Shown: positions 1 to 64,000 of the stretch, piece by piece
Layout: every line of letters starts with the position of its first letter
Position numbering within the stretch: position 1 is the first letter of the stretch
DNA from: Thraustochytrium sp. TN22
Taxonomy: Eukaryota > Sar > Bigyra > Thraustochytrida > Thraustochytriidae
Direction: 5' to 3'
DNA: 64,000 nucleotides
NCBI GenBank assembly: GCA_013306675.1
Contig: JABLUY010000113.1
Coordinates: 1-64,000, forward strand
The notes under the pieces: generated by a model
What the model was told of the DNA's origin: nothing
Database searches by the model: none
What the model saw: the letters and a program-made list of their open reading frames with translations, nothing else
Position numbers and translations under genes: made by a program

Positions 1-157
1 CGGCGGGGCGGGCGGGCGGGAGGGCGCGCGGGAGGGCGGCGGCGGCGGAGCGCGGCGGCGGGGCGCGGCGCAGGGCGCGGCGGCGGCGGAGCGCGGCGGC
101 GAGAAGAGGGCGCGGCGGGAGGCGGCGCAAGGCGGCGCAGGGAGGGCTAACGACGGG
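1..157. other. GC-rich leader upstream of the Seh1 gene
   Basis: This is almost pure G and C, made of irregular GGCGG/GGCGCGGCG runs, and it ends just before the Seh1 start codon. It resembles the GC-rich stretches before most start codons in this window. I see no gene in it. It probably holds promoter and 5' untranslated sequence, but no defined element is visible. Confidence 0.5.
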
Positions 158-1210
158 ATGAAGCAGAAGGCGCCCTTCGCGGCGCCAGGGGCGGGCGCAG
201 GGGACGGCGCGGACGATCACTTCATCCACGACGTGGCGTACGACCACTACGGGACGCGGCTGGCGACGTGCGGCGGGGATAACCATGTCAAGATGTGGAA
301 GGAGGACGGCAACGGGGAGTGGGTGCAGACGGAGATTCTCGAGGGACACCGCGCGCCAGTGTGGAAGCTGGCGTGGGCGCACCCGGAGTTCGGCCAGGTG
401 CTGGCGTCGTGCTCGTTCGACCACCAGATCATCATCTGGCGCAAGGGCGAGGAAGGGCAGCGCTCGCGCGTCAGCGATGGTGCCGGCCGCGTCACGGGCG
501 CCAAGGGCCTGGGTATCGAGATGCTCGGCTGGGGCAAGAAGTTCCTCCTGCCCAACGAGAACAGCGGCGAGAACGTGGCGCCAATCAACGACATGCAGTT
601 CGCGCCCCGCCACTACCGCGGCGGCCAAGGGCTCTGCCTGGCCACCTGCTCCACGGACGGCTACGTGCGACTCTACACGTCCATGGACACCATGAACCTG
701 GAGAACTGGGAGAACACCGAGAGCTTTGAGGGCATCCCGCCGACCCACAAGGGCGAGCGCGCCTCTGACACCACCTGCATCTCGTGGAACCAGTCCAGCT
801 TCGACGATCCCATGCTCGTCGTGGGCGGCAACGCATGCGTCGTCATCTGGACCCGGAGAGCCGATCGCGGCAAGTGGGAGTCTGTGCAGCACATCAGCAC
901 CAACATGAGTGCCGCCATCAACGACGTCTGCTGGGCGCCCAACTTGGGCCGCAGCTACCACCTCATTGCCGCTGCCTCCTCCAACGACTCCGCGGTCGAG
1001 CTCTTCAAGCTGTCGTGGGACCCGGAGACCTCGAGCCACAGCAAGCTTGAGCGCGAGGCCGAGCTTCGGACCGAGAGCGAGGTCTGGCGCTGCGAATGGA
1101 ATGTCTCGGGCAACGTACTGGCCACCTCCAGCGACGATGGCGTCATTCGCCTCTGGCGCAAGAACTTCTCCAACAAGTGGGATATGGTTGCCGAGGAGTC
1201 TCTGAACTGA
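158..1210 (+). CDS. SEH1: Seh1-type WD40 nucleoporin
   Basis: This is a 350-residue WD40 propeller protein matching Seh1. Seh1 is a subunit of the Nup107-160 (Y) complex of the nuclear pore and of the GATOR2/SEA complex that signals amino acids to TORC1. The N-terminus has the family pattern of 'IHDVAYDHYGTRLATCGGD', then 'HPEFGQVLASCSFD', 'LATCSTDGYVRLY', 'APNLGRSYHL' and a last blade with 'LATSSDDGVIRLW'. These are diagnostic of Seh1 rather than the related Sec13. The length is close to animal and fungal Seh1 (about 350-360). The ATG is the first in frame after the GC-rich leader, and no intron interrupts the gene. It converges on the RPA12 gene across a repeat-rich spacer. Confidence in the family is high. 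Confidence 0.93.
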   Translation: MKQKAPFAAPGAGAGDGADDHFIHDVAYDHYGTRLATCGGDNHVKMWKEDGNGEWVQTEILEGHRAPVWKLAWAHPEFGQVLASCSFDHQIIIWRKGEEGQRSRVSDGAGRVTGAKGLGIEMLGWGKKFLLPNENSGENVAPINDMQFAPRHYRGGQGLCLATCSTDGYVRLYTSMDTMNLENWENTESFEGIPPTHKGERASDTTCISWNQSSFDDPMLVVGGNACVVIWTRRADRGKWESVQHISTNMSAAINDVCWAPNLGRSYHLIAAASSNDSAVELFKLSWDPETSSHSKLEREAELRTESEVWRCEWNVSGNVLATSSDDGVIRLWRKNFSNKWDMVAEESLN

Positions 1211-1254
1211 TTCTCGAGACAAGGGACCAAGAGCGCCGTGTGCCATTGGCGCCA

Positions 1255-1580
1255 AGTCAAGTGCAAACGCTCTGAGTCAAGTGCAAGCACCGGTCATGTG
1301 CCAGGGCCGAGTCAGGCACACTGCAGCACGTCACACACGTGGCGATGAGCCAGGCACGTGGCAGCAAGTCAGGCACACTGTATCAACCAAGTCAGGCACA
1401 TCGCATCAAGTTTGGCAAATTGCGTCAAGTCAGGCACGTGACGTCAAGTCTGTCTGCCACATGGTAGCAAGGCAAGCCCTTGGCCAGGCACAGCAAGTCA
1501 AGCACATGGCGGCGAGTCAGGGTCATGGCAGCAAGTCAAGCGCATGACGGCGCGTCAGGGTCACGTCAGCGAGTCATACT
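1255..1580. repeat. Degenerate ~20-bp minisatellite downstream of Seh1
   Basis: About fifteen imperfect head-to-tail copies of a roughly 20-bp unit built on AAGTCAGGCACATGGCAGC are seen. Spacing and sequence vary between copies, and several carry CACGTG. It lies between the 3' ends of Seh1 and RPA12, so it may be transcribed as 3' untranslated sequence. The copies are too divergent to look like a recent expansion. Confidence 0.75.
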
Positions 1581-1964
1581 TTGCGAATTCTTGACTGCTA
1601 GCTCGGCTGGAATGCTCAGGTGGGCGCAAGATTGCCAACAAAGGGCACAGATCAACCCACGCAGCCACGTCAGGAACTTCAAGGACTGACAGTGAGTTCG
1701 TGGCGACCTTTCATTTATTCTAAATGCAGTCATGTGTTCTTTGTGTATGTAAGTAGGTAGTAAGGACAGGCGCAATTTTTGAGGCTTTGGCGCAAGGCAA
1801 TGCTCAGGCAGGCCGAGCGTGGCTATAGATGAGCAGACAGGAGCGTCACGAGAATGCCAGAACGAGCGATTTGGTGCAAGCGAGACTGGCCACGTACGAC
1901 CCTGGGCGCGAGGGCCGGTTCAGTCGCGTTTCGCGCGGCGGTCTCGTCTTCGGCACGGTCTCAC
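1581..1964. other. Spacer between convergent Seh1 and RPA12
   Basis: This is the rest of the convergent spacer. It is less GC-rich than the genes and includes AT-rich segments near 1700-1780 that could serve 3'-end formation. I see no convincing reading frame, RNA gene or further repeat. Confidence 0.5.
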
Positions 1965-2537
1965 TCAGTTGTTCTGGCTCCATGTATGAGCGCACTTGAG
2001 GCAGTCATAAAAGACGGTGGAGCCTTCATCGACGGAGCGGAGCTGCATGGTGTAAAACGTGGCCTTCTCGTGGCCGCACTTGGGGCAGGTCTCCTCGACC
2101 TCTGCGCGGTGCTGCTTGGCCTCATCAAAGCGCGCAGCGTCGTCCTGGATGCCATCGCGCTGGGCTACGTAGCGCTTGGCCCACTTGGGGTCGCTGCCGG
2201 CCTCCGCAAAGGTGCGTATCCTCAGGTTGCGGCTGTCCAGGTCTGCGTCATTTTCGTCCCACGCGTCAGTCATCGTCCCTCTGGCCGTCGCTTCGCCCCG
2301 CCTCGCCTCGCCTCGCCTCGCCTCGCCTCGCCTCGCCTCGCCTCGCCTCGCCTCGCTCCGCTCCGCTTCATCCCTTCTCGCCTCGCCTCGCCTCGCGCCT
2401 CGCCTCGCCTTGCACGTACCCGCGTAGCAGCACGTCATGCCGCAGCACACGCAGACCACCGTGTCCTCGTCCGGCGTGGCCAGCAGCGTGCCGCATCTGT
2501 CGCAGAAGCTCGTGCGGCACGCGAGCGGGTCCGCCAT
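1965..2537 (-). CDS. RPA12: RNA polymerase I subunit RPA12 (one predicted intron)
   Basis: This is the small zinc-ribbon subunit of RNA polymerase I, which supports transcript cleavage and termination during rRNA synthesis. The N-terminal ribbon shows FCDRCG and CVCCG. The C-terminal TFIIS-like ribbon shows CPKCGHEKATFYTMQLRS followed by VDEGSTVFYDC and CLKC, which matches yeast and human RPA12 better than RPB9 or RPC11. The predicted exons are 2420-2537 and 1965-2278, with a 141-nt intron between them. Splicing gives 143 residues, near the usual 120-140. Without splicing the frame stays open and adds 47 Arg/Glu/Gly-rich residues between the ribbons. The start is the ATG at 2537, just before the first ribbon; longer in-frame upstream sequence is low complexity. 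Upstream, divergently, lies eIF4G. Confidence 0.88.
   Translation of the reverse strand: MADPLACRTSFCDRCGTLLATPDEDTVVCVCCGMTCCYAGTCKARRGARRGEARRDEAERSEARRGEARRGEARRGEARRGEATARGTMTDAWDENDADLDSRNLRIRTFAEAGSDPKWAKRYVAQRDGIQDDAARFDEAKQHRAEVEETCPKCGHEKATFYTMQLRSVDEGSTVFYDCLKCAHTWSQNN
2279..2419 (-). other. Predicted intron of RPA12
   Basis: The donor reads G|GTACGT at 2419 and the acceptor CAGAG|GG ends at 2279. Splicing joins the two ribbon-coding parts in frame in phase 1. The length is 141 nt with no in-frame stop, so retention would not terminate the protein. The interior is nearly all 5-bp repeat and I see no CTAAC branch site. A repeat with a 5-bp period would be hard to tolerate in coding sequence, which supports its being an intron. 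cDNA would settle it. Confidence 0.65.
2294..2412. repeat. CCTCG pentanucleotide microsatellite inside the RPA12 intron
   Basis: Head-to-tail copies of CGCCT/CCTCG form one long, nearly perfect block (about 2294-2355) and a shorter block after an interruption (about 2376-2412). The plus strand is C+T-rich and contains no A over long runs. Copy number is likely to vary between strains. Confidence 0.9.
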
Positions 2538-3634
2538 GGCCTTGCTTGCCTCCTCCGCCTGGCCTCGCCCCTCGCCCGCCGCGCCGCGCGCTTGGCACTC
2601 TGCGCCGCCGCCCGGCTGCCTCTGCCTGGCCGGGTTCTTGGTGGCGGCGGCGCCGCGCTCCAGCCAGCGCCTGCGCGGCCAGGGCCAGCCAGGCCGAGCC
2701 GAGCCCGGCGAGCCAGCCGCCGCTGCCAGCAGTGGCCGCGGCTGGCCGCCAGTGGGGCGGCGGCGCCGCGACTTGCGGCGCGCGGCGCGCAAGTGAACTC
2801 GCGGCGGTGGCGGCCACGCGGGCGGGCACGAGCGCGCGCAGCCTAACCGCGGCAGGCAGCAGGCGGGCGATCGGTGGTCGCGAGGCGCCGGCGGCGGACG
2901 CGGCGCCGGGCGCGCAAGCAGGGCCGCGGATCGCGCGGCCGGCCGCGGCGCAGGCAGGCGGCGCGGCGCGCGCTAGCGTTTCCGGTAGGGGGCGCCTAGC
3001 GGCGTGAGGGCCGGGCTTTCGTTGGCGGCGGGATCTTGGCCTCAGGCGCGCTTTGCCGACTTGGAGAGGCCGCGGAGGGCGGCGCGGCAGTGCGAGCGAG
3101 GGCCGCGCAAGTGGCGCTTCCGGAAAGGGCGACTTGCGGCGCGGCGCGCAAGGGAGGGAGGGCGGCGGCGGGGAGGAGGAGGCGAGGCGGCGGCGGCGCG
3201 GCAGGCAGGCAGAACCCCTGCCGCCTGCGACGCTTCGCAGGCGCGCGCCCGGCCCGCCCGCGCCGCGCAGCAGCAGGTTTCCCTCCCCCCCGCGCCGCCC
3301 GCCTGCGCCGCCCGCGCCGCCGCGCGCGCGCGCGCAGCCGAGGTCGGCTCGCAGCCGTGGTGGCCGCTCGCCGCCGCCACCCGCCCGCCGCCCGCCGACG
3401 CTAACGAGGCGACCGCGGTCGTCGTCGTCGCCGCCGCCGCCGCCGACGCGCAGAGCGCGCGGAGGAAGAGGAGCGAGGAAGGAAGGAGGGCAGACAGGCA
3501 GGCAGGCTCGTCGAGCCCGCCCGCGAGGAAGCGCCCGCGGTCGAGAGCCGCAGGAGAGTCGAGACGAGGCAAGGCTTGGCTGGCTCGCGTACGAGCAGCG
3601 CAGGAGCACCAAAGAAGAACTCGAGGAGAACGAG

Positions 3635-3670
<36 letters not shown>

Positions 3671-3676
3671 GCGAAA
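2538..3676. other. RPA12/eIF4G divergent spacer and eIF4G leader
   Basis: This is 1.1 kb between the divergent RPA12 and eIF4G starts. It is extremely GC-rich and open in several frames on both strands, but the translations are Arg/Ala/Gly/Pro low complexity with no recognisable domain, so I call no gene. The part nearest eIF4G is probably its long 5' untranslated region. It holds several out-of-frame ATGs and an (AGC) run just before the chosen start. Confidence 0.6.
3638..3669 (+). repeat. (AGC)n run in the eIF4G leader
   Basis: Ten or so uninterrupted AGC triplets end 7 nt before the predicted eIF4G start codon. A second, interrupted CAG-rich stretch follows inside the coding sequence as polyglutamine. 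Confidence 0.9.
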
Positions 3677-6600
3677 ATGAACCAGCAGCAGCAGAACCAG
3701 CAGCACCAGGGCGGCCAGTCGACGCCGCCGCCGCAGCAGCAGGCGCCCATGCACATGGGTGGCTCGCCGATGATGTACCCGGGCATGGCCGCGCAGCAGA
3801 CGCAGTACGGCATGATGCCTGTGCGCCCCGGGTCCGCGAGCGACAACGCGAGCGTGGGCAGCGCCGGCAGCGGGCCCGGCGTGGGCGTGAACTCGCCGGC
3901 CGGCGGCCCGATGATGGCTGGCCGGCCACCATACGGGTACATGATGAACTACTACGCGCCGTACCCGTACATGCAGGGCGGCGCGGGCATGCCCATGCAG
4001 AACGGTGTGGCTCCCGGCGGGCCCGGCAGCTCCGCCGGCTCGGACGACGCGAACTCGTCCAGCCCGCATGTGAGCCCCAGCATGGGCCCCATGTCGTACA
4101 TGTACGGTCGCCCGTACATGTACTACCCGCCGCAGGGCGCCATGGCGCCGGGTCAGGCGCAGCAGGGCCAGGGCGCCGCGGCGCCGCGGCCCGCGCCGGC
4201 TCAGCCTCCCAAGAAGAAGATCCTTGAGATCATCGACCCCAAGACCAACAAGGCGGTGCTGCCCTCGCCGACGCGCAAGGAGGGCGGCTCGGAGGCCGGG
4301 AGCGCGCCGGGCGCCGCTAGCGTCGCCGGCGTGGCTGCCGCTGCCGCGGCCGCGCCGTCGCAGCAGCAGCAGCAGCAGGCGGCCGCGCCGGCCGCGCCGG
4401 CCGCTGCCGCGAACGGAACCAGCGCCGCGGGGGCTGCTGCTGGGGCCGCGAGCAAGCCCGCGGGTCGCAGCAACATCATGCTCGAGGCGCTGCAAAAGCG
4501 GCTCCGCGAGGAGGAGGCGGCCAGCAGCAACGCGGACGCCGCCGCCACGGCCGCCGCTGCCGCCGAGGACCAGGCGGAGCGCCAGCGCAAGGAGGCCGAG
4601 GCCAAGGCGCAGCTCGAGGAGCAGCAGCGCGTGGCGGACGAGAAGCGCAAGAAGCTGCAGGAGGACGAGGAGCGCGCGGAGCGCGAGCGCAAGGAGGCCG
4701 AGCTGAAGCGCAAGGCCGAGCAGGCTGAGGAGGAGCGCAAGAAGCGCGAGCAGGAGCTTCAGCGCCAGCAGGAGCTGGACGCTGCCGCCAAGGCCGGGAG
4801 TAGTGCTAGTCAGCCGGTCGCCGAGGCGCAGCAGCCCTCCGCCGGCGGCGATGAGGCCAACGACAACGACGACGCCGACGCCGACGACGCCGAGACGCCC
4901 TCCGCGGGCGAGGAGGGCTCCTCCCCCGCGGCGCCGGCGCTCCCGGTGCAGATCACGCGCAACGAGTCCGGCAAGATCGTGTACAACTACGCGGAGCTCA
5001 TGGGCTTCAAGACGCGCTTCCGCGACCGCCCTGACGAGCTCTCGGACATTAGCTTCGACGTGGTCCAGGCGCGCGCCCCGGCCGTCGGCGGCAGCGTGCG
5101 CGGCGGCGGCCCGGCTGGCCCGCCCCGCACCTTTGACAAGGGCCCGGCGCGCGGCGGCCCGGCCGCGCCCGGTGGCGGCGGCGGTGGCTGGCGTGGCCCG
5201 CCGCGGCCGCCCATTGGCGGTGCGCCCGGCGCACCTGGCCCGCGCGGCCCGCGCGGGCGGCCATTGCCGCCCCCGCCGCCCTCGCGCGAGGTCAAGATGC
5301 CGGAGGCGAGCGAGAACGCTTGGAAGCCCAAGCAGGGCGGTTCGGACCTGGAAAATACCGTCAAGAAGGTGAACGGCATCCTCAACAAGCTCACGCTCGA
5401 GAAGTTCGACCGCCTGTCGAAGCAGTTTATTGAGATCCCCATGAAGAGCGTCAAGATGCTCAAGGAGACCAGCGCGGCCATCTTCGACAAGGCGCTGGCC
5501 GAGCCTAAGTTCGGCGAGCTCTACGCGGACCTGTGCAGGGTCATCGTCGAGAGCAAGGCGCGCGGCTTTGAGTGGGACTTTGTGGACGTTGTCGAGAAGG
5601 ACGGCAAGTACTATTGGACGGCTTCGGACGACACGGACGAGCCTGACGAGGAGCGCCTCATGGGGCCCTACGACTCGGAGTCGCAGGCGCGCGACACGGC
5701 CACCAAGATGACCGACTTCAAGCGCATCCTGCTCAACAAGTGCCAGGAGGAGTTCGAGAAGGAGACCCAGATCGCTGCGGCCGAGGCCGAGGTTGAGGAG
5801 TTCAAGCAGCTCTTCCAGAACGAGAAGGACCCGGAGAAGAAGGCCGAGATCAAGTCCAAGTATTCCGAGGCCAAGTTCCAGGCCATCAAGATCAAGCGCA
5901 AGGTGCTCGGCAACATTCAGTTCATTGGTGAGCTCTTCAAGAAGCGCATCCTCACCGAGAAGGTCATGCACTCGTGCATCATCAAGATTCTCAACCCCAA
6001 GGTCGAGATCCCCGAGGAGGAGGACCTCGAGTGCCTCTGCCGCCTGCTCACCACCATTGGCCACACGCTCGACTCCAGCCCGCAGGAGAAGACCAAGACC
6101 CTGGTCGACGAGTACTTTGCCAAGATGAAGAGCATCGCCAACAACAAGAAGCTCGCTGCCCGCCACCGCTTCATGATCATGGACGTCCTTGACCTGCGCT
6201 CGAACAAGTGGCAGGCGCGCCGCGAGGAGCTCAAGGCCAAGAAGATCGAGGACGTGCACAAGGACGCGGCCCGCGAGGAGCGCGAGAAGGCCTCGGCGCC
6301 GCGCGGCGGCGCTGGAGGCAACATGGGTCGTGGCGCCCCGCCCCCGCCCCGCGCCGGCGGTGCCTTTGGCGGCCGCGACGCTGGTCCCCCCGGCAAGTCG
6401 AACTTCGGCGCGAACGGGCCCAAGGCCCATCGCGCCGGCGCGGCTCACACCATGCGCACCGGCGGCGGCTTTAAGATCGGTGGCGGCCCCGCGCCCTCCA
6501 CCAAGCCCGACACCACCGCCTCTGCCTCGCGCGCCACTGTCGGCGGCCGTCCTGGCGCCGGCGCCATGCGCCCTGGCGGCGCGGCTGCCCTTGGCGGCGG

Positions 6601-7366
6601 CCTGCGCCCCGGGGGCGGTGCCGGCGGCTCCTTTCGCCCTGGTGCCTCGTCCGGCGCTGGCCTCTCCAAGCCTCCCGCGCTTGGCGGGACCCGCCCTGGC
6701 GGCCGCTTCGCGCCCATCAGCGGCCCTATCCGGCCCAGTGGTCCCTCGGGTGGTGGTGGCGGTGGTGGTGGTGCGCCGGCGCCCTCGAAGCGCCGCACGC
6801 CCGCCATTGACCAAGAGACTATGGAGAACAAGGTGCGCGGCGCGCTCGAGGAGTACGTCCACCTCAACATGGCCTCGGAGCTCACGGCCTCCTTCCAGGA
6901 GCTCGTGCCGCAGGTCGAGTCCGAGACCGACCTCAAGCTCTTCATTATCAAGCAGGCCTGCTACATGATCGTCGAGAAGAAGGACGCCGAGCGCCGCCAT
7001 GTGCCCGACGCCCTCGTCCACCTTCACAAGGAGATGAACCTCCTCACGCACGACGACTTCATCGCCGGCCTTGATGCTCGCTTCGAGTTCATGGCGGACG
7101 AGAGCATGGACAGCCCGCTCTGTACCACGCACTATGCCAACCTGCTCGCCTTTCTCTGCACCCAGGGCGTGCTCTCTCTCGCCGACTTCCCGGCCTTCAC
7201 TGAGAAGATGAAGGAGGAGTCCAACCACATGATCGGCATGCTGTTTAAGAAGACCGTTGAGTCGCTCAAGACGTCCGACGAGGGCACCAAGGCCTTCGAG
7301 GACCAGAAGGGCTCTGTCCCCGAGGACTTTGTCAAGGAGTACAAGCTCGAGGAGGTCGTGGCCTGA
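3677..7366 (+). CDS. EIF4G: Translation initiation factor eIF4G
   Basis: This is the scaffold of the cap-binding complex eIF4F and is 1229 residues long. Residues 1-240 are Gln/Met/Pro/Gly-rich. Residues about 268-371 are a charged Glu/Arg/Lys helix or coiled coil. At residues 436-444 there is Y-N-Y-A-E-L-M-G-F, which fits the YxxxxL-phi motif that binds eIF4E (compare YDREFLLGF). The MIF4G domain, which binds eIF4A, begins near residue 557 (ENTVKKVNGILNKLT) and runs to about 800. A Gly/Pro-rich linker leads to one MA3 domain at about 1048-1200. There is no recognisable second MA3 or W2 domain. The start is the ATG at 3677 that opens the Gln-rich region; the frame stays open to 3053 but upstream is untranslated-like. 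The gene converges on ARMH3. Confidence 0.93.
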   Translation: MNQQQQNQQHQGGQSTPPPQQQAPMHMGGSPMMYPGMAAQQTQYGMMPVRPGSASDNASVGSAGSGPGVGVNSPAGGPMMAGRPPYGYMMNYYAPYPYMQGGAGMPMQNGVAPGGPGSSAGSDDANSSSPHVSPSMGPMSYMYGRPYMYYPPQGAMAPGQAQQGQGAAAPRPAPAQPPKKKILEIIDPKTNKAVLPSPTRKEGGSEAGSAPGAASVAGVAAAAAAAPSQQQQQQAAAPAAPAAAANGTSAAGAAAGAASKPAGRSNIMLEALQKRLREEEAASSNADAAATAAAAAEDQAERQRKEAEAKAQLEEQQRVADEKRKKLQEDEERAERERKEAELKRKAEQAEEERKKREQELQRQQELDAAAKAGSSASQPVAEAQQPSAGGDEANDNDDADADDAETPSAGEEGSSPAAPALPVQITRNESGKIVYNYAELMGFKTRFRDRPDELSDISFDVVQARAPAVGGSVRGGGPAGPPRTFDKGPARGGPAAPGGGGGGWRGPPRPPIGGAPGAPGPRGPRGRPLPPPPPSREVKMPEASENAWKPKQGGSDLENTVKKVNGILNKLTLEKFDRLSKQFIEIPMKSVKMLKETSAAIFDKALAEPKFGELYADLCRVIVESKARGFEWDFVDVVEKDGKYYWTASDDTDEPDEERLMGPYDSESQARDTATKMTDFKRILLNKCQEEFEKETQIAAAEAEVEEFKQLFQNEKDPEKKAEIKSKYSEAKFQAIKIKRKVLGNIQFIGELFKKRILTEKVMHSCIIKILNPKVEIPEEEDLECLCRLLTTIGHTLDSSPQEKTKTLVDEYFAKMKSIANNKKLAARHRFMIMDVLDLRSNKWQARREELKAKKIEDVHKDAAREEREKASAPRGGAGGNMGRGAPPPPRAGGAFGGRDAGPPGKSNFGANGPKAHRAGAAHTMRTGGGFKIGGGPAPSTKPDTTASASRATVGGRPGAGAMRPGGAAALGGGLRPGGGAGGSFRPGASSGAGLSKPPALGGTRPGGRFAPISGPIRPSGPSGGGGGGGGAPAPSKRRTPAIDQETMENKVRGALEEYVHLNMASELTASFQELVPQVESETDLKLFIIKQACYMIVEKKDAERRHVPDALVHLHKEMNLLTHDDFIAGLDARFEFMADESMDSPLCTTHYANLLAFLCTQGVLSLADFPAFTEKMKEESNHMIGMLFKKTVESLKTSDEGTKAFEDQKGSVPEDFVKEYKLEEVVA

Positions 7367-7770
7367 TCGATCACACGCCAGTCGCGTGTGCGTGTGCGCA
7401 CCGACCAACCGTTGATGAACCAAACCAACCCGTTTCTCTTCACACACACATCGCGACCTCTCTCTCTTTACCATCTGCGTCCCCGCGACTAAAACAAGTG
7501 CGAGAGGGAGAGAGAGTGACTGAGTGACTGACCCAGAGTGAGCACGAAGAAGTGAACGAGCGAGAGCTCAAGGCTCTCTCGTTCTCGGTCTCTTCTCGCT
7601 CTTTCGCTCTGCTCGGACACGCACCGCAAATCCCCTTCCAACTTTCGTCTTTTCCCACTAAAAAAGAAAGCCTTTCAAAACGCTCAGCTGCGATTATTGC
7701 CTGGGAGCCAAGATTGATCATCGCAAGATGACGCTTGGTTTGCTTGCTGCCATCGTCATCTTCATTATCA
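7367..7770. other. Spacer between convergent eIF4G and ARMH3
   Basis: About 400 bp between two 3' ends. It contains a purine-rich GAGAGGGAGAGAGAGTGACT stretch near 7500 and tends toward GA/CT sequence elsewhere. I see no gene. Its lower GC and simple sequence suit 3' untranslated ends of both neighbours. Confidence 0.5.
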
Positions 7771-10329
7771 TCATGCAGGCGCAAAGACGTGCAGCGCCTT
7801 GCAGTCCGTCGTGACGCGAGCAATGTAGTCACGCAGAAGCGCACGCTCGTGCGAGGTCTCCGCGTAGCGCTGGAAGCCGTCGCGGAGACGGTCGTGCGGG
7901 CGCAAACGCAGCGACGGCAGCCCGCGCGCGAGACGCTCCAGCATGTCGTGGTCCCGCGCCGTGCGCTCTGCCGCCGAGAGCGCGCCGTCGTCCGCCTCCA
8001 AGGTGGCCACAACCGAGGCGAAATGCATGTGCATGTTGCGCAGGTTTGCCAGGTCCTGCTGCGAGATGCGCGGCCCACCAATCTCCGCCAGCGCCGGGTC
8101 GCGCTCTAGCAGCGCGCTCAAACGCTCTACCACGGCACGGTGCTTGAGGATCTCCAGGAAAAACAGCACCCGCGTGCGGTCGTCAAAGAGGTCGCTGCTC
8201 AGCAAAAGGTTCACCATATGCACCACGTGCGTGCACAGGCCCAAAAACCGGTCGGGGGCGAAGCCAGGAAAGGTGTCGACGCCTAGGGCGAGGCGCTCCA
8301 GGAGCGAAAACAGCCCGCGCGACACCAGCACCCAGTCTACACCCAGCACGCGCGTCGCGCTCTGCGGTGCCTGTGTGCCGAACGTGCGCTTCTCGAACAT
8401 GATGAGCCGATGCAAGACGTCCACTGCACGTGCACACAACGGCCCAGCGCCGTGCCGCACGTACTCGGCGTGCGGGGCTTCCGCTTCCGTGTCAAAGGGC
8501 GCCGTCGGCATCGCGGGCGTCACGCCTGCGCCTGACGGAGCGTTCGCGCCCGAGCCTGCCTGCTGCACGTTCGTCGCCGCGGTGTCCCCAACAGAGGCGC
8601 CGCCGTCCGGCGTCATGGGCTCGGGGCGCGCATGCTCTAGGAGGACGCAGGCCACTTGACTGTACAGCGTGGCGGCCAGCGACTTTTCCACGACGCGCAT
8701 CGAGTGCCGCTCCAGGCTCGCGCGGTAGTTGGCCGCCTCGCCATCGCCTGCGTTGCCACCCCGTTCCGAGCGGTGGTGCTTGACGGCAGGGACGAAGGCA
8801 AGGCTGCCGGCGCGTCGCGCCTGCTGCCGCTCGAACACGTGCAGACCGTCCACGTTCGCCACGTCCTCAAAGGATACCGCGAAGAGCAAGGTTGCCACCT
8901 GCACGTTCTCCGTCAGGCACCGCAACACGAGGAGCGCCAGGTGCGTGGAAAATGGCGTGCGCGTGTTGGCGTGCAAGCAAAAACTCAGAAACGTGAGCGT
9001 GTCCAAGAAGACGTCTGCGCACGCGAGTGGCTGTGGCAGGCTGTGGCCGTCGGCCGCCGCCCACGGAGGCGCGTCGTGCTCTACCAGTACCCGCAGCCAC
9101 AGGTTCGCGGAAATGCCGCCGCCGCCGCCGCTGCTGTCGCTGCTGCCCAGACGCCCACGGCCGCCGCTGCCGCCGCCGCCGCCGCCGCGCATGCTGGCCA
9201 CCTCGTACAGAAAGAGCAGCGTCACCTCGGCGCGCGCCCAGAGCGCCGCGTCGCAGAAAATCTCCGGGTTCTGTACCATGAGCGGCGGCGTCGAGGCGCG
9301 GCGCGCGCCGTCGTCTCCTGCGGCGCCCTCCAGACCACTACGCCGCACCGCGTCGGGCCCTACCGCCGCCGCGGCCACACCGGTCAGCCAAGCGCCCACA
9401 GCGGAGGTGAGCTGGCCGCCCCAGTCGATCATCGACTCGGACGCCGTGTCCATCCACCCGAGCAGGTCGCCGTCGTTCATGCGCGCATACGTGCCTGTCG
9501 TGCAGCGCACGAGCTGCGTATTGAGTTCCTGCAGCACAGCGCGCAGGGAGAAGATAGCGCGGTGCGTCTCATTCACAGAGCACGCACGCATGTGTTGCGC
9601 GAACGGGTTCCGCGACTCGTGTTTACGGTGGTGGCACAGCAGCGCCAGCTCTGCCAGCACCGCCTCGTGCTGCGCGCCGCGCTCGCTGCGCCCCAGGTTC
9701 GTCAGCAGCGCGTCGCCCAGCACCTCGTGCCGCACGCGGAAGTGGTCCAGCAGCGAGTTGCGCTCCAAGTTGCTGCACGCCATGGTGAGCGCCAGCAGCG
9801 CGTGCAGCGCCTCGCGCGCCAGTGTGGCGTCCTCGCGCACGACAGCCGCCAACGCCTCCACGAGGCTGCCCAGCACCGCCTCGGCGTCCTGCAGAGGGCA
9901 CAGCAGCTGCAGCGCCTGCTGGCGGAAGTCCACGTACGGCCGTGCCAGCAGCGCCTCCACGAGCACCGCCAGGAACTCCAGCGCGTGCTTGCGCCGCATG
10001 AGCGCCGCGGCGGCGGCCTCCTCCCCCTCGTCCGGGCCGCCCCCGGCCGCCTCGCCGTCGCGCGCGCTCACCGTCTCCAGCAGCCTGCGCACCAGCGCGT
10101 GCGTCAGCGGCGCGCCGCCCAGGCCCGCCACGGGCGCCAGCAGCTGCTCGGACCTCGCGCGCGCCACCGTCCTGCGCACGTACGCCGCGTTCACCTCCTC
10201 GTCCAGCAGCCCGCGCCACAGCGCGCCATCGGCGACCACCTCGTGCGCGCGCCGCCGCACCAGCCCGCCCGCGGCGCTCGCGAACGCGTCGCGCCGCGCC
10301 GCGCCGCCGCGCCGCGCCGCGCCGCGCAT
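7771..10329 (-). CDS. ARMH3: ARMH3/C10orf76-like armadillo-helical protein (DUF1741)
   Basis: This is an 852-residue helical protein that aligns with the ends and landmarks of animal ARMH3 (C10orf76), a Golgi PI4KB and GBF1 partner. The landmarks are an N-terminal 'WRGLLDEEV' like the human 'FWEELFLMKV', a middle 'LLCHHRKHESRNPF' like 'LLVNYRKYESVNPY', and a C-terminal 'DRLRDGFQRYAETSHERALL' like '[20 protein letters not shown]'. Human ARMH3 has 689 residues; the extra length comes from Gly/Ala-rich loops. The start at 10329 is chosen because homology begins soon after it. An upstream in-frame ATG at 10509 would overlap the start of the divergent neighbour. The identification rests on remembered family sequence and is fairly good. 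The role in phosphoinositide supply at the Golgi is inferred from that family. Confidence 0.83.
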   Translation of the reverse strand: MRGAARRGGAARRDAFASAAGGLVRRRAHEVVADGALWRGLLDEEVNAAYVRRTVARARSEQLLAPVAGLGGAPLTHALVRRLLETVSARDGEAAGGGPDEGEEAAAAALMRRKHALEFLAVLVEALLARPYVDFRQQALQLLCPLQDAEAVLGSLVEALAAVVREDATLAREALHALLALTMACSNLERNSLLDHFRVRHEVLGDALLTNLGRSERGAQHEAVLAELALLCHHRKHESRNPFAQHMRACSVNETHRAIFSLRAVLQELNTQLVRCTTGTYARMNDGDLLGWMDTASESMIDWGGQLTSAVGAWLTGVAAAAVGPDAVRRSGLEGAAGDDGARRASTPPLMVQNPEIFCDAALWARAEVTLLFLYEVASMRGGGGGGSGGRGRLGSSDSSGGGGGISANLWLRVLVEHDAPPWAAADGHSLPQPLACADVFLDTLTFLSFCLHANTRTPFSTHLALLVLRCLTENVQVATLLFAVSFEDVANVDGLHVFERQQARRAGSLAFVPAVKHHRSERGGNAGDGEAANYRASLERHSMRVVEKSLAATLYSQVACVLLEHARPEPMTPDGGASVGDTAATNVQQAGSGANAPSGAGVTPAMPTAPFDTEAEAPHAEYVRHGAGPLCARAVDVLHRLIMFEKRTFGTQAPQSATRVLGVDWVLVSRGLFSLLERLALGVDTFPGFAPDRFLGLCTHVVHMVNLLLSSDLFDDRTRVLFFLEILKHRAVVERLSALLERDPALAEIGGPRISQQDLANLRNMHMHFASVVATLEADDGALSAAERTARDHDMLERLARGLPSLRLRPHDRLRDGFQRYAETSHERALLRDYIARVTTDCKALHVFAPA

Positions 10330-10507
10330 CGCCGCCGCGCCGCCGCGCGCCGCGCCGCGGGTCTGCCGCCGCCGCGCGCCGCGGCGACCGAGGCCGTGGG
10401 AGACAGGCCGAGGCACCGTGACGGGCAGTCCCCGTTCGCTCGCCGCGGCGGCGCAACGGCGCGCGGCCTCGGCGCCGGCCGGCGGCGCGGCGCGGCGCGG
10501 CGCCGGC
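10330..10507. promoter_or_regulatory. Shared upstream region of ARMH3 and the Sfi1-like gene
   Basis: 178 bp separate the two predicted start codons. The stretch is dominated by GCGCCGC/GGCGCGG runs. It must hold the promoters and leaders of both genes, so it is a likely bidirectional promoter. No TATA-like box is visible. Confidence 0.45.
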
Positions 10508-10859
10508 ATGCGCGCGGCGGGCGCGCGCGAGGCCGCCGAGCTGGAGGCGGTGCTCGCGCGCGAGCCCGCGCGCCTGGAGCTGGACGCGCAGGACGACGTG
10601 GACCAGCTGCGGCAGCAGCGAAAGCACGAGCACGAGCTCGAGCACGAGCACGAAGACACGAGCCTCGAGGTGGACCTGGCGGCGGTCGGCGGGGACGTGG
10701 CGCAGCCGCTGAGGAGCTTGGACGATGAGAGGATTGACTTTGAGCTCGAGGTCCACGCTAGGCCCAGTGCAGCCGCCGTGAACGGGGCCCAGGGGCTGCA
10801 TGAGTACGCTGTGGCGCAGCCGCCGCCCCGGGCGCTATCGCCGCCTCCGCAGCCGCAAG

Positions 10860-10891
<32 letters not shown>

Positions 10892-13489
10892 CGGGAGCAA
10901 GCGCAAGAGCAAATCCCGCACAACAACAGGCAGCAGCACCCACTCCAGCTGCCTCGCAAGCCTGCTTTACGATCACGCTGGCGCCGAGCGGCGCAGGCAC
11001 ACCGCGAACGCCTGGAGCGGCGTGAAAAAGACTTCGTGCCGTGGGCTGCGCAAAAGATGCGCGCATCCACCAATGGCGCGGAGACCTTCGCCGAGCTGCC
11101 GCCAGCACCCGTCCCACGGCGCCGGGCATTGCGCGAGACTGGCGCGACGCAGGTCAGCGCTGCGACGCAAGCGAGCGCCCAGACGATGGCTCGGGCAGCC
11201 CAAGATAGCAAGGCACAATACGTGGCCGAGGCGCACGCGCGCCTGCAGAAACGCCAGGCGCGTGCCAAGACCATCGCAACGCAGACCAAGCCCCTCTCGC
11301 CTGTGGCGTCACCCGAGCCGCAGCCTCGCTTTGTGCTGCTCGAGCACGTCCCGGTGCCCGAGGGCGACTGCTTCGAAGTCCTGCGCCCCGGCGCGAGTCT
11401 GCCGCGGGGCGATGAGGAGGACGAAGACAGCGATATGTGGAGCGAGGATGCATCGCGGCATCCTCGCGCGGCAGCGCTCCGTGATGAAAAGCGACGCATC
11501 GAGGCCAGCTTCCAGGCGATCCGTGGCATCCTCGCGCATCGTCGCAACGCCGTGCTCCGCGAGCTGGTCGCAGACAAAGAGGAGCTGCTCAGCGTGCGCC
11601 AAGAGATGCGCAAGCAGGCCCTCGTGGCGCTGCAAGGCCCTGGCGCGGGGGCGTCGGGGCACGCCTCGTCGGTCCGTGCCGCCCCAAGAGCGCCCTTCTT
11701 GTGTGGCGCCACGCCCGCAGAGGCGTCCAGCAACAGCCGCGTCCGGACCAGCGTCGGCGCCGCGGAGAGGGCGCGCGCGCTGCCCCGCAATCGCTCTTTG
11801 GGCCCGGCCGAGCAGGCCTGGGAAGGCTCCCCGTTCAAGCTCCAGCTGCTGCACGACCTGGCGGCCAAGCTGCAGAAGCGCATCTGCTTCAGGGCTTTGG
11901 CGTGGCACGCGCGTCGCAAGGTGATCGCGCGCAAGCTTTGCCTGGAACGCGAGCTCCTGCTCGCGCGCCACACGTTGCGGCGTGCCTTCGGTGCCCTCGC
12001 GCACCTGCACGAGGAGCGCGCCTGGTTGCGCGAGCGAGCCCGCGCACGCCGCGAGCGCTTCGGTCAGGGCATGGTGCGCAGGTGTTGGCATGCCTGGCGG
12101 CGCTTCACCGCACAAAGTCTGCTGGAGCTAGGTAAAAGCGCGGTAGCCATGGCCTTCGCACGCCGCAAGGCGCTTTGGAAGGCATTTGCAGCGTGGCGGG
12201 CCCAGCCCGTGGCCATCGAGCGCTTCGAGACCATCGCCCGGCTTTGCGCGGCGCGCTTCCATTTCGAGATGACTGCGCGCCGTGTGCTCTTCCGCTGGCG
12301 CGCGCTCGCGCTGCGCAGCCGTCTCATTCGCCTGCGGCTCGTAGCGCGCGCCGCTCAGGCGCCGCTTGGGGACGCCTGTCTTCTCCCAGCGCTGTGGACG
12401 CGGCGCGGCGTCGATGCACGGCTCGCGGGGGCGCGAGCTGCAACGCGCGACAGGCTACAGGCCAGCCTCGTGCGAGCTACGCGCGACCAGCTGCGCGGCG
12501 CGGTCCAGACGGCCTGTGTCGCCGTTGTGCAGCCACTGCACGTGCGCGACTCGGTCGACCGCCGAAAGGCGGCGCGCGACGCCTATTTGATGTGCGCGCG
12601 AGTCCTCCGGCGGCCGCATCGCACGCACCGCGCGAGGCGCGTGGCTGTCGCCGTGCACCTGCCGGCGCAGCTCCTCGGGCTCGGCCTTGGCCGCCTCGCG
12701 GCACGCCCGTTGGGCGACCACCTCGCCGCACTCCGTTCCTTCGTGGCAGGCCGCTCGCTTCGCTTCCGGCTCTCCATCCACGCACCTCGTCCGGTTCAGC
12801 CCTCGCGTGCCATGGAGAACGTCCCGGGCCCGCACGACCCTCTTGCGCCACAGTACGCCTGGATGCAGGCCTGGACGCCGCCCGCCGAGACCAAGTGGCG
12901 AAGGGAGCTGCCCACGGCGCTGGCGTCTGTCCAGCGGCTCCGGCGTGCCCTGCGCGACTGGCAAGAGACTGCGCAGGCCATCGCGGGTGCCAGGCGCGCA
13001 GACCTTGCACATGACCTGCTTCTCAAGATGCGCGTCTGGCGCGGGCTCAAGGCGAACCTCGTCAGGGAACGCAAGCGCGCGCATTTGCTTGCGTGGCGCG
13101 CGCTCCTGGACCGTGGGCTCGCGCAGGGGCGCCTTGCCGTGCAGCGCCATGCGCTCGCGCACTGGCGCGAGGTCACGCGCCGCCGCCGCCTCCTGCGCAG
13201 CGTCTTCGGCCTGGCCGAGCCTCGCGGCGATACGCTCACCGAGCAGTTCCACCTCCTGTCGAAGATGCTGGCGCGCTGGCGCTCCTTCGTGCGCACGCAA
13301 AAGGACGCCCGCGCCGAATTCGCCGCGACGCTGCACTACGACGCCAGTCTCCTGGCGAAAGCCTTCTCCACATGGCGCAGCGCCCACGGTGACGCGCTCG
13401 AGCGCCGCTTCCTCCGCGCTGGGACGCTGCGCGAGGCCGCGGCCGCGCGTTCGCTGCTTTGGCACCTACCTGTCGCCCGCGTTGGCTGA
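10508..13489 (+). CDS. Sfi1-like repeat protein, possible centrin binder
   Basis: The protein has 993 residues. Its first part is acidic and Gln-rich: a CAG run at 10861-10890 encodes polyglutamine. The second half carries spaced aromatic repeats of the Sfi1 type, helices of about 25-35 residues with Leu/Phe then Trp and basic residues: 'CFRALAWHARRKV', 'CWHAWRRFTAQ', 'LWKAFAAWRA', 'VLFRWRALALRS', 'LLAWRALLDRG', 'ALAHWREVTRRR', 'MLARWRSFVRTQ', 'AFSTWRSAHGD'. In Sfi1 each repeat binds a centrin at the spindle pole or basal body. A stretch around 12360-12830 lacks clear repeats although the frame stays open. The start is the ATG inside a GCATGC palindrome. The repeats are visible; centrin binding is inferred. 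Confidence 0.68.
10861..10890 (+). repeat. Polyglutamine-encoding CAG run
   Basis: A ten-triplet CAG tract lies inside the Sfi1-like gene, in the low-complexity region before its Trp repeats. Confidence 0.9.
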
Positions 13490-13620
13490 TGGAAGCAAAG
13501 TAACCAAAAGAAACACCGCATGTACGATCCAATGATGAGGATTGCGTGCTATCGCATGGCAGAAAAGAAATGCCCGCAGAGATGACTCTCTCAGACCTAA
13601 GGTACACGCCCGGCACGCGT

Positions 13621-13680
13621 GACTCGGACTCGGACTCGGAGGCGACTCGGACCGTGACCTCCGACTCGGACCGTGACCTC
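13621..13680. repeat. Short (GACTCG)n-type tandem repeat
   Basis: Four adjoining copies of a 6-bp GACTCG unit are followed by two longer units containing GACTCGGACCGTGACCTC. The array is short and imperfect. Confidence 0.7.
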
Positions 13681-13908
13681 GTTATAGCGCACACCTATGT
13701 CCCCGCTTGGTTCGAATTCTCCCCTCCCTCTGAGTTTGACCCTTTGGCGCCCTTTGGCGCTTGCAGTGGCGTTCTGGCATCCAGTCTTGGCCTCGCTCCA
13801 GGCTTGTTCACGGGGAGGCTGGTCGGCAGACAGACGCGCAAGGCTGTCGCCGTCACAACTCGTTCGGCATTGGTCTCGTCGGCTCGCGGCGGGGCGACGC
13901 GCAGCGCA

Positions 13909-14014
13909 GCTCGGCGCAGCTCGGCGCAGCTCGGCGCAGCGCAGCTCAGCGCGGCGAAGCTCGGCCCGGCGCGGCGCGGCGTGGCGTGGCGTGGCGTGGC
14001 GTGGCGTGGCGTGG
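13909..14014. repeat. CTCGGCGCAG and GTGGC arrays
   Basis: Three to four copies of the 10-bp unit CTCGGCGCAG are followed at 13981-14014 by nearly seven perfect copies of GTGGC. The second array ends 5 nt before the predicted start codon of the next gene, so it is probably in the leader. Confidence 0.85.
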
Positions 14015-14018
14015 ACCC

Positions 14019-15455
14019 ATGCGCCTTGCGGGTCGCAGCAAGGACGACGGCGAGTTACCATGCGCCGACACTCGCGCCGAGGAGAAAAAGCTCGAGGATT
14101 GCGAGGACGAGGACGGCATCAGCACACGAAGCTCTTTCAGTAGTGTTGGCTCGTCGTGGCCGAACCGCTGGACGGCTTCGCCGCTGTCTGGGTCTGGGCG
14201 CCGGCGAGGTTGGCTTGCCCGGAAAAAATTCGCGGCCCTCATGTCATTAGGGGGGAAGGACTCCGACTCCGAGGGAATGCCGAGTCCGGAACCGTCGCCG
14301 CGAAGCACCGACTATGGCGCGCCACGCGTCCTCTCTTACACTGCGCCGCTGCTCCCGTCAATTCAGACTCAGATGCAGCTTGGCCAGGTCCAGGCGCAGC
14401 TCGACGTCGCCTTGCGCAACACGGAGAACATGAGAAAGCGCCTGGAAATCGTATTCCTTCGGACGAAGCGCATCGAACGTCAGAGTGCTCGGGCGGAGGT
14501 CGCCCTGCGGAGCCTTGTGGCAGCCGTTGTGTTAGCAGAGGTAGTCGGGCTTTGGGCCGTGACCAGCATTCCGGCCTTGGACGGTGAGATCGTTCTGGGT
14601 GTTCGACTCCTGGTTTTCGTGCTCGTGCTGGCCTTTGCGCAGGTCTCGCATCTCACCTCGGCTCGGAATATGGCCTTCAACGGCTGCGCGACTCCGCAGG
14701 CTGCGCCAGGGAAGCATCTGTGCTTCCTGAGACAGACCGCCGCGGCGGGAAAGCTGATCGCCAGACTCAATCCGGAGCAGCGCGACGCTCTTGTGCAGCT
14801 TCGCGAGCAGGTCGACGCCCGCCTCGAGGAAGTTCAGATGCAGGATCCCGGCTCATACTTTGCGTCCATCGACGACGCGCACCTCGCGCTCGCGCTCCTG
14901 CGGTCGAACCAGGTTGACGTGGCACGCACGTGCGAAGCTGTTTGTAGAGCTGTGCAGGAGCGGCACGATGGCGGGCTTGACCACCTCCTGGACGACCCGC
15001 CCACGTCGAACGAGCTTGCACTCTTCAAAAAGCTGGCGGGCCGCGAGCTGCAAGCCACTTCGCACGGACTTGAGCTCACGGACTGCTTCCTGCCGCTCGC
15101 ATCATTGGACCCCTCACAGGAGCGACAGCTCTCGGAGCGGCAATGGGAGCGTTGCCTGGCGTTTGAAGTCGCGCGCGTCACGGAGGCATTGCGCCAACTC
15201 AGCGAGCAGGAAGGGGCGGCTAAAACCACGTGCACATACGTCCTGAACCTGCAGCATGTGGACGGCCTGATGTCGCAGGTGCGTCTGGCCGCTCGCGTGC
15301 GCCACATCGTGCAGGCGACCGTCTGCGCGCCCGGCCAGCCCTTTGTGCATTGGAAGCTCCGCGTGCGAGGCGCGAAGCAAGCGCGCCTGCTCGCAGTCCT
15401 GGCGACGAGGGGCCTGCCCATCGCTGTGGCGGTGGACTCGGAGGGAGACGAATGA
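14019..15455 (+). CDS. Two-TM protein with possible CRAL-TRIO/Sec14-like tail
   Basis: This is a 478-residue protein I do not recognise with confidence. The N-terminus is acidic and Ser-rich with the phosphosite-like runs 'KDSDSEG' and 'PSPEPSPRSTDYG'. A helical stretch follows (QAQLDVALRNTENMRKRLE). Two hydrophobic helices lie at about 161-182 and 188-212, separated by a very short loop, so they probably form a hairpin. The C-terminal 240 residues begin with 'LVQLREQVDARLEEV' and 'ALALLRSNQVDVARTCEAVCRA', which resembles the helical N-part of CRAL-TRIO (Sec14) lipid-transfer domains; the rest fits only loosely. Alternatives are an unrelated membrane-anchored helical protein. The start at 14019 follows a repeat array; the frame is open further upstream but there it translates the repeats. 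It converges on the MFSD1-like gene, 83 bp apart. Confidence 0.55.
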   Translation: MRLAGRSKDDGELPCADTRAEEKKLEDCEDEDGISTRSSFSSVGSSWPNRWTASPLSGSGRRRGWLARKKFAALMSLGGKDSDSEGMPSPEPSPRSTDYGAPRVLSYTAPLLPSIQTQMQLGQVQAQLDVALRNTENMRKRLEIVFLRTKRIERQSARAEVALRSLVAAVVLAEVVGLWAVTSIPALDGEIVLGVRLLVFVLVLAFAQVSHLTSARNMAFNGCATPQAAPGKHLCFLRQTAAAGKLIARLNPEQRDALVQLREQVDARLEEVQMQDPGSYFASIDDAHLALALLRSNQVDVARTCEAVCRAVQERHDGGLDHLLDDPPTSNELALFKKLAGRELQATSHGLELTDCFLPLASLDPSQERQLSERQWERCLAFEVARVTEALRQLSEQEGAAKTTCTYVLNLQHVDGLMSQVRLAARVRHIVQATVCAPGQPFVHWKLRVRGAKQARLLAVLATRGLPIAVAVDSEGDE

Positions 15456-15538
15456 AAGGAGAAGTCTCAAAGAATTTTGGTTTCGTGTTGTGTTGTATTG
15501 TCTTGTGTTGCATGTGTTTGAGAGGTGAAGAAATCAAG

Positions 15539-17206
15539 TCAGTGGGCGCGTGTGTGGGCAAAAGAGGCTGAGTTGAGCTGCGGGGCGCGGAGGAGCGCCG
15601 CCGTGTTCAGCAGGAGCGAAAGAAGCGCAAGCGCGAGGAGCGCGCAGAGGTCGTCCGTGTACGAGGCGGAGACGTCACGCACGTATCCGAAGAGCACGTG
15701 GCCGATGCCGCCGCCCAGACTTTCAAAGACTGAGTAGACGCCAAAGGCCGTGCCGAGCGTATCGGTCCGCACCACGACCGGCACGGCGCTCTTGACCAGC
15801 GTCGGCGTGGTCGAGGTGCTCACGGAGAGCAGCAGCATAGCCACGACGGCCCACTCTGGGGTGACCGGGTCGTTGAGGAAGATAGCAAAGGCCAACGCGC
15901 ACGACACAGAGGCCAGCATGCACAGCCACAGGCGGCCGCCGTAGGCGTCGACAAAGATGCCCACGAGCGGCGCCAAGAAGATGGGCATCAGCGAGTCAAT
16001 GCTCGCCACGAGGCCGGCTTGCACTGTGCTCATTTGCGTCGCGGATCGGATGAAGTCAGCGGAGATGCCGCTGAACAGTCCGTGCAGGTTGCTGAAGGCG
16101 AGGTGCATGAAGCCGACGAGCCAGAAGGAGAGCGGTAGCAGGCGCACCCTCGAGAGCTGCAGGCGCAGGTAATAGTGCACGTGCCGCTCTTCGGTCTCGT
16201 GAGTCGCGTGCTTGGCGCGCTTGTCCTCCGCCGCGTGCGCCTCCTCCTCCTCCACGCCGGGCAGGAGCATCGCACCGTAGTATGACACGCCCGAAGGCGC
16301 GCGAGCGCGCGCGTACACTGGCGACGACCCCTCGCTGCCAGTGCCGGAGCCGCCCGATGCGGGCCACGCCCCCGTCGTAATCACGGCCGGCGCCACGCCG
16401 GCGCCGCTGGCGCCCAAGATGCCGCCCGGTGCGATGAGCGCCTGCTGCTCGGCGTCGTCCGCCACCGAAGATGCCTGGCTCTCGTGTCTGTTGAGCGCAA
16501 AGCGGAACGCCGGCTTCTTCTCGTAATTAGAGAAGAGGTAGTAGAAGATGGCGATGGCCACGCTGACAAAGAGGAAGGCGCTGCCTAGCCAGACCGCGCC
16601 GCGGAAGCCGCCCTGCATGCGCGCGAGCTCTGCCGGCAGCGCCTTGCCGACCCAGTTCGCCAGGTAGTGGACGGACTCGGTAAAGCCGATGGAGAAGGCG
16701 AGGGTGTCGCCGTCGAACCAGGAGCCCACAATAGCGCCCTGTACGATGCCCGTGCCGCCCTCGCCGAAACCGTAGATGATGCGGCCCATGAGCGCGAGCG
16801 GGAAGCTCACCAGCGACGGCATCAGAAAGAACGCGAAGAGGACGTGGCCCAAGAGCGCGATCGACGTAAAGAGCACGGCGCTAAAGTCGTGGCCCTTCTC
16901 GTCCACGAGCAGGCCAGTCAGAAAGGGCAGCAAGAGGTTGGGCCAGCTGGTCGCGGCAAGGAAGGCGCCAAACTGCGCGTGCGTGAAGATCCCCGACGCC
17001 TCCTTCTCATCGTCGCTGCCTACGAAGTACACCTTGAGCGGGCCGAGCGAGTGTTTCATGTAGTGCGCGCCAAACGGGATGAGCGACGCGCACAGCAGTG
17101 CCAGCACTTTCTGCCGCGCGCGCGTCCGCGTCGCGCTGCCGGTCGGGTCGCCGCCATCCCCATGGCCCGCCACCGCCGCCACTGCCGCCGCTTCCCCGGG
17201 GCCCAT
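15539..17206 (-). CDS. MFSD1: MFSD1-like lysosomal major facilitator transporter
   Basis: This is a 555-residue protein with about 12 membrane segments in two sets of six, split by a charged loop at roughly residues 240-345. Family marks shared with MFSD1 are 'SWPNLLLPFLTGLLVDEKG' (human SWPNVVLCFFGGFLIDR), 'GRIIYGFGEGG' with 'SWFDGD' (human GRFVFGIGGES, SWFKGK) and 'LGTAFGVYSVFESLGGGIG' (human LGTAYGFMQSIQNLGLAI). MFSD1 exports dipeptides from lysosomes. The N-terminus is long and cytosolic but I see no clear dileucine sorting motif. The start is the first ATG, in a GCGCC-rich context. The family level is secure; the substrate is inferred from MFSD1. Confidence 0.8.
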   Translation of the reverse strand: MGPGEAAAVAAVAGHGDGGDPTGSATRTRARQKVLALLCASLIPFGAHYMKHSLGPLKVYFVGSDDEKEASGIFTHAQFGAFLAATSWPNLLLPFLTGLLVDEKGHDFSAVLFTSIALLGHVLFAFFLMPSLVSFPLALMGRIIYGFGEGGTGIVQGAIVGSWFDGDTLAFSIGFTESVHYLANWVGKALPAELARMQGGFRGAVWLGSAFLFVSVAIAIFYYLFSNYEKKPAFRFALNRHESQASSVADDAEQQALIAPGGILGASGAGVAPAVITTGAWPASGGSGTGSEGSSPVYARARAPSGVSYYGAMLLPGVEEEEAHAAEDKRAKHATHETEERHVHYYLRLQLSRVRLLPLSFWLVGFMHLAFSNLHGLFSGISADFIRSATQMSTVQAGLVASIDSLMPIFLAPLVGIFVDAYGGRLWLCMLASVSCALAFAIFLNDPVTPEWAVVAMLLLSVSTSTTPTLVKSAVPVVVRTDTLGTAFGVYSVFESLGGGIGHVLFGYVRDVSASYTDDLCALLALALLSLLLNTAALLRAPQLNSASFAHTRAH

Positions 17207-17835
17207 GCTGCGGCCGGGCTGCGCCGTCGCAGGGCCCTCGCGCGCCCCACCTCGCTTCGTTTCAACGCGCCGCGCCGCGCCGCGCCGCGGTCCTGCTCCG
17301 AGTCAGCACTGCCGCGCTGCCTCGCGTCGCGTAGCGAGCCTGTCTCTGACTCAGCCTGACTGACAAGGAGAGAGAGGCCCACCACTCGTGGGGCTCGCTC
17401 GACTCGAAGGACCTGTGAAGATAGCGCGCAGACCGCAGCCCGGCGCCGGAGCCGCCCTGCGTGGTGCCGCCCGCGGGCGCGACTCGGACGATGGTCTTCG
17501 TGCGCTAATGCGAGTCCAGCTAGACGGTCCTCGTTCGTCACTGCAGCATGCAGGGCTGGCCCGCCGCCGGTTTGCAGCGTCAGGGCACGAGGACCTTGTG
17601 AGACCCCCTGACGCGAAGGCCTGGCCTGGGCCACCCGGTCCTCCATGTCCATCATCATGGCCTGGCCCGGAGGTGCGTAGGTGCAAGACGGCCCAGGGTG
17701 GCAGTCGGTCTGTAGACTGTGTAGACGTGCGCGCGACTTGGACGTCGCAGACGATGTGACTTCTTCGTGCGCCATGCCAAGGCTGGCGTTTCCCCTGGTT
17801 CGTATGCACGGCTGAGCCGGCCGCCGCCTGCAGCG
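17207..17835. other. Upstream region of the MFSD1-like gene
   Basis: 629 bp between two minus-strand genes. The right end of the MFSD1 leader has GCGCCGCGCC runs (about 17260-17290). The remainder is mixed sequence, open in several frames but with no recognisable protein. It presumably holds the MFSD1 promoter and the 3' end of the AIM6-like gene. Confidence 0.5.
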
Positions 17836-19296
17836 TCAGCGCCGCAGCGTGTCGCCCGTGAGGAAGGCCCGGAGGCCGGTGATGCGGTCCGTGCTGATGA
17901 GGTCGACGCCGGCGGCCAGAAGCGTCTCCCACATACCGGGCGTGTCTGGCGTGGCCCAGAACCTGACCTTGGCCTGTGGTGCGGCCGCGTGGATAGCGCT
18001 CACAATCGCAGGGAGATCCGGCTCGAAGTCCGGGTCCCAGGCGGCGGACATCATGCCCAGCGTGCGGATGACGCGGTCGTCCGTAGGCGCGGGGGCGGAG
18101 GCGTCGACGCGGCCGTCGATGCGCGTGCAGTGCGTGCCTTTGGCCAGGAGCCTGCCCGCCAGCTCCGGGATGTCGGACGCGCTCGTGCCGGACATGACCA
18201 CGGTCACGGGCGAGCGCTGCGTGCGGGCCACGCGCGGCTCTGGCAGCGGCGCCCCGTCCGCGTCATAGCACTCAAAGACGCGATAGCCGGCGGCCTCGTT
18301 GGCCGTGGCCAGGATGCGCTCCAGCGCGTCCCAGGTGTCAAAGGAGGAGCTCTTCATATCGACCATGAGTAGCAGCTGCTCGCACACCTTGAGGCGGTCC
18401 GCTAGCGGCTGGATCGGCCCGGCCGCCTCGCCGTTCTTGCGCGCCGCCAGCGCCACCAGCGGCTGCAGATACTGGTCCACGAGATTGTTTTCGCTGGGCT
18501 GAATATGACCCGTGAAGAGCTGGTCTTGGCGCAGAAAGACGTCCGCTTCGATGCTGCAAAAGCCCGCGGCCAGCGCCAGCTTGACCGGCAGCGCCTGTTG
18601 GTAGTCGTTATGTGAGTGCGCGTGGACCAGCGGCACAGGCGGCTGTGCCCCAAAGAGCTCCACGTCGCCGCGCGCCTCGTCGAGCGCCATGAAGAGGCGC
18701 AGCTCCTCGTCAGCCGTCCAGCACACACTCTGCCGCATCACGAGCGCGAGCGTGGCGATGATGAGCAGCAGCGCCACGATGACCGCGCACTCCACACACG
18801 TGCATCGCCGGAGGCTCGCAACCTCCTCCCGTTTGGCCTCGCTCGTGGACCGCGCCGCGTCCAGACGCTCAAAGTAGTCGCCGTGCGCGCCCGCTAGGCC
18901 ACACTTGGCCAAGGCCCTGCGCCACAGACTGCGCCGCTCGCGCGGGGCGGCGGTGCCCAGGTCCTCGACGTCGAACGGGACGCGCGAGCGTCCTGCATCC
19001 TCCTCGCTGTCGTGGTCCGCCAGCAGCGCGCGCCCGCGCGGCGTGTCGAAGCCGCCCTGGTCGCCGCCTTGGTCGCCGCCGCTGCCGCCGTGGCCACGGA
19101 GCGCTCGCGCACGTCCAGTCAGGCCGTCGCCGTCGCCGTCATCGTCGTGCAGCTCCAGCGTCAGCATGTCGTCGTCCGCCGCGGCAGCGACGCGTCGGGC
19201 TGCTGCAAGCGCTGCGGCTTCGGCGTCCAGGGCGTCGCCCGCCACCATGCGCAGGCAACGCGCGCGTGCGCTCTTCGTTTGGGATCTGGCCAACAT
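17836..19296 (-). CDS. Membrane-anchored AIM6/PLC-like phosphodiesterase
   Basis: The protein has 486 residues. The catalytic part resembles the AIM6 branch of PI-PLC/GDPD TIM-barrel phosphodiesterases. It starts with 'HAHSHNDYQQALP' and 'GFCSIEADVFLRQDQLFTGH', where His, Asn, Glu and Asp form the metal and acid-base site, then 'LLLMVDMKSS' and a C-terminal 'RFWATPDTPGMWETLLAAGVDLISTD'. An N-terminal region of about 165 acidic, low-complexity residues leads to one hydrophobic helix (VIVALLLIIATLALVM), so it is probably a type II membrane protein with the barrel in the lumen or outside. The start at 19296 has a purine at -3; ATG 19248 is an alternative. The substrate is unknown; the family barrel typically acts on phosphodiester lipids. 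Confidence 0.78.
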   Translation of the reverse strand: MLARSQTKSARARCLRMVAGDALDAEAAALAAARRVAAAADDDMLTLELHDDDGDGDGLTGRARALRGHGGSGGDQGGDQGGFDTPRGRALLADHDSEEDAGRSRVPFDVEDLGTAAPRERRSLWRRALAKCGLAGAHGDYFERLDAARSTSEAKREEVASLRRCTCVECAVIVALLLIIATLALVMRQSVCWTADEELRLFMALDEARGDVELFGAQPPVPLVHAHSHNDYQQALPVKLALAAGFCSIEADVFLRQDQLFTGHIQPSENNLVDQYLQPLVALAARKNGEAAGPIQPLADRLKVCEQLLLMVDMKSSSFDTWDALERILATANEAAGYRVFECYDADGAPLPEPRVARTQRSPVTVVMSGTSASDIPELAGRLLAKGTHCTRIDGRVDASAPAPTDDRVIRTLGMMSAAWDPDFEPDLPAIVSAIHAAAPQAKVRFWATPDTPGMWETLLAAGVDLISTDRITGLRAFLTGDTLRR

Positions 19297-19551
19297 TCCG
19301 ATGCGTCAAGCTCGGAAAGCCTCCTGCGAAGAGCTTCACGTGGCGTGCATACAGGCCTCGGAGAGGTCGACGGCAAAGCTGCTCTCGATGTTACCAACCT
19401 TACGTCATTCGTTGACGGCGACGATGCACCCCTCAGTAAAAGCACCTTTCCTTGGTGGTACCCCACGTACATCTTCTACTACGAAAGGTGAACTACTATC
19501 GTTGTCATTTCATCTGTGAGAGATCAGATGAGTCATATAAGAGTGCAAGTG
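19297..19551. other. Short spacer before the AIM6-like gene
   Basis: 255 bp of lower-GC sequence lie between the 3' end of the large coiled-coil gene and the start of the AIM6-like gene, both on the minus strand. It includes an AT-richer part near 19440-19540. No gene is seen. Confidence 0.45.
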
Positions 19552-22500
19552 TCAGGTTCGCCAGAGCGAGCAGGTGGTGTCGACCAGGCGGCGCAGATCC
19601 GCGGAAGACAGACGCGAAGGCGGGCTGCCGCGCGTGGTGAAGAGCTGGTGCAGGTAGGTCTTGTGACGCTGCACCGCGGAGCGCATAGACCTAAAGGCGG
19701 CGCTCGCCACGGGGTCGCTGACTCGAGCCTCGGCGCCGAAGAGGTCACGCACGTCCTCGGGCGAGAGCTCGAGCATGCGGGCCACGGTCTCGGTGTCGCC
19801 GCCAGCACCTCCGTCGTCCCCGGCAGGGAGCTGCGCATCATAGCACTTGCGACGCACCTCGAGTGCCTCGTCCGCGACCCGCACGAGTGCGTCATGCAGC
19901 GCACGGTCCGCCTCGACGGCGTCCTTGTGGTTTTCCTCGGCAAGCTGCTCCATGCGCGCCACCTTGGCCTCTAACTCCTGCGCCTCGCGCTCGGCACCGC
20001 GCAGCTTGGACTTCAGCCCGGCACAGGCCTCCTTGGTCTGCGCAAGCTCGCGCTTCGCGGCGTCCACCTCGTCTTCGGCCGTCTGCAGCTTGCGCTTGGT
20101 GGCCTCCAGCTGGTTCTCCGCGGCGGCAGCACGCCGCTTCGCGCGCTCAACCTTGGCGGAAAGCTCTTTCTCTACATCGCGCGCCTGCACGTTCTGCGCA
20201 GCGGCGCGCGCGTCCGAGACGCCCGTCGCGGCGCTGAGCTGGGACTGGTGCAGGACGATATGCTGCTCCTGCTTCAGCGCGTCGACGCGGCCTCGCAGTG
20301 CAGCTCGCTCGCGTAGAAGGCTGCGCACCTTCTCGCGGGAGCCATCGAGCTCCTCGCGCGCCTCGGCGAGCTCCGCCTTGGCGCGCTCCAGCCCCTGACG
20401 AGATGCCTGCAGGAGGCCCTCCTTGCTGCGAGCCTCGGCGGCCGCAGACCGCGCCTGTGCCTCGAGGCGCTCCATGCGGCGACGCGTGTCCTCGTCGTTG
20501 ACCTTCTCCTCCGAGGCGCGCTCCGTGGCGGCCTGCAACATGCTGCGCTTGCGCGCCGCGTCAGCGCGTGACTTGCGCGCCTCGGCCCGGCTCGAAGACA
20601 GCTCGGCCCGCAGTTTCGCGACCGCCTCCGGCTCAGCCCACGACTTCTTCACGGCGGCCAGCTGCTCCTTGGCGCGGTCCGCGGACGCCTTGTGCTCCTG
20701 TACGCGGCGCTCGAGCGTCTTGAGACGAGCCTGGACGCGGCGCCGCTCGGCCGCGCGCGCCTCGTCCAGCTTCGCGCCCGACTCGACCGCTGCGAGCTCG
20801 GACTGCACCGCGGCGAGCTGCGCCTCCATATCCTCGCGTAGCTCGCGCAGCGCCTCGGCCTTGTCGCGCGCCGCCTCGGCCTCGCGCTCGTGCGCGCGCG
20901 CCACCTCCGCCTCGAGCGCGTCAACACGGTCGGCCTGTGCGCGCAGACGCTGCAGCGCATCTTCGAGCTGGCCGTTCTGCGCGGCCAGCTCGTCGCGCTC
21001 CTCGCGTAGACTGTCGAGCCGCGAGCGCAGCGAGGCGGACTCGGCGACGACCACGGACTGGGAGGACGCCACGGCGCGAAGCTGCTCGCGCCGCGCCTCC
21101 TCGTCCTCGGCGACGCGCTCGCGCAGCTCGCGCGTCTCTTCGCGCAAGCGCGCCACTTCCTCCTGCTCCGCCTGCCGCTGCCGGTCTCGCGCGCCGTCGT
21201 GGCGGTCCAGCACAGCGTTGAACCGGCGCACGGCGCGCTCCAGCTCCTGCCCATGCAGGAGGCCCAAGAACGACTGCAGGCGGTCCGCAATACCGTCCGC
21301 GCTGGCGGCAGCGGCCGGTCCGCGCTTTTCCAGGTGACGCTGGAAGCGTTGCAGCGTGGCCACCACGTTGGCGTTCGCGGCGCTCAGCTGCTTGTTTGCG
21401 CGCGCGGCATCGGTGAGGCGCCGCGTCAGAATGTCGCTCTCAGCGCGTAGTCGCGCAATCTGCGCGTCCTTTTGCTCCAGCAGCACCTCGTTGGTCTCGC
21501 CCGAGAGCGCCTCCATCGCATTGCCCACCGACCGGCGGCTCTTGGCCGACGGCCCACCCGGCGGTGCGCTCTCCTCGTCCTCCTCGTCTTCTTCCTTGCG
21601 GCTCTCTTCAAGGTGCGGCGGCGGCAGCGGCGGCTGCGGCGGCTGCGGCGACCGGGCCGCAGCCGAGGACGGCCGCGACGTGCGCAAGAAGGCGTCTAGA
21701 TCGTCGCCCGCGCCGGCCGCCGCAACGCTCTCCTGATGCATCTGTGCGATGCGCTCGTGCAGCTCATTAATCTCCTTGGCCTGCTCAAGGATGCGCATGC
21801 GCAGCTCCGCCGGGTTGCCCATCTCCTGCAGCGCGGGCGCCGACTCGTGCAGCATGAGCTTGGACTCATACTCAAAGGCGAGATTGACCATCTCACGCTT
21901 GCTCTCCTGGAGCTGTTCGCGCAGGATGGACGCCTCGGTCTTGAAGCCCTCCGCCAGCTTGCGCTCGCGGTCCACGAAGGCCTTGCGCTTCTCGCCCTCG
22001 CCGTCCGTGTTGGCCTTGAACTGCTCAAGCCTGAGCGAGTTCTCCGCAAGCTCGCCCTCGAGCTGCAGCACGCGCTCCTGCAGTGCGCGCAGGTCGCAGA
22101 CCAGGTCCGGCACCTCCCCGTCGTCATCGCTCGCGACGGCGCTCAACATCTCCTCCGACAGCTTCTCCTCGACGACGCCTTCCCCGCCGACAACGCGCAC
22201 CCCGCGCATCGTAGCGAGCCTTCGCTCCAGAGCGCGACCGCGCTTGAGCTGTGCGCGCAGCTGCGCACTCGCACGGACCAGGAGCCGCTCGGCGCTGGCA
22301 GCGCGCTCGCCCTCAAGCTTGAGCCGGCGCTCGTGCTGCAGAGCGCGAATCGTGCGGTCCACCTCCGCGTGGCGCTCGAGCGCCCGCAGATTGGCCTCGT
22401 CACGCGCTGCGCCGGCGCGCAGACCGGCGACGGCTCTGGAAAGGCGGTCCACGCGGCCCTGGAGCACCTCGCGCGCCCAGGACGCGCTGCGCAATTTGGC

Positions 22501-25170
22501 CTCGACCGCAAACCGAGCGCGCTCGCTCTGCAGCACGGCCTCGGCCATGCGCTCCAGCGCGCGCAGGCCGCGGTCCTCGCCCGGATCGCCGCTGCGCAGT
22601 ACAGCGAGGATCTCGCGCAACTGCGCAGCAACTGGCGTGTGACCCATCTCCACAATGGTCGCCTCTGTGTCGGCCTGGAAGGCGGCCAGCGCCTCCTGCG
22701 AGGCGCGCTGCTCGTCCTGCAGGTCGCGCGTGTAGGCCGGCCCGAGCGCCGTCAGCTGCTCGTTGAGCGTGTCGCGCTCTGCGACAGCGGCCTCGCGGCC
22801 AGCGCTCTCGTCCACGAGCTGCAACTCGACGCGGACAAGCTGCTGCTTGGTCTCCTCGTGCTGCCGCTGCATGTCCGCGAGGCGGTCGCGCACCTCCTGC
22901 GCAGAGACCGCCTCCTCCTGACGCTGCGCGTCGGCCTCGGCTGCCTCGTGCTGCGCTCGCTCCAAGGAGGCCGCCAGGCGCGAGCGCTCGAGGCGCAGCT
23001 GCCGCAGGTCCTCCTCCATCTTGGCGACAGCCCGATGCTGCGCAGACCGGCCCGCCTCGGCGCGGTTGGCCCGCTCCACCGCATTGGCCAGCATCTGCTC
23101 CTTGAACGTCTGGCTGTCCGGCGCATCGGCGGCGGCCGCCTGATGTTGGTGGTGATCCTGCAGCACGGCGAGCGTCTCCTCCAGAAAGGCAAGGCGCGCC
23201 TTGTCCTGGTCAAAGCAGATCTCGGCCGTGCGCTGCTTGGCCTGCGCGGACTCCAGATCCACCTCGAGGTGCTCGGCACGGCGCTGCAGCGCCTTGCAGC
23301 GCTCCAGGTGCTCGGCGCGCAGCGCAGCGAGGCGCTCCTCGGCGAGGCGTTGCGCAGCGCGCGCTTGCTCGAGGTCAGCGGCCAGCGAGGCCTTCTCCTC
23401 GAGCAGGATTTGCTTCTCGCGGACGTGGGCAGTGATGCGGCGCGTCATGACGGCGAGCTGGTCGGCGTGGTTACGGTCTGCCTCGAGCGACTTGGCCTCC
23501 TGCTCCTCCTCGCGCGTCTGCTGATCGGCCACCTGGTCGGCGAGCCGCTGCTGCAGGCCGGCCACCTCCTCGGCGCGGTCCTCGAGCTGCACCTGCAGGC
23601 CCCGGATGCGGAGCCGGAGCTGCGCAAACACGCGCTCCTGCTGGCTCTGGCTCATGGGGAGAAGCGCGCCCTCCCCCAACACCACCTCCTCCTCCTCCTC
23701 CTCGGGAAGCGCGATGAAGCGCGCCGCCAGCGAGACGTGATCCTGCGGAGCGGCAACCCCTGCCGCGCCGGGAGCGACGCGCTGCGGGGCGCGCGGCCCA
23801 TCCTGGTCGCTCAGCTCCGCAAGTTTGAGCTTGTGTTCGTCAAGCTGCTTGGCAAGCCGCTGCAGAATCACAGTGTGTGAAGACGCCGGCACGTCCGCGT
23901 AGATGGCAGAAGTACGGAAGCCGTGCAGGTCGCGCTCCGCGCGGCGCAGCGAGGCGCGCACCGCGGCAAGCTCGTCCACGACCTGGCGCAGCTCGGCGTC
24001 CATGGCGTGGATACGGCCCTCCGCCTCCACCTTGGCCATGGCGAGCTGCGCCGCGGCGTCCGCCTGCTCCGCGTACCTGCGGTGCAGGTCGCTCTTGCCG
24101 GACAGGACGCGGATCGTGGACTCCAGGTTGCGCCGGTGAATCGTGCCGTTCTCCGAGGCGACGCGCAGCTGCTGCTCCAGGGAGCGCACCTTGGACAGGA
24201 GGCTGCGGCGCTCGAAGGCCGCATTTTCCTGCGCCTCGCGCTCGCGCGCGCCCGCGCGCACGAGCTGGCCGCGCAGGTCGACGACCTCCTCGCTCTGCTG
24301 AAGCACTAGCGTCTCCAGCTGGCGCAGCGGCGCCTCCTGCGCCGGCCCGCTCAGCGCCTCCGCGCCGCTCATGGAGGCGGAGCGGGCGCGGCCTGGTGGT
24401 GCTCGCGGGCCCGTGCTCGGGCGCAGGTCTCCTTCTCCTGCCAGCGCCGGCGCGCGTGCCGCGGCCGCGCTCCGCGCGACGGCCGCCTTGAGCGCTGCAT
24501 TCTCCTTGCGCAGCTCGCCGGCCTCGGCGGCGAGCTGACGCACCTGGAGCTCGAGCTGACGCGCGCGCTGCTGCGCTGGGTGCTCGCGGTCGACGCCAGC
24601 CTGCAGAGTCTTGAGCTGCGCGCGCGCGCGGCGCAGCTCGTCCTCGTCCTCGAGCGCGGACCTCTTGGCGGTCTCGAGCAGCTCGGCGAGCACCTTCTTC
24701 TCGGCCTCGAGCTCGGCGCGCTGCATGTCCGCCTTGTTGGCGGCGGCGGTGGCGGTCCTGAGCTTGGCGCGCAGGTCCTCGCGGGCCTTGTCCGCCGCCT
24801 CGATCGAGGCCTGCATATGCGCTAGCTCCGTGCGCTGGCGCTCGCGCGCGTCATCAGCCGCCCTGTTGCTCTCCTGCGCCGCCGCCTGTCCCTGGCGCAG
24901 CGCGGCCAGCTCCGCGACGAGCACCTCAATCTGCTCGCCCTGGTCCAGCACCTTGTCCCGCAGTTCCCGTTCCCGCGCCTGCGCCTCCGCCAGGTCCCTT
25001 CGCAGCGGGTGCTCCTGCAGCGCCTCCTCCAGCTGCTGGATGCGCTCGTCCTTCTTCGCGAGGATCGCCAGCACCTTCTGGCTGCGCCGTTCAAACCTGC
25101 CGCGCTCCTCCTCGAGCGCGCGCGCCGCCGCCGCCGCCGCCGCCGCCGCGCCCGCATCGCGCGACCCCAT
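19552..25170 (-). CDS. 1872-residue coiled-coil protein, centrosome/cilium type
   Basis: A single uninterrupted frame of 5.6 kb. Except for an Ala-rich start and a few linkers, the whole protein is heptad-rich Glu/Arg/Ala/Leu helix, as in long centrosomal, basal-body or golgin coiled coils. A linker near the middle holds a Pro/Gln-rich patch (PPQPPLPPPHLEES) and acidic clusters. The C-terminal 90 residues look more globular: 'TVARMLELSPEDVRDLFGAEA' and 'FRSMRSAVQRHKTYLHQLF'. I cannot assign a named family; CEP290-like or rootletin-like proteins are possible but no diagnostic motif is seen. The start is the first ATG, followed by a short Ala run. It is divergent from the IQ-motif gene across 585 bp, which fits a cilium or centrosome role but does not prove it. 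Confidence 0.78.
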   Translation of the reverse strand: MGSRDAGAAAAAAAAARALEEERGRFERRSQKVLAILAKKDERIQQLEEALQEHPLRRDLAEAQARERELRDKVLDQGEQIEVLVAELAALRQGQAAAQESNRAADDARERQRTELAHMQASIEAADKAREDLRAKLRTATAAANKADMQRAELEAEKKVLAELLETAKRSALEDEDELRRARAQLKTLQAGVDREHPAQQRARQLELQVRQLAAEAGELRKENAALKAAVARSAAAARAPALAGEGDLRPSTGPRAPPGRARSASMSGAEALSGPAQEAPLRQLETLVLQQSEEVVDLRGQLVRAGAREREAQENAAFERRSLLSKVRSLEQQLRVASENGTIHRRNLESTIRVLSGKSDLHRRYAEQADAAAQLAMAKVEAEGRIHAMDAELRQVVDELAAVRASLRRAERDLHGFRTSAIYADVPASSHTVILQRLAKQLDEHKLKLAELSDQDGPRAPQRVAPGAAGVAAPQDHVSLAARFIALPEEEEEEVVLGEGALLPMSQSQQERVFAQLRLRIRGLQVQLEDRAEEVAGLQQRLADQVADQQTREEEQEAKSLEADRNHADQLAVMTRRITAHVREKQILLEEKASLAADLEQARAAQRLAEERLAALRAEHLERCKALQRRAEHLEVDLESAQAKQRTAEICFDQDKARLAFLEETLAVLQDHHQHQAAAADAPDSQTFKEQMLANAVERANRAEAGRSAQHRAVAKMEEDLRQLRLERSRLAASLERAQHEAAEADAQRQEEAVSAQEVRDRLADMQRQHEETKQQLVRVELQLVDESAGREAAVAERDTLNEQLTALGPAYTRDLQDEQRASQEALAAFQADTEATIVEMGHTPVAAQLREILAVLRSGDPGEDRGLRALERMAEAVLQSERARFAVEAKLRSASWAREVLQGRVDRLSRAVAGLRAGAARDEANLRALERHAEVDRTIRALQHERRLKLEGERAASAERLLVRASAQLRAQLKRGRALERRLATMRGVRVVGGEGVVEEKLSEEMLSAVASDDDGEVPDLVCDLRALQERVLQLEGELAENSLRLEQFKANTDGEGEKRKAFVDRERKLAEGFKTEASILREQLQESKREMVNLAFEYESKLMLHESAPALQEMGNPAELRMRILEQAKEINELHERIAQMHQESVAAAGAGDDLDAFLRTSRPSSAAARSPQPPQPPLPPPHLEESRKEEDEEDEESAPPGGPSAKSRRSVGNAMEALSGETNEVLLEQKDAQIARLRAESDILTRRLTDAARANKQLSAANANVVATLQRFQRHLEKRGPAAAASADGIADRLQSFLGLLHGQELERAVRRFNAVLDRHDGARDRQRQAEQEEVARLREETRELRERVAEDEEARREQLRAVASSQSVVVAESASLRSRLDSLREERDELAAQNGQLEDALQRLRAQADRVDALEAEVARAHEREAEAARDKAEALRELREDMEAQLAAVQSELAAVESGAKLDEARAAERRRVQARLKTLERRVQEHKASADRAKEQLAAVKKSWAEPEAVAKLRAELSSSRAEARKSRADAARKRSMLQAATERASEEKVNDEDTRRRMERLEAQARSAAAEARSKEGLLQASRQGLERAKAELAEAREELDGSREKVRSLLRERAALRGRVDALKQEQHIVLHQSQLSAATGVSDARAAAQNVQARDVEKELSAKVERAKRRAAAAENQLEATKRKLQTAEDEVDAAKRELAQTKEACAGLKSKLRGAEREAQELEAKVARMEQLAEENHKDAVEADRALHDALVRVADEALEVRRKCYDAQLPAGDDGGAGGDTETVARMLELSPEDVRDLFGAEARVSDPVASAAFRSMRSAVQRHKTYLHQLFTTRGSPPSRLSSADLRRLVDTTCSLWRT

Positions 25171-25755
25171 CGCGCCGCCGCGCCGCGCCGCGCCGCCCCT
25201 GCGCGCGCGGGCCTGCCGCCGCCGCCGCCGCGCGCCGCGGGCTCTGCCGCCGCGCGCCGCCGCGCCCTCGCGCGCCCTCGCGTGGACCGGGCTCGTGTCG
25301 GCGCCCTGCTAACCGCCGCCTCCGGGCCCGCTGAGCCCGGGCAGCGCTGGCAAAAACCTCAGACAGACGAAAGCGCTCTCTTCTCCGACCAAGATCAACT
25401 TCGACCCGAGCAGCTCTGCCCTCAGGCTGCCTTGCACTGCGGCCTGAGCTCGCACCGTGGCCGTCGGCGCCGGGCCCGAGCTCGAGCTCAGCCCGCGATG
25501 CGCTCCACTGCAGCCCAGGCGAGGCCGGGATGGTCCTCTTGTCGCGCTCTGAGCTCTGGCATCTGAGCGCTGGTTGTGATTATAGCCGGTGGGCGCCGCG
25601 CTCGCGCCGCCTCGGAGCCGCACGCGACTGCGCCAGGGCGAGCAGACTCCGCTCCGCGCGGCTCCGGGCGCGGCGCGGCGGGGCGCAGGCGCGGGAGCGG
25701 CGGCGGAGCGCGCTGCGGCGGCGGGCCGCGCGAGGCAGCGCGGTGGGGCCGCGGC
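25171..25755. promoter_or_regulatory. Divergent spacer between coiled-coil and IQ-motif genes
   Basis: 585 bp between two head-to-head starts. GCGCCGCCGCGCC runs lie next to the coiled-coil start (25170-25260) and GGCGCGG runs next to the IQ-protein start (25660-25755). The centre is lower in GC and includes a TGATTATAG-like segment near 25576. It likely holds two promoters. Confidence 0.45.
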
Positions 25756-27789
25756 ATGGAGGCCGGCATCCAGAGGCGCATCGCGCTGCTGCGGCGCGAG
25801 CTGGCCGACGCGGCGCGCCTCGAGGAGCAGCTCGCGCGCAAGGCGGCCGGCAAGAAGCCCGCGCCGGAGAGGCCGCCGGGACGCGCGAGCAGGAGAGACG
25901 CAGCGGCGGCCGCCGAGCAGGAGAATGCGCGGAGAGAGGAGGAGATGCTGCGCAGGGCGCTCTACCAGCCGTCGAGGGGCGAGCTCGTGGACGCCGGCAA
26001 GACGGCACTCGTGCCCACGCGCGAGCGGCCCGAAGTGGACTTTGTGAAGCTCAACAGGGAGGCGTACCCGCGCGAGCCGGCCGTCTCGTACCTGCGCGGC
26101 GCGCCCGCGGACGGGGGGGCGCCGGACGCGCCGCGAGAAGAGGACGAGGACCCGTACGAGCAGCTTCGCAAGGCGCCCAAGCCACAGCAGAGCAAGCCGC
26201 GAGTGCGCAAGCGCGGCAGGCGGCAGCAGACGCAGTCGGCCGACCCTCTGCCGCAGCTCATGGGCCAGCTCGCGGCGGCCAACAACGCGCAGGACAGGGC
26301 CCTGGAGGCCTCGTTGAGCGCGATCCAGCTGGCGCAAGAGGGGGCGAGCCTCGGGCGCGGCAACGGCGCTACCAAGGCTGGACGCGCTGCGGAGCCGCGC
26401 CTGGGGGAGGCGGAGGCCAAGCTGCGCGCGCCGGCGCTGGTCCTGGCACCGATTGGCGCGGTCATGCTGCGCTTCTTGGCGCGACAGGCGCTCAGTAAGC
26501 TCGCGACACACGCACGCGCGATGCGCGAGCTCGAGGCGCACTTTATTCTGCACGAGCGGGCCGTGCGGCGGCTGCAGGCGCGCTTCCGGGGCCTTGTCGC
26601 GCGTCGGCGTGTGCGCGTGCTCGAGGAGGCGCGAGCGTGTGCGCGCGAAGCGGCAGCCACCACGATGCAGGCGTTCTGGCGGCGGTGCCTCGCGCGTCGC
26701 AAGTGGGACGAATTGCAGCGCGAGGCGCGCCAAAACGCGGCGCTGGCTGTGCAGAGTGCGTGGCGGGGCAGCCGCGCACGGCGACGCACGTGGAGGACGT
26801 TGCGGCGGCGCATTTGGGCCGTTGCGCAGACCTGGTTCACCGGGCCCAATCCAGCTGAGCCTGCCCTCGACGCGGGGCTCTCCACGGAGGAACACGCTGC
26901 GCTCGCGCAGGTGGCGCAGGTGATGCTGGACAGCAAGGCGAGCATGCCCCAGCTCTCGCCGCACGTGCTGAACGGCCTTTTGCAGGGCGTGCGTGTGGTC
27001 TTTTTCGTGCAGGATTCGGCGTCGCGTCTGCCCCGCCGTGCGGAGGCCCTGAGCAACGTGGACGCCCGCCGGGCTCAGCTCGACGAGCGCGCGCGCGCTG
27101 TCCGCGAGGAGGCCGAGGCGAAGCGACGCGCGGCGCACGCCAAGGCGCAGGCGCGCCGCGCGGCTGCCGCGAAGGAGGAGGCCTTTTTGCAACAGGCGAT
27201 GCGCGAGGAGCGCGAGCGGCTGCTGGCGGAGGAGCGGCAGCGTACAGAGGAGCGCCGCGCCCAGGAGCTTGCCCAAGCTGCCGTGCGGCGCGTGCAGACC
27301 GAGCACCGCAGGCGCGCCGCCCTCGAGGAGCGCGCAGTGCAGGAGCAACGCGAGCTCGCGCGCGCTGAGGCGCGGCGGGTCCTGGCCGACGGCCTTCGCC
27401 GCCTGCAGGCCCGCTGCGACGAGGACATCTTTCAGCTGCGTGAGATCGACCTGCCGGAGCGGCTGCGCGAGCTGGACTTTGTCTTTGCGAAGGAGCGCGC
27501 CGCCCTGGGCCAGCGACGCCGCGCGCTCCTGTCTCGCATCGATGACCTCAAGAAGCAGGCTGCAGAGCCGCTCGTCCCGGAGCCCGCACGCCTCAAGCTC
27601 CGCGCTGCGCTTGACGCGGCTTGTAAAGACGTCGCTGGCCTCGACGCCGAACTCGAGGAGGTCGGTTCTCGCCATTCACGAGCGGAGGACGCCGCGATCG
27701 CTGAAGCCGACGCCCATGAACAGCAGCTCCGGGACCGCTGTCGCGCAGACCAAGCTGCTGCTCGCCAGAGCGCCCAGTGCACAACCTAA
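25756..27789 (+). CDS. IQ-motif coiled-coil protein
   Basis: The protein has 677 residues. The centre carries three calmodulin/centrin-binding IQ motifs in a row: 'AVRRLQARFRGLVARRR', 'ATTMQAFWRRCLARRKW' and 'ALAVQSAWRGSRARRR'. Each fits (I/L/A)QxxxRGxxxR with slight variation. The N-terminus is a basic coiled coil (QRRIALLRRELADAARLEEQ). The C-terminal half is a long Arg/Glu/Ala helix (REEAEAKRRAAHAKAQARRA) ending in an acidic tail. The family is unknown, but the architecture is like centrosomal or axonemal IQ proteins. The start at 25756 is the ATG that opens the helical region; upstream in-frame sequence is Gly/Ala/Arg leader. Its divergent neighbour is the giant coiled-coil gene. Confidence 0.8.
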   Translation: MEAGIQRRIALLRRELADAARLEEQLARKAAGKKPAPERPPGRASRRDAAAAAEQENARREEEMLRRALYQPSRGELVDAGKTALVPTRERPEVDFVKLNREAYPREPAVSYLRGAPADGGAPDAPREEDEDPYEQLRKAPKPQQSKPRVRKRGRRQQTQSADPLPQLMGQLAAANNAQDRALEASLSAIQLAQEGASLGRGNGATKAGRAAEPRLGEAEAKLRAPALVLAPIGAVMLRFLARQALSKLATHARAMRELEAHFILHERAVRRLQARFRGLVARRRVRVLEEARACAREAAATTMQAFWRRCLARRKWDELQREARQNAALAVQSAWRGSRARRRTWRTLRRRIWAVAQTWFTGPNPAEPALDAGLSTEEHAALAQVAQVMLDSKASMPQLSPHVLNGLLQGVRVVFFVQDSASRLPRRAEALSNVDARRAQLDERARAVREEAEAKRRAAHAKAQARRAAAAKEEAFLQQAMREERERLLAEERQRTEERRAQELAQAAVRRVQTEHRRRAALEERAVQEQRELARAEARRVLADGLRRLQARCDEDIFQLREIDLPERLRELDFVFAKERAALGQRRRALLSRIDDLKKQAAEPLVPEPARLKLRAALDAACKDVAGLDAELEEVGSRHSRAEDAAIAEADAHEQQLRDRCRADQAAARQSAQCTT

Positions 27790-28372
27790 GTGCATGAATT
27801 GACCAAGTTTTGACCACATGGACGCTATTTTGTATGATCAAAGTCTGACTGAGGAGGGCCTGACCGTGACTGACTTTGAGATGAGAGAGAATCGATGAAT
27901 TCGCTGCAAGCGTGTTGTCGCGTCCAAAGGAAAAAGCTGCGCCCTGTTGACGCCCCTGTCAGTTTTGTGTGAGTTGTGAAAGAAGACGACCTTCTTGCGG
28001 TGCCGGCCGGCTGCTCGCGGCGGCGGCCACGCTGTGCCAACAGCAGCATTAGGTCACTGGGCCGGGCGAGCGCAAGTGCCGATTGACGAGTTGTGAAAAA
28101 CTATACTTCACTTTCGCAAGTTGTGTGCACGTGCCCCTCATAACGCGGCGGCGAGTCCACCTCCGGCAGAGCGACAAGACTCGCGCGCGCGCGCGCGCAG
28201 GCGACGGCGGCGTAGCGCGGCGCAGCGCAGCGCGCGAGTTGCGGCGCGGCGCGGCGCAGCCCCGCCCCCCCCACCCCACCCCACCCCTTCCGTCGGGGCC
28301 CCAGCGCGCGAAGCGGAGGGGCCGGCGTTCGGGCGCCCGCGGCTCGGCGCAGCGCGCGGCGCGCACGCGACC
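27790..28372. other. Spacer before PTEN
   Basis: 583 bp between tandem plus-strand genes. The first half is lower-GC and probably the IQ gene's 3' end. The second half rises in GC, with (CG) runs at 28181-28200 and GGCGCGGCGCGGCGC near 28232-28256, the usual pre-start pattern. C-rich CCCCACCCC repeats lie at about 28266-28288. No gene is seen. Confidence 0.5.
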
Positions 28373-29437
28373 ATGAACAACGTCAAGGCGCTGGTGTCGA
28401 AGAAGAAGAAGCGGTTCGTGGACGAGCGGAATGGGTTCAACTTGGACCTGAGCTACATCGGCGGGACGGACTCGCAAATCATCGCCATGGGGTACCCGGC
28501 CGCAGGCGTGGAGGCGCTGTACCGCAACAGCATGAGCGAGGTGCAGCGATTCTTCAACACCTTCCACGGCGGGAACTTCGCGGTGTACAACCTGTGCAGC
28601 GAGCGCGTGTACGACCTTACGCAGTTCTTTCCGCTCACGTATCGCTTCGGCTTCGACGACCACCAGCCGCCGCCGCTGGAGATGATCCGGCCGTTCTGTG
28701 AGTCGGTCGGCGAGTACCTGAATGAGGACCCGAAGCGCATCGCCGCGGTGCACTGCAAGGCCGGCAAGGGCCGCACGGGCGTGATGGTGAGCGCGTTTCT
28801 AGTGCACTCGGGCCGCTGCGGGTCGGCGGAGGAGGCGCTGGTGGAGTTCTCGCGCGAGCGCACCAAGAACCGCAAGGGCGTGACGATCCCTAGCCAGCAG
28901 CGCTTCGTGCACTACTACGAGCAGCTGTTGCGAAGAGGCAGCGTTACAGCCTACACGTACTGCATCAGCCACGTGCGCATGGTCGGCGTGCCAAACCACG
29001 ACACCTCGATTCTGGGCGGCGGCTGCCAGCCCTTCTTTGAGGTCTCGCTCGCCTGGTACTCGCCGGACGAGGGCGAGGCGCGCTCCAAGACCATTTACAA
29101 CTACAAGAAGCACGTGCGCAAGCTGCGCCACTTCAAGCGCGACGACCGCTTCGTGGACCTCGACGTTTCCTCGCACGAGCTGCTCGTCGCTGGCAACGTG
29201 CGCATCCGCTTCTACGATCGCGACCGCTACTCGCAGTCCGAGATGTGTCAAATCTGGCTGCACACCGGCTTCATCGAGTCCAACTACCTCTGCTTCGAGA
29301 AGTCCGTCATCGACAAGGCTTGCAAGGACAAGGAGCACAAGCGCTTCGACCCGAACTTCCGCATCGAGATCTACTTGCACAAGGTGGACAAGCGGCTGGT
29401 TGCCTCTGAGATGGTCGACGTCAACGAGGACGACTAA
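28373..29437 (+). CDS. PTEN: PTEN phosphatidylinositol 3,4,5-trisphosphate 3-phosphatase
   Basis: A 354-residue PTEN orthologue, the enzyme that removes the 3-phosphate from PIP3 and counters PI3K signalling at the plasma membrane. It has a basic N-terminal membrane-binding start (SKKKKRF...GFNLDLSYI). The phosphatase domain has 'AVHCKAGKGRTG', with catalytic Cys128 and Arg134, and the two Lys residues that give PIP3 specificity. 'DDHQPPPLEMIRPFCE' matches the human WPD-loop region, and 'GVTIPSQQRFVHYY' also matches. A C2 domain follows (FFEVSLAWYS ... FRIEIYLHKVDKR). Human PTEN has 403 residues; here the acidic, phosphorylated tail and PDZ ligand are missing and the protein ends in a short 'VDVNEDD'. 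The gene has no intron. It converges on the Tag glycosylase gene. Confidence 0.97.
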   Translation: MNNVKALVSKKKKRFVDERNGFNLDLSYIGGTDSQIIAMGYPAAGVEALYRNSMSEVQRFFNTFHGGNFAVYNLCSERVYDLTQFFPLTYRFGFDDHQPPPLEMIRPFCESVGEYLNEDPKRIAAVHCKAGKGRTGVMVSAFLVHSGRCGSAEEALVEFSRERTKNRKGVTIPSQQRFVHYYEQLLRRGSVTAYTYCISHVRMVGVPNHDTSILGGGCQPFFEVSLAWYSPDEGEARSKTIYNYKKHVRKLRHFKRDDRFVDLDVSSHELLVAGNVRIRFYDRDRYSQSEMCQIWLHTGFIESNYLCFEKSVIDKACKDKEHKRFDPNFRIEIYLHKVDKRLVASEMVDVNEDD

Positions 29438-29686
29438 TCTCCCTGGGGTAGGGTTGTCAGGAAGTGCCGAGGTCGACGCGCGCGCGCTGTGACCCCTACC
29501 GGCCGGCTCTGGCAGGCCGGCCCTCCTTTTTCGTGCTCTCCATGCGCTCTCCTCGTCTGCTTTCCTGCTCCGTTCAATCTGTTTGTTGCAACATTTCGCT
29601 TTGCAGTTACTTACTGGTATTGGTGGTTCCCTGGTACCCGGTACCTGGTATCACTTCAAGGTACATGATCGATCAATGACTGTGCG
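29438..29686. other. Spacer between convergent PTEN and Tag genes
   Basis: 249 bp between two 3' ends. It contains a GGCCGG-type inverted segment (about 29499-29521) and GGTACCCGGTACC near 29634-29646, two adjacent KpnI-like palindromes that could fold as a small hairpin. No gene is seen. Confidence 0.4.
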
Positions 29687-30565
29687 TCAGGTCTCTCGGG
29701 AGCCCTGGGCCGCATCCGCGTCCCGAAGCGAGAGTGGGTTCTTGAAACACTTGCGGCAGTGGTCGTTGATGATGCCAACCTGCTGGCAAAAGGCGTGCAG
29801 AGTCACGCTCCCCACGAATTTGAAGCCGCGCTCCTTGCAGGCGGCCGCCAGCGCCTTGGACGTCTCGCTCTCCACCGGCAGCCGGGAGCCCGGCAACCAC
29901 ACTTTTTCGTTCACCACCGGCGCGTCGCCCGTGAAGCTCCAGAGAAAGCCGACCAGGCCGCCCGGATGCGCGTCCTCGAGCTCCCGACAGAGCCGCGCAT
30001 TGTTAACGATGGCATCGAGCTTGCGCCGGTTGTGCATGATGCCGTTGTCCGCGTCAGCCATGAGCGCGTCCACGTCCGCCGGCGTCATGGCGGCCACCTT
30101 GTGCAGGTCCCAGCCGTGGAAGGCCCTGCTGTACGCCTCGCGCTTGCTCCACACGACGCGCCAGCTCACGCCGGCCTGCTGCGAGCACAGCGACAGCATC
30201 TCGAACAGCGTGTCCGCGTCGCGCTCGGGGTGGCCCCAGTGCTCATCGTGGTACCTCCGCTGCCGCTCGTCCGCCGCGCTCCAGTAGCACCTCGCCTTCG
30301 CCTTGGCGAGGCGCTCCGCGTCGCCCTTCTGCTCGCCCTCCAGCTCCTCGCCCTGCTCCGCGACGGCCGCCTGCTCCGCGACCGCCGCCGGTTCCGCCCG
30401 CCGGGCACGCCTGGCGCGCTTGGCTGCCGGCGGCGCGGGTGGCCGCTCGTCGGCGGCCGCCGCGTCCCTGCGCGCCCGCGCCCGCGTCGCCGCCGGCATG
30501 CCGCGCCGGCGCGGCGCCGCGTCGTCGTCGTGGGTCTGTGCCTTGCATGCTTGGCGAGCCATCAT
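29687..30565 (-). CDS. TAG: 3-methyladenine DNA glycosylase I (Tag family)
   Basis: This is a 292-residue base-excision-repair enzyme that removes 3-methyladenine from alkylated DNA. The core matches E. coli Tag: 'CYWSAADERQRRYHDEHWG' (Cys and His zinc ligands), 'LFEMLSLCSQQAGVSWRVVWSKR', 'FHGWDLHKVAAMT', 'GFLWSF' and 'CKERGFKFVGSVTLHAFCQQ' with 'GIINDHCRKC', which supplies the second zinc pair. The first 110 residues are a basic, Ala/Glu-rich extension not found in bacteria ('PPAAKRARRARR', nuclear-signal-like), so nuclear entry is likely. The start is at tandem ATGs, 30565 and 30562. The gene is head to head with a mitochondrial cation transporter. Eukaryotic Tag genes are often taken as bacterial in origin; base composition here matches its neighbours. 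Confidence 0.93.
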   Translation of the reverse strand: MMARQACKAQTHDDDAAPRRRGMPAATRARARRDAAAADERPPAPPAAKRARRARRAEPAAVAEQAAVAEQGEELEGEQKGDAERLAKAKARCYWSAADERQRRYHDEHWGHPERDADTLFEMLSLCSQQAGVSWRVVWSKREAYSRAFHGWDLHKVAAMTPADVDALMADADNGIMHNRRKLDAIVNNARLCRELEDAHPGGLVGFLWSFTGDAPVVNEKVWLPGSRLPVESETSKALAAACKERGFKFVGSVTLHAFCQQVGIINDHCRKCFKNPLSLRDADAAQGSRET

Positions 30566-30813
30566 GCACGCCGCATCCCGCGCGTGACAGCGCAAGGCAG
30601 GGCAGGGCAGGGCAGGACGCCGTCCGCCTCTGCGGCGAGCGCGCGCCCGGCGCCGGCCTAGCCTGCCGCCGCCGCCCGGCGAAGACCCGGCCTGGGATGA
30701 CTTGCGAATAGTCGCGGGGATGTGAAGAGGAGGATGGCACTGCATGCAGTCCAAGCAAGCCGCGCTCGTGACGCCGCGAGCCTGGCGCGGCAGAGCCCGA
30801 GCCTCGCGGCGCG
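30566..30813. promoter_or_regulatory. Shared upstream region of Tag and cation-transporter genes
   Basis: 248 bp separate the two divergent start codons. It contains GGCAGGGCAGG repeats (about 30597-30621) and GC-rich runs. It is a probable bidirectional promoter with no clear core element. Confidence 0.4.
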
Positions 30814-30971
30814 ATGCGCGCGGCGTGGGCGCGGCGTGGCGCGGCCCTGGCGCTGGCGCCGGCGCTGGCGCTGGCGCCGGCGCCGGCGCCGCGGCTGCGG
30901 CTCGCGCCGCTGGCGGGGCGCGGCGCCTGGGCGGGCGCGGCGCTGCCATGCCTGGAGGCGACGCGCGCGCA

Positions 30972-31004
<33 letters not shown>

Positions 31005-32217
31005 CAGCGGCGCGACGAGGACACTGCGGTCGGCGGCAGAGGCGGCTGCAGCCGATGCGGCGGAGGAGGACCTGGAAGCCATGGATGCGGCGCAGCGGCG
31101 CGTCACGTGGCTGGGGCTCTACAGCAACGTGGTTCTGGCGGCAGCCAAGGGCGCCGTGGGCGTGTCCAGCGGGTCCATGTCGCTCATTGCGGACGCGGTG
31201 CACTCCGGGTCTGACCTGTGCGGCGACTTTGTTGCGCTGGCCGCCATTTCGCTGAGTAAGCGTCCGGCGGACAAGTTTCATCCGTACGGCTACGGGCACT
31301 ATGAGTCTCTTGGTACCCTGCTCGTGTCGACCATGCTGGTGGGCGGCGGCGCAGCCATCGGGTGGTCCTCCTTCAACCAGCTGCTGCTGCTGAGCAACAC
31401 CGACACCGAGGCCGTCGTCTTGCGCCACATTCCGGCCGCGCTCGCCATCATCGGCGCCAGCATTGTCGTCAAGGAGTGGCTCTACCGCGTCACCGTCAAG
31501 GTCGGCCAGGAGACGCACAGCCCCGTGCTGGTGGCCAACGCGTGGCACCACCGCACGGACGCGCTTTCCTCCATTTTGTCGCTCGTGGGCGTGGGCGGCG
31601 CCTGGTTCGGCTGGAACATGCTCGATCCAGTTGCCGGCCTGCTGGTGAGCGGCATGGTGCTCAAGGCCGGCGTCGAGATCGGTTGGGATGCCTGCCAGGA
31701 CCTCACGGACCGTCGTCGTGACTCCGACTACGACGTCATCGGCGGCGTCTACAAGGTCGTCGAGCACCTCGCGGCGCAGCCCACTTCCGCTGTCGTTGAC
31801 GCGCACGACGTGCGCGTGCGCCGTCTCGGCCACTACCTCCTGCTCGACCTGCACCTGCGCGTCGAGCCGCGTCTCAGCGTCAGCGGCGGCTACGTGGAGA
31901 GCAACCGCGTCAAGCGCCACATCTACAAGGCCTTCCCACGCATTAGCGAGGTCATGATTCACGTGCAGGCGCACCCGCGCCGCAGCTCGCTCGAGCAGAA
32001 TGTCGACCAGGTTGACCCGGACTTTAGGCCCGACGCTGCCATGCCGCTGCTCTCGCCGCCGCCTGTGCTTCCGCCGCACGAGACACCCGGCGCACCTTTG
32101 ACGCACATGCAGCAGCAGGAACAGCCGTGGACCAGCGTCGCCTCGAGTCCGGGCATTCTGGGGGTCGACACAACGCAGCCGCCCATGCAGGCTGGCGCGC
32201 TGTCGCCGCAAGTACCT

Positions 32218-32249
<32 letters not shown>

Positions 32250-32622
32250 GCAGCAGCCCCACCCGAGCATGACGCCGCGCCGGTCGCGCACGCCCATCCC
32301 GAACCAGTTCGCCAAGAACGTGCGATCACACCTGGAGATCGAGAAGGATGTTCGCGACGCCGTCATGCGCGCCGCCGCCAAGGACAACATCATTCTTCAG
32401 CTCTCCCATTGCCAGGTCTACTATGATGTTGCGCTCTCCCGCATCTTTGTAGAGATCAACCTGGTCATGGACAAGTCTGTGACACTGACGCGAGCTGACG
32501 AGGCCGCACAGGTCGCCCGTGAGGCCGTCTTAGAAATTCCGGACGTCTTCGCGGTCGACGCCCACGTCGAGCTCGGCGATGACATGGATGATACCGTCAG
32601 CGCCTCCATTCCACGCTCGTGA
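30814..32622 (+). CDS. MMT-like mitochondrial cation diffusion facilitator
   Basis: A 602-residue CDF-family metal/proton antiporter. The Ala/Arg/Pro-rich first 75 residues suit mitochondrial import. The membrane domain has 'GSMSLIADAVHSGSDLCGDFVALAA' and 'KFHPYGYGHYESLGTL', close to yeast MMT1/MMT2 mitochondrial iron exporters ('YPYGYGKIETVGS', 'IGWSS'). The second metal site is 'AWHHRTDALSS'. About six membrane segments are expected. A cytosolic ferredoxin-like dimer domain follows at about residues 307-390. After a Pro/Gln-rich linker with polyglutamine (CAG run at 32218-32247) a second similar domain appears at 507-592 (LEIEKDVRDAVMRAA ... VDAHVEL). Two such domains are unusual for this family. 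The metal (Fe, Zn or Mn) is not certain. Confidence 0.92.
32218..32247 (+). repeat. Polyglutamine CAG run in the CDF transporter
   Basis: Nearly perfect CAG triplets (ten, then CCG and more CAG) encode glutamines in the linker between the transporter's two cytosolic domains. Confidence 0.9.
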
Positions 32623-32959
32623 AGAGCTGCTCGTGAAGTGCAAGAGCTGCTCCTCGTGAAGCGTGAGAGCTTCTCGTGGGGCAAAAGGGCGCACCCTCTT
32701 CGATTTTGGCGTTCCACACGCACGCTTGCTTGCTCAACAGGGACTCGTGGTCCCGCCTCTGATTTCTGCCTGCCGTGAGGCATTGAACATTTTCGCTGAT
32801 GGCTGACGATGACGACGAAATCGACGACGAAATCGAGAACGAAAAGTCGGCGACAGCATACCAACAAAAAGAGAGAAAGCAGTAAAAGTAAAAGACAATC
32901 ACCTTGGTACAATCTCCGTAGAACATCCAAGTCCTTCGCCTTGCCATGTGCTTGTTTCG
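32623..32959. other. Spacer between convergent CDF and ankyrin/BTB genes
   Basis: 337 bp of lower-GC sequence between two 3' ends, with short direct repeats of GAGCTGCTCGTGAAG near 32622-32662 and A-rich stretches (32810-32900) suited to 3' processing. No gene is seen. Confidence 0.5.
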
Positions 32960-35900
32960 TCAGACCCAGGCTAACCCTTGAAGAGCGACGAGTGCACAGA
33001 CCTGGCTTAAGGGCACCCCGTGCAGGTTCTTGGCCGTTGCGTAGGCCTCAACCTCGCTGCGAAGTCCGGGTCTACTGCTCAAGTCCCGAGGAGCCATGAC
33101 GAGATTGAGAAGCTCACGGCGGAACTTGACCTCGAGCTCCCACAAACTTGGGTGAATCTTGGCCTCCAGCAGAAACTTGACGCAAAAGTCGCTCTCCGCC
33201 TCCTGCTCACCATCGCCCAAGCCGTGCGCGTCCAGTACTGCCTGAAGCGCGAGGCGGAACTCGTAGAGAGCCAAGTCCTCCGCGAGCTGCGCCATGGCCA
33301 CGGCCTCGGCCGTGGAGCGCGGGTAGAGGTGAGCTGGCAAGAAGCCGCCGCACATGAAAAGCAAGACAGCGTTCCAGGCGCGCTCATCGAGGATAACGGT
33401 GAGAAGCGACGCCTGCACGACCTTGCTGCTGCTACGGCTGCTGTCACGATCGCTCTTGGGCGCCTCGGCGCTCAGGAGTCGGTCCAGAACCGGCGAGCGC
33501 GCGCCAAGCAGGAAACCTGGAGCGCGCACCGATACGGCATGCCTGCTGTCGCCGAGCTTAATCTCCACAACGCCCCCTTGGCCCTCCTCCTCCTCCTCCG
33601 CCGCCGCCGCCGCCGCCGCCGTCACGTTGTCGCAGAGCGTCGCAAGGTCCCGACCGAGATGGGGATGCTGTTGGAGACTCGCAAAGTGCACTTGGTAGTC
33701 TTCCAGCAGCATGGCGGACTCGATGCGCTCGTGCGTGTCCATGCCGAGGTCCGCGAGCGCACGGCGCTGTGTGTCAGAGCATTTTCCGATGTCCACAAGA
33801 TGCACGGCGGCGTCGGGCCAGCGATACTTGGAGATGTAATCGCAAACGACACGGGCATTGAGGGAGAAGACGGAGAAGCGGTCGACGCCGTAGTAGGTCA
33901 GCATGCTGGCTACGTCCACGATGACATCGCGACGACGGACGCGGCAGTACCGTAGGCCGTGGCGCTCCAGCACGCCGCGCGGGCAGTCGCATTGAAAGTC
34001 GTGACCGTGCGGCAGCACACCTTCGCGCGGAAGGAGCCCCGCCAGGGGCGACTCCCGTTTCTTGGCCTCGCGCAGGAGAATGATGATGTCGCTGCAGATG
34101 TTGGCGAGCCGTTCATTTGCCAGCGTCTGCACAGCGAAGGACAGCAGGTCCTGCACGTGGGCCGTGCGGATGCGCGGAATGCCCTTGCGGCGTTCAGTGC
34201 CACGCGAGGTGAGCACGTGGCGTTCGAGAAGGAGCTGGATCGCGTCGCAGCACAGCACCTCCAGCGCCGGCAGCAGCCATTCGTTTGCGAGCACGAGCAG
34301 GTTGGCCGCGAGCTCCACGTGCTCAAGCACGACGCCGCCGTTGACGAAGCAGTCGAAGCAACGCTCCGCTAGCAGATCGCCAAGCGCCGTGCCTTCCAGG
34401 CTGTCGCAGTAGACAAAGTGCAGCGCAGTCCGCACGGCGTCCGCAGGGTGGTGCGCGACGCTGGCCTCGCTCGCCAGTGCCTCGCGCATGCCGCCCCGGA
34501 ACATGCCATCAAACATCGGGCAGCGCGCACGCAGCACGGCACGGTGTGCTCTCTCCACCGTCCCATCGTCAAGAACGAGCGAGACGTCCGCGCCGCGCTC
34601 CTCGCGCCGCGCGAAGAGCGCGCGCATATGTTTGCGCAGATCGACGTCGGCGTTGACACGGAGGTGCTGCGGCGCCGCGCCGGGTAAGCTGGGCTCGCCC
34701 AGGCACGGGTTGAGCAGGCCGGACGGCGCCTGGTCGACCTGCCGACCGGCCTTGGAACGCAGAAACGCGCGCTTGCAAACTTCCTCGACCAGGTCCCGGG
34801 CGCGTGCCACGAACTTGTCCGAGATCTTCGGCACGGACTGGTCGACGCTGCCGGTCGCGGGTCGGCCCAGCCGGAGCATGCAGAAGAGCACCTGAAGCGC
34901 GCGGTCGACGCGCGCGGCACGGGCGGCGCCTTCGACAAAGGCCGCCCGCCGCAGGGCATTGATGGCGGCCTCCATGGCGCTCTCGCGCTCAAGACTGGCG
35001 CCGCACATGAGGCGCTTGGCTAGCGCGAGCGAAGGTGGCCCATGCTCGTGGCTCAGCGCGAGGACCAGCGCGGTCTCCGCCTTGCCATTGGGCTGCGCTG
35101 GCGATGCGCCGAGGTCGAGCAGGGTTGTGGCAAGCTGGATGTGGCCGCCGCGGAGCGCGCTCATGAGCACCGTGTCGCAGGGCCAGGACCAGTCGGTCCA
35201 GTTCAGACATGCCGCGCCCTCGCGGGCGACGATTTCCTGGACCACCTCGGCGGCGCCGTGGAGCGCCGCGAGGTGCAGAGGGCACGGCGTACAGGAGACG
35301 ATGCCGGCCATGGCGGCGCTCCCGCCCGGGCTCGCGGTGGGCCCGCCAAGGCGCAGGGGTGCGGCCCGGTCGAGCAAGAGGGCGGTGGTCTGCACCTTGC
35401 CGCACATGGCGGCCTTGCAGAGTGGCGTGTGGTAGGACTTGTCGACCGCCTGGACGTCGGCGCCGCGCACGATGAGCTCCGCAGCAGCCTCGGTGGCGCC
35501 CACGCGCGCCGCAACGTGCAAGGCGGTCTCCCCGTCGCGGTTACGCGCGTCCACCTGGGGGCGCAGCATGGACAAAAAGGCGGCAGAGGCGCCGGCCTCC
35601 GCCGCGGCGTGCGAGAGCGAGTTCCCCGCCTTGTCCTTGGCTGCGAGCGAGGCGCCCGCCTTGAGCAGAGCCCTTGCGGCGTCGAGGTCCAGCTTGCGCA
35701 CGCAAATGTGCAGAGGCGTGCGGCCGCGCGGGTCCTTGGCCTCCAGGCTGACGCTGGAGTTTGCGCCCCGCAGCACGGTCTCGAGCAGGAGGACGTCGCC
35801 CGTATGGCAGACGTGGTGCAGCAGCGAAGCGCGCTCCTCGTCACGTGCCGCGCCCGCGCCTGCCGCGTACGTGCGCGGCGAGGCGTCGGCGTTCCAGTTG

Positions 35901-36970
35901 ACAAGCACCTCGACGACGCTGGCCGCCCGCGCCTCGACGGCCAGTGCCAGGGGCCCCCAACCGTCGTCGCGCAGGACGCCTTGCAGGCGCGAGGCCATGC
36001 GGTCGCCGCTCTGCCGCACGCGATTGGCCCACAGCATGACGCCGCCCAGCTCTCCGGCGGCGCAGGCGGCGAGCAGCTCCACGTCCTCCTCGCGGCGTGC
36101 GGCGTACTCGGCGGCGCGCACCGCGGCCACGGCGACAGACGCCGGGGCCGAGGCCTGCACGCGGCCGGCCTGCGGGGCCGGTGGCGACGGCGCGGAGGCC
36201 CGCGCGTGCGACGTGGCAGCGCCAGGATTCCGTGTGGCCTGCGGCGCCGACCTCTTTCGAGGTTGAGGCTCGAGCTCGTTGAAACCCTCCTTGGCAAAGT
36301 GCTGGCGCCACTTCTCGCGCAGCCGCAGCACGCTCATGCGCGCGGTGGTGCGCGCATGCGTGTTGATGGCCTCGTCGAGGAGCTCGGCCACCACGTCGCG
36401 CGCCTGTGCGTGGCTGACTTGCTCCCGGAGGCGATCGAGGTCGAGGAGGGCCGCCGCGGCCTCGCGCGCCGCGGCCTCCTTGGCGCGCGCGCGTCGCAGA
36501 AAGCCGTCCTTACGCTCTTGGATGCTCCCGAGCGCCAAGCGCTCGAACCCGGCCGACCCGTCCACGGCTCCAAGCCGCGCAGCCCAGGACGTGCCGTGCT
36601 CTTGCTGCTGGAGCTGTGCTTGCTGGAGCTGGAGCTCCTGCTGCTGGACTTGCCGGAGCTGCGTCGCCTCGAGCTTGGCAGCGTATGTCTGTAGGCCGCC
36701 GCCTGGCGTCCACTCGGGCGCCTCGGGGCGCAGCAGCGCGGCCGCCGCTGCGTCCGCCGCCTCCTGCTGCTGCCTCTTGCGCTCGGCGCGCGAGAGTTGC
36801 CGCCCATCGGCATGGCGTCCACCGCCACGTGCGGGTGGGTCTCGGCCACCGCGGCCCCGACCTCGGCCTCTGCCTCTGCCTCTGCCTCTGCCTTGGGCCT
36901 GGCCTCGGCGCGCGGGCGCCGCGCGCGAATGTCGCCGCCCCGCTGGCCCCGCGCCCTCGGCCTCGGCCAT
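32960..36970 (-). CDS. Ankyrin-repeat protein with two BTB domains
   Basis: The protein has 1336 residues. The start is basic with an Arg-Gly run (about residues 28-45, encoded by a 6-bp repeat) followed by a Gln-rich helix. Ankyrin repeats fill about 330-670, for example 'PRGRTPLHICVRKLDLDAAR', 'DGETALHVAARVGATEAAAE' and 'CPLHLAALHGAAEVVQ'. A first BTB/POZ domain at about 785-900 has 'ADVSLVLDDGTVERAHRAVL' and 'CPMFDGMFRGGM'. A helical section leads to a second, more divergent BTB-like domain at about 1135-1260 ('VVEIKLGDSRHAVSVRAPG', 'LLFMCGGFLPAHLYP'). Such proteins commonly serve as substrate adaptors for Cullin-3 ubiquitin ligases; that role is inferred. The start is the ATG at 36970; the frame is open upstream but resembles leader. 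It lies in tandem with METTL9. Confidence 0.85.
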   Translation of the reverse strand: MAEAEGAGPAGRRHSRAAPARRGQAQGRGRGRGRGRGRGRGGRDPPARGGGRHADGRQLSRAERKRQQQEAADAAAAALLRPEAPEWTPGGGLQTYAAKLEATQLRQVQQQELQLQQAQLQQQEHGTSWAARLGAVDGSAGFERLALGSIQERKDGFLRRARAKEAAAREAAAALLDLDRLREQVSHAQARDVVAELLDEAINTHARTTARMSVLRLREKWRQHFAKEGFNELEPQPRKRSAPQATRNPGAATSHARASAPSPPAPQAGRVQASAPASVAVAAVRAAEYAARREEDVELLAACAAGELGGVMLWANRVRQSGDRMASRLQGVLRDDGWGPLALAVEARAASVVEVLVNWNADASPRTYAAGAGAARDEERASLLHHVCHTGDVLLLETVLRGANSSVSLEAKDPRGRTPLHICVRKLDLDAARALLKAGASLAAKDKAGNSLSHAAAEAGASAAFLSMLRPQVDARNRDGETALHVAARVGATEAAAELIVRGADVQAVDKSYHTPLCKAAMCGKVQTTALLLDRAAPLRLGGPTASPGGSAAMAGIVSCTPCPLHLAALHGAAEVVQEIVAREGAACLNWTDWSWPCDTVLMSALRGGHIQLATTLLDLGASPAQPNGKAETALVLALSHEHGPPSLALAKRLMCGASLERESAMEAAINALRRAAFVEGAARAARVDRALQVLFCMLRLGRPATGSVDQSVPKISDKFVARARDLVEEVCKRAFLRSKAGRQVDQAPSGLLNPCLGEPSLPGAAPQHLRVNADVDLRKHMRALFARREERGADVSLVLDDGTVERAHRAVLRARCPMFDGMFRGGMREALASEASVAHHPADAVRTALHFVYCDSLEGTALGDLLAERCFDCFVNGGVVLEHVELAANLLVLANEWLLPALEVLCCDAIQLLLERHVLTSRGTERRKGIPRIRTAHVQDLLSFAVQTLANERLANICSDIIILLREAKKRESPLAGLLPREGVLPHGHDFQCDCPRGVLERHGLRYCRVRRRDVIVDVASMLTYYGVDRFSVFSLNARVVCDYISKYRWPDAAVHLVDIGKCSDTQRRALADLGMDTHERIESAMLLEDYQVHFASLQQHPHLGRDLATLCDNVTAAAAAAAEEEEEGQGGVVEIKLGDSRHAVSVRAPGFLLGARSPVLDRLLSAEAPKSDRDSSRSSSKVVQASLLTVILDERAWNAVLLFMCGGFLPAHLYPRSTAEAVAMAQLAEDLALYEFRLALQAVLDAHGLGDGEQEAESDFCVKFLLEAKIHPSLWELEVKFRRELLNLVMAPRDLSSRPGLRSEVEAYATAKNLHGVPLSQVCALVALQGLAWV
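36858..36896. repeat. CCTCTG repeat encoding an Arg-Gly run
   Basis: About six copies of the 6-bp unit CCTCTG (plus strand) lie in the 5' coding end of the ankyrin/BTB gene and give an RG dipeptide run on the minus strand. Confidence 0.85.
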
Positions 36971-37128
36971 GGACGTGAGGCGCCGCGAGTGACGGAGTTG
37001 CGCCTTTGAGGACCATGCGGACCTTGCCCTCGCGGACCACCCCACCAAGTACGAAAACCTGATCAGCCTGAGAGCAAGAAGAAGATGAAGATGAAGAAGG
37101 AGATACCAGTCAAGGAAAGACAAGTTTC

Positions 37129-38216
37129 TCACAGACTGCTGGCGTCGTCGCTGCCGACTGCTCCAGCGGAGACTGGCAGGTCGCAGACGATGATGGCGTC
37201 GGAGAGCGTATAGTAGCGCTGATAGCTGTCGCCCTGGGAGATATAGGGAACTCGGGAGATGGAGAGCACGCGGAGGCCTTCGGGCTCGAGCACGCGCTGC
37301 ACGAGCGCCTCGAGCGAAATCTCAAAGGACGCGCGGTCCCGGCACCGCGCACCCTCCATAGGCAGCTGCTCCGAGGGCGGGACCTGCTTGGTGCCGGACT
37401 CCACGAACGGGCACCAAGGCTGTCGCATGGTGTGTAAGATACAAGGCAAGCAGCGTTGGTGTGGGCGTTAGTCGTCGCGCCGGCGAGCGCCGCCAGCAAG
37501 AAAGGCCAAGGCAACATGGAACGTACCAGGACAATGGCGAGGACGAGGCGGCCGGAGCCAGGCCGCAACCTCGCTTTGAGGTCGCGCAGCAGCGTGAGCG
37601 GCTTGTCGGCGCGGTCCAATACGTTGAAGCAGGTGATGAGGTCGAATTTGTCAGCGGCCGCGGCGGTGGGCTCGGGCAGGTCGGACTTGCCCGGCTGGTA
37701 GCAGGTCCAGCCGCGCGCGCGCAATTTGGTGGCCATGACGGAGGAGGTTTCGGTGGCGACGACGTCCTCGAAGGCGTGCGCAAAGCGCTCGGTGATGGAG
37801 CCATCGCCGGAGCCAATGTCGAGCAGGCGGCGGCCGCGGCGACGCTCCGCATTCTCCGCGCCGTCCAGCACCTGCGGGCAGAGTTGCTGCATCTGCGCGA
37901 GCGAGAGCACGAACATCTTGCCGCGGCCCGCGATGCCATTGGCGTCGGTGCGCGACATGAAGCCGCGCAGCAAGGTGGCGAAGCCGTCGCGCAGCGTGCT
38001 GGCCTCGCACGTGGCCAAGAAGTCGTCCGTGGCCTGGTCCTTGGCCAGCGGCACCCAGAGCGCGCGCGTGCTCTCCTCCAGGCCGCCCTGGTCCACGGTG
38101 TACACGAGCGGCGGGTCGGGCCGCGTGTAGTCGCCCGCCATTGCCGCTCCGCGCCCTGTTTGATGGTGCAGCAGGCCCGCCATGACGAGGGCGGCCACGG
38201 CAGCGGCGATGGCCAC
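37129..38216 (-). CDS. METTL9: METTL9-like protein-histidine methyltransferase (two exons)
   Basis: The exons are 37527-38216 and 37129-37419 with a 107-nt intron. The spliced protein has 326 residues against 318 in human METTL9 (DREV), which methylates histidine N1 in HxH-motif proteins. Matches along the length are 'LLRGFMSRTDANGIAGRGKMFV' (human SLFMSRTSINGLLGRGSMFV), the SAM motif 'LLDIGSGDGSIT', 'DLITCFNVLDRADKPLTLLRDL', across the splice 'VLAIVL|PWCPFVESG' (human ILALVLPFHPYVENVG), and the C-terminal 'ISRVPYISQGDSYQRYYTLSDAI'. The N-terminus has a short hydrophobic segment (MAIAAAVAALVMAGLL), like the signal or anchor of animal METTL9. The start is the first in-frame ATG. Alignment across the junction makes the intron strong. 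Confidence 0.9.
37420..37526 (-). other. Intron of METTL9
   Basis: The donor CTG|GTACGT at 37526 and the acceptor GCGACAG|CCT at 37420 give a phase-0 junction that restores the conserved VLPxxPFVE stretch. A CTAAC branch-site match lies at 37467-37471 on the minus strand, about 48 nt before the acceptor. The 107-nt length breaks the frame if retained. Confidence 0.85.
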
Positions 38217-38788
38217 CAGGCCTGCGCCGCCGCGCTCTGGCCGCGGTCGCCCCGGAAGCGGGCTGCTGCGCGGCAGCGCGCGACCTGGCAGCGCCCCGGG
38301 CCGCGTCAGCGGCGTCTCCGCAGCGGAGAGCTCGCTTGCTCGCTGGTGCTCGCTCTCTCTGGAGTCTGGTGGAGGGAGTCTGGTGTTTTTGCTCTGCTCT
38401 GCTTTTGCTCAAGTTCGAGTCACGGTGGTCAAGGGACGCCCATGGCCAGCATCACTCACATCATCCAGCATACATCAAGACCTACATCGTCACGGAAGCA
38501 AGGCATGGCAGAGCATGGCAAGGCATGGCAAGGCATAGCAAGGTATGGCATGGCGAGGTGAGGAGAGGCAAGAAAGGCAAACGGCGGCACAGCTGATGCA
38601 AATCGACATGGCTCACTGTCAGTCAGTCGCTTTGCCGTGCATGGCAGGCAGTCCAAGCGCGGGCGGAGCGCATACGCTCGTGTCGCTCGTGTCGTTGCGA
38701 TGCGAACCTAGCAACGAAAGACAACCTGTCCTGTCCTCCGGCCCGCCCCGGTCTTGGACCTCATTCTAGGAAAAAAAAGAAAGGTTAG
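38217..38788. other. METTL9 upstream region and COX11 3' end
   Basis: 572 bp between two minus-strand genes. It carries a run of GGCATGGCAA-like units (38500-38560) and a short A-rich tract (38770-38785) next to the COX11 stop that may mark 3' processing. No gene is seen. Confidence 0.5.
38500..38560. repeat. GGCATGGCAA 10-bp tandem repeat
   Basis: Five to six imperfect copies of a ~10-bp unit (GGCATGGCAA, AGCATGGCAA, GGCATAGCAA) lie between METTL9 and COX11. Confidence 0.75.
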
Positions 38789-39583
38789 TCAGTTCTTTGC
38801 CTTGAAGAAAGTGTAGGAGAGCACGATGTTGTCGATGCCAGCCATCTGCGGGTCGTCCGCAAAGGTGGGGTCGATATAAAAGAAGACGGGCATGTCAACC
38901 TCCTCGTGTGGCTTGAGGCGCTGCTGGTCGAAGCAAAAGCACTGGATCTTGTTGAAGTAGATGCCGGCCTTGGTGGGCGTGATGTTGTAGGAAGCGACGC
39001 CGGTGATGGGCGCGTCGGTGGTGTTGGTGGCGGTGTAAAAGGCGAGCGCCGTCTCGCCGGGCACGACGCGAACCTCGCTCTGCTGCGGCTTGAACTTCCA
39101 GCCGAGCGAGTCGGCGGTCTGCGCGACGAACCTGACCGTGATGGGCGCAGCGCCCGGCACGGGCTTCATGCGGCGCGCCTTCTCAATGGAGGACTGCGCC
39201 GTGGTGCCGCCATAGCCGGTCACCTGGCAGAAGACTTTGTACAGCGGCACGGCCGTGTAGGCGAGACCCACGCCGAAGACCACGATACTGAGCATGTACA
39301 TGAGGCCTGACGCATTCCTGCTGCGCACCTGCTCCTCGTACGAGGCCCTGGCCTTCCTGCGCGCCTCCTCACTGGCGGGGCCTCCCTGGCCCGTCGCGAG
39401 CCCGCGCCTCGTCCCTGCGCGCCGCGCCGCCGCAATCGCCTCCACGGCAGCGGCTGGGGCGCGGCGCCCTGCCGGGGCGGCCAGCGCGGCCGGCGCGGCG
39501 CCCAGCAGGCCCGCGTAGCTCGCGCGGCCGGCGCCCGCGGCCGCCCGGACCGCGGCCCCTCGGAGCATTGCACAGCGCAGCAT
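38789..39583 (-). CDS. COX11: COX11 copper chaperone for cytochrome c oxidase
   Basis: This 264-residue inner-mitochondrial-membrane protein delivers copper to the CuB site of COX1. It has an Arg/Ala-rich targeting region of about 85 residues, one membrane helix ('LMYMLSIVVFGVGLAYTAVPLYKVFC') followed by 'QVTGYGGTT', and a soluble intermembrane-space domain. The copper motif is 'IQCFCFDQQRL' (CFCF, as in all COX11/CtaG). The end 'MPVFFYIDPTFADDP' and 'NIVLSYTFFKAKN' also fits. The start is the first of two close ATGs (39583, with 39568 also possible). The gene is head to head with ISCA2, another mitochondrial metal-cofactor gene. Confidence 0.96.
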   Translation of the reverse strand: MLRCAMLRGAAVRAAAGAGRASYAGLLGAAPAALAAPAGRRAPAAAVEAIAAARRAGTRRGLATGQGGPASEEARRKARASYEEQVRSRNASGLMYMLSIVVFGVGLAYTAVPLYKVFCQVTGYGGTTAQSSIEKARRMKPVPGAAPITVRFVAQTADSLGWKFKPQQSEVRVVPGETALAFYTATNTTDAPITGVASYNITPTKAGIYFNKIQCFCFDQQRLKPHEEVDMPVFFYIDPTFADDPQMAGIDNIVLSYTFFKAKN

Positions 39584-40062
39584 CCCGCCCGCCCGCGCGC
39601 CCGCGCAGCGCACGCACCCTGCGCAGCCGCGCAGCGCGTCCCGGCCCCTCCTCGCGCGCCCAGCGGCCCTGCCCCGGCCCGCCCGCCCTTCGCCGCCGCC
39701 GCCGCCGACCGCGTCTGCCCGCGCGCCTGCGCGCCCGCGCGCAGCGGCACCGTCGCCGCCGCGGGGCCCACTGCCGCCGCCGCCGCCGCCGCCGGCGAAT
39801 CCCTCCTGCGCGCGCTCGCGCTGGGCCCCGGTGTGCGGTGCGCCGGGGGGCGCGCTCTGACGGCATTTGATAGCAGAGCAGCGCACACCCAGGACGCGCT
39901 GGGGGGCACGGCGCGCGCGGCGGCGCGCGCGGGAGGGCCCGAGGCGGCGGCGGCGGGCCGGCGGCGCAGCGATCACGAGGAGACCTGCGGCAAAGCCGAG
40001 TCGGCGGGCGACTCGTCGACGACTCGGACGCGGCGCGGCGCGGCGGCGCGAGATCGGGCGGG
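39584..40062. promoter_or_regulatory. Shared upstream region of COX11 and ISCA2
   Basis: 479 bp between the divergent start codons of two mitochondrial cofactor genes. It is rich in GCGCG and CGCCGC runs, with CCGCCGCCGC near 39774-39796 and a GGCGCGGCGCGGCGG run just before ISCA2. A GAGTCGGCGGGCGACTCG inverted pair lies at about 39998-40015. It probably drives both genes. Confidence 0.45.
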
Positions 40063-40539
40063 ATGCTGGCGGCGGCGGCGCGCGGCGGCGCGGCGCTGGC
40101 GGCGCGGCGGCCGCTGGCGGCGGCAGCGCCGGCGGTGGCGCGGGCGGGCTGGCGCGGGCTGGCGGATGCGGCATCGGCGGACGCCGCCGGCGACGCCGGC
40201 GTGACGCTCACGGCGCGCGGCGCGGAGCGCCTGGCGGCGCTGCAGAAGCTCAAGGCCAACGAGAAGCTCATGCTGCGCCTGTCTGTCGAGGGCGGCGGCT
40301 GCTCTGGGTTCTCCTACGTGTTTGATGTCACGGACAAGGAACCCGCGGAGGATGACCACGTCTTCGAGAATCACGGCATGAAGGTGGTCGTGGACGAAGT
40401 CTCGCTGGAGCTCGTGCGCGGCTCCAAGATCGACTTTACGGAGGACCTCATCCGCCGCTCTTTCGAGGTCGTGGACAACCCCAACGCCGAGACCGGCTGC
40501 GGCTGTGGCTCCTCCTTTGCGGCCAAGATGGACTTTTGA
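40063..40539 (+). CDS. ISCA2: ISCA2 mitochondrial iron-sulfur assembly protein
   Basis: This 158-residue A-type Fe-S carrier works with ISCA1 to make 4Fe-4S clusters in mitochondria. An Ala/Arg-rich import sequence fills about the first 40 residues. The core has 'LRLSVEGGGCSGFSYVF' and ends 'GCGCGSSFAAKMDF', giving the three conserved cysteines. 'VVVDEVSLELVRGSKIDF' and 'LIRRSFEVVDNPNAE' match ISCA2 rather than ISCA1. The length equals that of human ISCA2. The start at 40063 opens the targeting sequence. No intron is present. Confidence 0.96.
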   Translation: MLAAAARGGAALAARRPLAAAAPAVARAGWRGLADAASADAAGDAGVTLTARGAERLAALQKLKANEKLMLRLSVEGGGCSGFSYVFDVTDKEPAEDDHVFENHGMKVVVDEVSLELVRGSKIDFTEDLIRRSFEVVDNPNAETGCGCGSSFAAKMDF

Positions 40540-40765
40540 TTGAGAACCTCCTTGGCAACAAGAGCGTGCTGGGCGCAGGTGCGTGCCATGGCCACAGGCT
40601 TGGTGGCCGCGCCGCCAGCGGCGCGCTTCTCGTCCCCACGGCGATGACTGCGCTGTTGCTCCTCCTCGCCATCGCATGGATGGTCATGGGGGTGTGGGAG
40701 ATCAGGCCGTCTCGTCGTCTTTTTCCGCTTTGTGGTCCTGCGCGGTTCTTTCACCAGCACTACCT

Positions 40766-40885
40766 GTAAGGTCACGTCTGCGACGGCGGCTGCCACCAAC
40801 GTTACGAGCGACGTGGAGCGCGAGGCCAAGGCATGCGAGCGCAAGCAACTGGAGGCAAGTACTGCTACTAAACTTACATCGAAAG
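40766..40885 (+). other. Candidate intron in unassigned sequence
   Basis: The donor CCT|GTAAGG at 40766, a near-consensus branch site TACTAAAC at 40866-40873 and the acceptor CGAAAG at 40885 give a 120-nt GT-AG unit. It may lie in a small unknown gene, in ISCA2 3' sequence or in a P4-ATPase leader. It is the best branch-site match I noticed, but there is no protein support. Confidence 0.3.
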
Positions 40886-41513
40886 GCCTGCCCGTGCCCG
40901 GAGCGCGCCCAAGCTTGCCTCTGTCCGACGACAATTTCCTTTCTTCGGAAGAAAAAAACCAACAACAAGAAAAATTCCACCTGTCATGTCACAGACAACT
41001 TTAGCCTTCCTTGGGCCTGGCTGGCTACTGCTGCTTGTGCGGTGCTTGCTGGCGAGACCTCTGACTCTTGTCGGGGTCAGCAGCGGCGCCCCGAGATCTG
41101 GCAGTGGTTACGCAGGTCGCCGCAGGTCTCGCTGCTGAACATTCGCCGCTCCTCGGGGGCTGCCGCCGCTGCCGCCGGCCTCCGGGCCTCGCTTGTCTGT
41201 CTGTCCATCACGGCGAGACCCCGAGAGCGCGGGCCGTGCGGCCGGGCGCGGCCCTGGCGGCTGCGGTGCGGCGAGGTCTCTCGCGGCGCTCACGACTCCA
41301 GGGATCAGCGCCGGGGGCTAACTTGAACACCGTAGGTTGTAAACTTGGGGCCGCGCTCCTTTCCTTTACGACAAGTTCGTCTCGCGACGGCGGGCCGCCT
41401 TGCCGCCGGCCGACGAGCGAGAAGGACCTGGCTGCCAGGTCGTCGTCAGCACCAGTGCGGCTCGAACCAGGCAGCACTGCAAGCGCGGGCACCGGAATTC
41501 AAATTCAAATTCG

Positions 41514-41514
41514 C

Positions 41515-41578
<64 letters not shown>

Positions 41579-41600
41579 CGGCGGCTGCGGCGGCGGCTGG
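41514..41600. repeat. (CGG/GGC)n trinucleotide array
   Basis: About 85 bp of nearly perfect GGC triplets with a few GGT and GAC interruptions. It is noncoding as far as can be judged. It could be polymorphic and could form G-rich secondary structure. Confidence 0.9.
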
Positions 41601-42108
41601 TCGGGAGCGCGGCGGCACCTGCGCGGCCAGGGCAAGCAGGCCTGGGATCCGTCGACGCGCGCACGCGGCTGTTGCTGCTGCCCGAACTGACGACAATACC
41701 CAAACGACAGCACAGCGAAGGAGTTCTTTCTCACTGACTGTCACAGCGGCAGCTCAGGCCGGCTGGCGCCGCGCTCGCGCTCGCGCTCGCGCTCTCGCGA
41801 GCGCGCTCGCTGGCTGGCTGGCGTCAGACAGCCGATCTCGCGGCGCAGGGCTGGTCCGCAGGACGCTGGACTTGCTCGAGCTTCAGAGCCTCGCAAGGGC
41901 AGAGGCCGACAGGAAGTAGGCGCTCGGGGCTGCGGCGCACTAGCCCTCGCCGTCGCTGGAGGAGCGCGCAAGACCGGCCAGCAGAGCTATCGAGCTCGCT
42001 CGCTAGCTCGCAAGCTCGCTCCGCGGCGGCAGCGCGCGCTCCACGCCTGTGCGCCCTGGCACCGGCGGCTTCGGCAGGGCGGCGACGGCCGCCGTCCGCG
42101 CAGAGACG

Positions 42109-45100
42109 ATGGGCGACAAGGCGTCCAGCCACCAGCTCGAGTCCAGGGATGCGGAGGACGATACCGAGGTGGGCGGCAGCGGCGACAGCAGTGGCGACGA
42201 CCCTGAGGAGACGCGCGTGCCCATGCCCGCGGAAGGGAGCGCGACCGAGGACAGCGTGACGTCCGACAGCGCCCGGTCGGTGGGTGGCGACCAAGACCAG
42301 CAGCAGGACGAGCACGAGCACGAGCACGAGCACGAGCGCGAGCGCGAGGAGGAGAACGCCGCCGAGACGAACAAAGAGGGGGGGCACGAGCCCCACGACA
42401 ACGGCGACGACGGCAACGACGACCCTCGCCATCACAGGCCAACGCTGGACAACCCAACCGGCGGCAACGAGCCACCGGAGGGCGGCGCAGCCGGCGTGAG
42501 CGCGCGCGAGGTCGAAGAGATCGAAGAGATGAAGCGCACAATGATCGAGACAACCTCGATGGAGACGGTCCGCAATGAGGAGGAGGACCAGGCCACGCCC
42601 GACACGCTGGACCCGTACGCGCGGTTCTTTCGCGTGCTGGGGTTCACCTTCAGCAAGACCGTGCCGCAGCCGGGCAAGGGCGAGAAGGTGGAGCTGATCC
42701 AGCTGCGCGTGCCATTTACAGCCTCGTTCCTGCGCGAGCAGGCCAAGCGGGGCGCTCGTGAGCGCACGTCCAACACGACGCGCACGGCCAAGTACAACGT
42801 GTGGACTTTCGTACCGAAGGCGGCCGGCTTTCAGTTCCTGCGGTACACAAACGCCTTCTACCTCTTCATCGCCATCATTGCGCTGGCCGGCTACTACGGC
42901 AACAACCTGTGGACGGTGTCCTTCAACCCGGTGACCATTATCGCGCTGCTCATCATCGTGGTGGGCGTGGCGCTCATCTTCGAGGGCTTGGACGACCTGC
43001 GCCGCCACCGTGGCGACGCGCAAACCAACAGTACGAAGGTGTCCCGCATCCGGGCCGGCGAGCTCGAGGAGACGACATGGGGCGACCTGCTGCCGGGCGA
43101 TCTTGTGCTGGTGCACGACCGGGAGTCGGTGCCAGCGGATATTCTGCTTCTTGCCTCGTACGGAGCGGACCGCAAGGGCGCGACATGCTACATCGAGACG
43201 AGCGGCATTGACGGCGAGACCAACCTAAAGATCAAGGAGGTGCCCAAGTACGTGACGTCCACACTCATGCGCGACGCCGAGGTCAAGGAGTCGCTTCGCT
43301 CCTCGCGCCTGCTCAGCAAGCGCGCCTCGAGCGCCATGAGCGGGCAGGATATGCAGATGCAGGAGAAGCAGCGCCTCGCTCGCATCATACCCACCATCAG
43401 CGCCGGCATCTACGAATACGAGCAGCCCAACGTCTTTATGCAGTTCAACGCCACCTTCGTCCCGCGCGCCGCGCTGGGCGAGGATGGCTCCGTGGGCTCC
43501 GAGGAGGACAAGCAGTCCTTGGACTTTAAGAATCTCATTCTGCGCGGCTCCCAGCTGCGCAACACCAAGTGGATCATCGGCCTCGTCATGTATGCGGGGC
43601 CCGAGACGAAGCTGGCGCTCTCGCGGCGACCGTCGCCCGCCAAGTTCGGCCGCATCGACCTCTTCATGAACCGCATTCTGCTCATCGTCACCTTCATCAT
43701 GATCGTTCTGGTCGTGGTGGCTGACGTCCTCCTCTTCACCGTCACGCCCGACACGAGCCAGTACTGGTACTTTATGTTCCAGAGCGCCACCACTGACGCC
43801 TTCGAAACGCCTGGCCCTCTCGCCTACCTGTTCACCTACCTCATTCTCTTCTCCAACATCATCCCAATTCCCATCATCATCATCGTGGAGATCATGAACT
43901 TCTACGCGCAGTTTGTCATCCAGTGGGACCTAGAGCTCTACCATAAGGAGACCGACACGCCGGCCGTGTGTCGTACAAGCAACCTGGTGGCGGAGATTGG
44001 CCAAATCACCCACGTCTTTAGCGACAAAACCGGCACGCTCACGCGCAACCAGATGAAGATGATCGGCTGCTGGGTGGACGGCAAGATGTATGGCCACCAT
44101 CCGCCGCCGCCCGACGACGGCGAGATGGAGCCCGACGGCAAGGACGCCGCTGCCGACTCGGCATCCGCGGCCGGCAGCGAAGTTGGCGCCCCGCGCTCCT
44201 TCGGCGCCGAGGACAAGAAGGCGCTCGCCGCGGTCGTGGAGCAGGCCGCGCACGAACACCAGGAGCACCCGAGTGGCGAGATCCCCCATATCTCTCCCCA
44301 GGAAGTAGAATCCAAGGACAAGGATGCGGATCTGGAACGCGGCGACCTGGTGCCGCGCATGGGCGGCGCGCCCGGGCCCTGGGACGATGACGGCAACCAG
44401 CACGACGACGAGAGCGCCACGTTGAGCGGCTTCGACGACGAGAGCGACGCCGGCTCGGAGGCCTCCATTACCTCCCTCAAGGTGGACGAAGTCTTCAAGG
44501 ACGCCATTGGCCTGCTGGAACAGGGCCCGGAGACGTCCGCGGAGCACCGCGCCGTCATGGATTTCTTCGTGCTGCTCGCCGTCTGCCACACCGTCGTGCT
44601 GGATTGGGACGACGAAGGCGAGCCCGTGCTGAACGCGGAGAGCCCGGACGAGGAGGCCTTCGTGAAGGCCGCCGGCATCTGCGGCGTCAAGCTCACCAGC
44701 ACGGCCGATGGCACCATCGAGATCGAGACGCCGCAGGCTTCCGAAAAGTACAAGGTGCTCGCCGTGAACCCCTTCAACAGCTCGCGCAAGCGCATGTCGA
44801 TCGTGCTCAGGCGCGAGAGCGACGAATCCGTCGTTCTCATGATGAAGGGCGCCGACAACAAGATGATCGAGCGCATGGCCTCGGGCCAGGAGGAGAAGCT
44901 GCGCGATCTCAACGAGGCACTCATGGCCTACTCGTGGAACGGCCTGCGCACGCTCGTCATGGGCATGCGCGAGCTGGGCGCCGACGAGTACGAGGAGTGG
45001 CACGAGGCCTACAGGTCCGCCATCGTGGCACGCAGCGGCGAGCGCGGTGGCGCGCTCGCCAAGGCCGCTGAGCTTGTGGAGAAGGATGTCCTGCTCATTG

Positions 45101-47241
45101 GCGCAAGCGCCGTCGAGGACCAGCTTCAGCTCGGCGTCCCGGAGGCCATCAAGACGCTCCGCGACGCAGGCACTCAGGTATGGGTGCTCACCGGCGACAA
45201 GGTGGAGACCGCCATCAACATTGGCCTCTCCAGCAACCTGCTCGACTCCAAGATGCTGCAGCTCAAGCTCATCTCCAACGACGTGGAGCGCCTCGAGGAC
45301 CAGCTCAACGAAATCCTCGACGTCCTCGAGCAGGCGCAGGCCGGCGTTGACATCTCCTCAGGATTCTCCTGGGACCGATACGAGGAATCTCAGCACATCC
45401 AGCGCCACCTGTCGCGCGACCGCGCCATGAGCAAGGACGACCGCGCCGCCAGCTCGCAGAACCGCTTCGGCACCTTTTGCTACGGCTGCCTCAAGCCGGT
45501 GCGAAACATGCGCGACTTCGCGCACAACTTTCTGCAGGCGTCCTCCACAAACAACCAGTTCCAGGCCAACGTGGCGCTCGTCGTGAGCGGCGTGTCCCTC
45601 GAGCAGCTGCTGCACGAGCAAAAGGGCTCGGTCGAGCTGCAGCAGAAGCTGCTTCGCGTGGCGCGCGCCTGCAAGGTTGTCCTCGCATGCCGTGTGAGCC
45701 CGGCGCAGAAGTCGCTCATCGTCGAGATGGTGCGCTTCGCGCCGGACGTCAAAGAGCTGCAGCGCCCGCCCGTCACGCTCGCCATCGGAGATGGCGCCAA
45801 CGACGTACCCATGATCCAGGCCGCGCACGTTGGCGTCGGTATCTCCGGCCATGAGGGTCGCCAGGCCGTCAACAGCAGTGACTTTGCCATCGCTCAGTTT
45901 CGATTCCTCGTTCGCCTCATGCTCGTGCACGGCCGCTGGACCTATCGCCGCCAAGCCAATGTCATCAACTACATCGTCTACTCCTGGCTCGTGTACACGG
46001 GCCTCCTCTTCATGTACCTGCCTTATTCGCTCTTCAGCGGTCAGCAGATCTTCTACGAGACCATCTACACGTCCTTCTTCGCGTACTTTGCCAACGTGGT
46101 CATCGTCGCGCACGGCTGGTTTGAGCGCGACCTGAGTGCCACCACCATTATGCGGAATCCGTGGGTCTACAACGTCGGCGTCAAGTCGCACGACCTCAAC
46201 TATCGCAAGCTGGGCACCGTCACGCTTCGGTCGCTTGTGCACATTGTCATGCTCTACGGCTTCCTCTTCTCCGTGCTGCCCATCGATGTCCCGCTCTCCA
46301 TCATGGGCGCAGCCATGTACCTTGGGCTGATCATGGTGCTCTACACGCGCCAGCTTCTGGTCGGCTCCACCTACACCAGCATCACGCTCGGCCTCCTGCT
46401 GCTCGACTTCTTCTGCTTTCTCATCGTCATGGCCAGCGTGCAGACGCCCGCTGTCATCTACGACCACGAGAGCGGTGCGGGCCTTATTTGGGTCGCCACG
46501 GTGCTCTGCGTCATCTCCGTCCTCGTACTCGACATGTCCGTGCGGCTCTTCGAGAAGGAGTTCTTTCCGCACCCGGCTCAGGTCCTGCAGGAGCTCGACC
46601 ACGGCTACTTTCGTGGCAGCAAATATGCGCGCCATGCGCACCAGGACGCCATCAAGGTGCTCGAGGACTTTGGCCGTCTCACCGCCTTGCCCTTTACGAT
46701 TGGCGTGCAGCGTATCGGCAACATCATCGAGGGCCGCGAGCGCCAGCGAGCCGCCGCCAAGGACTCCCTCAGCGAGATGTCCAGCCTGCCCGAGGTGGAA
46801 ATTGCGCGCACGCTGTCGGCGCCCACGGCATCCATGAGCGGCAAGCGCCCCTTCGCCATGGGCCCGCGCGCCCTCACCTCTATCGAGGCGCCCGTGAGCC
46901 AGTCGCCCTTTCAGCGCATGACCCCGGCCTTCGACTTCGACTTTACCACCTCCGGCTTGCGTCGCCGCAGCGTGGGCCGCACCGCCTCGCAGACGGAGCG
47001 CCAACAGGCCGAGGACGACTTTGTCGACGACGGCGCTTTCGAGACGGCCTCTCGCCGCTTTGACCTGCAGCGCTTCCTTCCACCCTTCGCGCGCAAGCGA
47101 ACTCCGCTTGAGGGCATTCAAGAGGACGTTGACGAGCCGGCCGAGGACGACCATGCTGCGAGTGCAGCCGGTCTGGCCAGCGATGACCATGTCACCCAGC
47201 CCGACCATGGGGATGAGGACCAGGAGAAGAAGGAGGCCTAA
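42109..47241 (+). CDS. P4-type ATPase (phospholipid flippase)
   Basis: This is a 1710-residue P-type ATPase of the P4 class, which moves phospholipids from the outer to the inner leaflet of membranes. It has 'DGETNLK' in the actuator region, phosphorylation site 'DKTGTLTRN' (Asp639), 'MKGADNKM' in the nucleotide domain and 'GDGANDVPMIQAAHVGVGISGHEGRQAV' split over the P domain. About 10 membrane helices are expected, with the first pair near residues 250-300 ('FYLFIAIIALAGYY'). The first 180 residues are acidic, with a His/Glu run from a GAGCAC repeat. A long acidic insertion lies after the phosphorylation site, and a Ser/Arg-rich cytosolic tail ends the protein. Other family members are about 1150-1400 long. 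ATG 42049 is an alternative start. No CDC50 partner gene is nearby. Confidence 0.97.
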   Translation: MGDKASSHQLESRDAEDDTEVGGSGDSSGDDPEETRVPMPAEGSATEDSVTSDSARSVGGDQDQQQDEHEHEHEHEREREEENAAETNKEGGHEPHDNGDDGNDDPRHHRPTLDNPTGGNEPPEGGAAGVSAREVEEIEEMKRTMIETTSMETVRNEEEDQATPDTLDPYARFFRVLGFTFSKTVPQPGKGEKVELIQLRVPFTASFLREQAKRGARERTSNTTRTAKYNVWTFVPKAAGFQFLRYTNAFYLFIAIIALAGYYGNNLWTVSFNPVTIIALLIIVVGVALIFEGLDDLRRHRGDAQTNSTKVSRIRAGELEETTWGDLLPGDLVLVHDRESVPADILLLASYGADRKGATCYIETSGIDGETNLKIKEVPKYVTSTLMRDAEVKESLRSSRLLSKRASSAMSGQDMQMQEKQRLARIIPTISAGIYEYEQPNVFMQFNATFVPRAALGEDGSVGSEEDKQSLDFKNLILRGSQLRNTKWIIGLVMYAGPETKLALSRRPSPAKFGRIDLFMNRILLIVTFIMIVLVVVADVLLFTVTPDTSQYWYFMFQSATTDAFETPGPLAYLFTYLILFSNIIPIPIIIIVEIMNFYAQFVIQWDLELYHKETDTPAVCRTSNLVAEIGQITHVFSDKTGTLTRNQMKMIGCWVDGKMYGHHPPPPDDGEMEPDGKDAAADSASAAGSEVGAPRSFGAEDKKALAAVVEQAAHEHQEHPSGEIPHISPQEVESKDKDADLERGDLVPRMGGAPGPWDDDGNQHDDESATLSGFDDESDAGSEASITSLKVDEVFKDAIGLLEQGPETSAEHRAVMDFFVLLAVCHTVVLDWDDEGEPVLNAESPDEEAFVKAAGICGVKLTSTADGTIEIETPQASEKYKVLAVNPFNSSRKRMSIVLRRESDESVVLMMKGADNKMIERMASGQEEKLRDLNEALMAYSWNGLRTLVMGMRELGADEYEEWHEAYRSAIVARSGERGGALAKAAELVEKDVLLIGASAVEDQLQLGVPEAIKTLRDAGTQVWVLTGDKVETAINIGLSSNLLDSKMLQLKLISNDVERLEDQLNEILDVLEQAQAGVDISSGFSWDRYEESQHIQRHLSRDRAMSKDDRAASSQNRFGTFCYGCLKPVRNMRDFAHNFLQASSTNNQFQANVALVVSGVSLEQLLHEQKGSVELQQKLLRVARACKVVLACRVSPAQKSLIVEMVRFAPDVKELQRPPVTLAIGDGANDVPMIQAAHVGVGISGHEGRQAVNSSDFAIAQFRFLVRLMLVHGRWTYRRQANVINYIVYSWLVYTGLLFMYLPYSLFSGQQIFYETIYTSFFAYFANVVIVAHGWFERDLSATTIMRNPWVYNVGVKSHDLNYRKLGTVTLRSLVHIVMLYGFLFSVLPIDVPLSIMGAAMYLGLIMVLYTRQLLVGSTYTSITLGLLLLDFFCFLIVMASVQTPAVIYDHESGAGLIWVATVLCVISVLVLDMSVRLFEKEFFPHPAQVLQELDHGYFRGSKYARHAHQDAIKVLEDFGRLTALPFTIGVQRIGNIIEGRERQRAAAKDSLSEMSSLPEVEIARTLSAPTASMSGKRPFAMGPRALTSIEAPVSQSPFQRMTPAFDFDFTTSGLRRRSVGRTASQTERQQAEDDFVDDGAFETASRRFDLQRFLPPFARKRTPLEGIQEDVDEPAEDDHAASAAGLASDDHVTQPDHGDEDQEKKEA
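42306..42341 (+). repeat. GAGCAC hexamer repeat encoding (Glu-His)n
   Basis: Five or so copies of GAGCAC, fading into GAGCGC, lie in the first exon of the P4-ATPase and encode alternating Glu-His then Glu-Arg. Confidence 0.85.
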
Positions 47242-47317
47242 GGTTCTTTAGGAGTCTGGTGAAGTCAGACGAATAGTAATTTATCTGTTCATTTCGATGT
47301 TGATGTGCCACATTGTG

Positions 47318-47398
47318 CCACAAGACGATTCGAGCCAAGACACGATTCGCGCCACAAGACGATTCGAGCCAAGACACGATTCGCACAAGACGATCCGC
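47318..47398. repeat. ~36-bp tandem repeat between convergent genes
   Basis: Two full copies and a partial third of a unit containing CCACAAGACGATTCGAGCC and AAGACACGATTCGC. It lies between the 3' ends of the P4-ATPase and the inactive M14 gene. Confidence 0.85.
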
Positions 47399-47439
47399 AT
47401 ACATTTGTTGTTCATCATTCGTGACTGAAGCGAGCATGT

Positions 47440-49857
47440 TTACTTCTTGCGCTTGCGCTTGGAAGCCTGCACAATAGCGGCAGGGTTCACGTCGCGCTTG
47501 CTGTATGGCACGTCGACCGGATCGCCGCGAATGGGCAAGCGAAGGAGCTTCTGCGCGACAAAGACAGAGGCTGTCTCGAGCTCGCGAAGGAGCGTCTGGA
47601 ATGGCTCAATGGCGATCTTAGTGGCGTCCTGGCGCGTGCTGAGCGCGCTTGCTTTGACGTCGACCATAAATGACAGCTCGGCGCCGAGCTCATTATAGGT
47701 GTAGTCGATGAGCTGTCCCTGGTTCTTGGAGTGGAACTCGGACTCCCGCGTGGTGACCGAGTACTTGGTGCCGTCGGTGCGCTCCATCTGAATGGCGAGG
47801 CGGCCGGCAAGAAGGTTGACATCGATGGGCTTGTCCAGTGCGCGATAGATTTGCGGCGGTGTGATCGCGCCCGAGCAGCACTTGACGTGCAGAACGGCAA
47901 TGCGGCCGCGGCCCGACGCGTAGTGCGCCATGTAGTTGCGCAGCGCCTGGGTCTCGGGCTCAGAGAAGTTGGCCGGACCCTGGAAGCTTTCGAGTTTGGC
48001 ACCCTCCTTGAGGCGCTTGCCAAAGCCCCATGAAACCTCGTCCAGACCCCAGTTGTGCTCGAGATCGACGCCATGCGAGCCGGAAACCGCGACGCGGCGG
48101 TTCTTGCACCAAGAGCGCGCGCTCGAGGGCGTCTTCAGGTGCGAGTAGTCGAAGCCGCCAGGGTTGGAGATCATGATGAAGTGAAACTGCATCGCATCCA
48201 ACATGGCCTTGGTCGACTCGCCGCGGCCCTTGATGGCCATGGCCGTGTGTAGGATGGCCATGGACGAGGTCCACTCGCAGCCGCGCAGGGTCCCCAGCAC
48301 GAACACGTGCTTGCCGCGGCGGCCGTTGCCCACGCGAAGACTCATGATGGGCTGCGGCTTTTTGCGGTCCGCTGTGTCGCCGATCTCCACCAGGTCCACG
48401 TCCTTGTAATAGTCCGCGAGCTCCTTGGCCACGGCAAGGATTTCGCGCTGAGACCGGTATCGCAAGAAGATGCCCTTGTGCTTGCCATAGATCGGGTCGC
48501 GCGCCGTGAGGCGGTTGTAGTCGCCGGGTGGCAAGATCTCGCGGATCTGCTTCTGGCCGATCTCCTCGTAATCGTTTGGGTCCAGCAGCTGCTCCTTGAG
48601 GCTCTCGCGGACCTCCGCGACGCGGGCGGCCTCCACCTCGGCCGAGCTCAGCGGCTTTGGGTTGATGCGGTCTTCGGCCGCCTTCATGAGCTGGTCCAGC
48701 AGGCCGTCGTCGCCTCCCCCGAAGCCACTGCCGCCGATGCCGCCAAAGTCGCCGGCGCCTGCGCCGCCGCTGCCGCCAATGCTGTGCACGCCAAAGAGGT
48801 CTTCGCTCTCCTCCATGCCATCCAGATCCTTGAATGGGTCCTCCTCCTGCTGCGAGTGGTGACCAATGCTGGCGAAGAGCTTGGCGAGGTCCTCGTCCTC
48901 GGGCTCCTCCTCCGTCACTGCTTCCTCCTCCTCCTCACCCTCCACCTCTTCGGCTTCGACGTCGTCCTCCTCCTCCTCGTCGTCCTCCTCGTCGTCCCCC
49001 GCCTCGTCGTCCTCGTCCTCGTCCTCAGCGGTCTCCTCGTCCACCTCCTCCCTGCCATCGCCCACCGCGGACTCGCCGGGCCCGTTGGCTTCGACCTCAC
49101 TGTCGCCCTCCTCGTCGGGGTCGATGACCGCATCCACCTCGCCTTCCTCGTGACGAAACGGTGCGACGAGGTCCGCGTCCTCACCCGACTCTACCTCGTC
49201 AGTCAAGGCGGCAGACGCGTGGCTGGCCGCCTGGTGGTGCGCCGGGTCTTCGAGGTCCGTGGCCCGAAGAGCGTGTTGCGGCTGCTGGCGCGGGGGCGGT
49301 GCCGCCTCCCGCTCGCTTTTGACATGCCGCGGATCGATGCGCAGCGTGAGACAGGCGCCATTTTGGAAGCGAAAAGCCTGGCAGTCGCGCTTGGCGCAAT
49401 CTTCACAACATGCGTCCTCGTTGGCGGCCTGGCCCTCAGCCACGACCGTGGCGTCGCGGAGCGGGCGGGCCAGCGATTCAAAGCTGGCGTGCGTCTCCAC
49501 AAAGTAGAGCGAGGCGGAGCAGAGCTTGTACGTCGGGTTCTGCACGCGCAGCTCACCGATTTGGTCGAGCGAGATGCCGGCGGTGACGGCGCCGCCGCGG
49601 TCCGCGGCGGCCTGCGCACCGAGCCCGACGGCGTCCTGCACGGCCTCACCGGCGTCCTCGCCGCGCGTCCACGGGCTCGGCACGACGCTGGCCAGCAGCA
49701 GCAGCGCGCCTGCGGCGGCCGCCAGCAGCCCGAGCTTGAGCCGCCGCGTGGCCTGCGACTTGTCCCTGTGCGTGCGGCTGTGCCGCTCCTGCAGCCGCCG
49801 CCAGTCGTCCTCGCGCTGCCGCGCGGACCGCGCGCCGCGCGAGTTGCGCAGCAGCAT
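47440..49857 (-). CDS. Catalytically dead M14 carboxypeptidase paralogue (type II membrane)
   Basis: The protein has 805 residues. A short basic cytosolic start is followed by one membrane helix ('LGLLAAAAGALLLLASVV'), a Cys-rich segment ('CCEDCAKRDCQAF'), a long Asp/Glu-rich region (about residues 220-340) and a C-terminal M14 zinc-carboxypeptidase fold (about 430-800). Compared with the divergent neighbour, the catalytic positions are changed: HGRE becomes R525-G-C-E528, DLNRNW becomes DLEHNW, DVHCCSG becomes HVKCCSG (second zinc His lost), and the catalytic Glu in IVETRG becomes Asp (MVDVK). The fold-forming residues persist ('SNPGGFDYSHL', 'WGFGKRLKEG', 'CCSGAITPP'). It is therefore a probable pseudoenzyme, not a broken gene: the frame is intact. 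The peptidase-like domain should face the lumen or outside. Confidence 0.88.
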   Translation of the reverse strand: MLLRNSRGARSARQREDDWRRLQERHSRTHRDKSQATRRLKLGLLAAAAGALLLLASVVPSPWTRGEDAGEAVQDAVGLGAQAAADRGGAVTAGISLDQIGELRVQNPTYKLCSASLYFVETHASFESLARPLRDATVVAEGQAANEDACCEDCAKRDCQAFRFQNGACLTLRIDPRHVKSEREAAPPPRQQPQHALRATDLEDPAHHQAASHASAALTDEVESGEDADLVAPFRHEEGEVDAVIDPDEEGDSEVEANGPGESAVGDGREEVDEETAEDEDEDDEAGDDEEDDEEEEDDVEAEEVEGEEEEEAVTEEEPEDEDLAKLFASIGHHSQQEEDPFKDLDGMEESEDLFGVHSIGGSGGAGAGDFGGIGGSGFGGGDDGLLDQLMKAAEDRINPKPLSSAEVEAARVAEVRESLKEQLLDPNDYEEIGQKQIREILPPGDYNRLTARDPIYGKHKGIFLRYRSQREILAVAKELADYYKDVDLVEIGDTADRKKPQPIMSLRVGNGRRGKHVFVLGTLRGCEWTSSMAILHTAMAIKGRGESTKAMLDAMQFHFIMISNPGGFDYSHLKTPSSARSWCKNRRVAVSGSHGVDLEHNWGLDEVSWGFGKRLKEGAKLESFQGPANFSEPETQALRNYMAHYASGRGRIAVLHVKCCSGAITPPQIYRALDKPIDVNLLAGRLAIQMERTDGTKYSVTTRESEFHSKNQGQLIDYTYNELGAELSFMVDVKASALSTRQDATKIAIEPFQTLLRELETASVFVAQKLLRLPIRGDPVDVPYSKRDVNPAAIVQASKRKRKK

Positions 49858-49993
49858 GCTGCCGCCGCCGCGCCGCCGCCGCTCCCGCCGCGCGCGCCGC
49901 CTCCGCGCGCCGCCTCTTTGGCTCTCTGCCTGCCGCCGCGCGCCGTCCAGGCCATGGAGGCGGTTGACCTCGTCGCGCTCGTCGGCTACTCCG

Positions 49994-50024
49994 CATCCAT
50001 CCATCCATCCATCCATCCACCCAT
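49994..50024. repeat. (CCAT)n tetranucleotide array
   Basis: About seven copies of CATC lie in the spacer between the two M14 genes. Confidence 0.9.
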
Positions 50025-50056
50025 CCCGCATCCCGCTCCGGCGAGAAGGCGACGGC

Positions 50057-50093
50057 GGGCGGGCGGGCGGGCGGGCGGGCAGGCAGGCAGGCA
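50057..50093. repeat. (GGGC)n/(GGCA)n tetranucleotide array
   Basis: Six GGGC units are followed by three GGCA units in the spacer between the two M14 genes. A similar array precedes the carnitine acyltransferase gene. Confidence 0.9.
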
Positions 50094-50158
50094 GAGGCGG
50101 GCTGCGAGCCGCGGGTCGCGGCCCGCGCGCGCGCGCGAGCCCGCGGCGGGCGGCCGCC

Positions 50159-52600
50159 ATGGGACGCATTCGCGCGCTCGCGGCCTTGGCGGCGCTCGCC
50201 GTGGCGGCGCTCGCGCTCGTCGTGGCGCCCGTGCCGGCCGCGGCGGCGTCGTCGTCGTCCTCGCGCCGGCGCAAGAGCAGCAGTAGCAGCAGCAGCGGTG
50301 GCAGCGACGCCATGCTGTCTGAGGCGTTCTTTGAGCGGTGGGCGCCCTTCAAGGAGCTAGAAAAGTTCATGGAGACGCTGTACAAGGCGTACAAGGGGAC
50401 CAAGCTGGTCTCGCTGTCGACCATCGGCAAGAGCGCGGAGAAGCGCAAGCTCACGCTCATCACCGTGGGGCCCGCAGACCCTCAGCACCAGCTCTTCCTC
50501 ATGTCCACCATGCACGGGCGCGAGTGGATCACGCCGTACGCGACGCTGTACACGGCGTGGCAGCTCCTCCAGTGCCACAGCCATGGCGAGCAGCGCTGTG
50601 TGGACCTGCTCGCCACGACGCAGGTGCACTTCCTGCCGCTGCTCAACCCGGACGGTTACGAGTTCACGCGCCTGCCGGCGTCCAAGAACGAGCAGGCTCG
50701 CCAGTGGCGCAAGAACCGCCGCAACCTATGCTCCAAGTGCGAGCGCGGGGTACACGGCATCGACCTCAACCGTAACTGGGGTGTCAAGGGCAAGTCTTGG
50801 GGCTTTGGCAACGATAAGGCCACCACCGAGGTGTACCAGGGCAAGCACCCATTCAGCGAGCCGGAGATCAAGGCGGTGCGCGACTGGCTGCTGCACAAGA
50901 ACCGCGCCAAGCAGATTGACGCCTTCTTCGACGTGCACTGCTGCTCGGGCGCCATCCTGCCACCGTTCTACTACAGCGGCGAGCCCGAGGACGTGCAGAC
51001 CAAAAATCTTGAAAACTGCAAGTCCATCGCCAAGGCCATGCGTACCGTCAACGAGTACAAGTACAAGTGGCGCCCGCGCGAGTCCGAGTTCTCCGCATCG
51101 AACACGGGCATTGGCGTCGACTGGATCTACGCCGAGGCTGGCATTCCTAATGTCTTTATCGTCGAGACCCGCGGCAACAAGACCAAGCTGCTCAAGGACA
51201 TCTTCGAGGTCCCCGAGTCCGAGATCATCCCCATCTCCAAGGAGCTGCTCGCGGGCTTCTGGAAGATGGCCGAGCTCTTCGCGCCGAGCCAGCCAGCTAG
51301 CGGCGGCGCCGCCGCCATGGCTAGCACAAACTCGTTTCGCGCGGTGGACCACGTGGCAGATGCGAGCGATGACGGGCGTGCCGACGGGACCACGCACGCG
51401 GCGACGGACAATGGCGAGGCAGACTACGACGATGCCATGCCGGGTCTGCGCGGCGCCTCGGACAAGAGCCGTGAGGAGGTCGTGGTTCGCGAGGCCGAAC
51501 CGGACCCGAGCGCGATGAGTCTGGACGATCTCCTCATGGCCCTGGACGACTCCGTCAAGCCCAGGCCCAAGCCCAAGCCCAAGCCCAAGCCCCAAAATGC
51601 CGAAATGGATGAGGAGAAGAAGGCAAAGACCACGGCTCCCGAGCGAAACGTCGCGGAGGACGTGTCCGAGGCGACCACTGAGCCACCAGACCTGGAGGAT
51701 TGGGAGGAGGCCAAGGCGGACGAGGAGCCAGAGATCGCCGACGTGTGGACATCCAACGACGCGGTACTCTCCGCATCGGCGGAAGACGATCAGTTCGAGT
51801 CCTACGGGAATGCACAGGCCTCTGACACGGATCACGCCGAGATCCAGGTAGAGACGACCGAGAATGAGGAGGACGATGCGGAGCAGGAGCTCGAGGCCAC
51901 CGCGGATGACGAGGAAGATGACGAGGAAGTGGAGGAGGACGAGGACTCCGAGGACGAGGACTCCGAGGAGGCAGAAGCTGTCGACTTTGGTGACGCAGAC
52001 GACGACGGTGGTATCGATACCAACGGCGAGGCTGACGACGACAACGATGCCGAGACCGTGGCACACCGGAGAAGAGAACAGTCCGAAGACGAGGATGAGG
52101 CCGAGACTGAGCGCGAGGCAGATAGCATCATCGACGGCCTTGAAATGACTCTGGAGGAGGCCATGAAGCGCGATGGGGATGACGGCGGCGCAGGCCAGGG
52201 CGGCCGAATGGCAGCGTCGGCGAGCCTCGACAAGAAGGAGGAGGCATCTGGTGAAGAGGATCCGTTCGACATGGACGCCGAGGATGATGCCGAGGACGAG
52301 GACGTGGACTCGCCGTTGTTCGAGAAGAATCTTGACAAGGCCGTTCATGCACTTTTGGGCGAGGCCGATGAGGATGAGGAGGAGGAGTCCGTAGAGGCGC
52401 AGCGGCGCGCACGACTCGCTGAGTATCGTCGGATGCGTCAGGGGATGGACCCCGACATGCGTCGCGAGATTGAAGAGGTGCGCTACAGCCAGGAAGCGGC
52501 CATGCTGCGTGCCGCGGGTGCAGGCGTTCTGGCCATGGTCGTCTGTGGCCTCGCCTGGCTGGCGTCCAGACGCACGCGCAAGGCCTTCAAGGGCGAGTAG
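50159..52600 (+). CDS. M14 zinc carboxypeptidase, type I membrane protein
   Basis: The protein has 813 residues. A signal peptide ('LAALAVAALALVVAPVPAAAA') and a Ser run are followed by a full M14 catalytic domain (about 50-380). The zinc ligands are H119 and E122 in 'MHGREW' and H260 in 'DVHCCSG'. Substrate-carboxylate residues appear in 'GIDLNRNWG', and the catalytic Glu336 in 'VFIVETRG'. After the domain come a Lys-Pro run (AAGCCC repeat at 51556-51596) and a long acidic Glu/Asp region (about 500-740). One membrane helix ('GVLAMVVCGLAWLA') and a short basic cytosolic tail end the protein. It is thus a secretory-pathway membrane carboxypeptidase with the active site lumenal or extracellular. 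Specificity (A/B versus N/E type) is not clear. Its head-to-head paralogue has lost the active site. Confidence 0.94.
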   Translation: MGRIRALAALAALAVAALALVVAPVPAAAASSSSSRRRKSSSSSSSGGSDAMLSEAFFERWAPFKELEKFMETLYKAYKGTKLVSLSTIGKSAEKRKLTLITVGPADPQHQLFLMSTMHGREWITPYATLYTAWQLLQCHSHGEQRCVDLLATTQVHFLPLLNPDGYEFTRLPASKNEQARQWRKNRRNLCSKCERGVHGIDLNRNWGVKGKSWGFGNDKATTEVYQGKHPFSEPEIKAVRDWLLHKNRAKQIDAFFDVHCCSGAILPPFYYSGEPEDVQTKNLENCKSIAKAMRTVNEYKYKWRPRESEFSASNTGIGVDWIYAEAGIPNVFIVETRGNKTKLLKDIFEVPESEIIPISKELLAGFWKMAELFAPSQPASGGAAAMASTNSFRAVDHVADASDDGRADGTTHAATDNGEADYDDAMPGLRGASDKSREEVVVREAEPDPSAMSLDDLLMALDDSVKPRPKPKPKPKPQNAEMDEEKKAKTTAPERNVAEDVSEATTEPPDLEDWEEAKADEEPEIADVWTSNDAVLSASAEDDQFESYGNAQASDTDHAEIQVETTENEEDDAEQELEATADDEEDDEEVEEDEDSEDEDSEEAEAVDFGDADDDGGIDTNGEADDDNDAETVAHRRREQSEDEDEAETEREADSIIDGLEMTLEEAMKRDGDDGGAGQGGRMAASASLDKKEEASGEEDPFDMDAEDDAEDEDVDSPLFEKNLDKAVHALLGEADEDEEEESVEAQRRARLAEYRRMRQGMDPDMRREIEEVRYSQEAAMLRAAGAGVLAMVVCGLAWLASRRTRKAFKGE
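51556..51596 (+). repeat. AAGCCC hexamer repeat encoding (Lys-Pro)n
   Basis: Five to six copies of AAGCCC inside the active M14 gene encode a Lys-Pro spacer between the catalytic domain and the acidic stalk. Confidence 0.9.
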
Positions 52601-52915
52601 AGACGGGCCGCTTCTGCACGAGCTCTGGATGCGAAAGTGCGGCGTGGAACTTGAAGACAAGGCGAAGATGGGCCTCTTTGCTACGACGACCCCACAACGC
52701 TAGAGAAAGAGAGAGAGAGAGAGACCGAGACCGAGACAGAGACAGGGACAGAACCTACTTCACACACATGCACAATTCAACAATGTTCGGACTCTTTGCA
52801 ATGCGCCGTGCGGCAGGCGAACTCACGCGTGCGCGCGCGTGAGAAAAAGGGAGGGAGCCCATCTACTTCGCGCACACGTTTCAGCGATGTCCTCCGAAAC
52901 GACTGCACTGAAGAA
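52601..52915. other. Spacer between convergent M14 and MORN genes
   Basis: 315 bp between two 3' ends. It includes a purine simple repeat (AGAGAGAGAG, then GACCGAGACCGAGACAGAGA) at 52702-52752 and CACACA/GCGCGC runs. No gene is seen. Confidence 0.5.
52702..52752. repeat. (GA)n and GACCGA purine repeat
   Basis: An AG dinucleotide run is followed by GAGACC/GAGACA hexamers in the convergent spacer. Confidence 0.85.
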
Positions 52916-54529
52916 TTACAGGCTGAGCAATAAGTGCAGCTCTGGGTCCATGACGGCGTTTGGGAGCCAAGAGATGCGGTCCGCCGCCAGCATGGACTCG
53001 AGCGCATCGCCAGGCAGATGCGTGGTCGTTGGTACAAGGTCGCCCTTGACGAGGTCCGCGTACGCCTTGTCGCGCACCCAAGACGCAGCCAGCGGCGCGC
53101 TGGCAACCTTGGCGGCGCCAATGGAGATGCGCTGGCCCTCCTCCCACTCAGACACCACATGCAAAACATCGCCGGCCGCGGAGACCACCTGCGCAGTGAA
53201 GGTTCCGTGAGGAAGGCCGTCGGCCCAGGTGCCCTGAGCGAGCACGCCTTGCGCAGGGAACTCTAGCTCGCCTCGGCCGTGGCGCTGCGCAGAGCGCCAG
53301 CGGCCGCGAAAGGTGGTCCCATCGCGGGCGCAGACGACGCCCGCGTGCGGCGCGCCGTCGCGCATGAGGCCGGCAAAGACCAGACTGCCCTCGCCCGCGC
53401 CCTCGAGCGCAAAGCCCGAGGTGGATGGCGGGCGAACGCCGCGTGGGGCGGCGGCCTGGTCCCAGGTCCCCACCGCGCAGCGGTCGGCCTTCATCCAGCA
53501 GCCGAAACCGCGCGGCATGCCGTCCTCGTCCAGGAGGCCAACATAGCAGCCATCCTGGGACCGCCGCGTGCCGAGGCCGCCCAGGCGGTCGTCGGTCGCC
53601 TTGCATGAGACCGTGTCGCCGTTTTTGGTCGTGTATCGCGCGCGGCCCTGCAGCTTGCCGTGGAGCCAGAAGCCGTCGAGCTGCTCGCCCTCGCGGTAGG
53701 CGCAGCGCGCGAAGCCGTGCAGCTCGTCGTTCTGGAAATAGCCCTCGACGCGGTCTCCGTTGGAGAATTGCCGCGTGCCCCAGCCGTACGCCTTGCCGGC
53801 TTGCCAGCCGCCGTCGTGCTCGGTGCCATTCGAGAGGCGGCGCTTGCCGCGTCCGTGCGGCACGCCGGCCTGCAGGTCGCCAACATACACGTGGCCCTCG
53901 GCCCAGCGATAGACGCCGCGAACCACCTGGTTGTCCTCAAAGACGCCGTCCACCCGGTCGCCGTTCGCATACACCAGGCTGCCCGGACCGTGCATGCATC
54001 CCGCGCGATAGAAGCCGCTGTGGTAGCTCCCGTTGCTAAACTCGGTGCTGCCCTTCCCTTCGCGCAGGAGTGCCTCGCTGAACTCGCCCTCGTAGACCCC
54101 AAAGCTGGCGCGCACCACGCCCACGCCCACCATCGCGTCGCCTTCCCAGACGCCCTCGAAGACCATGCCGTCCACCTCCCGCGTCTCGCCTCGCCACGAC
54201 CCGCTCCTGCGCGCGCGTCGTCGGCTGCCGCCCGCGGACGACTTGCGCCGCGGCCGCATGCCCACGTCGGGCGACGCCCCCGCTGTCCTCGCCTTGCCGG
54301 CGCCCTCCAGCTCCTCGTCGTCGTCGGCCTTCCCGGCGCCCGCGAGCTCTCCCGGCGCCGCCGCGCGCGTTTCGGCCTTGGTCGCCGCCGCTCTCGCGCT
54401 ACCTGCGCTGCCGCCGCCGCTGCCGCCGCTGCTCCTGCGTCTGCCGCCGCCGCCGCCGCCGCCGCCGCCGCGCGCGTCCTGCACGCCCGCGGTACGCCCG
54501 CGGCCCGCGCCGCCGCGGCTCCTGCGCAT
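52916..54529 (-). CDS. MORN-repeat protein
   Basis: The protein has 537 residues. About the first 115 are Gly/Ser/Arg/Ala low complexity. The rest is a run of MORN units (membrane occupation and recognition nexus) of about 23 residues: 'VYEGEFSEALLREGKGSTEF', 'YHSGFYRAGCMHGPGSLVY', 'VYVGDLQAGVPHGRGKRRL', 'DGGWQAGKAYGWGTRQF' and 'VEGYFQNDELHGFARCAY'. Some later units are degenerate. MORN proteins bind membranes or act as scaffolds at basal bodies, division sites and junctions; no enzyme domain is attached. A short C-terminal region ('WLPNAVMDPELHLLLSL') has no match I know. The start at 54529 is one choice; other ATGs exist in the low-complexity part (for example near 54258). It is divergent from the TIR-like/TPR gene. 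Confidence 0.85.
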   Translation of the reverse strand: MRRSRGGAGRGRTAGVQDARGGGGGGGGGRRRSSGGSGGGSAGSARAAATKAETRAAAPGELAGAGKADDDEELEGAGKARTAGASPDVGMRPRRKSSAGGSRRRARRSGSWRGETREVDGMVFEGVWEGDAMVGVGVVRASFGVYEGEFSEALLREGKGSTEFSNGSYHSGFYRAGCMHGPGSLVYANGDRVDGVFEDNQVVRGVYRWAEGHVYVGDLQAGVPHGRGKRRLSNGTEHDGGWQAGKAYGWGTRQFSNGDRVEGYFQNDELHGFARCAYREGEQLDGFWLHGKLQGRARYTTKNGDTVSCKATDDRLGGLGTRRSQDGCYVGLLDEDGMPRGFGCWMKADRCAVGTWDQAAAPRGVRPPSTSGFALEGAGEGSLVFAGLMRDGAPHAGVVCARDGTTFRGRWRSAQRHGRGELEFPAQGVLAQGTWADGLPHGTFTAQVVSAAGDVLHVVSEWEEGQRISIGAAKVASAPLAASWVRDKAYADLVKGDLVPTTTHLPGDALESMLAADRISWLPNAVMDPELHLLLSL

Positions 54530-54887
54530 GCGGCCGCCCGCGCGCCGCAGCGCCGCAGCAGCGCCGCGCGCCGCGCGCCGCGCGCCCGCGCGCCGCGCGC
54601 GCCGCGCGCCCGCGCGGCCGCGCGAGCGAAGGAAGCCAGGGGTCTGCCGCCGCGCCGGCCGCCGCGCCGCGCGCCTCTACGTGACACGGCCATGCCTTGT
54701 GCAGCGGCAGCCTCGCCATGGGCGAGCCATTCTGATTTCAAAACGCGGCGGCGCGCGGGCGCGGGCGCGGGCGCGGCGCGGGCGGGCGCGGGCGGGCGCG
54801 GGCGGGCGCGAGCGCGGCGCGGGCGCGGCGCGGCGCGGTCGGCGCGATCGGCGCGGCGCGGCGCGGGCCGCGGCGCGGGCCAGCACC
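54530..54887. promoter_or_regulatory. Divergent spacer between MORN and TIR-like/TPR genes
   Basis: 358 bp of GCGCG-rich sequence. Near the plus-strand start it has GGCGCGGGCGC repeats (about 54752-54830) and GCGCGGCGCGG runs. It likely holds promoters for both genes. Confidence 0.45.
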
Positions 54888-57800
54888 ATGGCGGCGGCGG
54901 AGGGGGCTGCGGACGAGGCGGCGGCCGGCGAGGGCGCGGCGGAGAACGAGGTGATGGGCGTGAGCATGGAGTTCCTGCTGGAGTGGATGAGCATGTACAC
55001 GAGCTACACGACGGCGGAGATATGCGAGGCGGTGCGCAAGAAGACGGCGGCGAGGAGGTGCGCCTTCGTGGAGCTGCTGGCGGAGCAGGAGGAGCACGCG
55101 GATAATGTGGGGCCGGCAAGCCTGTACCTGTGCCACGGGTGGGCGCACTCTTTCCACGACACCGTCATGGCGGTGCAGACGCACTACCTGGAGTTCCCTG
55201 ACGTGCGGATGGACGAGACCTTTGTGTGGATCGACATCTTGTGCGTGAACCAGCACGAGCTGGAGGAGAGCTTGGACGACCTGGAGGCAGCAGCACAGCG
55301 CATCAAGGCGGCGCAGGCGCTGATTGAGAGCATCGGCTGCACGATCGTGGCGATGCCCTTTCCCGTGGCGGTCGCAGAGGACGAGGGCGAAGAGGGCGCG
55401 GGCGGCTCTTCGGCGCCGCTGACCATCGCCAGGCCGCCCCTGCCACCGCTCCCGTTCTCGTCCTCGTCCTCATCCTCGTTGGTGTCGTCGGCGCACTCCG
55501 AACAGGAGGGCGAGCAGCGGCAGGGCAACGCGGGGTCCATTCTGCGGCGCGCCTGGTGCCTGTGGGAGATCCTGTGCAGCAACCCGCAGACCACGGTGGT
55601 GGCGCTCTTCGCGGGCGAGCGGCGGCAGTTCTTGCGGGACCTGGAGCATCAGCCGGCCGTGGTCCTGGCGATGCTGCGCGCAGCGACGCGGTGCACGATG
55701 AGCGAGAGCAGCTCGCCAGCCGACACGGACCGGCTCTTGCACACCTTCGAGGACTGGACGTTGTCAGGTGTCAAGGCCGGGCCGGAGCAGATCGGGTTCG
55801 ACCTGGTGGATGAGCGCGTGCGGCTGTCGCTGAGCCGGTGGGTGGCCGAGGAGGCCTGGACGCTGCTGCTGAGCAAGCAGCGCGACATCGAGCGCGAGTA
55901 CGCAGATCCCTTCGTGCAGCCGCGCAACCCGGGGGGGCAGAGTCTGCGCAACAAGCTGCGGCAGCAAGCCATCTGCATGTACAAGATAATCGCAGCGTTC
56001 AGGGAGGAGAACATGGTGCCGTATGCGATCGAGCTGTGCTCGGCCATGATGCACGAGCACGAACGCTTCCGCGGGCAGCTGGACTATGATCAGACCACGG
56101 CAGCCAACATCTGCCAGCTGGCGAAGCTGCACGAGGAGGCCGGCAACGTGCAGGAGGCCTTGGGTCTGTACAAGAACTGCCTGGAGCTGAGCCGGCGCAT
56201 CGCGCCCGAGTTTGTGGACGATGCGCTGCAGGGCATGGGCCAGTGCAAGTGGCATCTGGGCGATCGCGCGGGCGCCGTGGAGGCCTTCCGCGAGATCGTC
56301 GAGATGGCGCGCCGCGCGCTGCAGGCGCGATCTAGTAGCCTGAGCCGGCGCTCTCTCTCCAACGCGCTCTTCGTACTGGGGACGCATGTACGCGAGATGA
56401 GCCCGGGCAAGGACGGTCTGGGCGAGGCCATCGCGCTCTTCGAGGAGGCCATGAATCTGGCCGCTGACCTTTACGCGGAGGAGGAGTCCGAGGAGACCAT
56501 TGTGGGCCTGCGTGAACTAGCGCACCTGCTCTGGCAGCAGGACCGCTTCAAGGAGGCTGCCGCGTACTACGAGCGCCTGCTGACGCTGCAGGAAGTGTGC
56601 ACGCGCGAGGGCGGCGAGATCTTGATCCAGGACCCGGACTCGGACGACCTGCCGCCGCGTACAATGGGCGAGGACGACGTGAGCACGGACTTTCGCAATC
56701 TGGCTCGCTGCCTCATGAACGTGAGCGAGGAGGAGAACCCGCGCGCTCTCAAGGAGGCGGCCGAGTTCTGCCGCGCGGCGCTGGACCTGGACATCAAGCG
56801 CCACGGCAGCGTGAGCCCCACGACGCTCAAGGATCTGAAGCTCCTGGCGGAGATCGAGCAGCGCCGCGGCAACACGGACCGCAGCGAGGCGCTCCAGGCG
56901 AAGCTGACGGACATTCAGGTCCACGTGCAGCGCTCGCGTTTGCGCGCCGGCCCGCTCGTGGAGCTGCGCGAGTCGCACTTTTCCGAGTTCGAGCGGGCGC
57001 TGCCGGGCCTGCTGGCCGACATCAAGTCGACCGGCCGCTATGAGGAGGTAGCGGATGGGCTCACGAACCTGAGCGCCTTTAATGAGCAGCGCGGCGCCTT
57101 CGTCAAGGCTATTGCGTATCTGGGTGAGGCCGCCAAACTCCTGCTTTTTGCCTTGCGCCGCTGGGACACGGACGCCAGCGCGCAGTGGCGCGCGCGCGCA
57201 CTGCACCGCGAGCTGCGCGACGACCTGGTGCACCTCTTCCAGCTCTTCCGCATAGCGGACAAGGTGGAGGCGCTGGTGCCGCACTGCTCAAACTTTGTCA
57301 AGATGGTCAAGTTCTACTTCCGCGACGATTCCGGCAGCGACAACGCCATTCTGGCGCTCGATGTGTACGGCCAACTTCTGCACAGCACCAACCACCGGCG
57401 CGAGGCGGCGCAAGCGCTCGAGGAGGCTGCTCAGCTGGCGGATCAGGTCTACGGAGAGGCGCCCAACCAGCAGTGGGTCGATCTTCTGCAGCACCTCTCG
57501 CTCGTCTACAAGGCGCTCGACGACAGGGAGAAATACATGAAGCTGAACGAGCGCATCTTGGAGATGCACTCAAAGCTGCACGGCCGCGACTCCGAGGACA
57601 CTGCCGCCGTGCTCTACCAGCTCGCGGCATCCCAGCTCGCCCTTGCCGAGGAGTGCGCCGATCCGCGCGACGCCATTTCGCGCTCGCTCTGCGCCAAGGC
57701 AGGCGCGCTCCTCGAAGAAGCCATCGCGCTGCTGCAGTCCTTCGCGGACGCCGCTTACCCGGGCGACGCCATCGAGGAGAACATTGCCATTTTTCAGCGC

Positions 57801-58631
57801 GAGCTTGCCGGCGTCTACCTCACGCAGGGCCGTGTGCACGATGCGCTCGAACAGATGCTGCAGGTGGTCGACCTGCACGAGCTGCTCTACGACCAGGAGG
57901 ACCCGCACGACTCGCTTGCCATCCAACAGGACTGCTACTTTCTTGAGCAGCTCAGGCAGCGTGCGGCGCGGCCCGTCGCGGACGCTGCTCCCGACGAGGG
58001 CCCTGATCTGGACGACGCCGGGGCAGCAGCCGCCCTTGCCCTTGCCGCCAAGGAGGCTAATGCGGTCGGCCAGTCGAATGGCCACCACGAGCCGGCGGAG
58101 ACGCAGGCGGCCGAGCCCGAGACCTCCGCGACCTCTGCGCCAGACGAGGGCGCGGACAAGAAGGAGTCTGAGCAGGAGTCCGAGCAGGAGTCTGAGCAGG
58201 AGTCTGAGCAGGAGCTAGAAAATGGCGAAACGGAGGGAGACCGCAACGCGGTCAAGGCAAATGGCGCGACCGCGGCAGGCCACGTCGGGTTGCGCGACAA
58301 GGAGAAAGAGGCTGCCACATCCAAGCCAGAGGCGGAGGCCGAGCTCGAGCCTGGGCTCGCCCAGGCGCTGGAGCAGCCCGGGGATTCGCCGGCGGTGCCT
58401 CAGGTCGCGGCCGCGGAGGCAGGGGCGGCAGTGCGCCCGCCGCCTGCCGCTTCTGCCGTTTCTGTCGCTGATCCTGCCGCTCTTCCTGCTGCCGATGCTG
58501 AAGCTCGTCGGAGTGCGCCGTCTTCACTAGGTGCGTCGGCGGCGTACTCAGCGCCGCCAGATCTGCCGGCTGCGACGGGGCCCAGGGCGTCCTCGCAAGC
58601 GCCCAAGTCGTCTTGCTGCCTGTTGAGCTGA
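54888..58631 (+). CDS. TIR-like/TPR protein with C-terminal CaaX box
   Basis: The protein has 1247 residues. The N-terminal domain (about 30-245) has the layout of TIR-like domains: 'ASLYLCHGWAHSFHDTV', then 'FVWIDILCVNQH', 'ALIESIGCTIVAMPFP' and 'RRAWCLWEILCS'. The last places Glu227 where TIR NADases have their catalytic Glu (WCLDEL). A Ser-rich loop of about 55 residues interrupts it. Residues about 400-1020 are helical TPR-like repeats ('LAKLHEEAGNVQEALGLYKN', 'LAHLLWQQDRFKEAAAYYER'). An acidic tail contains four ESEQ repeats, and the last residues are Cys-Cys-Leu-Leu-Ser: a CLLS CaaX box with an extra Cys, fit for farnesylation and palmitoylation. TPR proteins with such a front domain occur in protists, function unknown. 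The TIR relation and NADase activity are inferences. Confidence 0.78.
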   Translation: MAAAEGAADEAAAGEGAAENEVMGVSMEFLLEWMSMYTSYTTAEICEAVRKKTAARRCAFVELLAEQEEHADNVGPASLYLCHGWAHSFHDTVMAVQTHYLEFPDVRMDETFVWIDILCVNQHELEESLDDLEAAAQRIKAAQALIESIGCTIVAMPFPVAVAEDEGEEGAGGSSAPLTIARPPLPPLPFSSSSSSSLVSSAHSEQEGEQRQGNAGSILRRAWCLWEILCSNPQTTVVALFAGERRQFLRDLEHQPAVVLAMLRAATRCTMSESSSPADTDRLLHTFEDWTLSGVKAGPEQIGFDLVDERVRLSLSRWVAEEAWTLLLSKQRDIEREYADPFVQPRNPGGQSLRNKLRQQAICMYKIIAAFREENMVPYAIELCSAMMHEHERFRGQLDYDQTTAANICQLAKLHEEAGNVQEALGLYKNCLELSRRIAPEFVDDALQGMGQCKWHLGDRAGAVEAFREIVEMARRALQARSSSLSRRSLSNALFVLGTHVREMSPGKDGLGEAIALFEEAMNLAADLYAEEESEETIVGLRELAHLLWQQDRFKEAAAYYERLLTLQEVCTREGGEILIQDPDSDDLPPRTMGEDDVSTDFRNLARCLMNVSEEENPRALKEAAEFCRAALDLDIKRHGSVSPTTLKDLKLLAEIEQRRGNTDRSEALQAKLTDIQVHVQRSRLRAGPLVELRESHFSEFERALPGLLADIKSTGRYEEVADGLTNLSAFNEQRGAFVKAIAYLGEAAKLLLFALRRWDTDASAQWRARALHRELRDDLVHLFQLFRIADKVEALVPHCSNFVKMVKFYFRDDSGSDNAILALDVYGQLLHSTNHRREAAQALEEAAQLADQVYGEAPNQQWVDLLQHLSLVYKALDDREKYMKLNERILEMHSKLHGRDSEDTAAVLYQLAASQLALAEECADPRDAISRSLCAKAGALLEEAIALLQSFADAAYPGDAIEENIAIFQRELAGVYLTQGRVHDALEQMLQVVDLHELLYDQEDPHDSLAIQQDCYFLEQLRQRAARPVADAAPDEGPDLDDAGAAAALALAAKEANAVGQSNGHHEPAETQAAEPETSATSAPDEGADKKESEQESEQESEQESEQELENGETEGDRNAVKANGATAAGHVGLRDKEKEAATSKPEAEAELEPGLAQALEQPGDSPAVPQVAAAEAGAAVRPPPAASAVSVADPAALPAADAEARRSAPSSLGASAAYSAPPDLPAATGPRASSQAPKSSCCLLS
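58163..58216 (+). repeat. GAGCAGGAGTCT 12-bp repeat encoding (Glu-Ser-Glu-Gln)n
   Basis: About four copies of a 12-bp unit lie in the acidic tail of the TIR-like/TPR gene. Confidence 0.9.
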
Positions 58632-58863
58632 CACTGAGTCCGGGCTCCTTTGAAGTGGCATGCGAATGAAGACACCAATACCATGGATGCACCATGCATG
58701 GTACGACGGTGATGAACATGAAACCAACATCTGTTTTTGATCTTTTCATCAGCGATGAACTCGCACGTGCTCTTTTTTCTTGCCGGCAGTGTTGAGCATG
58801 AACTTCACATTATTTTTGGATCTCTTCCTGCTTGTATTTATCTTACAGCTTTGGGGTCTCCGC
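58632..58863. other. Spacer between convergent TIR-like/TPR and SYLF genes
   Basis: 232 bp, AT-richer than the genes, with T-rich stretches (58730-58780 and 58805-58850) suited to 3' ends. No gene is seen. Confidence 0.5.
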
Positions 58864-59745
58864 TCAGAACTCAAAGGATAGCACGCGCGCAGGCGGCACG
58901 ACGACCTTCTTTGCCTCTGCGGAGTTGTCCAGCTCCACGGGCTTGGCGAGAGGGAGGTCGTGCGCAGTGGCTGAGGAGGCTGGCGATGCGGCTGGTGTGG
59001 AGATCGGCGAGTCCACAGCTTCGCCGTTTTGGTCATCGTCATCGCCGTTGCCGCTCTCTTTGGCGAGGAGCTTGTCGTTGAGGCGACTTGGATCGGCATG
59101 GGCGGGCTTGCCCTTTTCCAGGTTCTCGAGCACGTGATGCAGCGCGATGAGAGCGTCACGCTTTCTGCCGAGAGGCACCTTGACCTGGCCGCCGAAGACG
59201 GTGCGCTGGGACGCTTCCGAGGTCTCGTAGAAACTAATATTCTGCTGCGGGTTGGTTGTGATGATGACGCCCTCGACCGAGAGGCCGAAGAAGACGCCCT
59301 TGGACGTGCCGAAGGCAGCGACGCCCGTGAGCGAGCGCTGGTTGGCGGCGACGCCGGCCTTGACCACAGCGCCAACGTTGAACGTCGTGACACTGAGGTC
59401 GCTGCTGATCTGCAGACTGCCGGCATTCTCGAAGCGGCGAACAGCGGCGCGCGACTTGAGCAGCAGGACGAGCTGCTCCTTGTGAAGGCCGAACTGCAGG
59501 CCAGCGCCGCCCTGCGCGAGAACGATGGCCACCGGGTTGCTCCAGCCGCCTTCGGGCTCGCGCTTCATAAAGAAGCCGCGCCCGAGCGCGCCTGAGAAGA
59601 ACCACGCGCCCTTGATGATGCTCAGGAACACGATGCCCTCTGCGCGCTGCAGTTCCCGCTGCGAGCACGCGTCCGCGGTCTGCGCGCGCTGCAGAATCGT
59701 CTGCGCGCTGCGCAAGTTGCTCGCCATGCTCAGCCTGGACGTCAT
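58864..59745 (-). CDS. SYLF (Ysc84/SH3YL1-type) domain protein
   Basis: The protein has 293 residues. The SYLF domain (DUF500) fills about residues 30-205: 'AEGIVFLSIIKGAWFFSGALGRGFFMKR', 'GGWSNPVAIVLAQGGAGLQFGLHKE', 'LLLKSRAAVRRFEN', 'ISSDLSVTTFNVG' and 'YETSEASQRTVFGG'. In Ysc84 and SH3YL1 this domain binds phosphoinositides and, in fungi, actin, during endocytosis. No SH3, FYVE or other partner domain is attached; the C-terminal 85 residues are acidic and Pro/Ser/Ala-rich. The start is the first of two ATGs (59745, with 59727 also possible). The family call is firm; the membrane-binding role follows from the family. Confidence 0.9.
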   Translation of the reverse strand: MTSRLSMASNLRSAQTILQRAQTADACSQRELQRAEGIVFLSIIKGAWFFSGALGRGFFMKREPEGGWSNPVAIVLAQGGAGLQFGLHKEQLVLLLKSRAAVRRFENAGSLQISSDLSVTTFNVGAVVKAGVAANQRSLTGVAAFGTSKGVFFGLSVEGVIITTNPQQNISFYETSEASQRTVFGGQVKVPLGRKRDALIALHHVLENLEKGKPAHADPSRLNDKLLAKESGNGDDDDQNGEAVDSPISTPAASPASSATAHDLPLAKPVELDNSAEAKKVVVPPARVLSFEF

Positions 59746-60981
59746 CCTGTCTTGCTCGGCTTGTTGTCTTGCTTCTCCTGTCCTCTTGCTTGCTTTCTCT
59801 TGCTTGCTTTGCTGGTGCTGGTGCTCCTGCTGCCCGCGACGAAAACAGTTCTGCTTGCCGCTTGGCCGGCCCAGCCTGCTCGCCCGTTCGCTTGCCGCGC
59901 TGCAAGTGCGCTGCAGCCAGTCGCAGCCGACGCGGCGTACGGCGGCGGCGCCTCTATCCGAGTCTATCGCTCAACGCGCCCCGCGTCACCGCTTCCGGGT
60001 CTTGCGCAGCACTCAAGCGGGTCTCGGCCGATGTGGGCTTGGCCGCCGCTGCGCCCGGTGCGCCGTGCGGCGCCCGCTCTCTGCGCAGGCACTCACTCCC
60101 ACTCGAAGCCCGGACCGTTCGCCTGGCCTCGCCTGGCCTCGCCTGGCCCACCTCCCGCGTCACGTCGGCCTCGAGCGGGCAGCTAGCTCACAGACAGCAA
60201 AGGCGGTCTGCGTCGGGCCTGCTCGCGCCGCTCGCGGGCTGCCTGGCTGCCATCACCACTGGCAGGCCTGGCGCTGCGGACCGGCGGCGGCTACGCCTCT
60301 GGTTCGACGGCGGCCCTGGCCGCGATTCTGATTCGGTTGCGAAGTCCAGCGCGCCGGACGGAAGTCGCAGTGACATTTCCACTCGCCCACAGCCTGCACT
60401 GGAAGGCGAGGTCACGGTAGACTACGGTGGCCCTGCGCAGTGGCACCGGCACTGCACCGTCACTGCAGCATGGCATCAATGCCAGGCTCAGCCGACCTGA
60501 CGATGCGCCACGGAAGACTCGCAGGGCGCTGCTGCAGTGCGGCCGCCGGTGATAGCTTCTTGCGACCGTCCCCAGCTCTTGTTGCCAAACTTAGGGGTTG
60601 GGACCTAGGCTTCGGTGCGGTTCAGGAGCTCGGGTCCTTGGCAGCGTGGCGCGGCGCGGCGCGAAGTCGGCGCTGCCGAACTTCTCGATGTTGCGTGCTT
60701 TGCTGTGCTTGCTGAAGCGCACGCAGCTGGCGCGTTAACGTCGCGGTCGGATGCGAAAATGGTCACCGTGGCCGCACCGGGACTTTTTTCCCTTCGTGCG
60801 GCCCGCCAGGCAGATGATTGGTACCCTAGGCGCCAGTACCGCGCCGCGTTTACGTGCTCTCTTTAGGCAAGGCGACCGACTTCGGTCCTGAAGCATGACG
60901 GCCTGGACCGAATCGCACAAAGAAAAATCATTACCGTGGAGTAGGCCTAGGCTAGCCTACTCACAGACATCAACGGCATGA
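59746..60981. other. 1.2 kb gene-poor stretch between SYLF and AAA genes
   Basis: Both flanking genes are on the minus strand, so this is SYLF promoter plus AAA 3' sequence. It is less GC-rich and lacks a believable protein in any frame. It holds a CTCGCCTGGC repeat (60123-60150) and an 8-bp inverted repeat (60939-60962). A small unrecognised or noncoding gene cannot be excluded. Confidence 0.5.
60939..60962. repeat. Inverted repeat GAGTAGGC...GCCTACTC
   Basis: A perfect 8-bp inverted repeat with an 8-bp centre (CTAGGCTA), starting 20 bp past the AAA gene's stop codon in its direction of transcription. It could form a 3'-UTR hairpin. Confidence 0.6.
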
Positions 60982-63195
60982 TCATGGCATGCACTGCAGG
61001 CCAGGGTCGCGACGAAGAGCGGCCAATACTCTGGCGTGGGCCTCGGCGTAAAGGTGAGAAGCCGAGGGGGCATCGCCGTCCACGAGCGAAGCAACGAGCG
61101 CCTCCCGCGCAGCAGGTGAGGCGAAGGGCGTGTCGCGCAGCGCGAGACTTGCTACCGCAGCCCGATCGGCGACCGATGCGGGCGGGCCGACAAAGATGTG
61201 CTCGTCAAGCCTGCCTGGGCGCAGAATGGCCGGGTCGAGCACGTGGCGGCGGTCCGTGGCGGCCAGCACGATGACGGGGCGGTCCGCGGCGCCGCGGCCC
61301 TTGGCGTGAATGCCATCCATCTCGGTGAGCAGCATGCTGAGCATGCGATCCATGGACTGTTCGGACGAGGCGTCCTGGCCGCGCGCCGGCGCGAGCGCGT
61401 CAATCTGGTCTAGAAACAGTATACAGGGCGCGGCGGCGGCCGCGCGGCGAAAGAGTCCGGCAATGGCCGCCTCGGAGGCGCCCACCACCTTGGAGACGAC
61501 CTCGGGGCAGGAGACCGCGACGAAGTTGGCGAGGCCCTCCTGGTCGAGCGCCGCCGCCAGGCTGCGCGCCAGCAGCGTCTTGCCGTTGCCGCTGGGGCCG
61601 TGCAGCAGCACACCACGCGGGCCGGTGCGCAAGCCGAGCGCCTGGAGCGCCTCGGGCCGGCGCAGCGGCAGGAGCACGGCCGTCTCAAGGCGGCGCTTGG
61701 CCTCGTCCAGGCCGCCCACGAGCGCATCCCAACGCGTGACGTCGCTCGCCGCACGCACCGTGGCGCCGGTTGTGAGCACGGTGGCATCCTTGAGGCTGGC
61801 GGCACCGACGGTGCGCAGCGCGCGCGCCACGACCACGTCAAGGTCTGCGTCAGGCGAGAGCGGCCGGTCGCGGCCCTGGTCGCGGCCCTGGTCGCGGCCC
61901 TGTTGCGGCTCGCGCGCCTGGTCGAGCGCAAGCTCGCGTGCCGCGGCGGCCATCTCCGCCGGCAGGCGGCCGTTCGCGCGGCGGGCCAGCACGAGCGCGA
62001 GTCGGGCCAGATCGGCCTCCGGCGCGGCCGGGAGCGCCGCGGCAAGCAGGCGGCGGGAGAGCTGCTCGCGCTCCGCCAGACCGACCGGGCCGCGGAGCTC
62101 CAACGCGAGCCCCAGGCGGCGCGCGCTACGCAAGTCGGCGCCGACGCGCGGGAGCGCATCCGTGACGCCAACCGCAAAGACGGGCTCGCGCGCCGTCAGC
62201 ACCCTGTCGAGCGCCGCTAGGAGCGCGCGGCCCAGGTCGCTGTCCGGCGCCAGCAGGTCGACCTGCTCCAGCAGGAGCATGCAGGGCCGCGGCGAACGCG
62301 CCGGGCGCGCCGCTAGCACGTCGTGCAGGAGCGCCGCCTCGCCCTCGCCCTTGGCCGCGCGGAAGTAGTCCGTAGGCCGTAGTACGCGCAGGTCGGCACC
62401 GCCGGCTCGCGCCAGCGTCTGCGCGAAGAGGGACTTGCCGACGCCGGAGGGCCCGGCTACGAGGAGGCCGCGCCCATAGCACGGCTCGAAGCGCTCCTCG
62501 CGCAAGCGGCGCGAGGCGCGCGAGAACCGGCGAATGGCGCTGTGCGCGGCGTCGCGCACGTGCGGGCCGAGCGCCTGCACCACGGCCTCCAGCCAGGCGG
62601 CATCCTCCACGAAGGCCGCCTGGGGCGGACCGCCCAGGCCCATGACCTCGCTCTCGTGCGCGACGAGCCTCAAAACGGTACGCGGACCAATCTGCGCAAA
62701 GGCTGCCTCGTCGCTGCGCCCGGTGCTTATGCGCAGAACCTTGCCGGCGCGGCGTCCGAAGGCGTCCAGCCCCAGGAGGCAGCCGGGCACCGCGGGCGCC
62801 CCAAAGCGTACGTCCGGGTCCTCCTCGCTCTCGCACAGGACCACGACCTCGGTCGCCCTTGGCCATTGCGCCGCGGGCTCGTCCGCGACCACCTCGGCCT
62901 CCAGCTCGCCGTCGCCGAGCCACCTGGCGGCCCACTCACTCACCACCAGCCCTCTCTGCCTCTCCCACTCCACCACCATCCTCGCCCCTCCTCGCAGCTC
63001 GCGCTCGCTGCGCACCTTGACCGCGACGCTGGCGCCGCCGCTGTCGCCGGCGCGCAGGGCCACCACCTTGCCGACGAGCCCCGCGTCCCCCTCATCTAGC
63101 CCTTCTCTCGCCCAGGCCAGCGGCGCTGCGCGGCTGGGCCTGGCGACGCCTGCGCGCGGCCTCTTCGCCGCGCGCTCCCGCCTCGCGCGCTCCAT
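60982..63195 (-). CDS. Tandem AAA ATPase (AFG2/SPATA5L1-like) with Walker B E-to-Q in both domains
   Basis: The protein has 737 residues: an N-domain (about 1-230), then two AAA domains. D1 has Walker A 'GPSGVGKS' and a Walker B 'CMLLLEQVD' (E310, Q311). D2 has 'GPSGNGKT', Walker B 'CILFLDQID' (D596, Q597) and the arginine-finger region 'ATDRRHVLDPAILRPGRLDEH'. The layout and D2 sequence resemble the Cdc48-related AFG2A/AFG2B (SPATA5, SPATA5L1) group, which recycles 60S pre-ribosome factors; PEX1/PEX6 and NVL are alternatives. The catalytic Walker B glutamate is Gln in both domains, so ATP may be bound but hydrolysed poorly. D1 lacks a normal arginine-finger region ('LRSARRLGLALEL'). A 12-bp-type repeat (about 61863-61900) encodes Gly-Arg-Asp-Gln units in the linker. 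Confidence 0.87.
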   Translation of the reverse strand: MERARRERAAKRPRAGVARPSRAAPLAWAREGLDEGDAGLVGKVVALRAGDSGGASVAVKVRSERELRGGARMVVEWERQRGLVVSEWAARWLGDGELEAEVVADEPAAQWPRATEVVVLCESEEDPDVRFGAPAVPGCLLGLDAFGRRAGKVLRISTGRSDEAAFAQIGPRTVLRLVAHESEVMGLGGPPQAAFVEDAAWLEAVVQALGPHVRDAAHSAIRRFSRASRRLREERFEPCYGRGLLVAGPSGVGKSLFAQTLARAGGADLRVLRPTDYFRAAKGEGEAALLHDVLAARPARSPRPCMLLLEQVDLLAPDSDLGRALLAALDRVLTAREPVFAVGVTDALPRVGADLRSARRLGLALELRGPVGLAEREQLSRRLLAAALPAAPEADLARLALVLARRANGRLPAEMAAAARELALDQAREPQQGRDQGRDQGRDRPLSPDADLDVVVARALRTVGAASLKDATVLTTGATVRAASDVTRWDALVGGLDEAKRRLETAVLLPLRRPEALQALGLRTGPRGVLLHGPSGNGKTLLARSLAAALDQEGLANFVAVSCPEVVSKVVGASEAAIAGLFRRAAAAAPCILFLDQIDALAPARGQDASSEQSMDRMLSMLLTEMDGIHAKGRGAADRPVIVLAATDRRHVLDPAILRPGRLDEHIFVGPPASVADRAAVASLALRDTPFASPAAREALVASLVDGDAPSASHLYAEAHARVLAALRRDPGLQCMP

Positions 63196-63847
63196 GCCCG
63201 CCTCGCGCGCGGCCCCGCCCCGCGCGCGGCAGCGATTGACGCAGCCCCGCTCTGGCGCCTCGAGGTCGACCTCGCCGCGGCGAACCGGCCCAACGCGCCG
63301 TTGGGCCGCCGGCCCGCGCGCCGTTGCGCCAACCGCGCCGGCGGCTCGTCATCCGTCGTTCTTCAAGGAGGAGTTCGGGTCGTCCGTCATCGCCGCGGCG
63401 CAGGCGCTCGCCGCGTACGAGCCGCCGCGCAGGGCCGCCGCCGCTGCTCGCGCGCGCGGGCCCGGCGAGAGCGCGGCGCGGCGGGAAGGCGCAAATTCCA
63501 GGCCCTGCCAGTGTCGATGTCAGTGCTCGCCTCGCGCGGTGCAGCGCGGGCGGCGGGGCGGAGGTAACGAGGTCGGCAAGGCGCTGCGCAGGATTTCAAC
63601 GCCAAGGTTCGCAATGGCAAGCGCGAGCTTGATCGGCCAGGCTGGGATCGTCGATCGGCGCGCCAATTCCGTTTCCTTCCCTCGCGGCGGCGGGCGGGCG
63701 GGCGGGCGGGCGGGCGGGCGAGCGAGCGAGCGAGCGAGCGCTGCGGCTGCGGCGGCCTCCGGCTGTGCGGCGGCACTGCACGGCGCGGTCTCTGTCTGTC
63801 TGGGAAGCTCGCGCGTCGCGGGTTCTTGAGGAGGCAGGCTTGCAAGA
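63196..63847. other. Divergent spacer before the carnitine acyltransferase gene
   Basis: 652 bp between divergent starts, mostly very GC-rich. It contains (GGGC)n turning into (GAGC)n at 63689-63739. Frames are open on both strands but only low-complexity Arg/Ala/Gly sequence results. It presumably holds promoters for both genes. Confidence 0.5.
63689..63739. repeat. (GGGC)n/(GAGC)n tetranucleotide array
   Basis: About seven copies of GGGC are followed by five copies of GAGC, before the carnitine acyltransferase start. It is alike in kind to the array between the M14 genes. Confidence 0.9.
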
Positions 63848-64000
63848 ATGATGCTGGTGTGGAGCGCGGGCGGGCGCGGCGCGGCGCGGCGGCACGGCGT
63901 GCGGGCCATGTCGACGCTGCCGCCGTACCTGCACGAGACGCGCATCCCGACATACCACTTCCAGGACTCGCTCCCCAAGCTGGCGGTGCCCAAGCTGGAG
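63848..64000 (+). CDS. Carnitine acyltransferase, CPT2-like (5' end only)
   Basis: Only the first 51 codons lie in the window; the frame runs off the right edge. The first 20 or so residues are Arg/Gly/Ala-rich with no acids (VWSAGGRGAARRHGVRA), a likely mitochondrial import signal. After it comes 'STLPPYLHETRIPTYHFQDS' and then 'LPKLAVPKLE', which matches the start of the mature carnitine/choline acyltransferases, above all CPT2 ('[21 protein letters not shown]'). CPT2 transfers acyl groups from carnitine to CoA in the matrix for beta-oxidation. Carnitine acetyltransferase has a similar start and cannot be excluded. The start at 63848 is the first of two adjacent ATGs. Confidence 0.83.
   Translation, partial: MMLVWSAGGRGAARRHGVRAMSTLPPYLHETRIPTYHFQDSLPKLAVPKLE

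Follow-up and report, generated by a model that had tools for sequence, protein, structure and literature searches.

A divergent member of an immune-receptor-like family of HET/TIR-like and TPR proteins in Thraustochytrium sp. TN22

The window analysed here is a 64,000-nt stretch of Thraustochytrium sp. TN22 DNA (contig JABLUY010000113.1, positions 1 to 64,000). Positions 54888 to 58631 of its forward strand form a single open frame of 1,247 codons for amino acids, ending in SSCCLLS and a stop. The start ATG lies in the context ACCATGG; the frame remains open 5' of this ATG to position 54165, the added stretch being GC-rich and of low complexity. An earlier note had described four N-terminal motifs, a TPR region, a terminal CCLLS and a candidate catalytic Glu at residue 227, and all of these are indeed found in the one frame, as listed below.

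54888..58631, + strand: whole gene, with HET/TIR-like domain, TPR solenoid, low-complexity tail and CCLLS
54951..55817, + strand: HET/TIR-like domain, residues ~22-310, delimited by the similarity it shares with the domains of 41 other paralogues; sub-threshold HET match (E 0.021) on the cut-out domain
55122..55142, + strand: LYLCHGW, residues 79-85, candidate first TIR strand (FVSHAW in relatives)
55224..55253, + strand: VWIDILCVNQ, residues 113-122, HET-type WxDxxCxxQ block; W114 and D116 in 42/42 paralogues, Q122 in 40/42
55365..55532, + strand: low-complexity insert, residues ~160-215, shorter or absent in aligned paralogues
55551..55571, + strand: AWCLWEI, residues 222-228; W223, C224 and candidate catalytic Glu227 in 42/42
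56076..57911, + strand: TPR region, residues ~397-1008, degenerate repeats without a recent array
58162..58214, + strand: 12-bp tandem repeat encoding acidic ESEQ units of the tail
58614..58628, + strand: C-terminal Cys-Cys-Leu-Leu-Ser, CaaX-like, not conserved

The codon of Glu227 occupies positions 55566-55568. The third N-terminal block, IGCTIVAMPFP (residues 149-159), is separated from the WCLWE block by the low-complexity insert, which the earlier note did not mention; nor did it mention that the tail is of low complexity beyond residue ~1046. A DNA pattern for the WxD..C.NQ block matched once in the window and in 0 of 100 shuffles. The TPR body behind the N-terminal domain was borne out by TPR_12 (PF13424), which matched six stretches between residues ~397 and 1008 with E 4.2e-18 (65.8 bits; cut-off 30.1). 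TPRs also scored above cut-off in eight of ten other members scanned, the Pfam types matched being TPR_12 and TPR_10. No NACHT or NB-ARC domain was detected in the window protein (E up to 10) or in the ten paralogues (E up to 0.01, among the best 25 families); elsewhere in the same genome at least two NB-ARC and at least seven NACHT matches exceed the cut-off.

Searching the genome with one paralogue (L014) gave 124 matches to the HET/TIR-like domain, six of them with an internal stop. At least ten pairs of these matches seem to belong to a single gene each, and merging by eye gives about 110 places. The locus is thus not a single novel protein, an idea that these copies rule out, and the window gene is a divergent, long-branch member of an immune-receptor-like family of roughly a hundred in one single-celled eukaryote. 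Forty-two distinct paralogues were read out of the ~110 places. Their domains are 18-25% identical to that of the window protein, and W114, D116, W223, C224 and Glu227 are identical in all 42, Q122 being kept in 40. Variation of Glu227 among relatives was the main point on which the earlier note could have failed, and no such variation was seen. The 42-row alignment was cut by a pattern demanding WC-x-[WFY]-E and a WxD-like block and is biased toward these residues. Reading loci with less of that bias (two overlapping sets of 30; 42 distinct) returned the WC-x-x-E motif in 60 of 60, the residue at position -2 from the Trp being R, K or H in 59 and Glu in L072; the catalytic-site candidate was likewise kept in 27/27 loci whose similarity match lay only upstream of residue 150. 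Identity of W, C and E across 42 copies that have diverged this far from the window domain points to a chemical role.

Narrow pattern scans and tblastn with one paralogue confirmed no prokaryotic or viral relative. Among five pattern matches in genome contigs, four were short or chance frames, and HMM comparison identifies the fifth, L082, as a true relative (E 3e-9 to 6e-8). NCBIfam matches of the family, mostly to one member each and including low-complexity adhesins, were set aside. The commonest weak Pfam match, out of 17 families listed for these members, was PepSY_2, in 9 of the 42; HET was matched in 4 of 42.

The similarity to HET (PF06985) stays below the 22.5-bit cut-off: the full window protein scores 11.1 bits (E 0.53) and the cut-out domain 15.6 bits (E 0.021), the latter being the best HET score of the family among the four members listed. 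The one HET protein of the genome found above the Pfam cut-off (25.2 bits), L039, on visual inspection has these three blocks too, as FVSHRW, FVWIDFSCIDQ and RRGWIRVEEVLG, and in the same order. Among 692 sequences, family HMMs rank L039 second or third (E 0.001-0.0035), with a match that spans only ~23-58 residues surrounding the WxD block. In L085, a chance frame picked by a motif scan for this block reaches equal scores (E 0.00022-0.0085); it is one of two high-scoring sequences among 502 decoys, the other being a true member from L002. Because the L039 match is short and equalled by a chance frame, the link to HET depends on a single block, supplemented by visual comparison. HET domains are reported to have a functionally important Glu in common with TIRs (PMC9153377), and for those of fungi the killing mechanism is described as unknown (PMC10890737).

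Neither TIR model (PF13676, PF01582) was among the 17 Pfam families listed for the 42 members; ThsB_TIR (E 0.18) and SEFIR (E 0.046) matched weakly in one member each. An HMM of the genome's own TIRs gave a best E of 3.5 against the family, with 32 of the 42 members within the top 100 of 545, and family HMMs gave E of 4 or more against TIRs. With hhalign, the probability was 4.6% at best. The best family alignment (A4) had P 0.009, its score being reached by 0/100 column-permuted and 11/100 block-permuted controls; the corresponding counts were 2 and 20 for alignment A1, and 7 and 83 for A5. Direct TIR homology from these alignments is suggestive only. PADLOC returned eight weak matches among the 42 members, six of them to ThsB TIR-like models (best 0.0036), which are not significant after so many tests; in both matching members out of 20 scanned singly, the WC-x-x-E region lies within the ThsB match. 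PDB profile searches gave no significant match, and a single-sequence AlphaFold2 model of the window domain (pLDDT 34) is too low in confidence for its fold to be read. The exact spacing of WCLxE is found in plant TIRs. The invariant Glu227 lies in an alpha-C-like motif, and its equivalence to the TIR Glu is drawn from motif and block order, not structure; in plant TIRs, this motif holds the catalytic Glu and, close to it, a Cys required for cNMP synthesis, and some TIRs are without the Glu or without NADase activity (PMC9153377). Altogether, the order of the blocks and the short or marginal profile matches give weak support to a TIR/HET-like N-terminus, as the earlier note had it; kinship with HET and TIR is suggested by sequence, and neither homology is statistically secure. 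Canonical TIRs are plentiful in the same genome, with at least 114 TIR_2 matches above cut-off among at least 128.

The TPRs of the window gene are old and degenerate. As it has no recent array and sits on a long branch, evidence for diversification comes from its sisters. Near-identical TPR arrays (at least 85% self-identity over 100 aa) occur in 12 of the 42 paralogues, and in three repeat types the differences within these arrays concentrate at published ligand-groove positions, most other positions being nearly fixed. The groove positions were chosen after the variability profile was known, initially as five of the seven published positions and later as all seven plus six HOP contacts. Groove residues differ in 50%, 65% and 76% of repeat pairs in the three types, and silent differences in same-residue codons occur in 3.2%, 7.5% and 12.0% of cases. 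Plain pN/pS at the ten most variable repeat positions is 1.4, 0.7 and 1.2. In the array clades, the effector domain has pN/pS of 0.50 and 0.95, values that do not support strong constraint on it.

We thus envisage a NOD-less intracellular sensor, to which we assign a probability of about 0.45. The TPR solenoid would bind a target, a protein or peptide that is foreign or altered-self, and binding would gather several receptor copies. Once clustered, the N-terminal domains might work enzymatically by means of the invariant WC-x-x-E, most likely cleaving NAD+ by way of Glu227; 2',3'-cNMP synthesis, for which the adjacent invariant Cys224 would be needed, is a further possibility. This reaction would signal for cell death or itself cause it. 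Domain order, invariant residues, family size and groove-focused variation in sister TPR arrays are the observations on which this proposal draws. The TIR-like fold, catalysis, oligomerisation and a role in immunity or self/non-self recognition are its putative elements.

The variation in the sister arrays could reflect positions tolerant in any TPR together with gene conversion, in place of selection for recognition. We consider this doubtful, even though the same positions are variable in TPRs generally (PMC1261162), repeat pairs are not independent, and positions 18, 28, 35, 39 and 40, outside the groove set, also vary in at least one repeat type. Synonymous counts moreover rise at the same codons, yielding the plain pN/pS values above, a rise that may stem in part from C/G-ending codons forced to change with the residue. 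Against it stand the low rate of silent change beside that of groove residues, the agreement of three repeat types and the near-fixation of most other positions. Somewhat less probable is a non-enzymatic scaffold, whose domain lost catalysis or never had it and serves assembly only, the TPRs binding cargo of the cytoskeleton or of trafficking, as kinesin light chains do. The TPR_12/TPR_10 types, the degeneracy of the window repeats and the non-significant TIR homology fit such a scaffold, as does the absence of the Glu or of NADase activity from some TIRs (PMC9153377); the identity of W, C and E across copies so divergent from the window domain does not, and groove-focused change in near-identical arrays is unlike what a fixed cargo would entail.

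More improbable, in our estimate, is a cell-death inducer of HET type, acting as fungal HET domains do and by a chemistry other than that of TIR NADases. The WxDxxCxxQ block resembles that of HET, and no other member of the family listed scores as high against HET as the window domain; however, HET is reported with the same functionally important Glu as TIRs (PMC9153377), WC-x-x-E also includes the Cys of plant TIRs, and weak matches go to ThsB TIR-like models. Unlikely too, although compatible with a NOD-less sensor, is that anchoring is central and CCLLS a working farnesylation signal, accompanied by palmitoylation. The CLLS at the very C-terminus fits C-a-a-X exactly, behind a low-complexity tail, and one paralogue, L064, ends in HCSIC; yet this is the sole box in 28 other C-termini (1/25 complete C-termini, 0/3 more). 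Absence from the remaining 27 rules out the box as a family trait, so that the farnesylation box put forward earlier as part of the architecture does not hold for the relatives. For the window member alone, membrane anchoring by prenylation of Cys1244 may be inferred from its terminal residues.

Returning to the NOD-less sensor, we also consider, at somewhat less than even odds, a wider reading in which ~110 NOD-less HET/TIR-like receptors exist beside more than 100 canonical TIR matches in this single-celled, non-fungal eukaryote. Their effector motif would be kept constant, and diversification would take place at the ligand groove of near-identical TPR arrays with 42-residue units. They would form a repeat-shuffling immune or self/non-self repertoire without an NLR switch. 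The window gene would be one of its old and stable members and might serve as a hub anchored at the membrane. Little is known of immunity in protists. No description of a HET/TIR-like and TPR architecture in protists appeared among the listed titles and abstract starts of open-licence PMC papers. The earlier view of an unprecedented lone architecture gives way to the ~110 domains found here, to published HET homologues outside fungi, in stramenopiles, haptophytes, choanoflagellates, green algae and bryophytes (PMC4986451), and to fungal proteins joining HET, TPRs and a nucleotide-binding domain (PMC9153377). If the sensor reading is true, repeat-based non-self recognition with a HET/TIR-like effector exists outside fungi without a NOD switch, which bears on the form of early eukaryotic receptors. 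Whether HET-type domains are TIR-like enzymes becomes testable because many divergent copies keep the same Trp-Cys-x-x-Glu.

Among known systems, the HET domain (PF06985; its published non-fungal homologues include those of Emiliania, Ectocarpus, Thalassiosira, Salpingoeca and Physcomitrella, PMC4986451) is alike in its WxDxxCxxQ block, in a W..E block with Glu and in its N-terminal position ahead of repeats. The family differs in falling below the Pfam gathering score, in having WC-x-x-E where L039 has GWIRVEE, and in being without a NOD domain. Those NLRs of fungi that have HET with NACHT or NB-ARC, and whose WD, ANK or TPR repeats are highly conserved (HNWD and others, PMC4986451), similarly combine an effector with 42-aa repeats. 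They share high internal repeat conservation in part, at 12/42 loci here versus 21.2% of fungal NLR TPRs (PMC4986451), figures with different denominators; in contrast, the present family is non-fungal and has no nucleotide-binding switch, and the window gene has no recent array. Plant TIRs (TNL, TNP) are alike in Trp-Cys-x-x-Glu, whose Glu and neighbouring Cys are functional there (PMC9153377), whereas the family here has no significant TIR profile match, a HET-type second block and no NB-ARC. The Thoeris ThsB TIR-like protein is alike by weak HMM matches from five or six of the 42 members. Unlike the family here, ThsB is part of a bacterial defence system. Kinesin light chain-type TPR proteins, finally, are alike in their 42-aa TPR_12/TPR_10 units; their N-terminal part is a coiled coil, in place of which the window protein has its HET/TIR-like domain.

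The frame at 54888-58631 is uninterrupted and codes for 1,247 residues, the last of which are SSCCLLS; its start ATG lies in the context ACCATGG. Besides the MORN gene listed below, its neighbours encode a Ysc84 (SYLF) protein, an AAA ATPase and a zinc carboxypeptidase.

52916-54529, minus strand: MORN gene, head to head with the HET/TIR-like gene
54888-58631, plus strand: HET/TIR-like gene (the window gene)

The four sequence blocks from which the earlier note had read a TIR-like N-terminus are all present in the translation, in the expected order; AWCLWEI has its Glu at residue 227, as claimed. A low-complexity insert separates the third block from the fourth, and the C-terminal 200 or so residues form a low-complexity tail. 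The proposed TPR body was recovered by a Pfam scan (TPR_12, 4.2e-18, six stretches; TPR matches at about residues 397-1008). Only TPR models exceeded their cut-offs, HET remaining below its own (E 0.53 for the whole protein, 0.021 for the cut-out domain). G+C content in the window is 61-75% in 2-kb steps. In the assembly (37.9 Mb, 453 contigs) a frame for a PfaA-type polyunsaturated fatty acid synthase exceeds its model's cut-off with a bit sum of 2,539.7; a chlorophyll-binding protein had no match anywhere in it. Taken with the long open frames, these results suggest a protist of thraustochytrid type.

The domain belongs to a large family within its own genome. Matches numbered at least 32 with the window domain as query, at least 63 with paralogue L024 and at least 124 with paralogue L014; the last fall, merged by eye, into about 110 places, and 6 of the 124 contain an internal stop. 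Although the other 41 of the 42 distinct domains read are only 18-25% identical to the window domain, W114, D116, W223, C224 and E227 are identical in all 42, and R221 (41), Q122 (40) and F89 (40) are nearly so. Since these rows were cut with a pattern that itself contained the invariant letters, the stronger fact is that WC-x-x-E occurs in all 60 loci read (42 distinct), 27 of which the window domain had matched only upstream of residue 150. Free variation of Glu227 among homologues, which the earlier note had named as refuting, was thus looked for and not found in these paralogues.

The kinship of the domain was examined with profiles. Family HMMs from four alignments were run against a set of 692 sequences: L039, the genome's sole HET protein to pass the Pfam cut-off (25.2 bits against 22.5), 9 TIRs of the same genome, 502 decoy fragments and 180 shuffles. 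By eye, L039 has the same three blocks in the same order as the family (FVSHRW, FVWIDFSCIDQ, RRGWIRVEEVLG), and the HMMs rank it second or third of the 692 (E 0.001 to 0.0035). This match is weaker than its E value suggests, because it spans only some 23-58 residues around the WxD block and because a chance frame of locus L085, chosen by a pattern scan for that block, scores E 0.00022 to 0.0085 with the same HMMs. In L039 (1084-2721, plus strand, contig C110) HET is fused to MORN repeats; the window's HET/TIR-like gene adjoins a MORN gene.

On the TIR side, own-genome TIRs scored E 4 or worse under the family HMMs. A TIR HMM gave the family a best E of 3.5, with 32 of 42 members within the top 100 of 545. 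Profile-profile comparison aligned SHAW, W.D and C..E in the correct order at a probability of 4.6%; block-permuted controls reach the alignment score in 11 of 100 cases (20 and 83 of 100 for the other two family alignments). Among weak Pfam matches of the 42 members, PepSY_2 was commonest (9), followed by HET (4, best E 0.021); SEFIR and ThsB_TIR, both TIR-like families, had one each. Six of eight weak PADLOC matches of the 42 members were to ThsB TIR-like models (best 0.0036), and of 20 members scanned singly two matched, over the WC-x-x-E region. The claim of a TIR-like N-terminus is weakly supported by block order and by short, marginal profile matches; no TIR profile match was significant. 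A single-sequence structure prediction reached a pLDDT of 34, too low to use. We therefore call the domain HET/TIR-like and assign it to neither class; the sequences suggest kinship with both. PMC4986451 describes HET itself as distantly related to TIR and records homologues of it in stramenopiles, haptophytes, choanoflagellates, green algae and bryophytes.

Domain order is shared by most of the relatives scanned: TPRs above cut-off follow the domain in 8 of 10 other members scanned, and neither NACHT nor NB-ARC is among the matches listed for these ten (E up to 0.01; some stretches end at the locus limit). Genome-wide, HET/TIR-like and TIR domains abound and NOD switches are scarce, with at least 2 NB-ARC and at least 7 NACHT matches above cut-off against at least 128 TIR_2 matches (at least 114 above cut-off). 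Several TIR_2 matches stand in series on single contigs (C160, C288, C407). The earlier note's farnesylation box did not extend to the family. The window protein does end in CCLLS; however, just one of 25 other complete C-termini is CaaX-like (L064, HCSIC) and none of three further paralogue C-termini is, which, by a condition the earlier note had set, counts against the box as a family trait. Predicted prenylation, and with it a putative membrane anchor, may be a trait of the window gene alone.

In one paralogue (L024/L051 with L086, contig C449, about 53189-57000, plus strand) the HET/TIR-like domain is followed in frame by a weak, sub-threshold TPR stretch (TPR_12, 2.1e-5) and a DNA methylase domain (PF01555, 1.6e-18); such an effector-methylase fusion is not known to be described. 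Loci L052/L087, L054/L088 and L075 form a separate clade (99/96 support); the C-terminal parts of the first two look receiver-domain-like by eye, and the scanned stretches of L052 and L054 are without a Pfam match (limit E 0.01). A true relative by HMM (E 3e-9 to 6e-8) is truncated by the end of a 4.5-kb contig (L082, 4258-4506, plus strand) that was binned as Flavobacteriales and otherwise carries bacterial-looking genes (by eye), at 35% G+C against 57% at the family end. It may be a chimeric join at the contig end or a copy carried by a bacterium.

Sister genes carry DIVERSIFYING repeats, tandem 126-bp TPR units 84-97% alike in DNA, after the HET/TIR-like domain in at least 12 of 42 loci (L020, L023, L026, L027, L029, L030, L031, L032, L034, L035, L036, L064), a lower bound because loci stop about 1.5 kb from the match. 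The same 12 pass a published test of high internal conservation (at least 85% self-identity over 100 residues). In PMC4986451 the corresponding rate is 21.2% for the TPRs of fungal NLRs; for such repeats in green plants, animals and dikarya it is 0.4%, 0.8% and 1.2%. These rates count repeats where ours counts loci. Two further arrays were seen, one of 12.4 copies, 97% alike, behind a family motif at L002 (contig C7), the other at L089 (C111:458700-461700), where one 12-mer is found 8 times, spaced 126 bp apart. No recent array is present in the window gene: its best self-identity is 0.12, and its TPR part lacks a long tandem repeat. It sits on a long branch, and its weak join to L010 (84/14) bears a long-branch flag; we take it for an old family member.

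Change in these sister genes is focused on the ligand groove. The units fall into three types of differing consensus (43 units in 7 loci, 20 in 6, 10 in one). According to PMC1261162, hypervariable TPR positions include 2, 5, 9, 12 and 13, equivalent to unit positions 31, 34, 38, 41 and 42 when anchored by eye on canonical TPR residues. At these five, within-gene unit pairs differ in 50%, 65% and 76% of cases for the three types, against 13%, 10% and 17% elsewhere; silent differences, counted in same-residue codons only, are 3.2%, 7.5% and 12.0%. Only 490, 42 and 8 of all 850,668 five-position sets do as well. Among 300,000 random sets, 1,178, 265 and 333 do as well as the seven published positions, and 13, 68 and 15 as well as the six HOP contact positions. 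Some observations count against a clean groove reading: unit position 18, outside the published set, equals the groove in variability in all three types, positions 28 (in one type), 35, 39 and 40 reach that level in one or more, and the ten positions of highest variability have a plain pN/pS of just 1.4, 0.7 and 1.2. Variability at 18 and 28 perhaps reflects a surface between 42-aa repeats. In the tree, 7 of the 12 array genes lie in one recent cluster and 4 in another, with L064 apart. Effector-domain pN/pS, by a crude ungapped count, is 0.50 in cluster one (8 loci, of which one has no array) and 0.95 in cluster two (4 loci); these values do not demonstrate constraint on the effector domain as a whole, of which only the motif is fixed.

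Altogether, the earlier observation was confirmed and its interpretation partly supported: for the TPRs and the invariant Glu227, weakly for the TIR/HET-like N-terminus, and not for the CaaX box as part of a shared architecture. Judged from sequence, the most likely arrangement is a TPR sensor joined to a HET/TIR-like effector that would be turned on by clustering and act through Glu227, Cys224 being available for a nucleic-acid activity; such proteins might serve in immunity. The architecture had been called one not known to be described. The window gene alone is a divergent member combining a seemingly known domain with a known repeat; what is new, and more interesting, is the family-level variant, a NOD-less protist family whose TPR arrays vary at the ligand groove. 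A search of titles and abstract starts in the open-licence literature found no published description of such a protist family. In the plant TIR motif WCLxE the Cys stands three residues before the Glu, and the Cys-to-Glu spacing of the family (C224, E227) is alike. A functionally important Glu is common to HET and TIR, and the plant TIR alpha-C motif holds that Glu together with a nearby Cys that is required for 2',3'-cNMP synthesis (PMC9153377).
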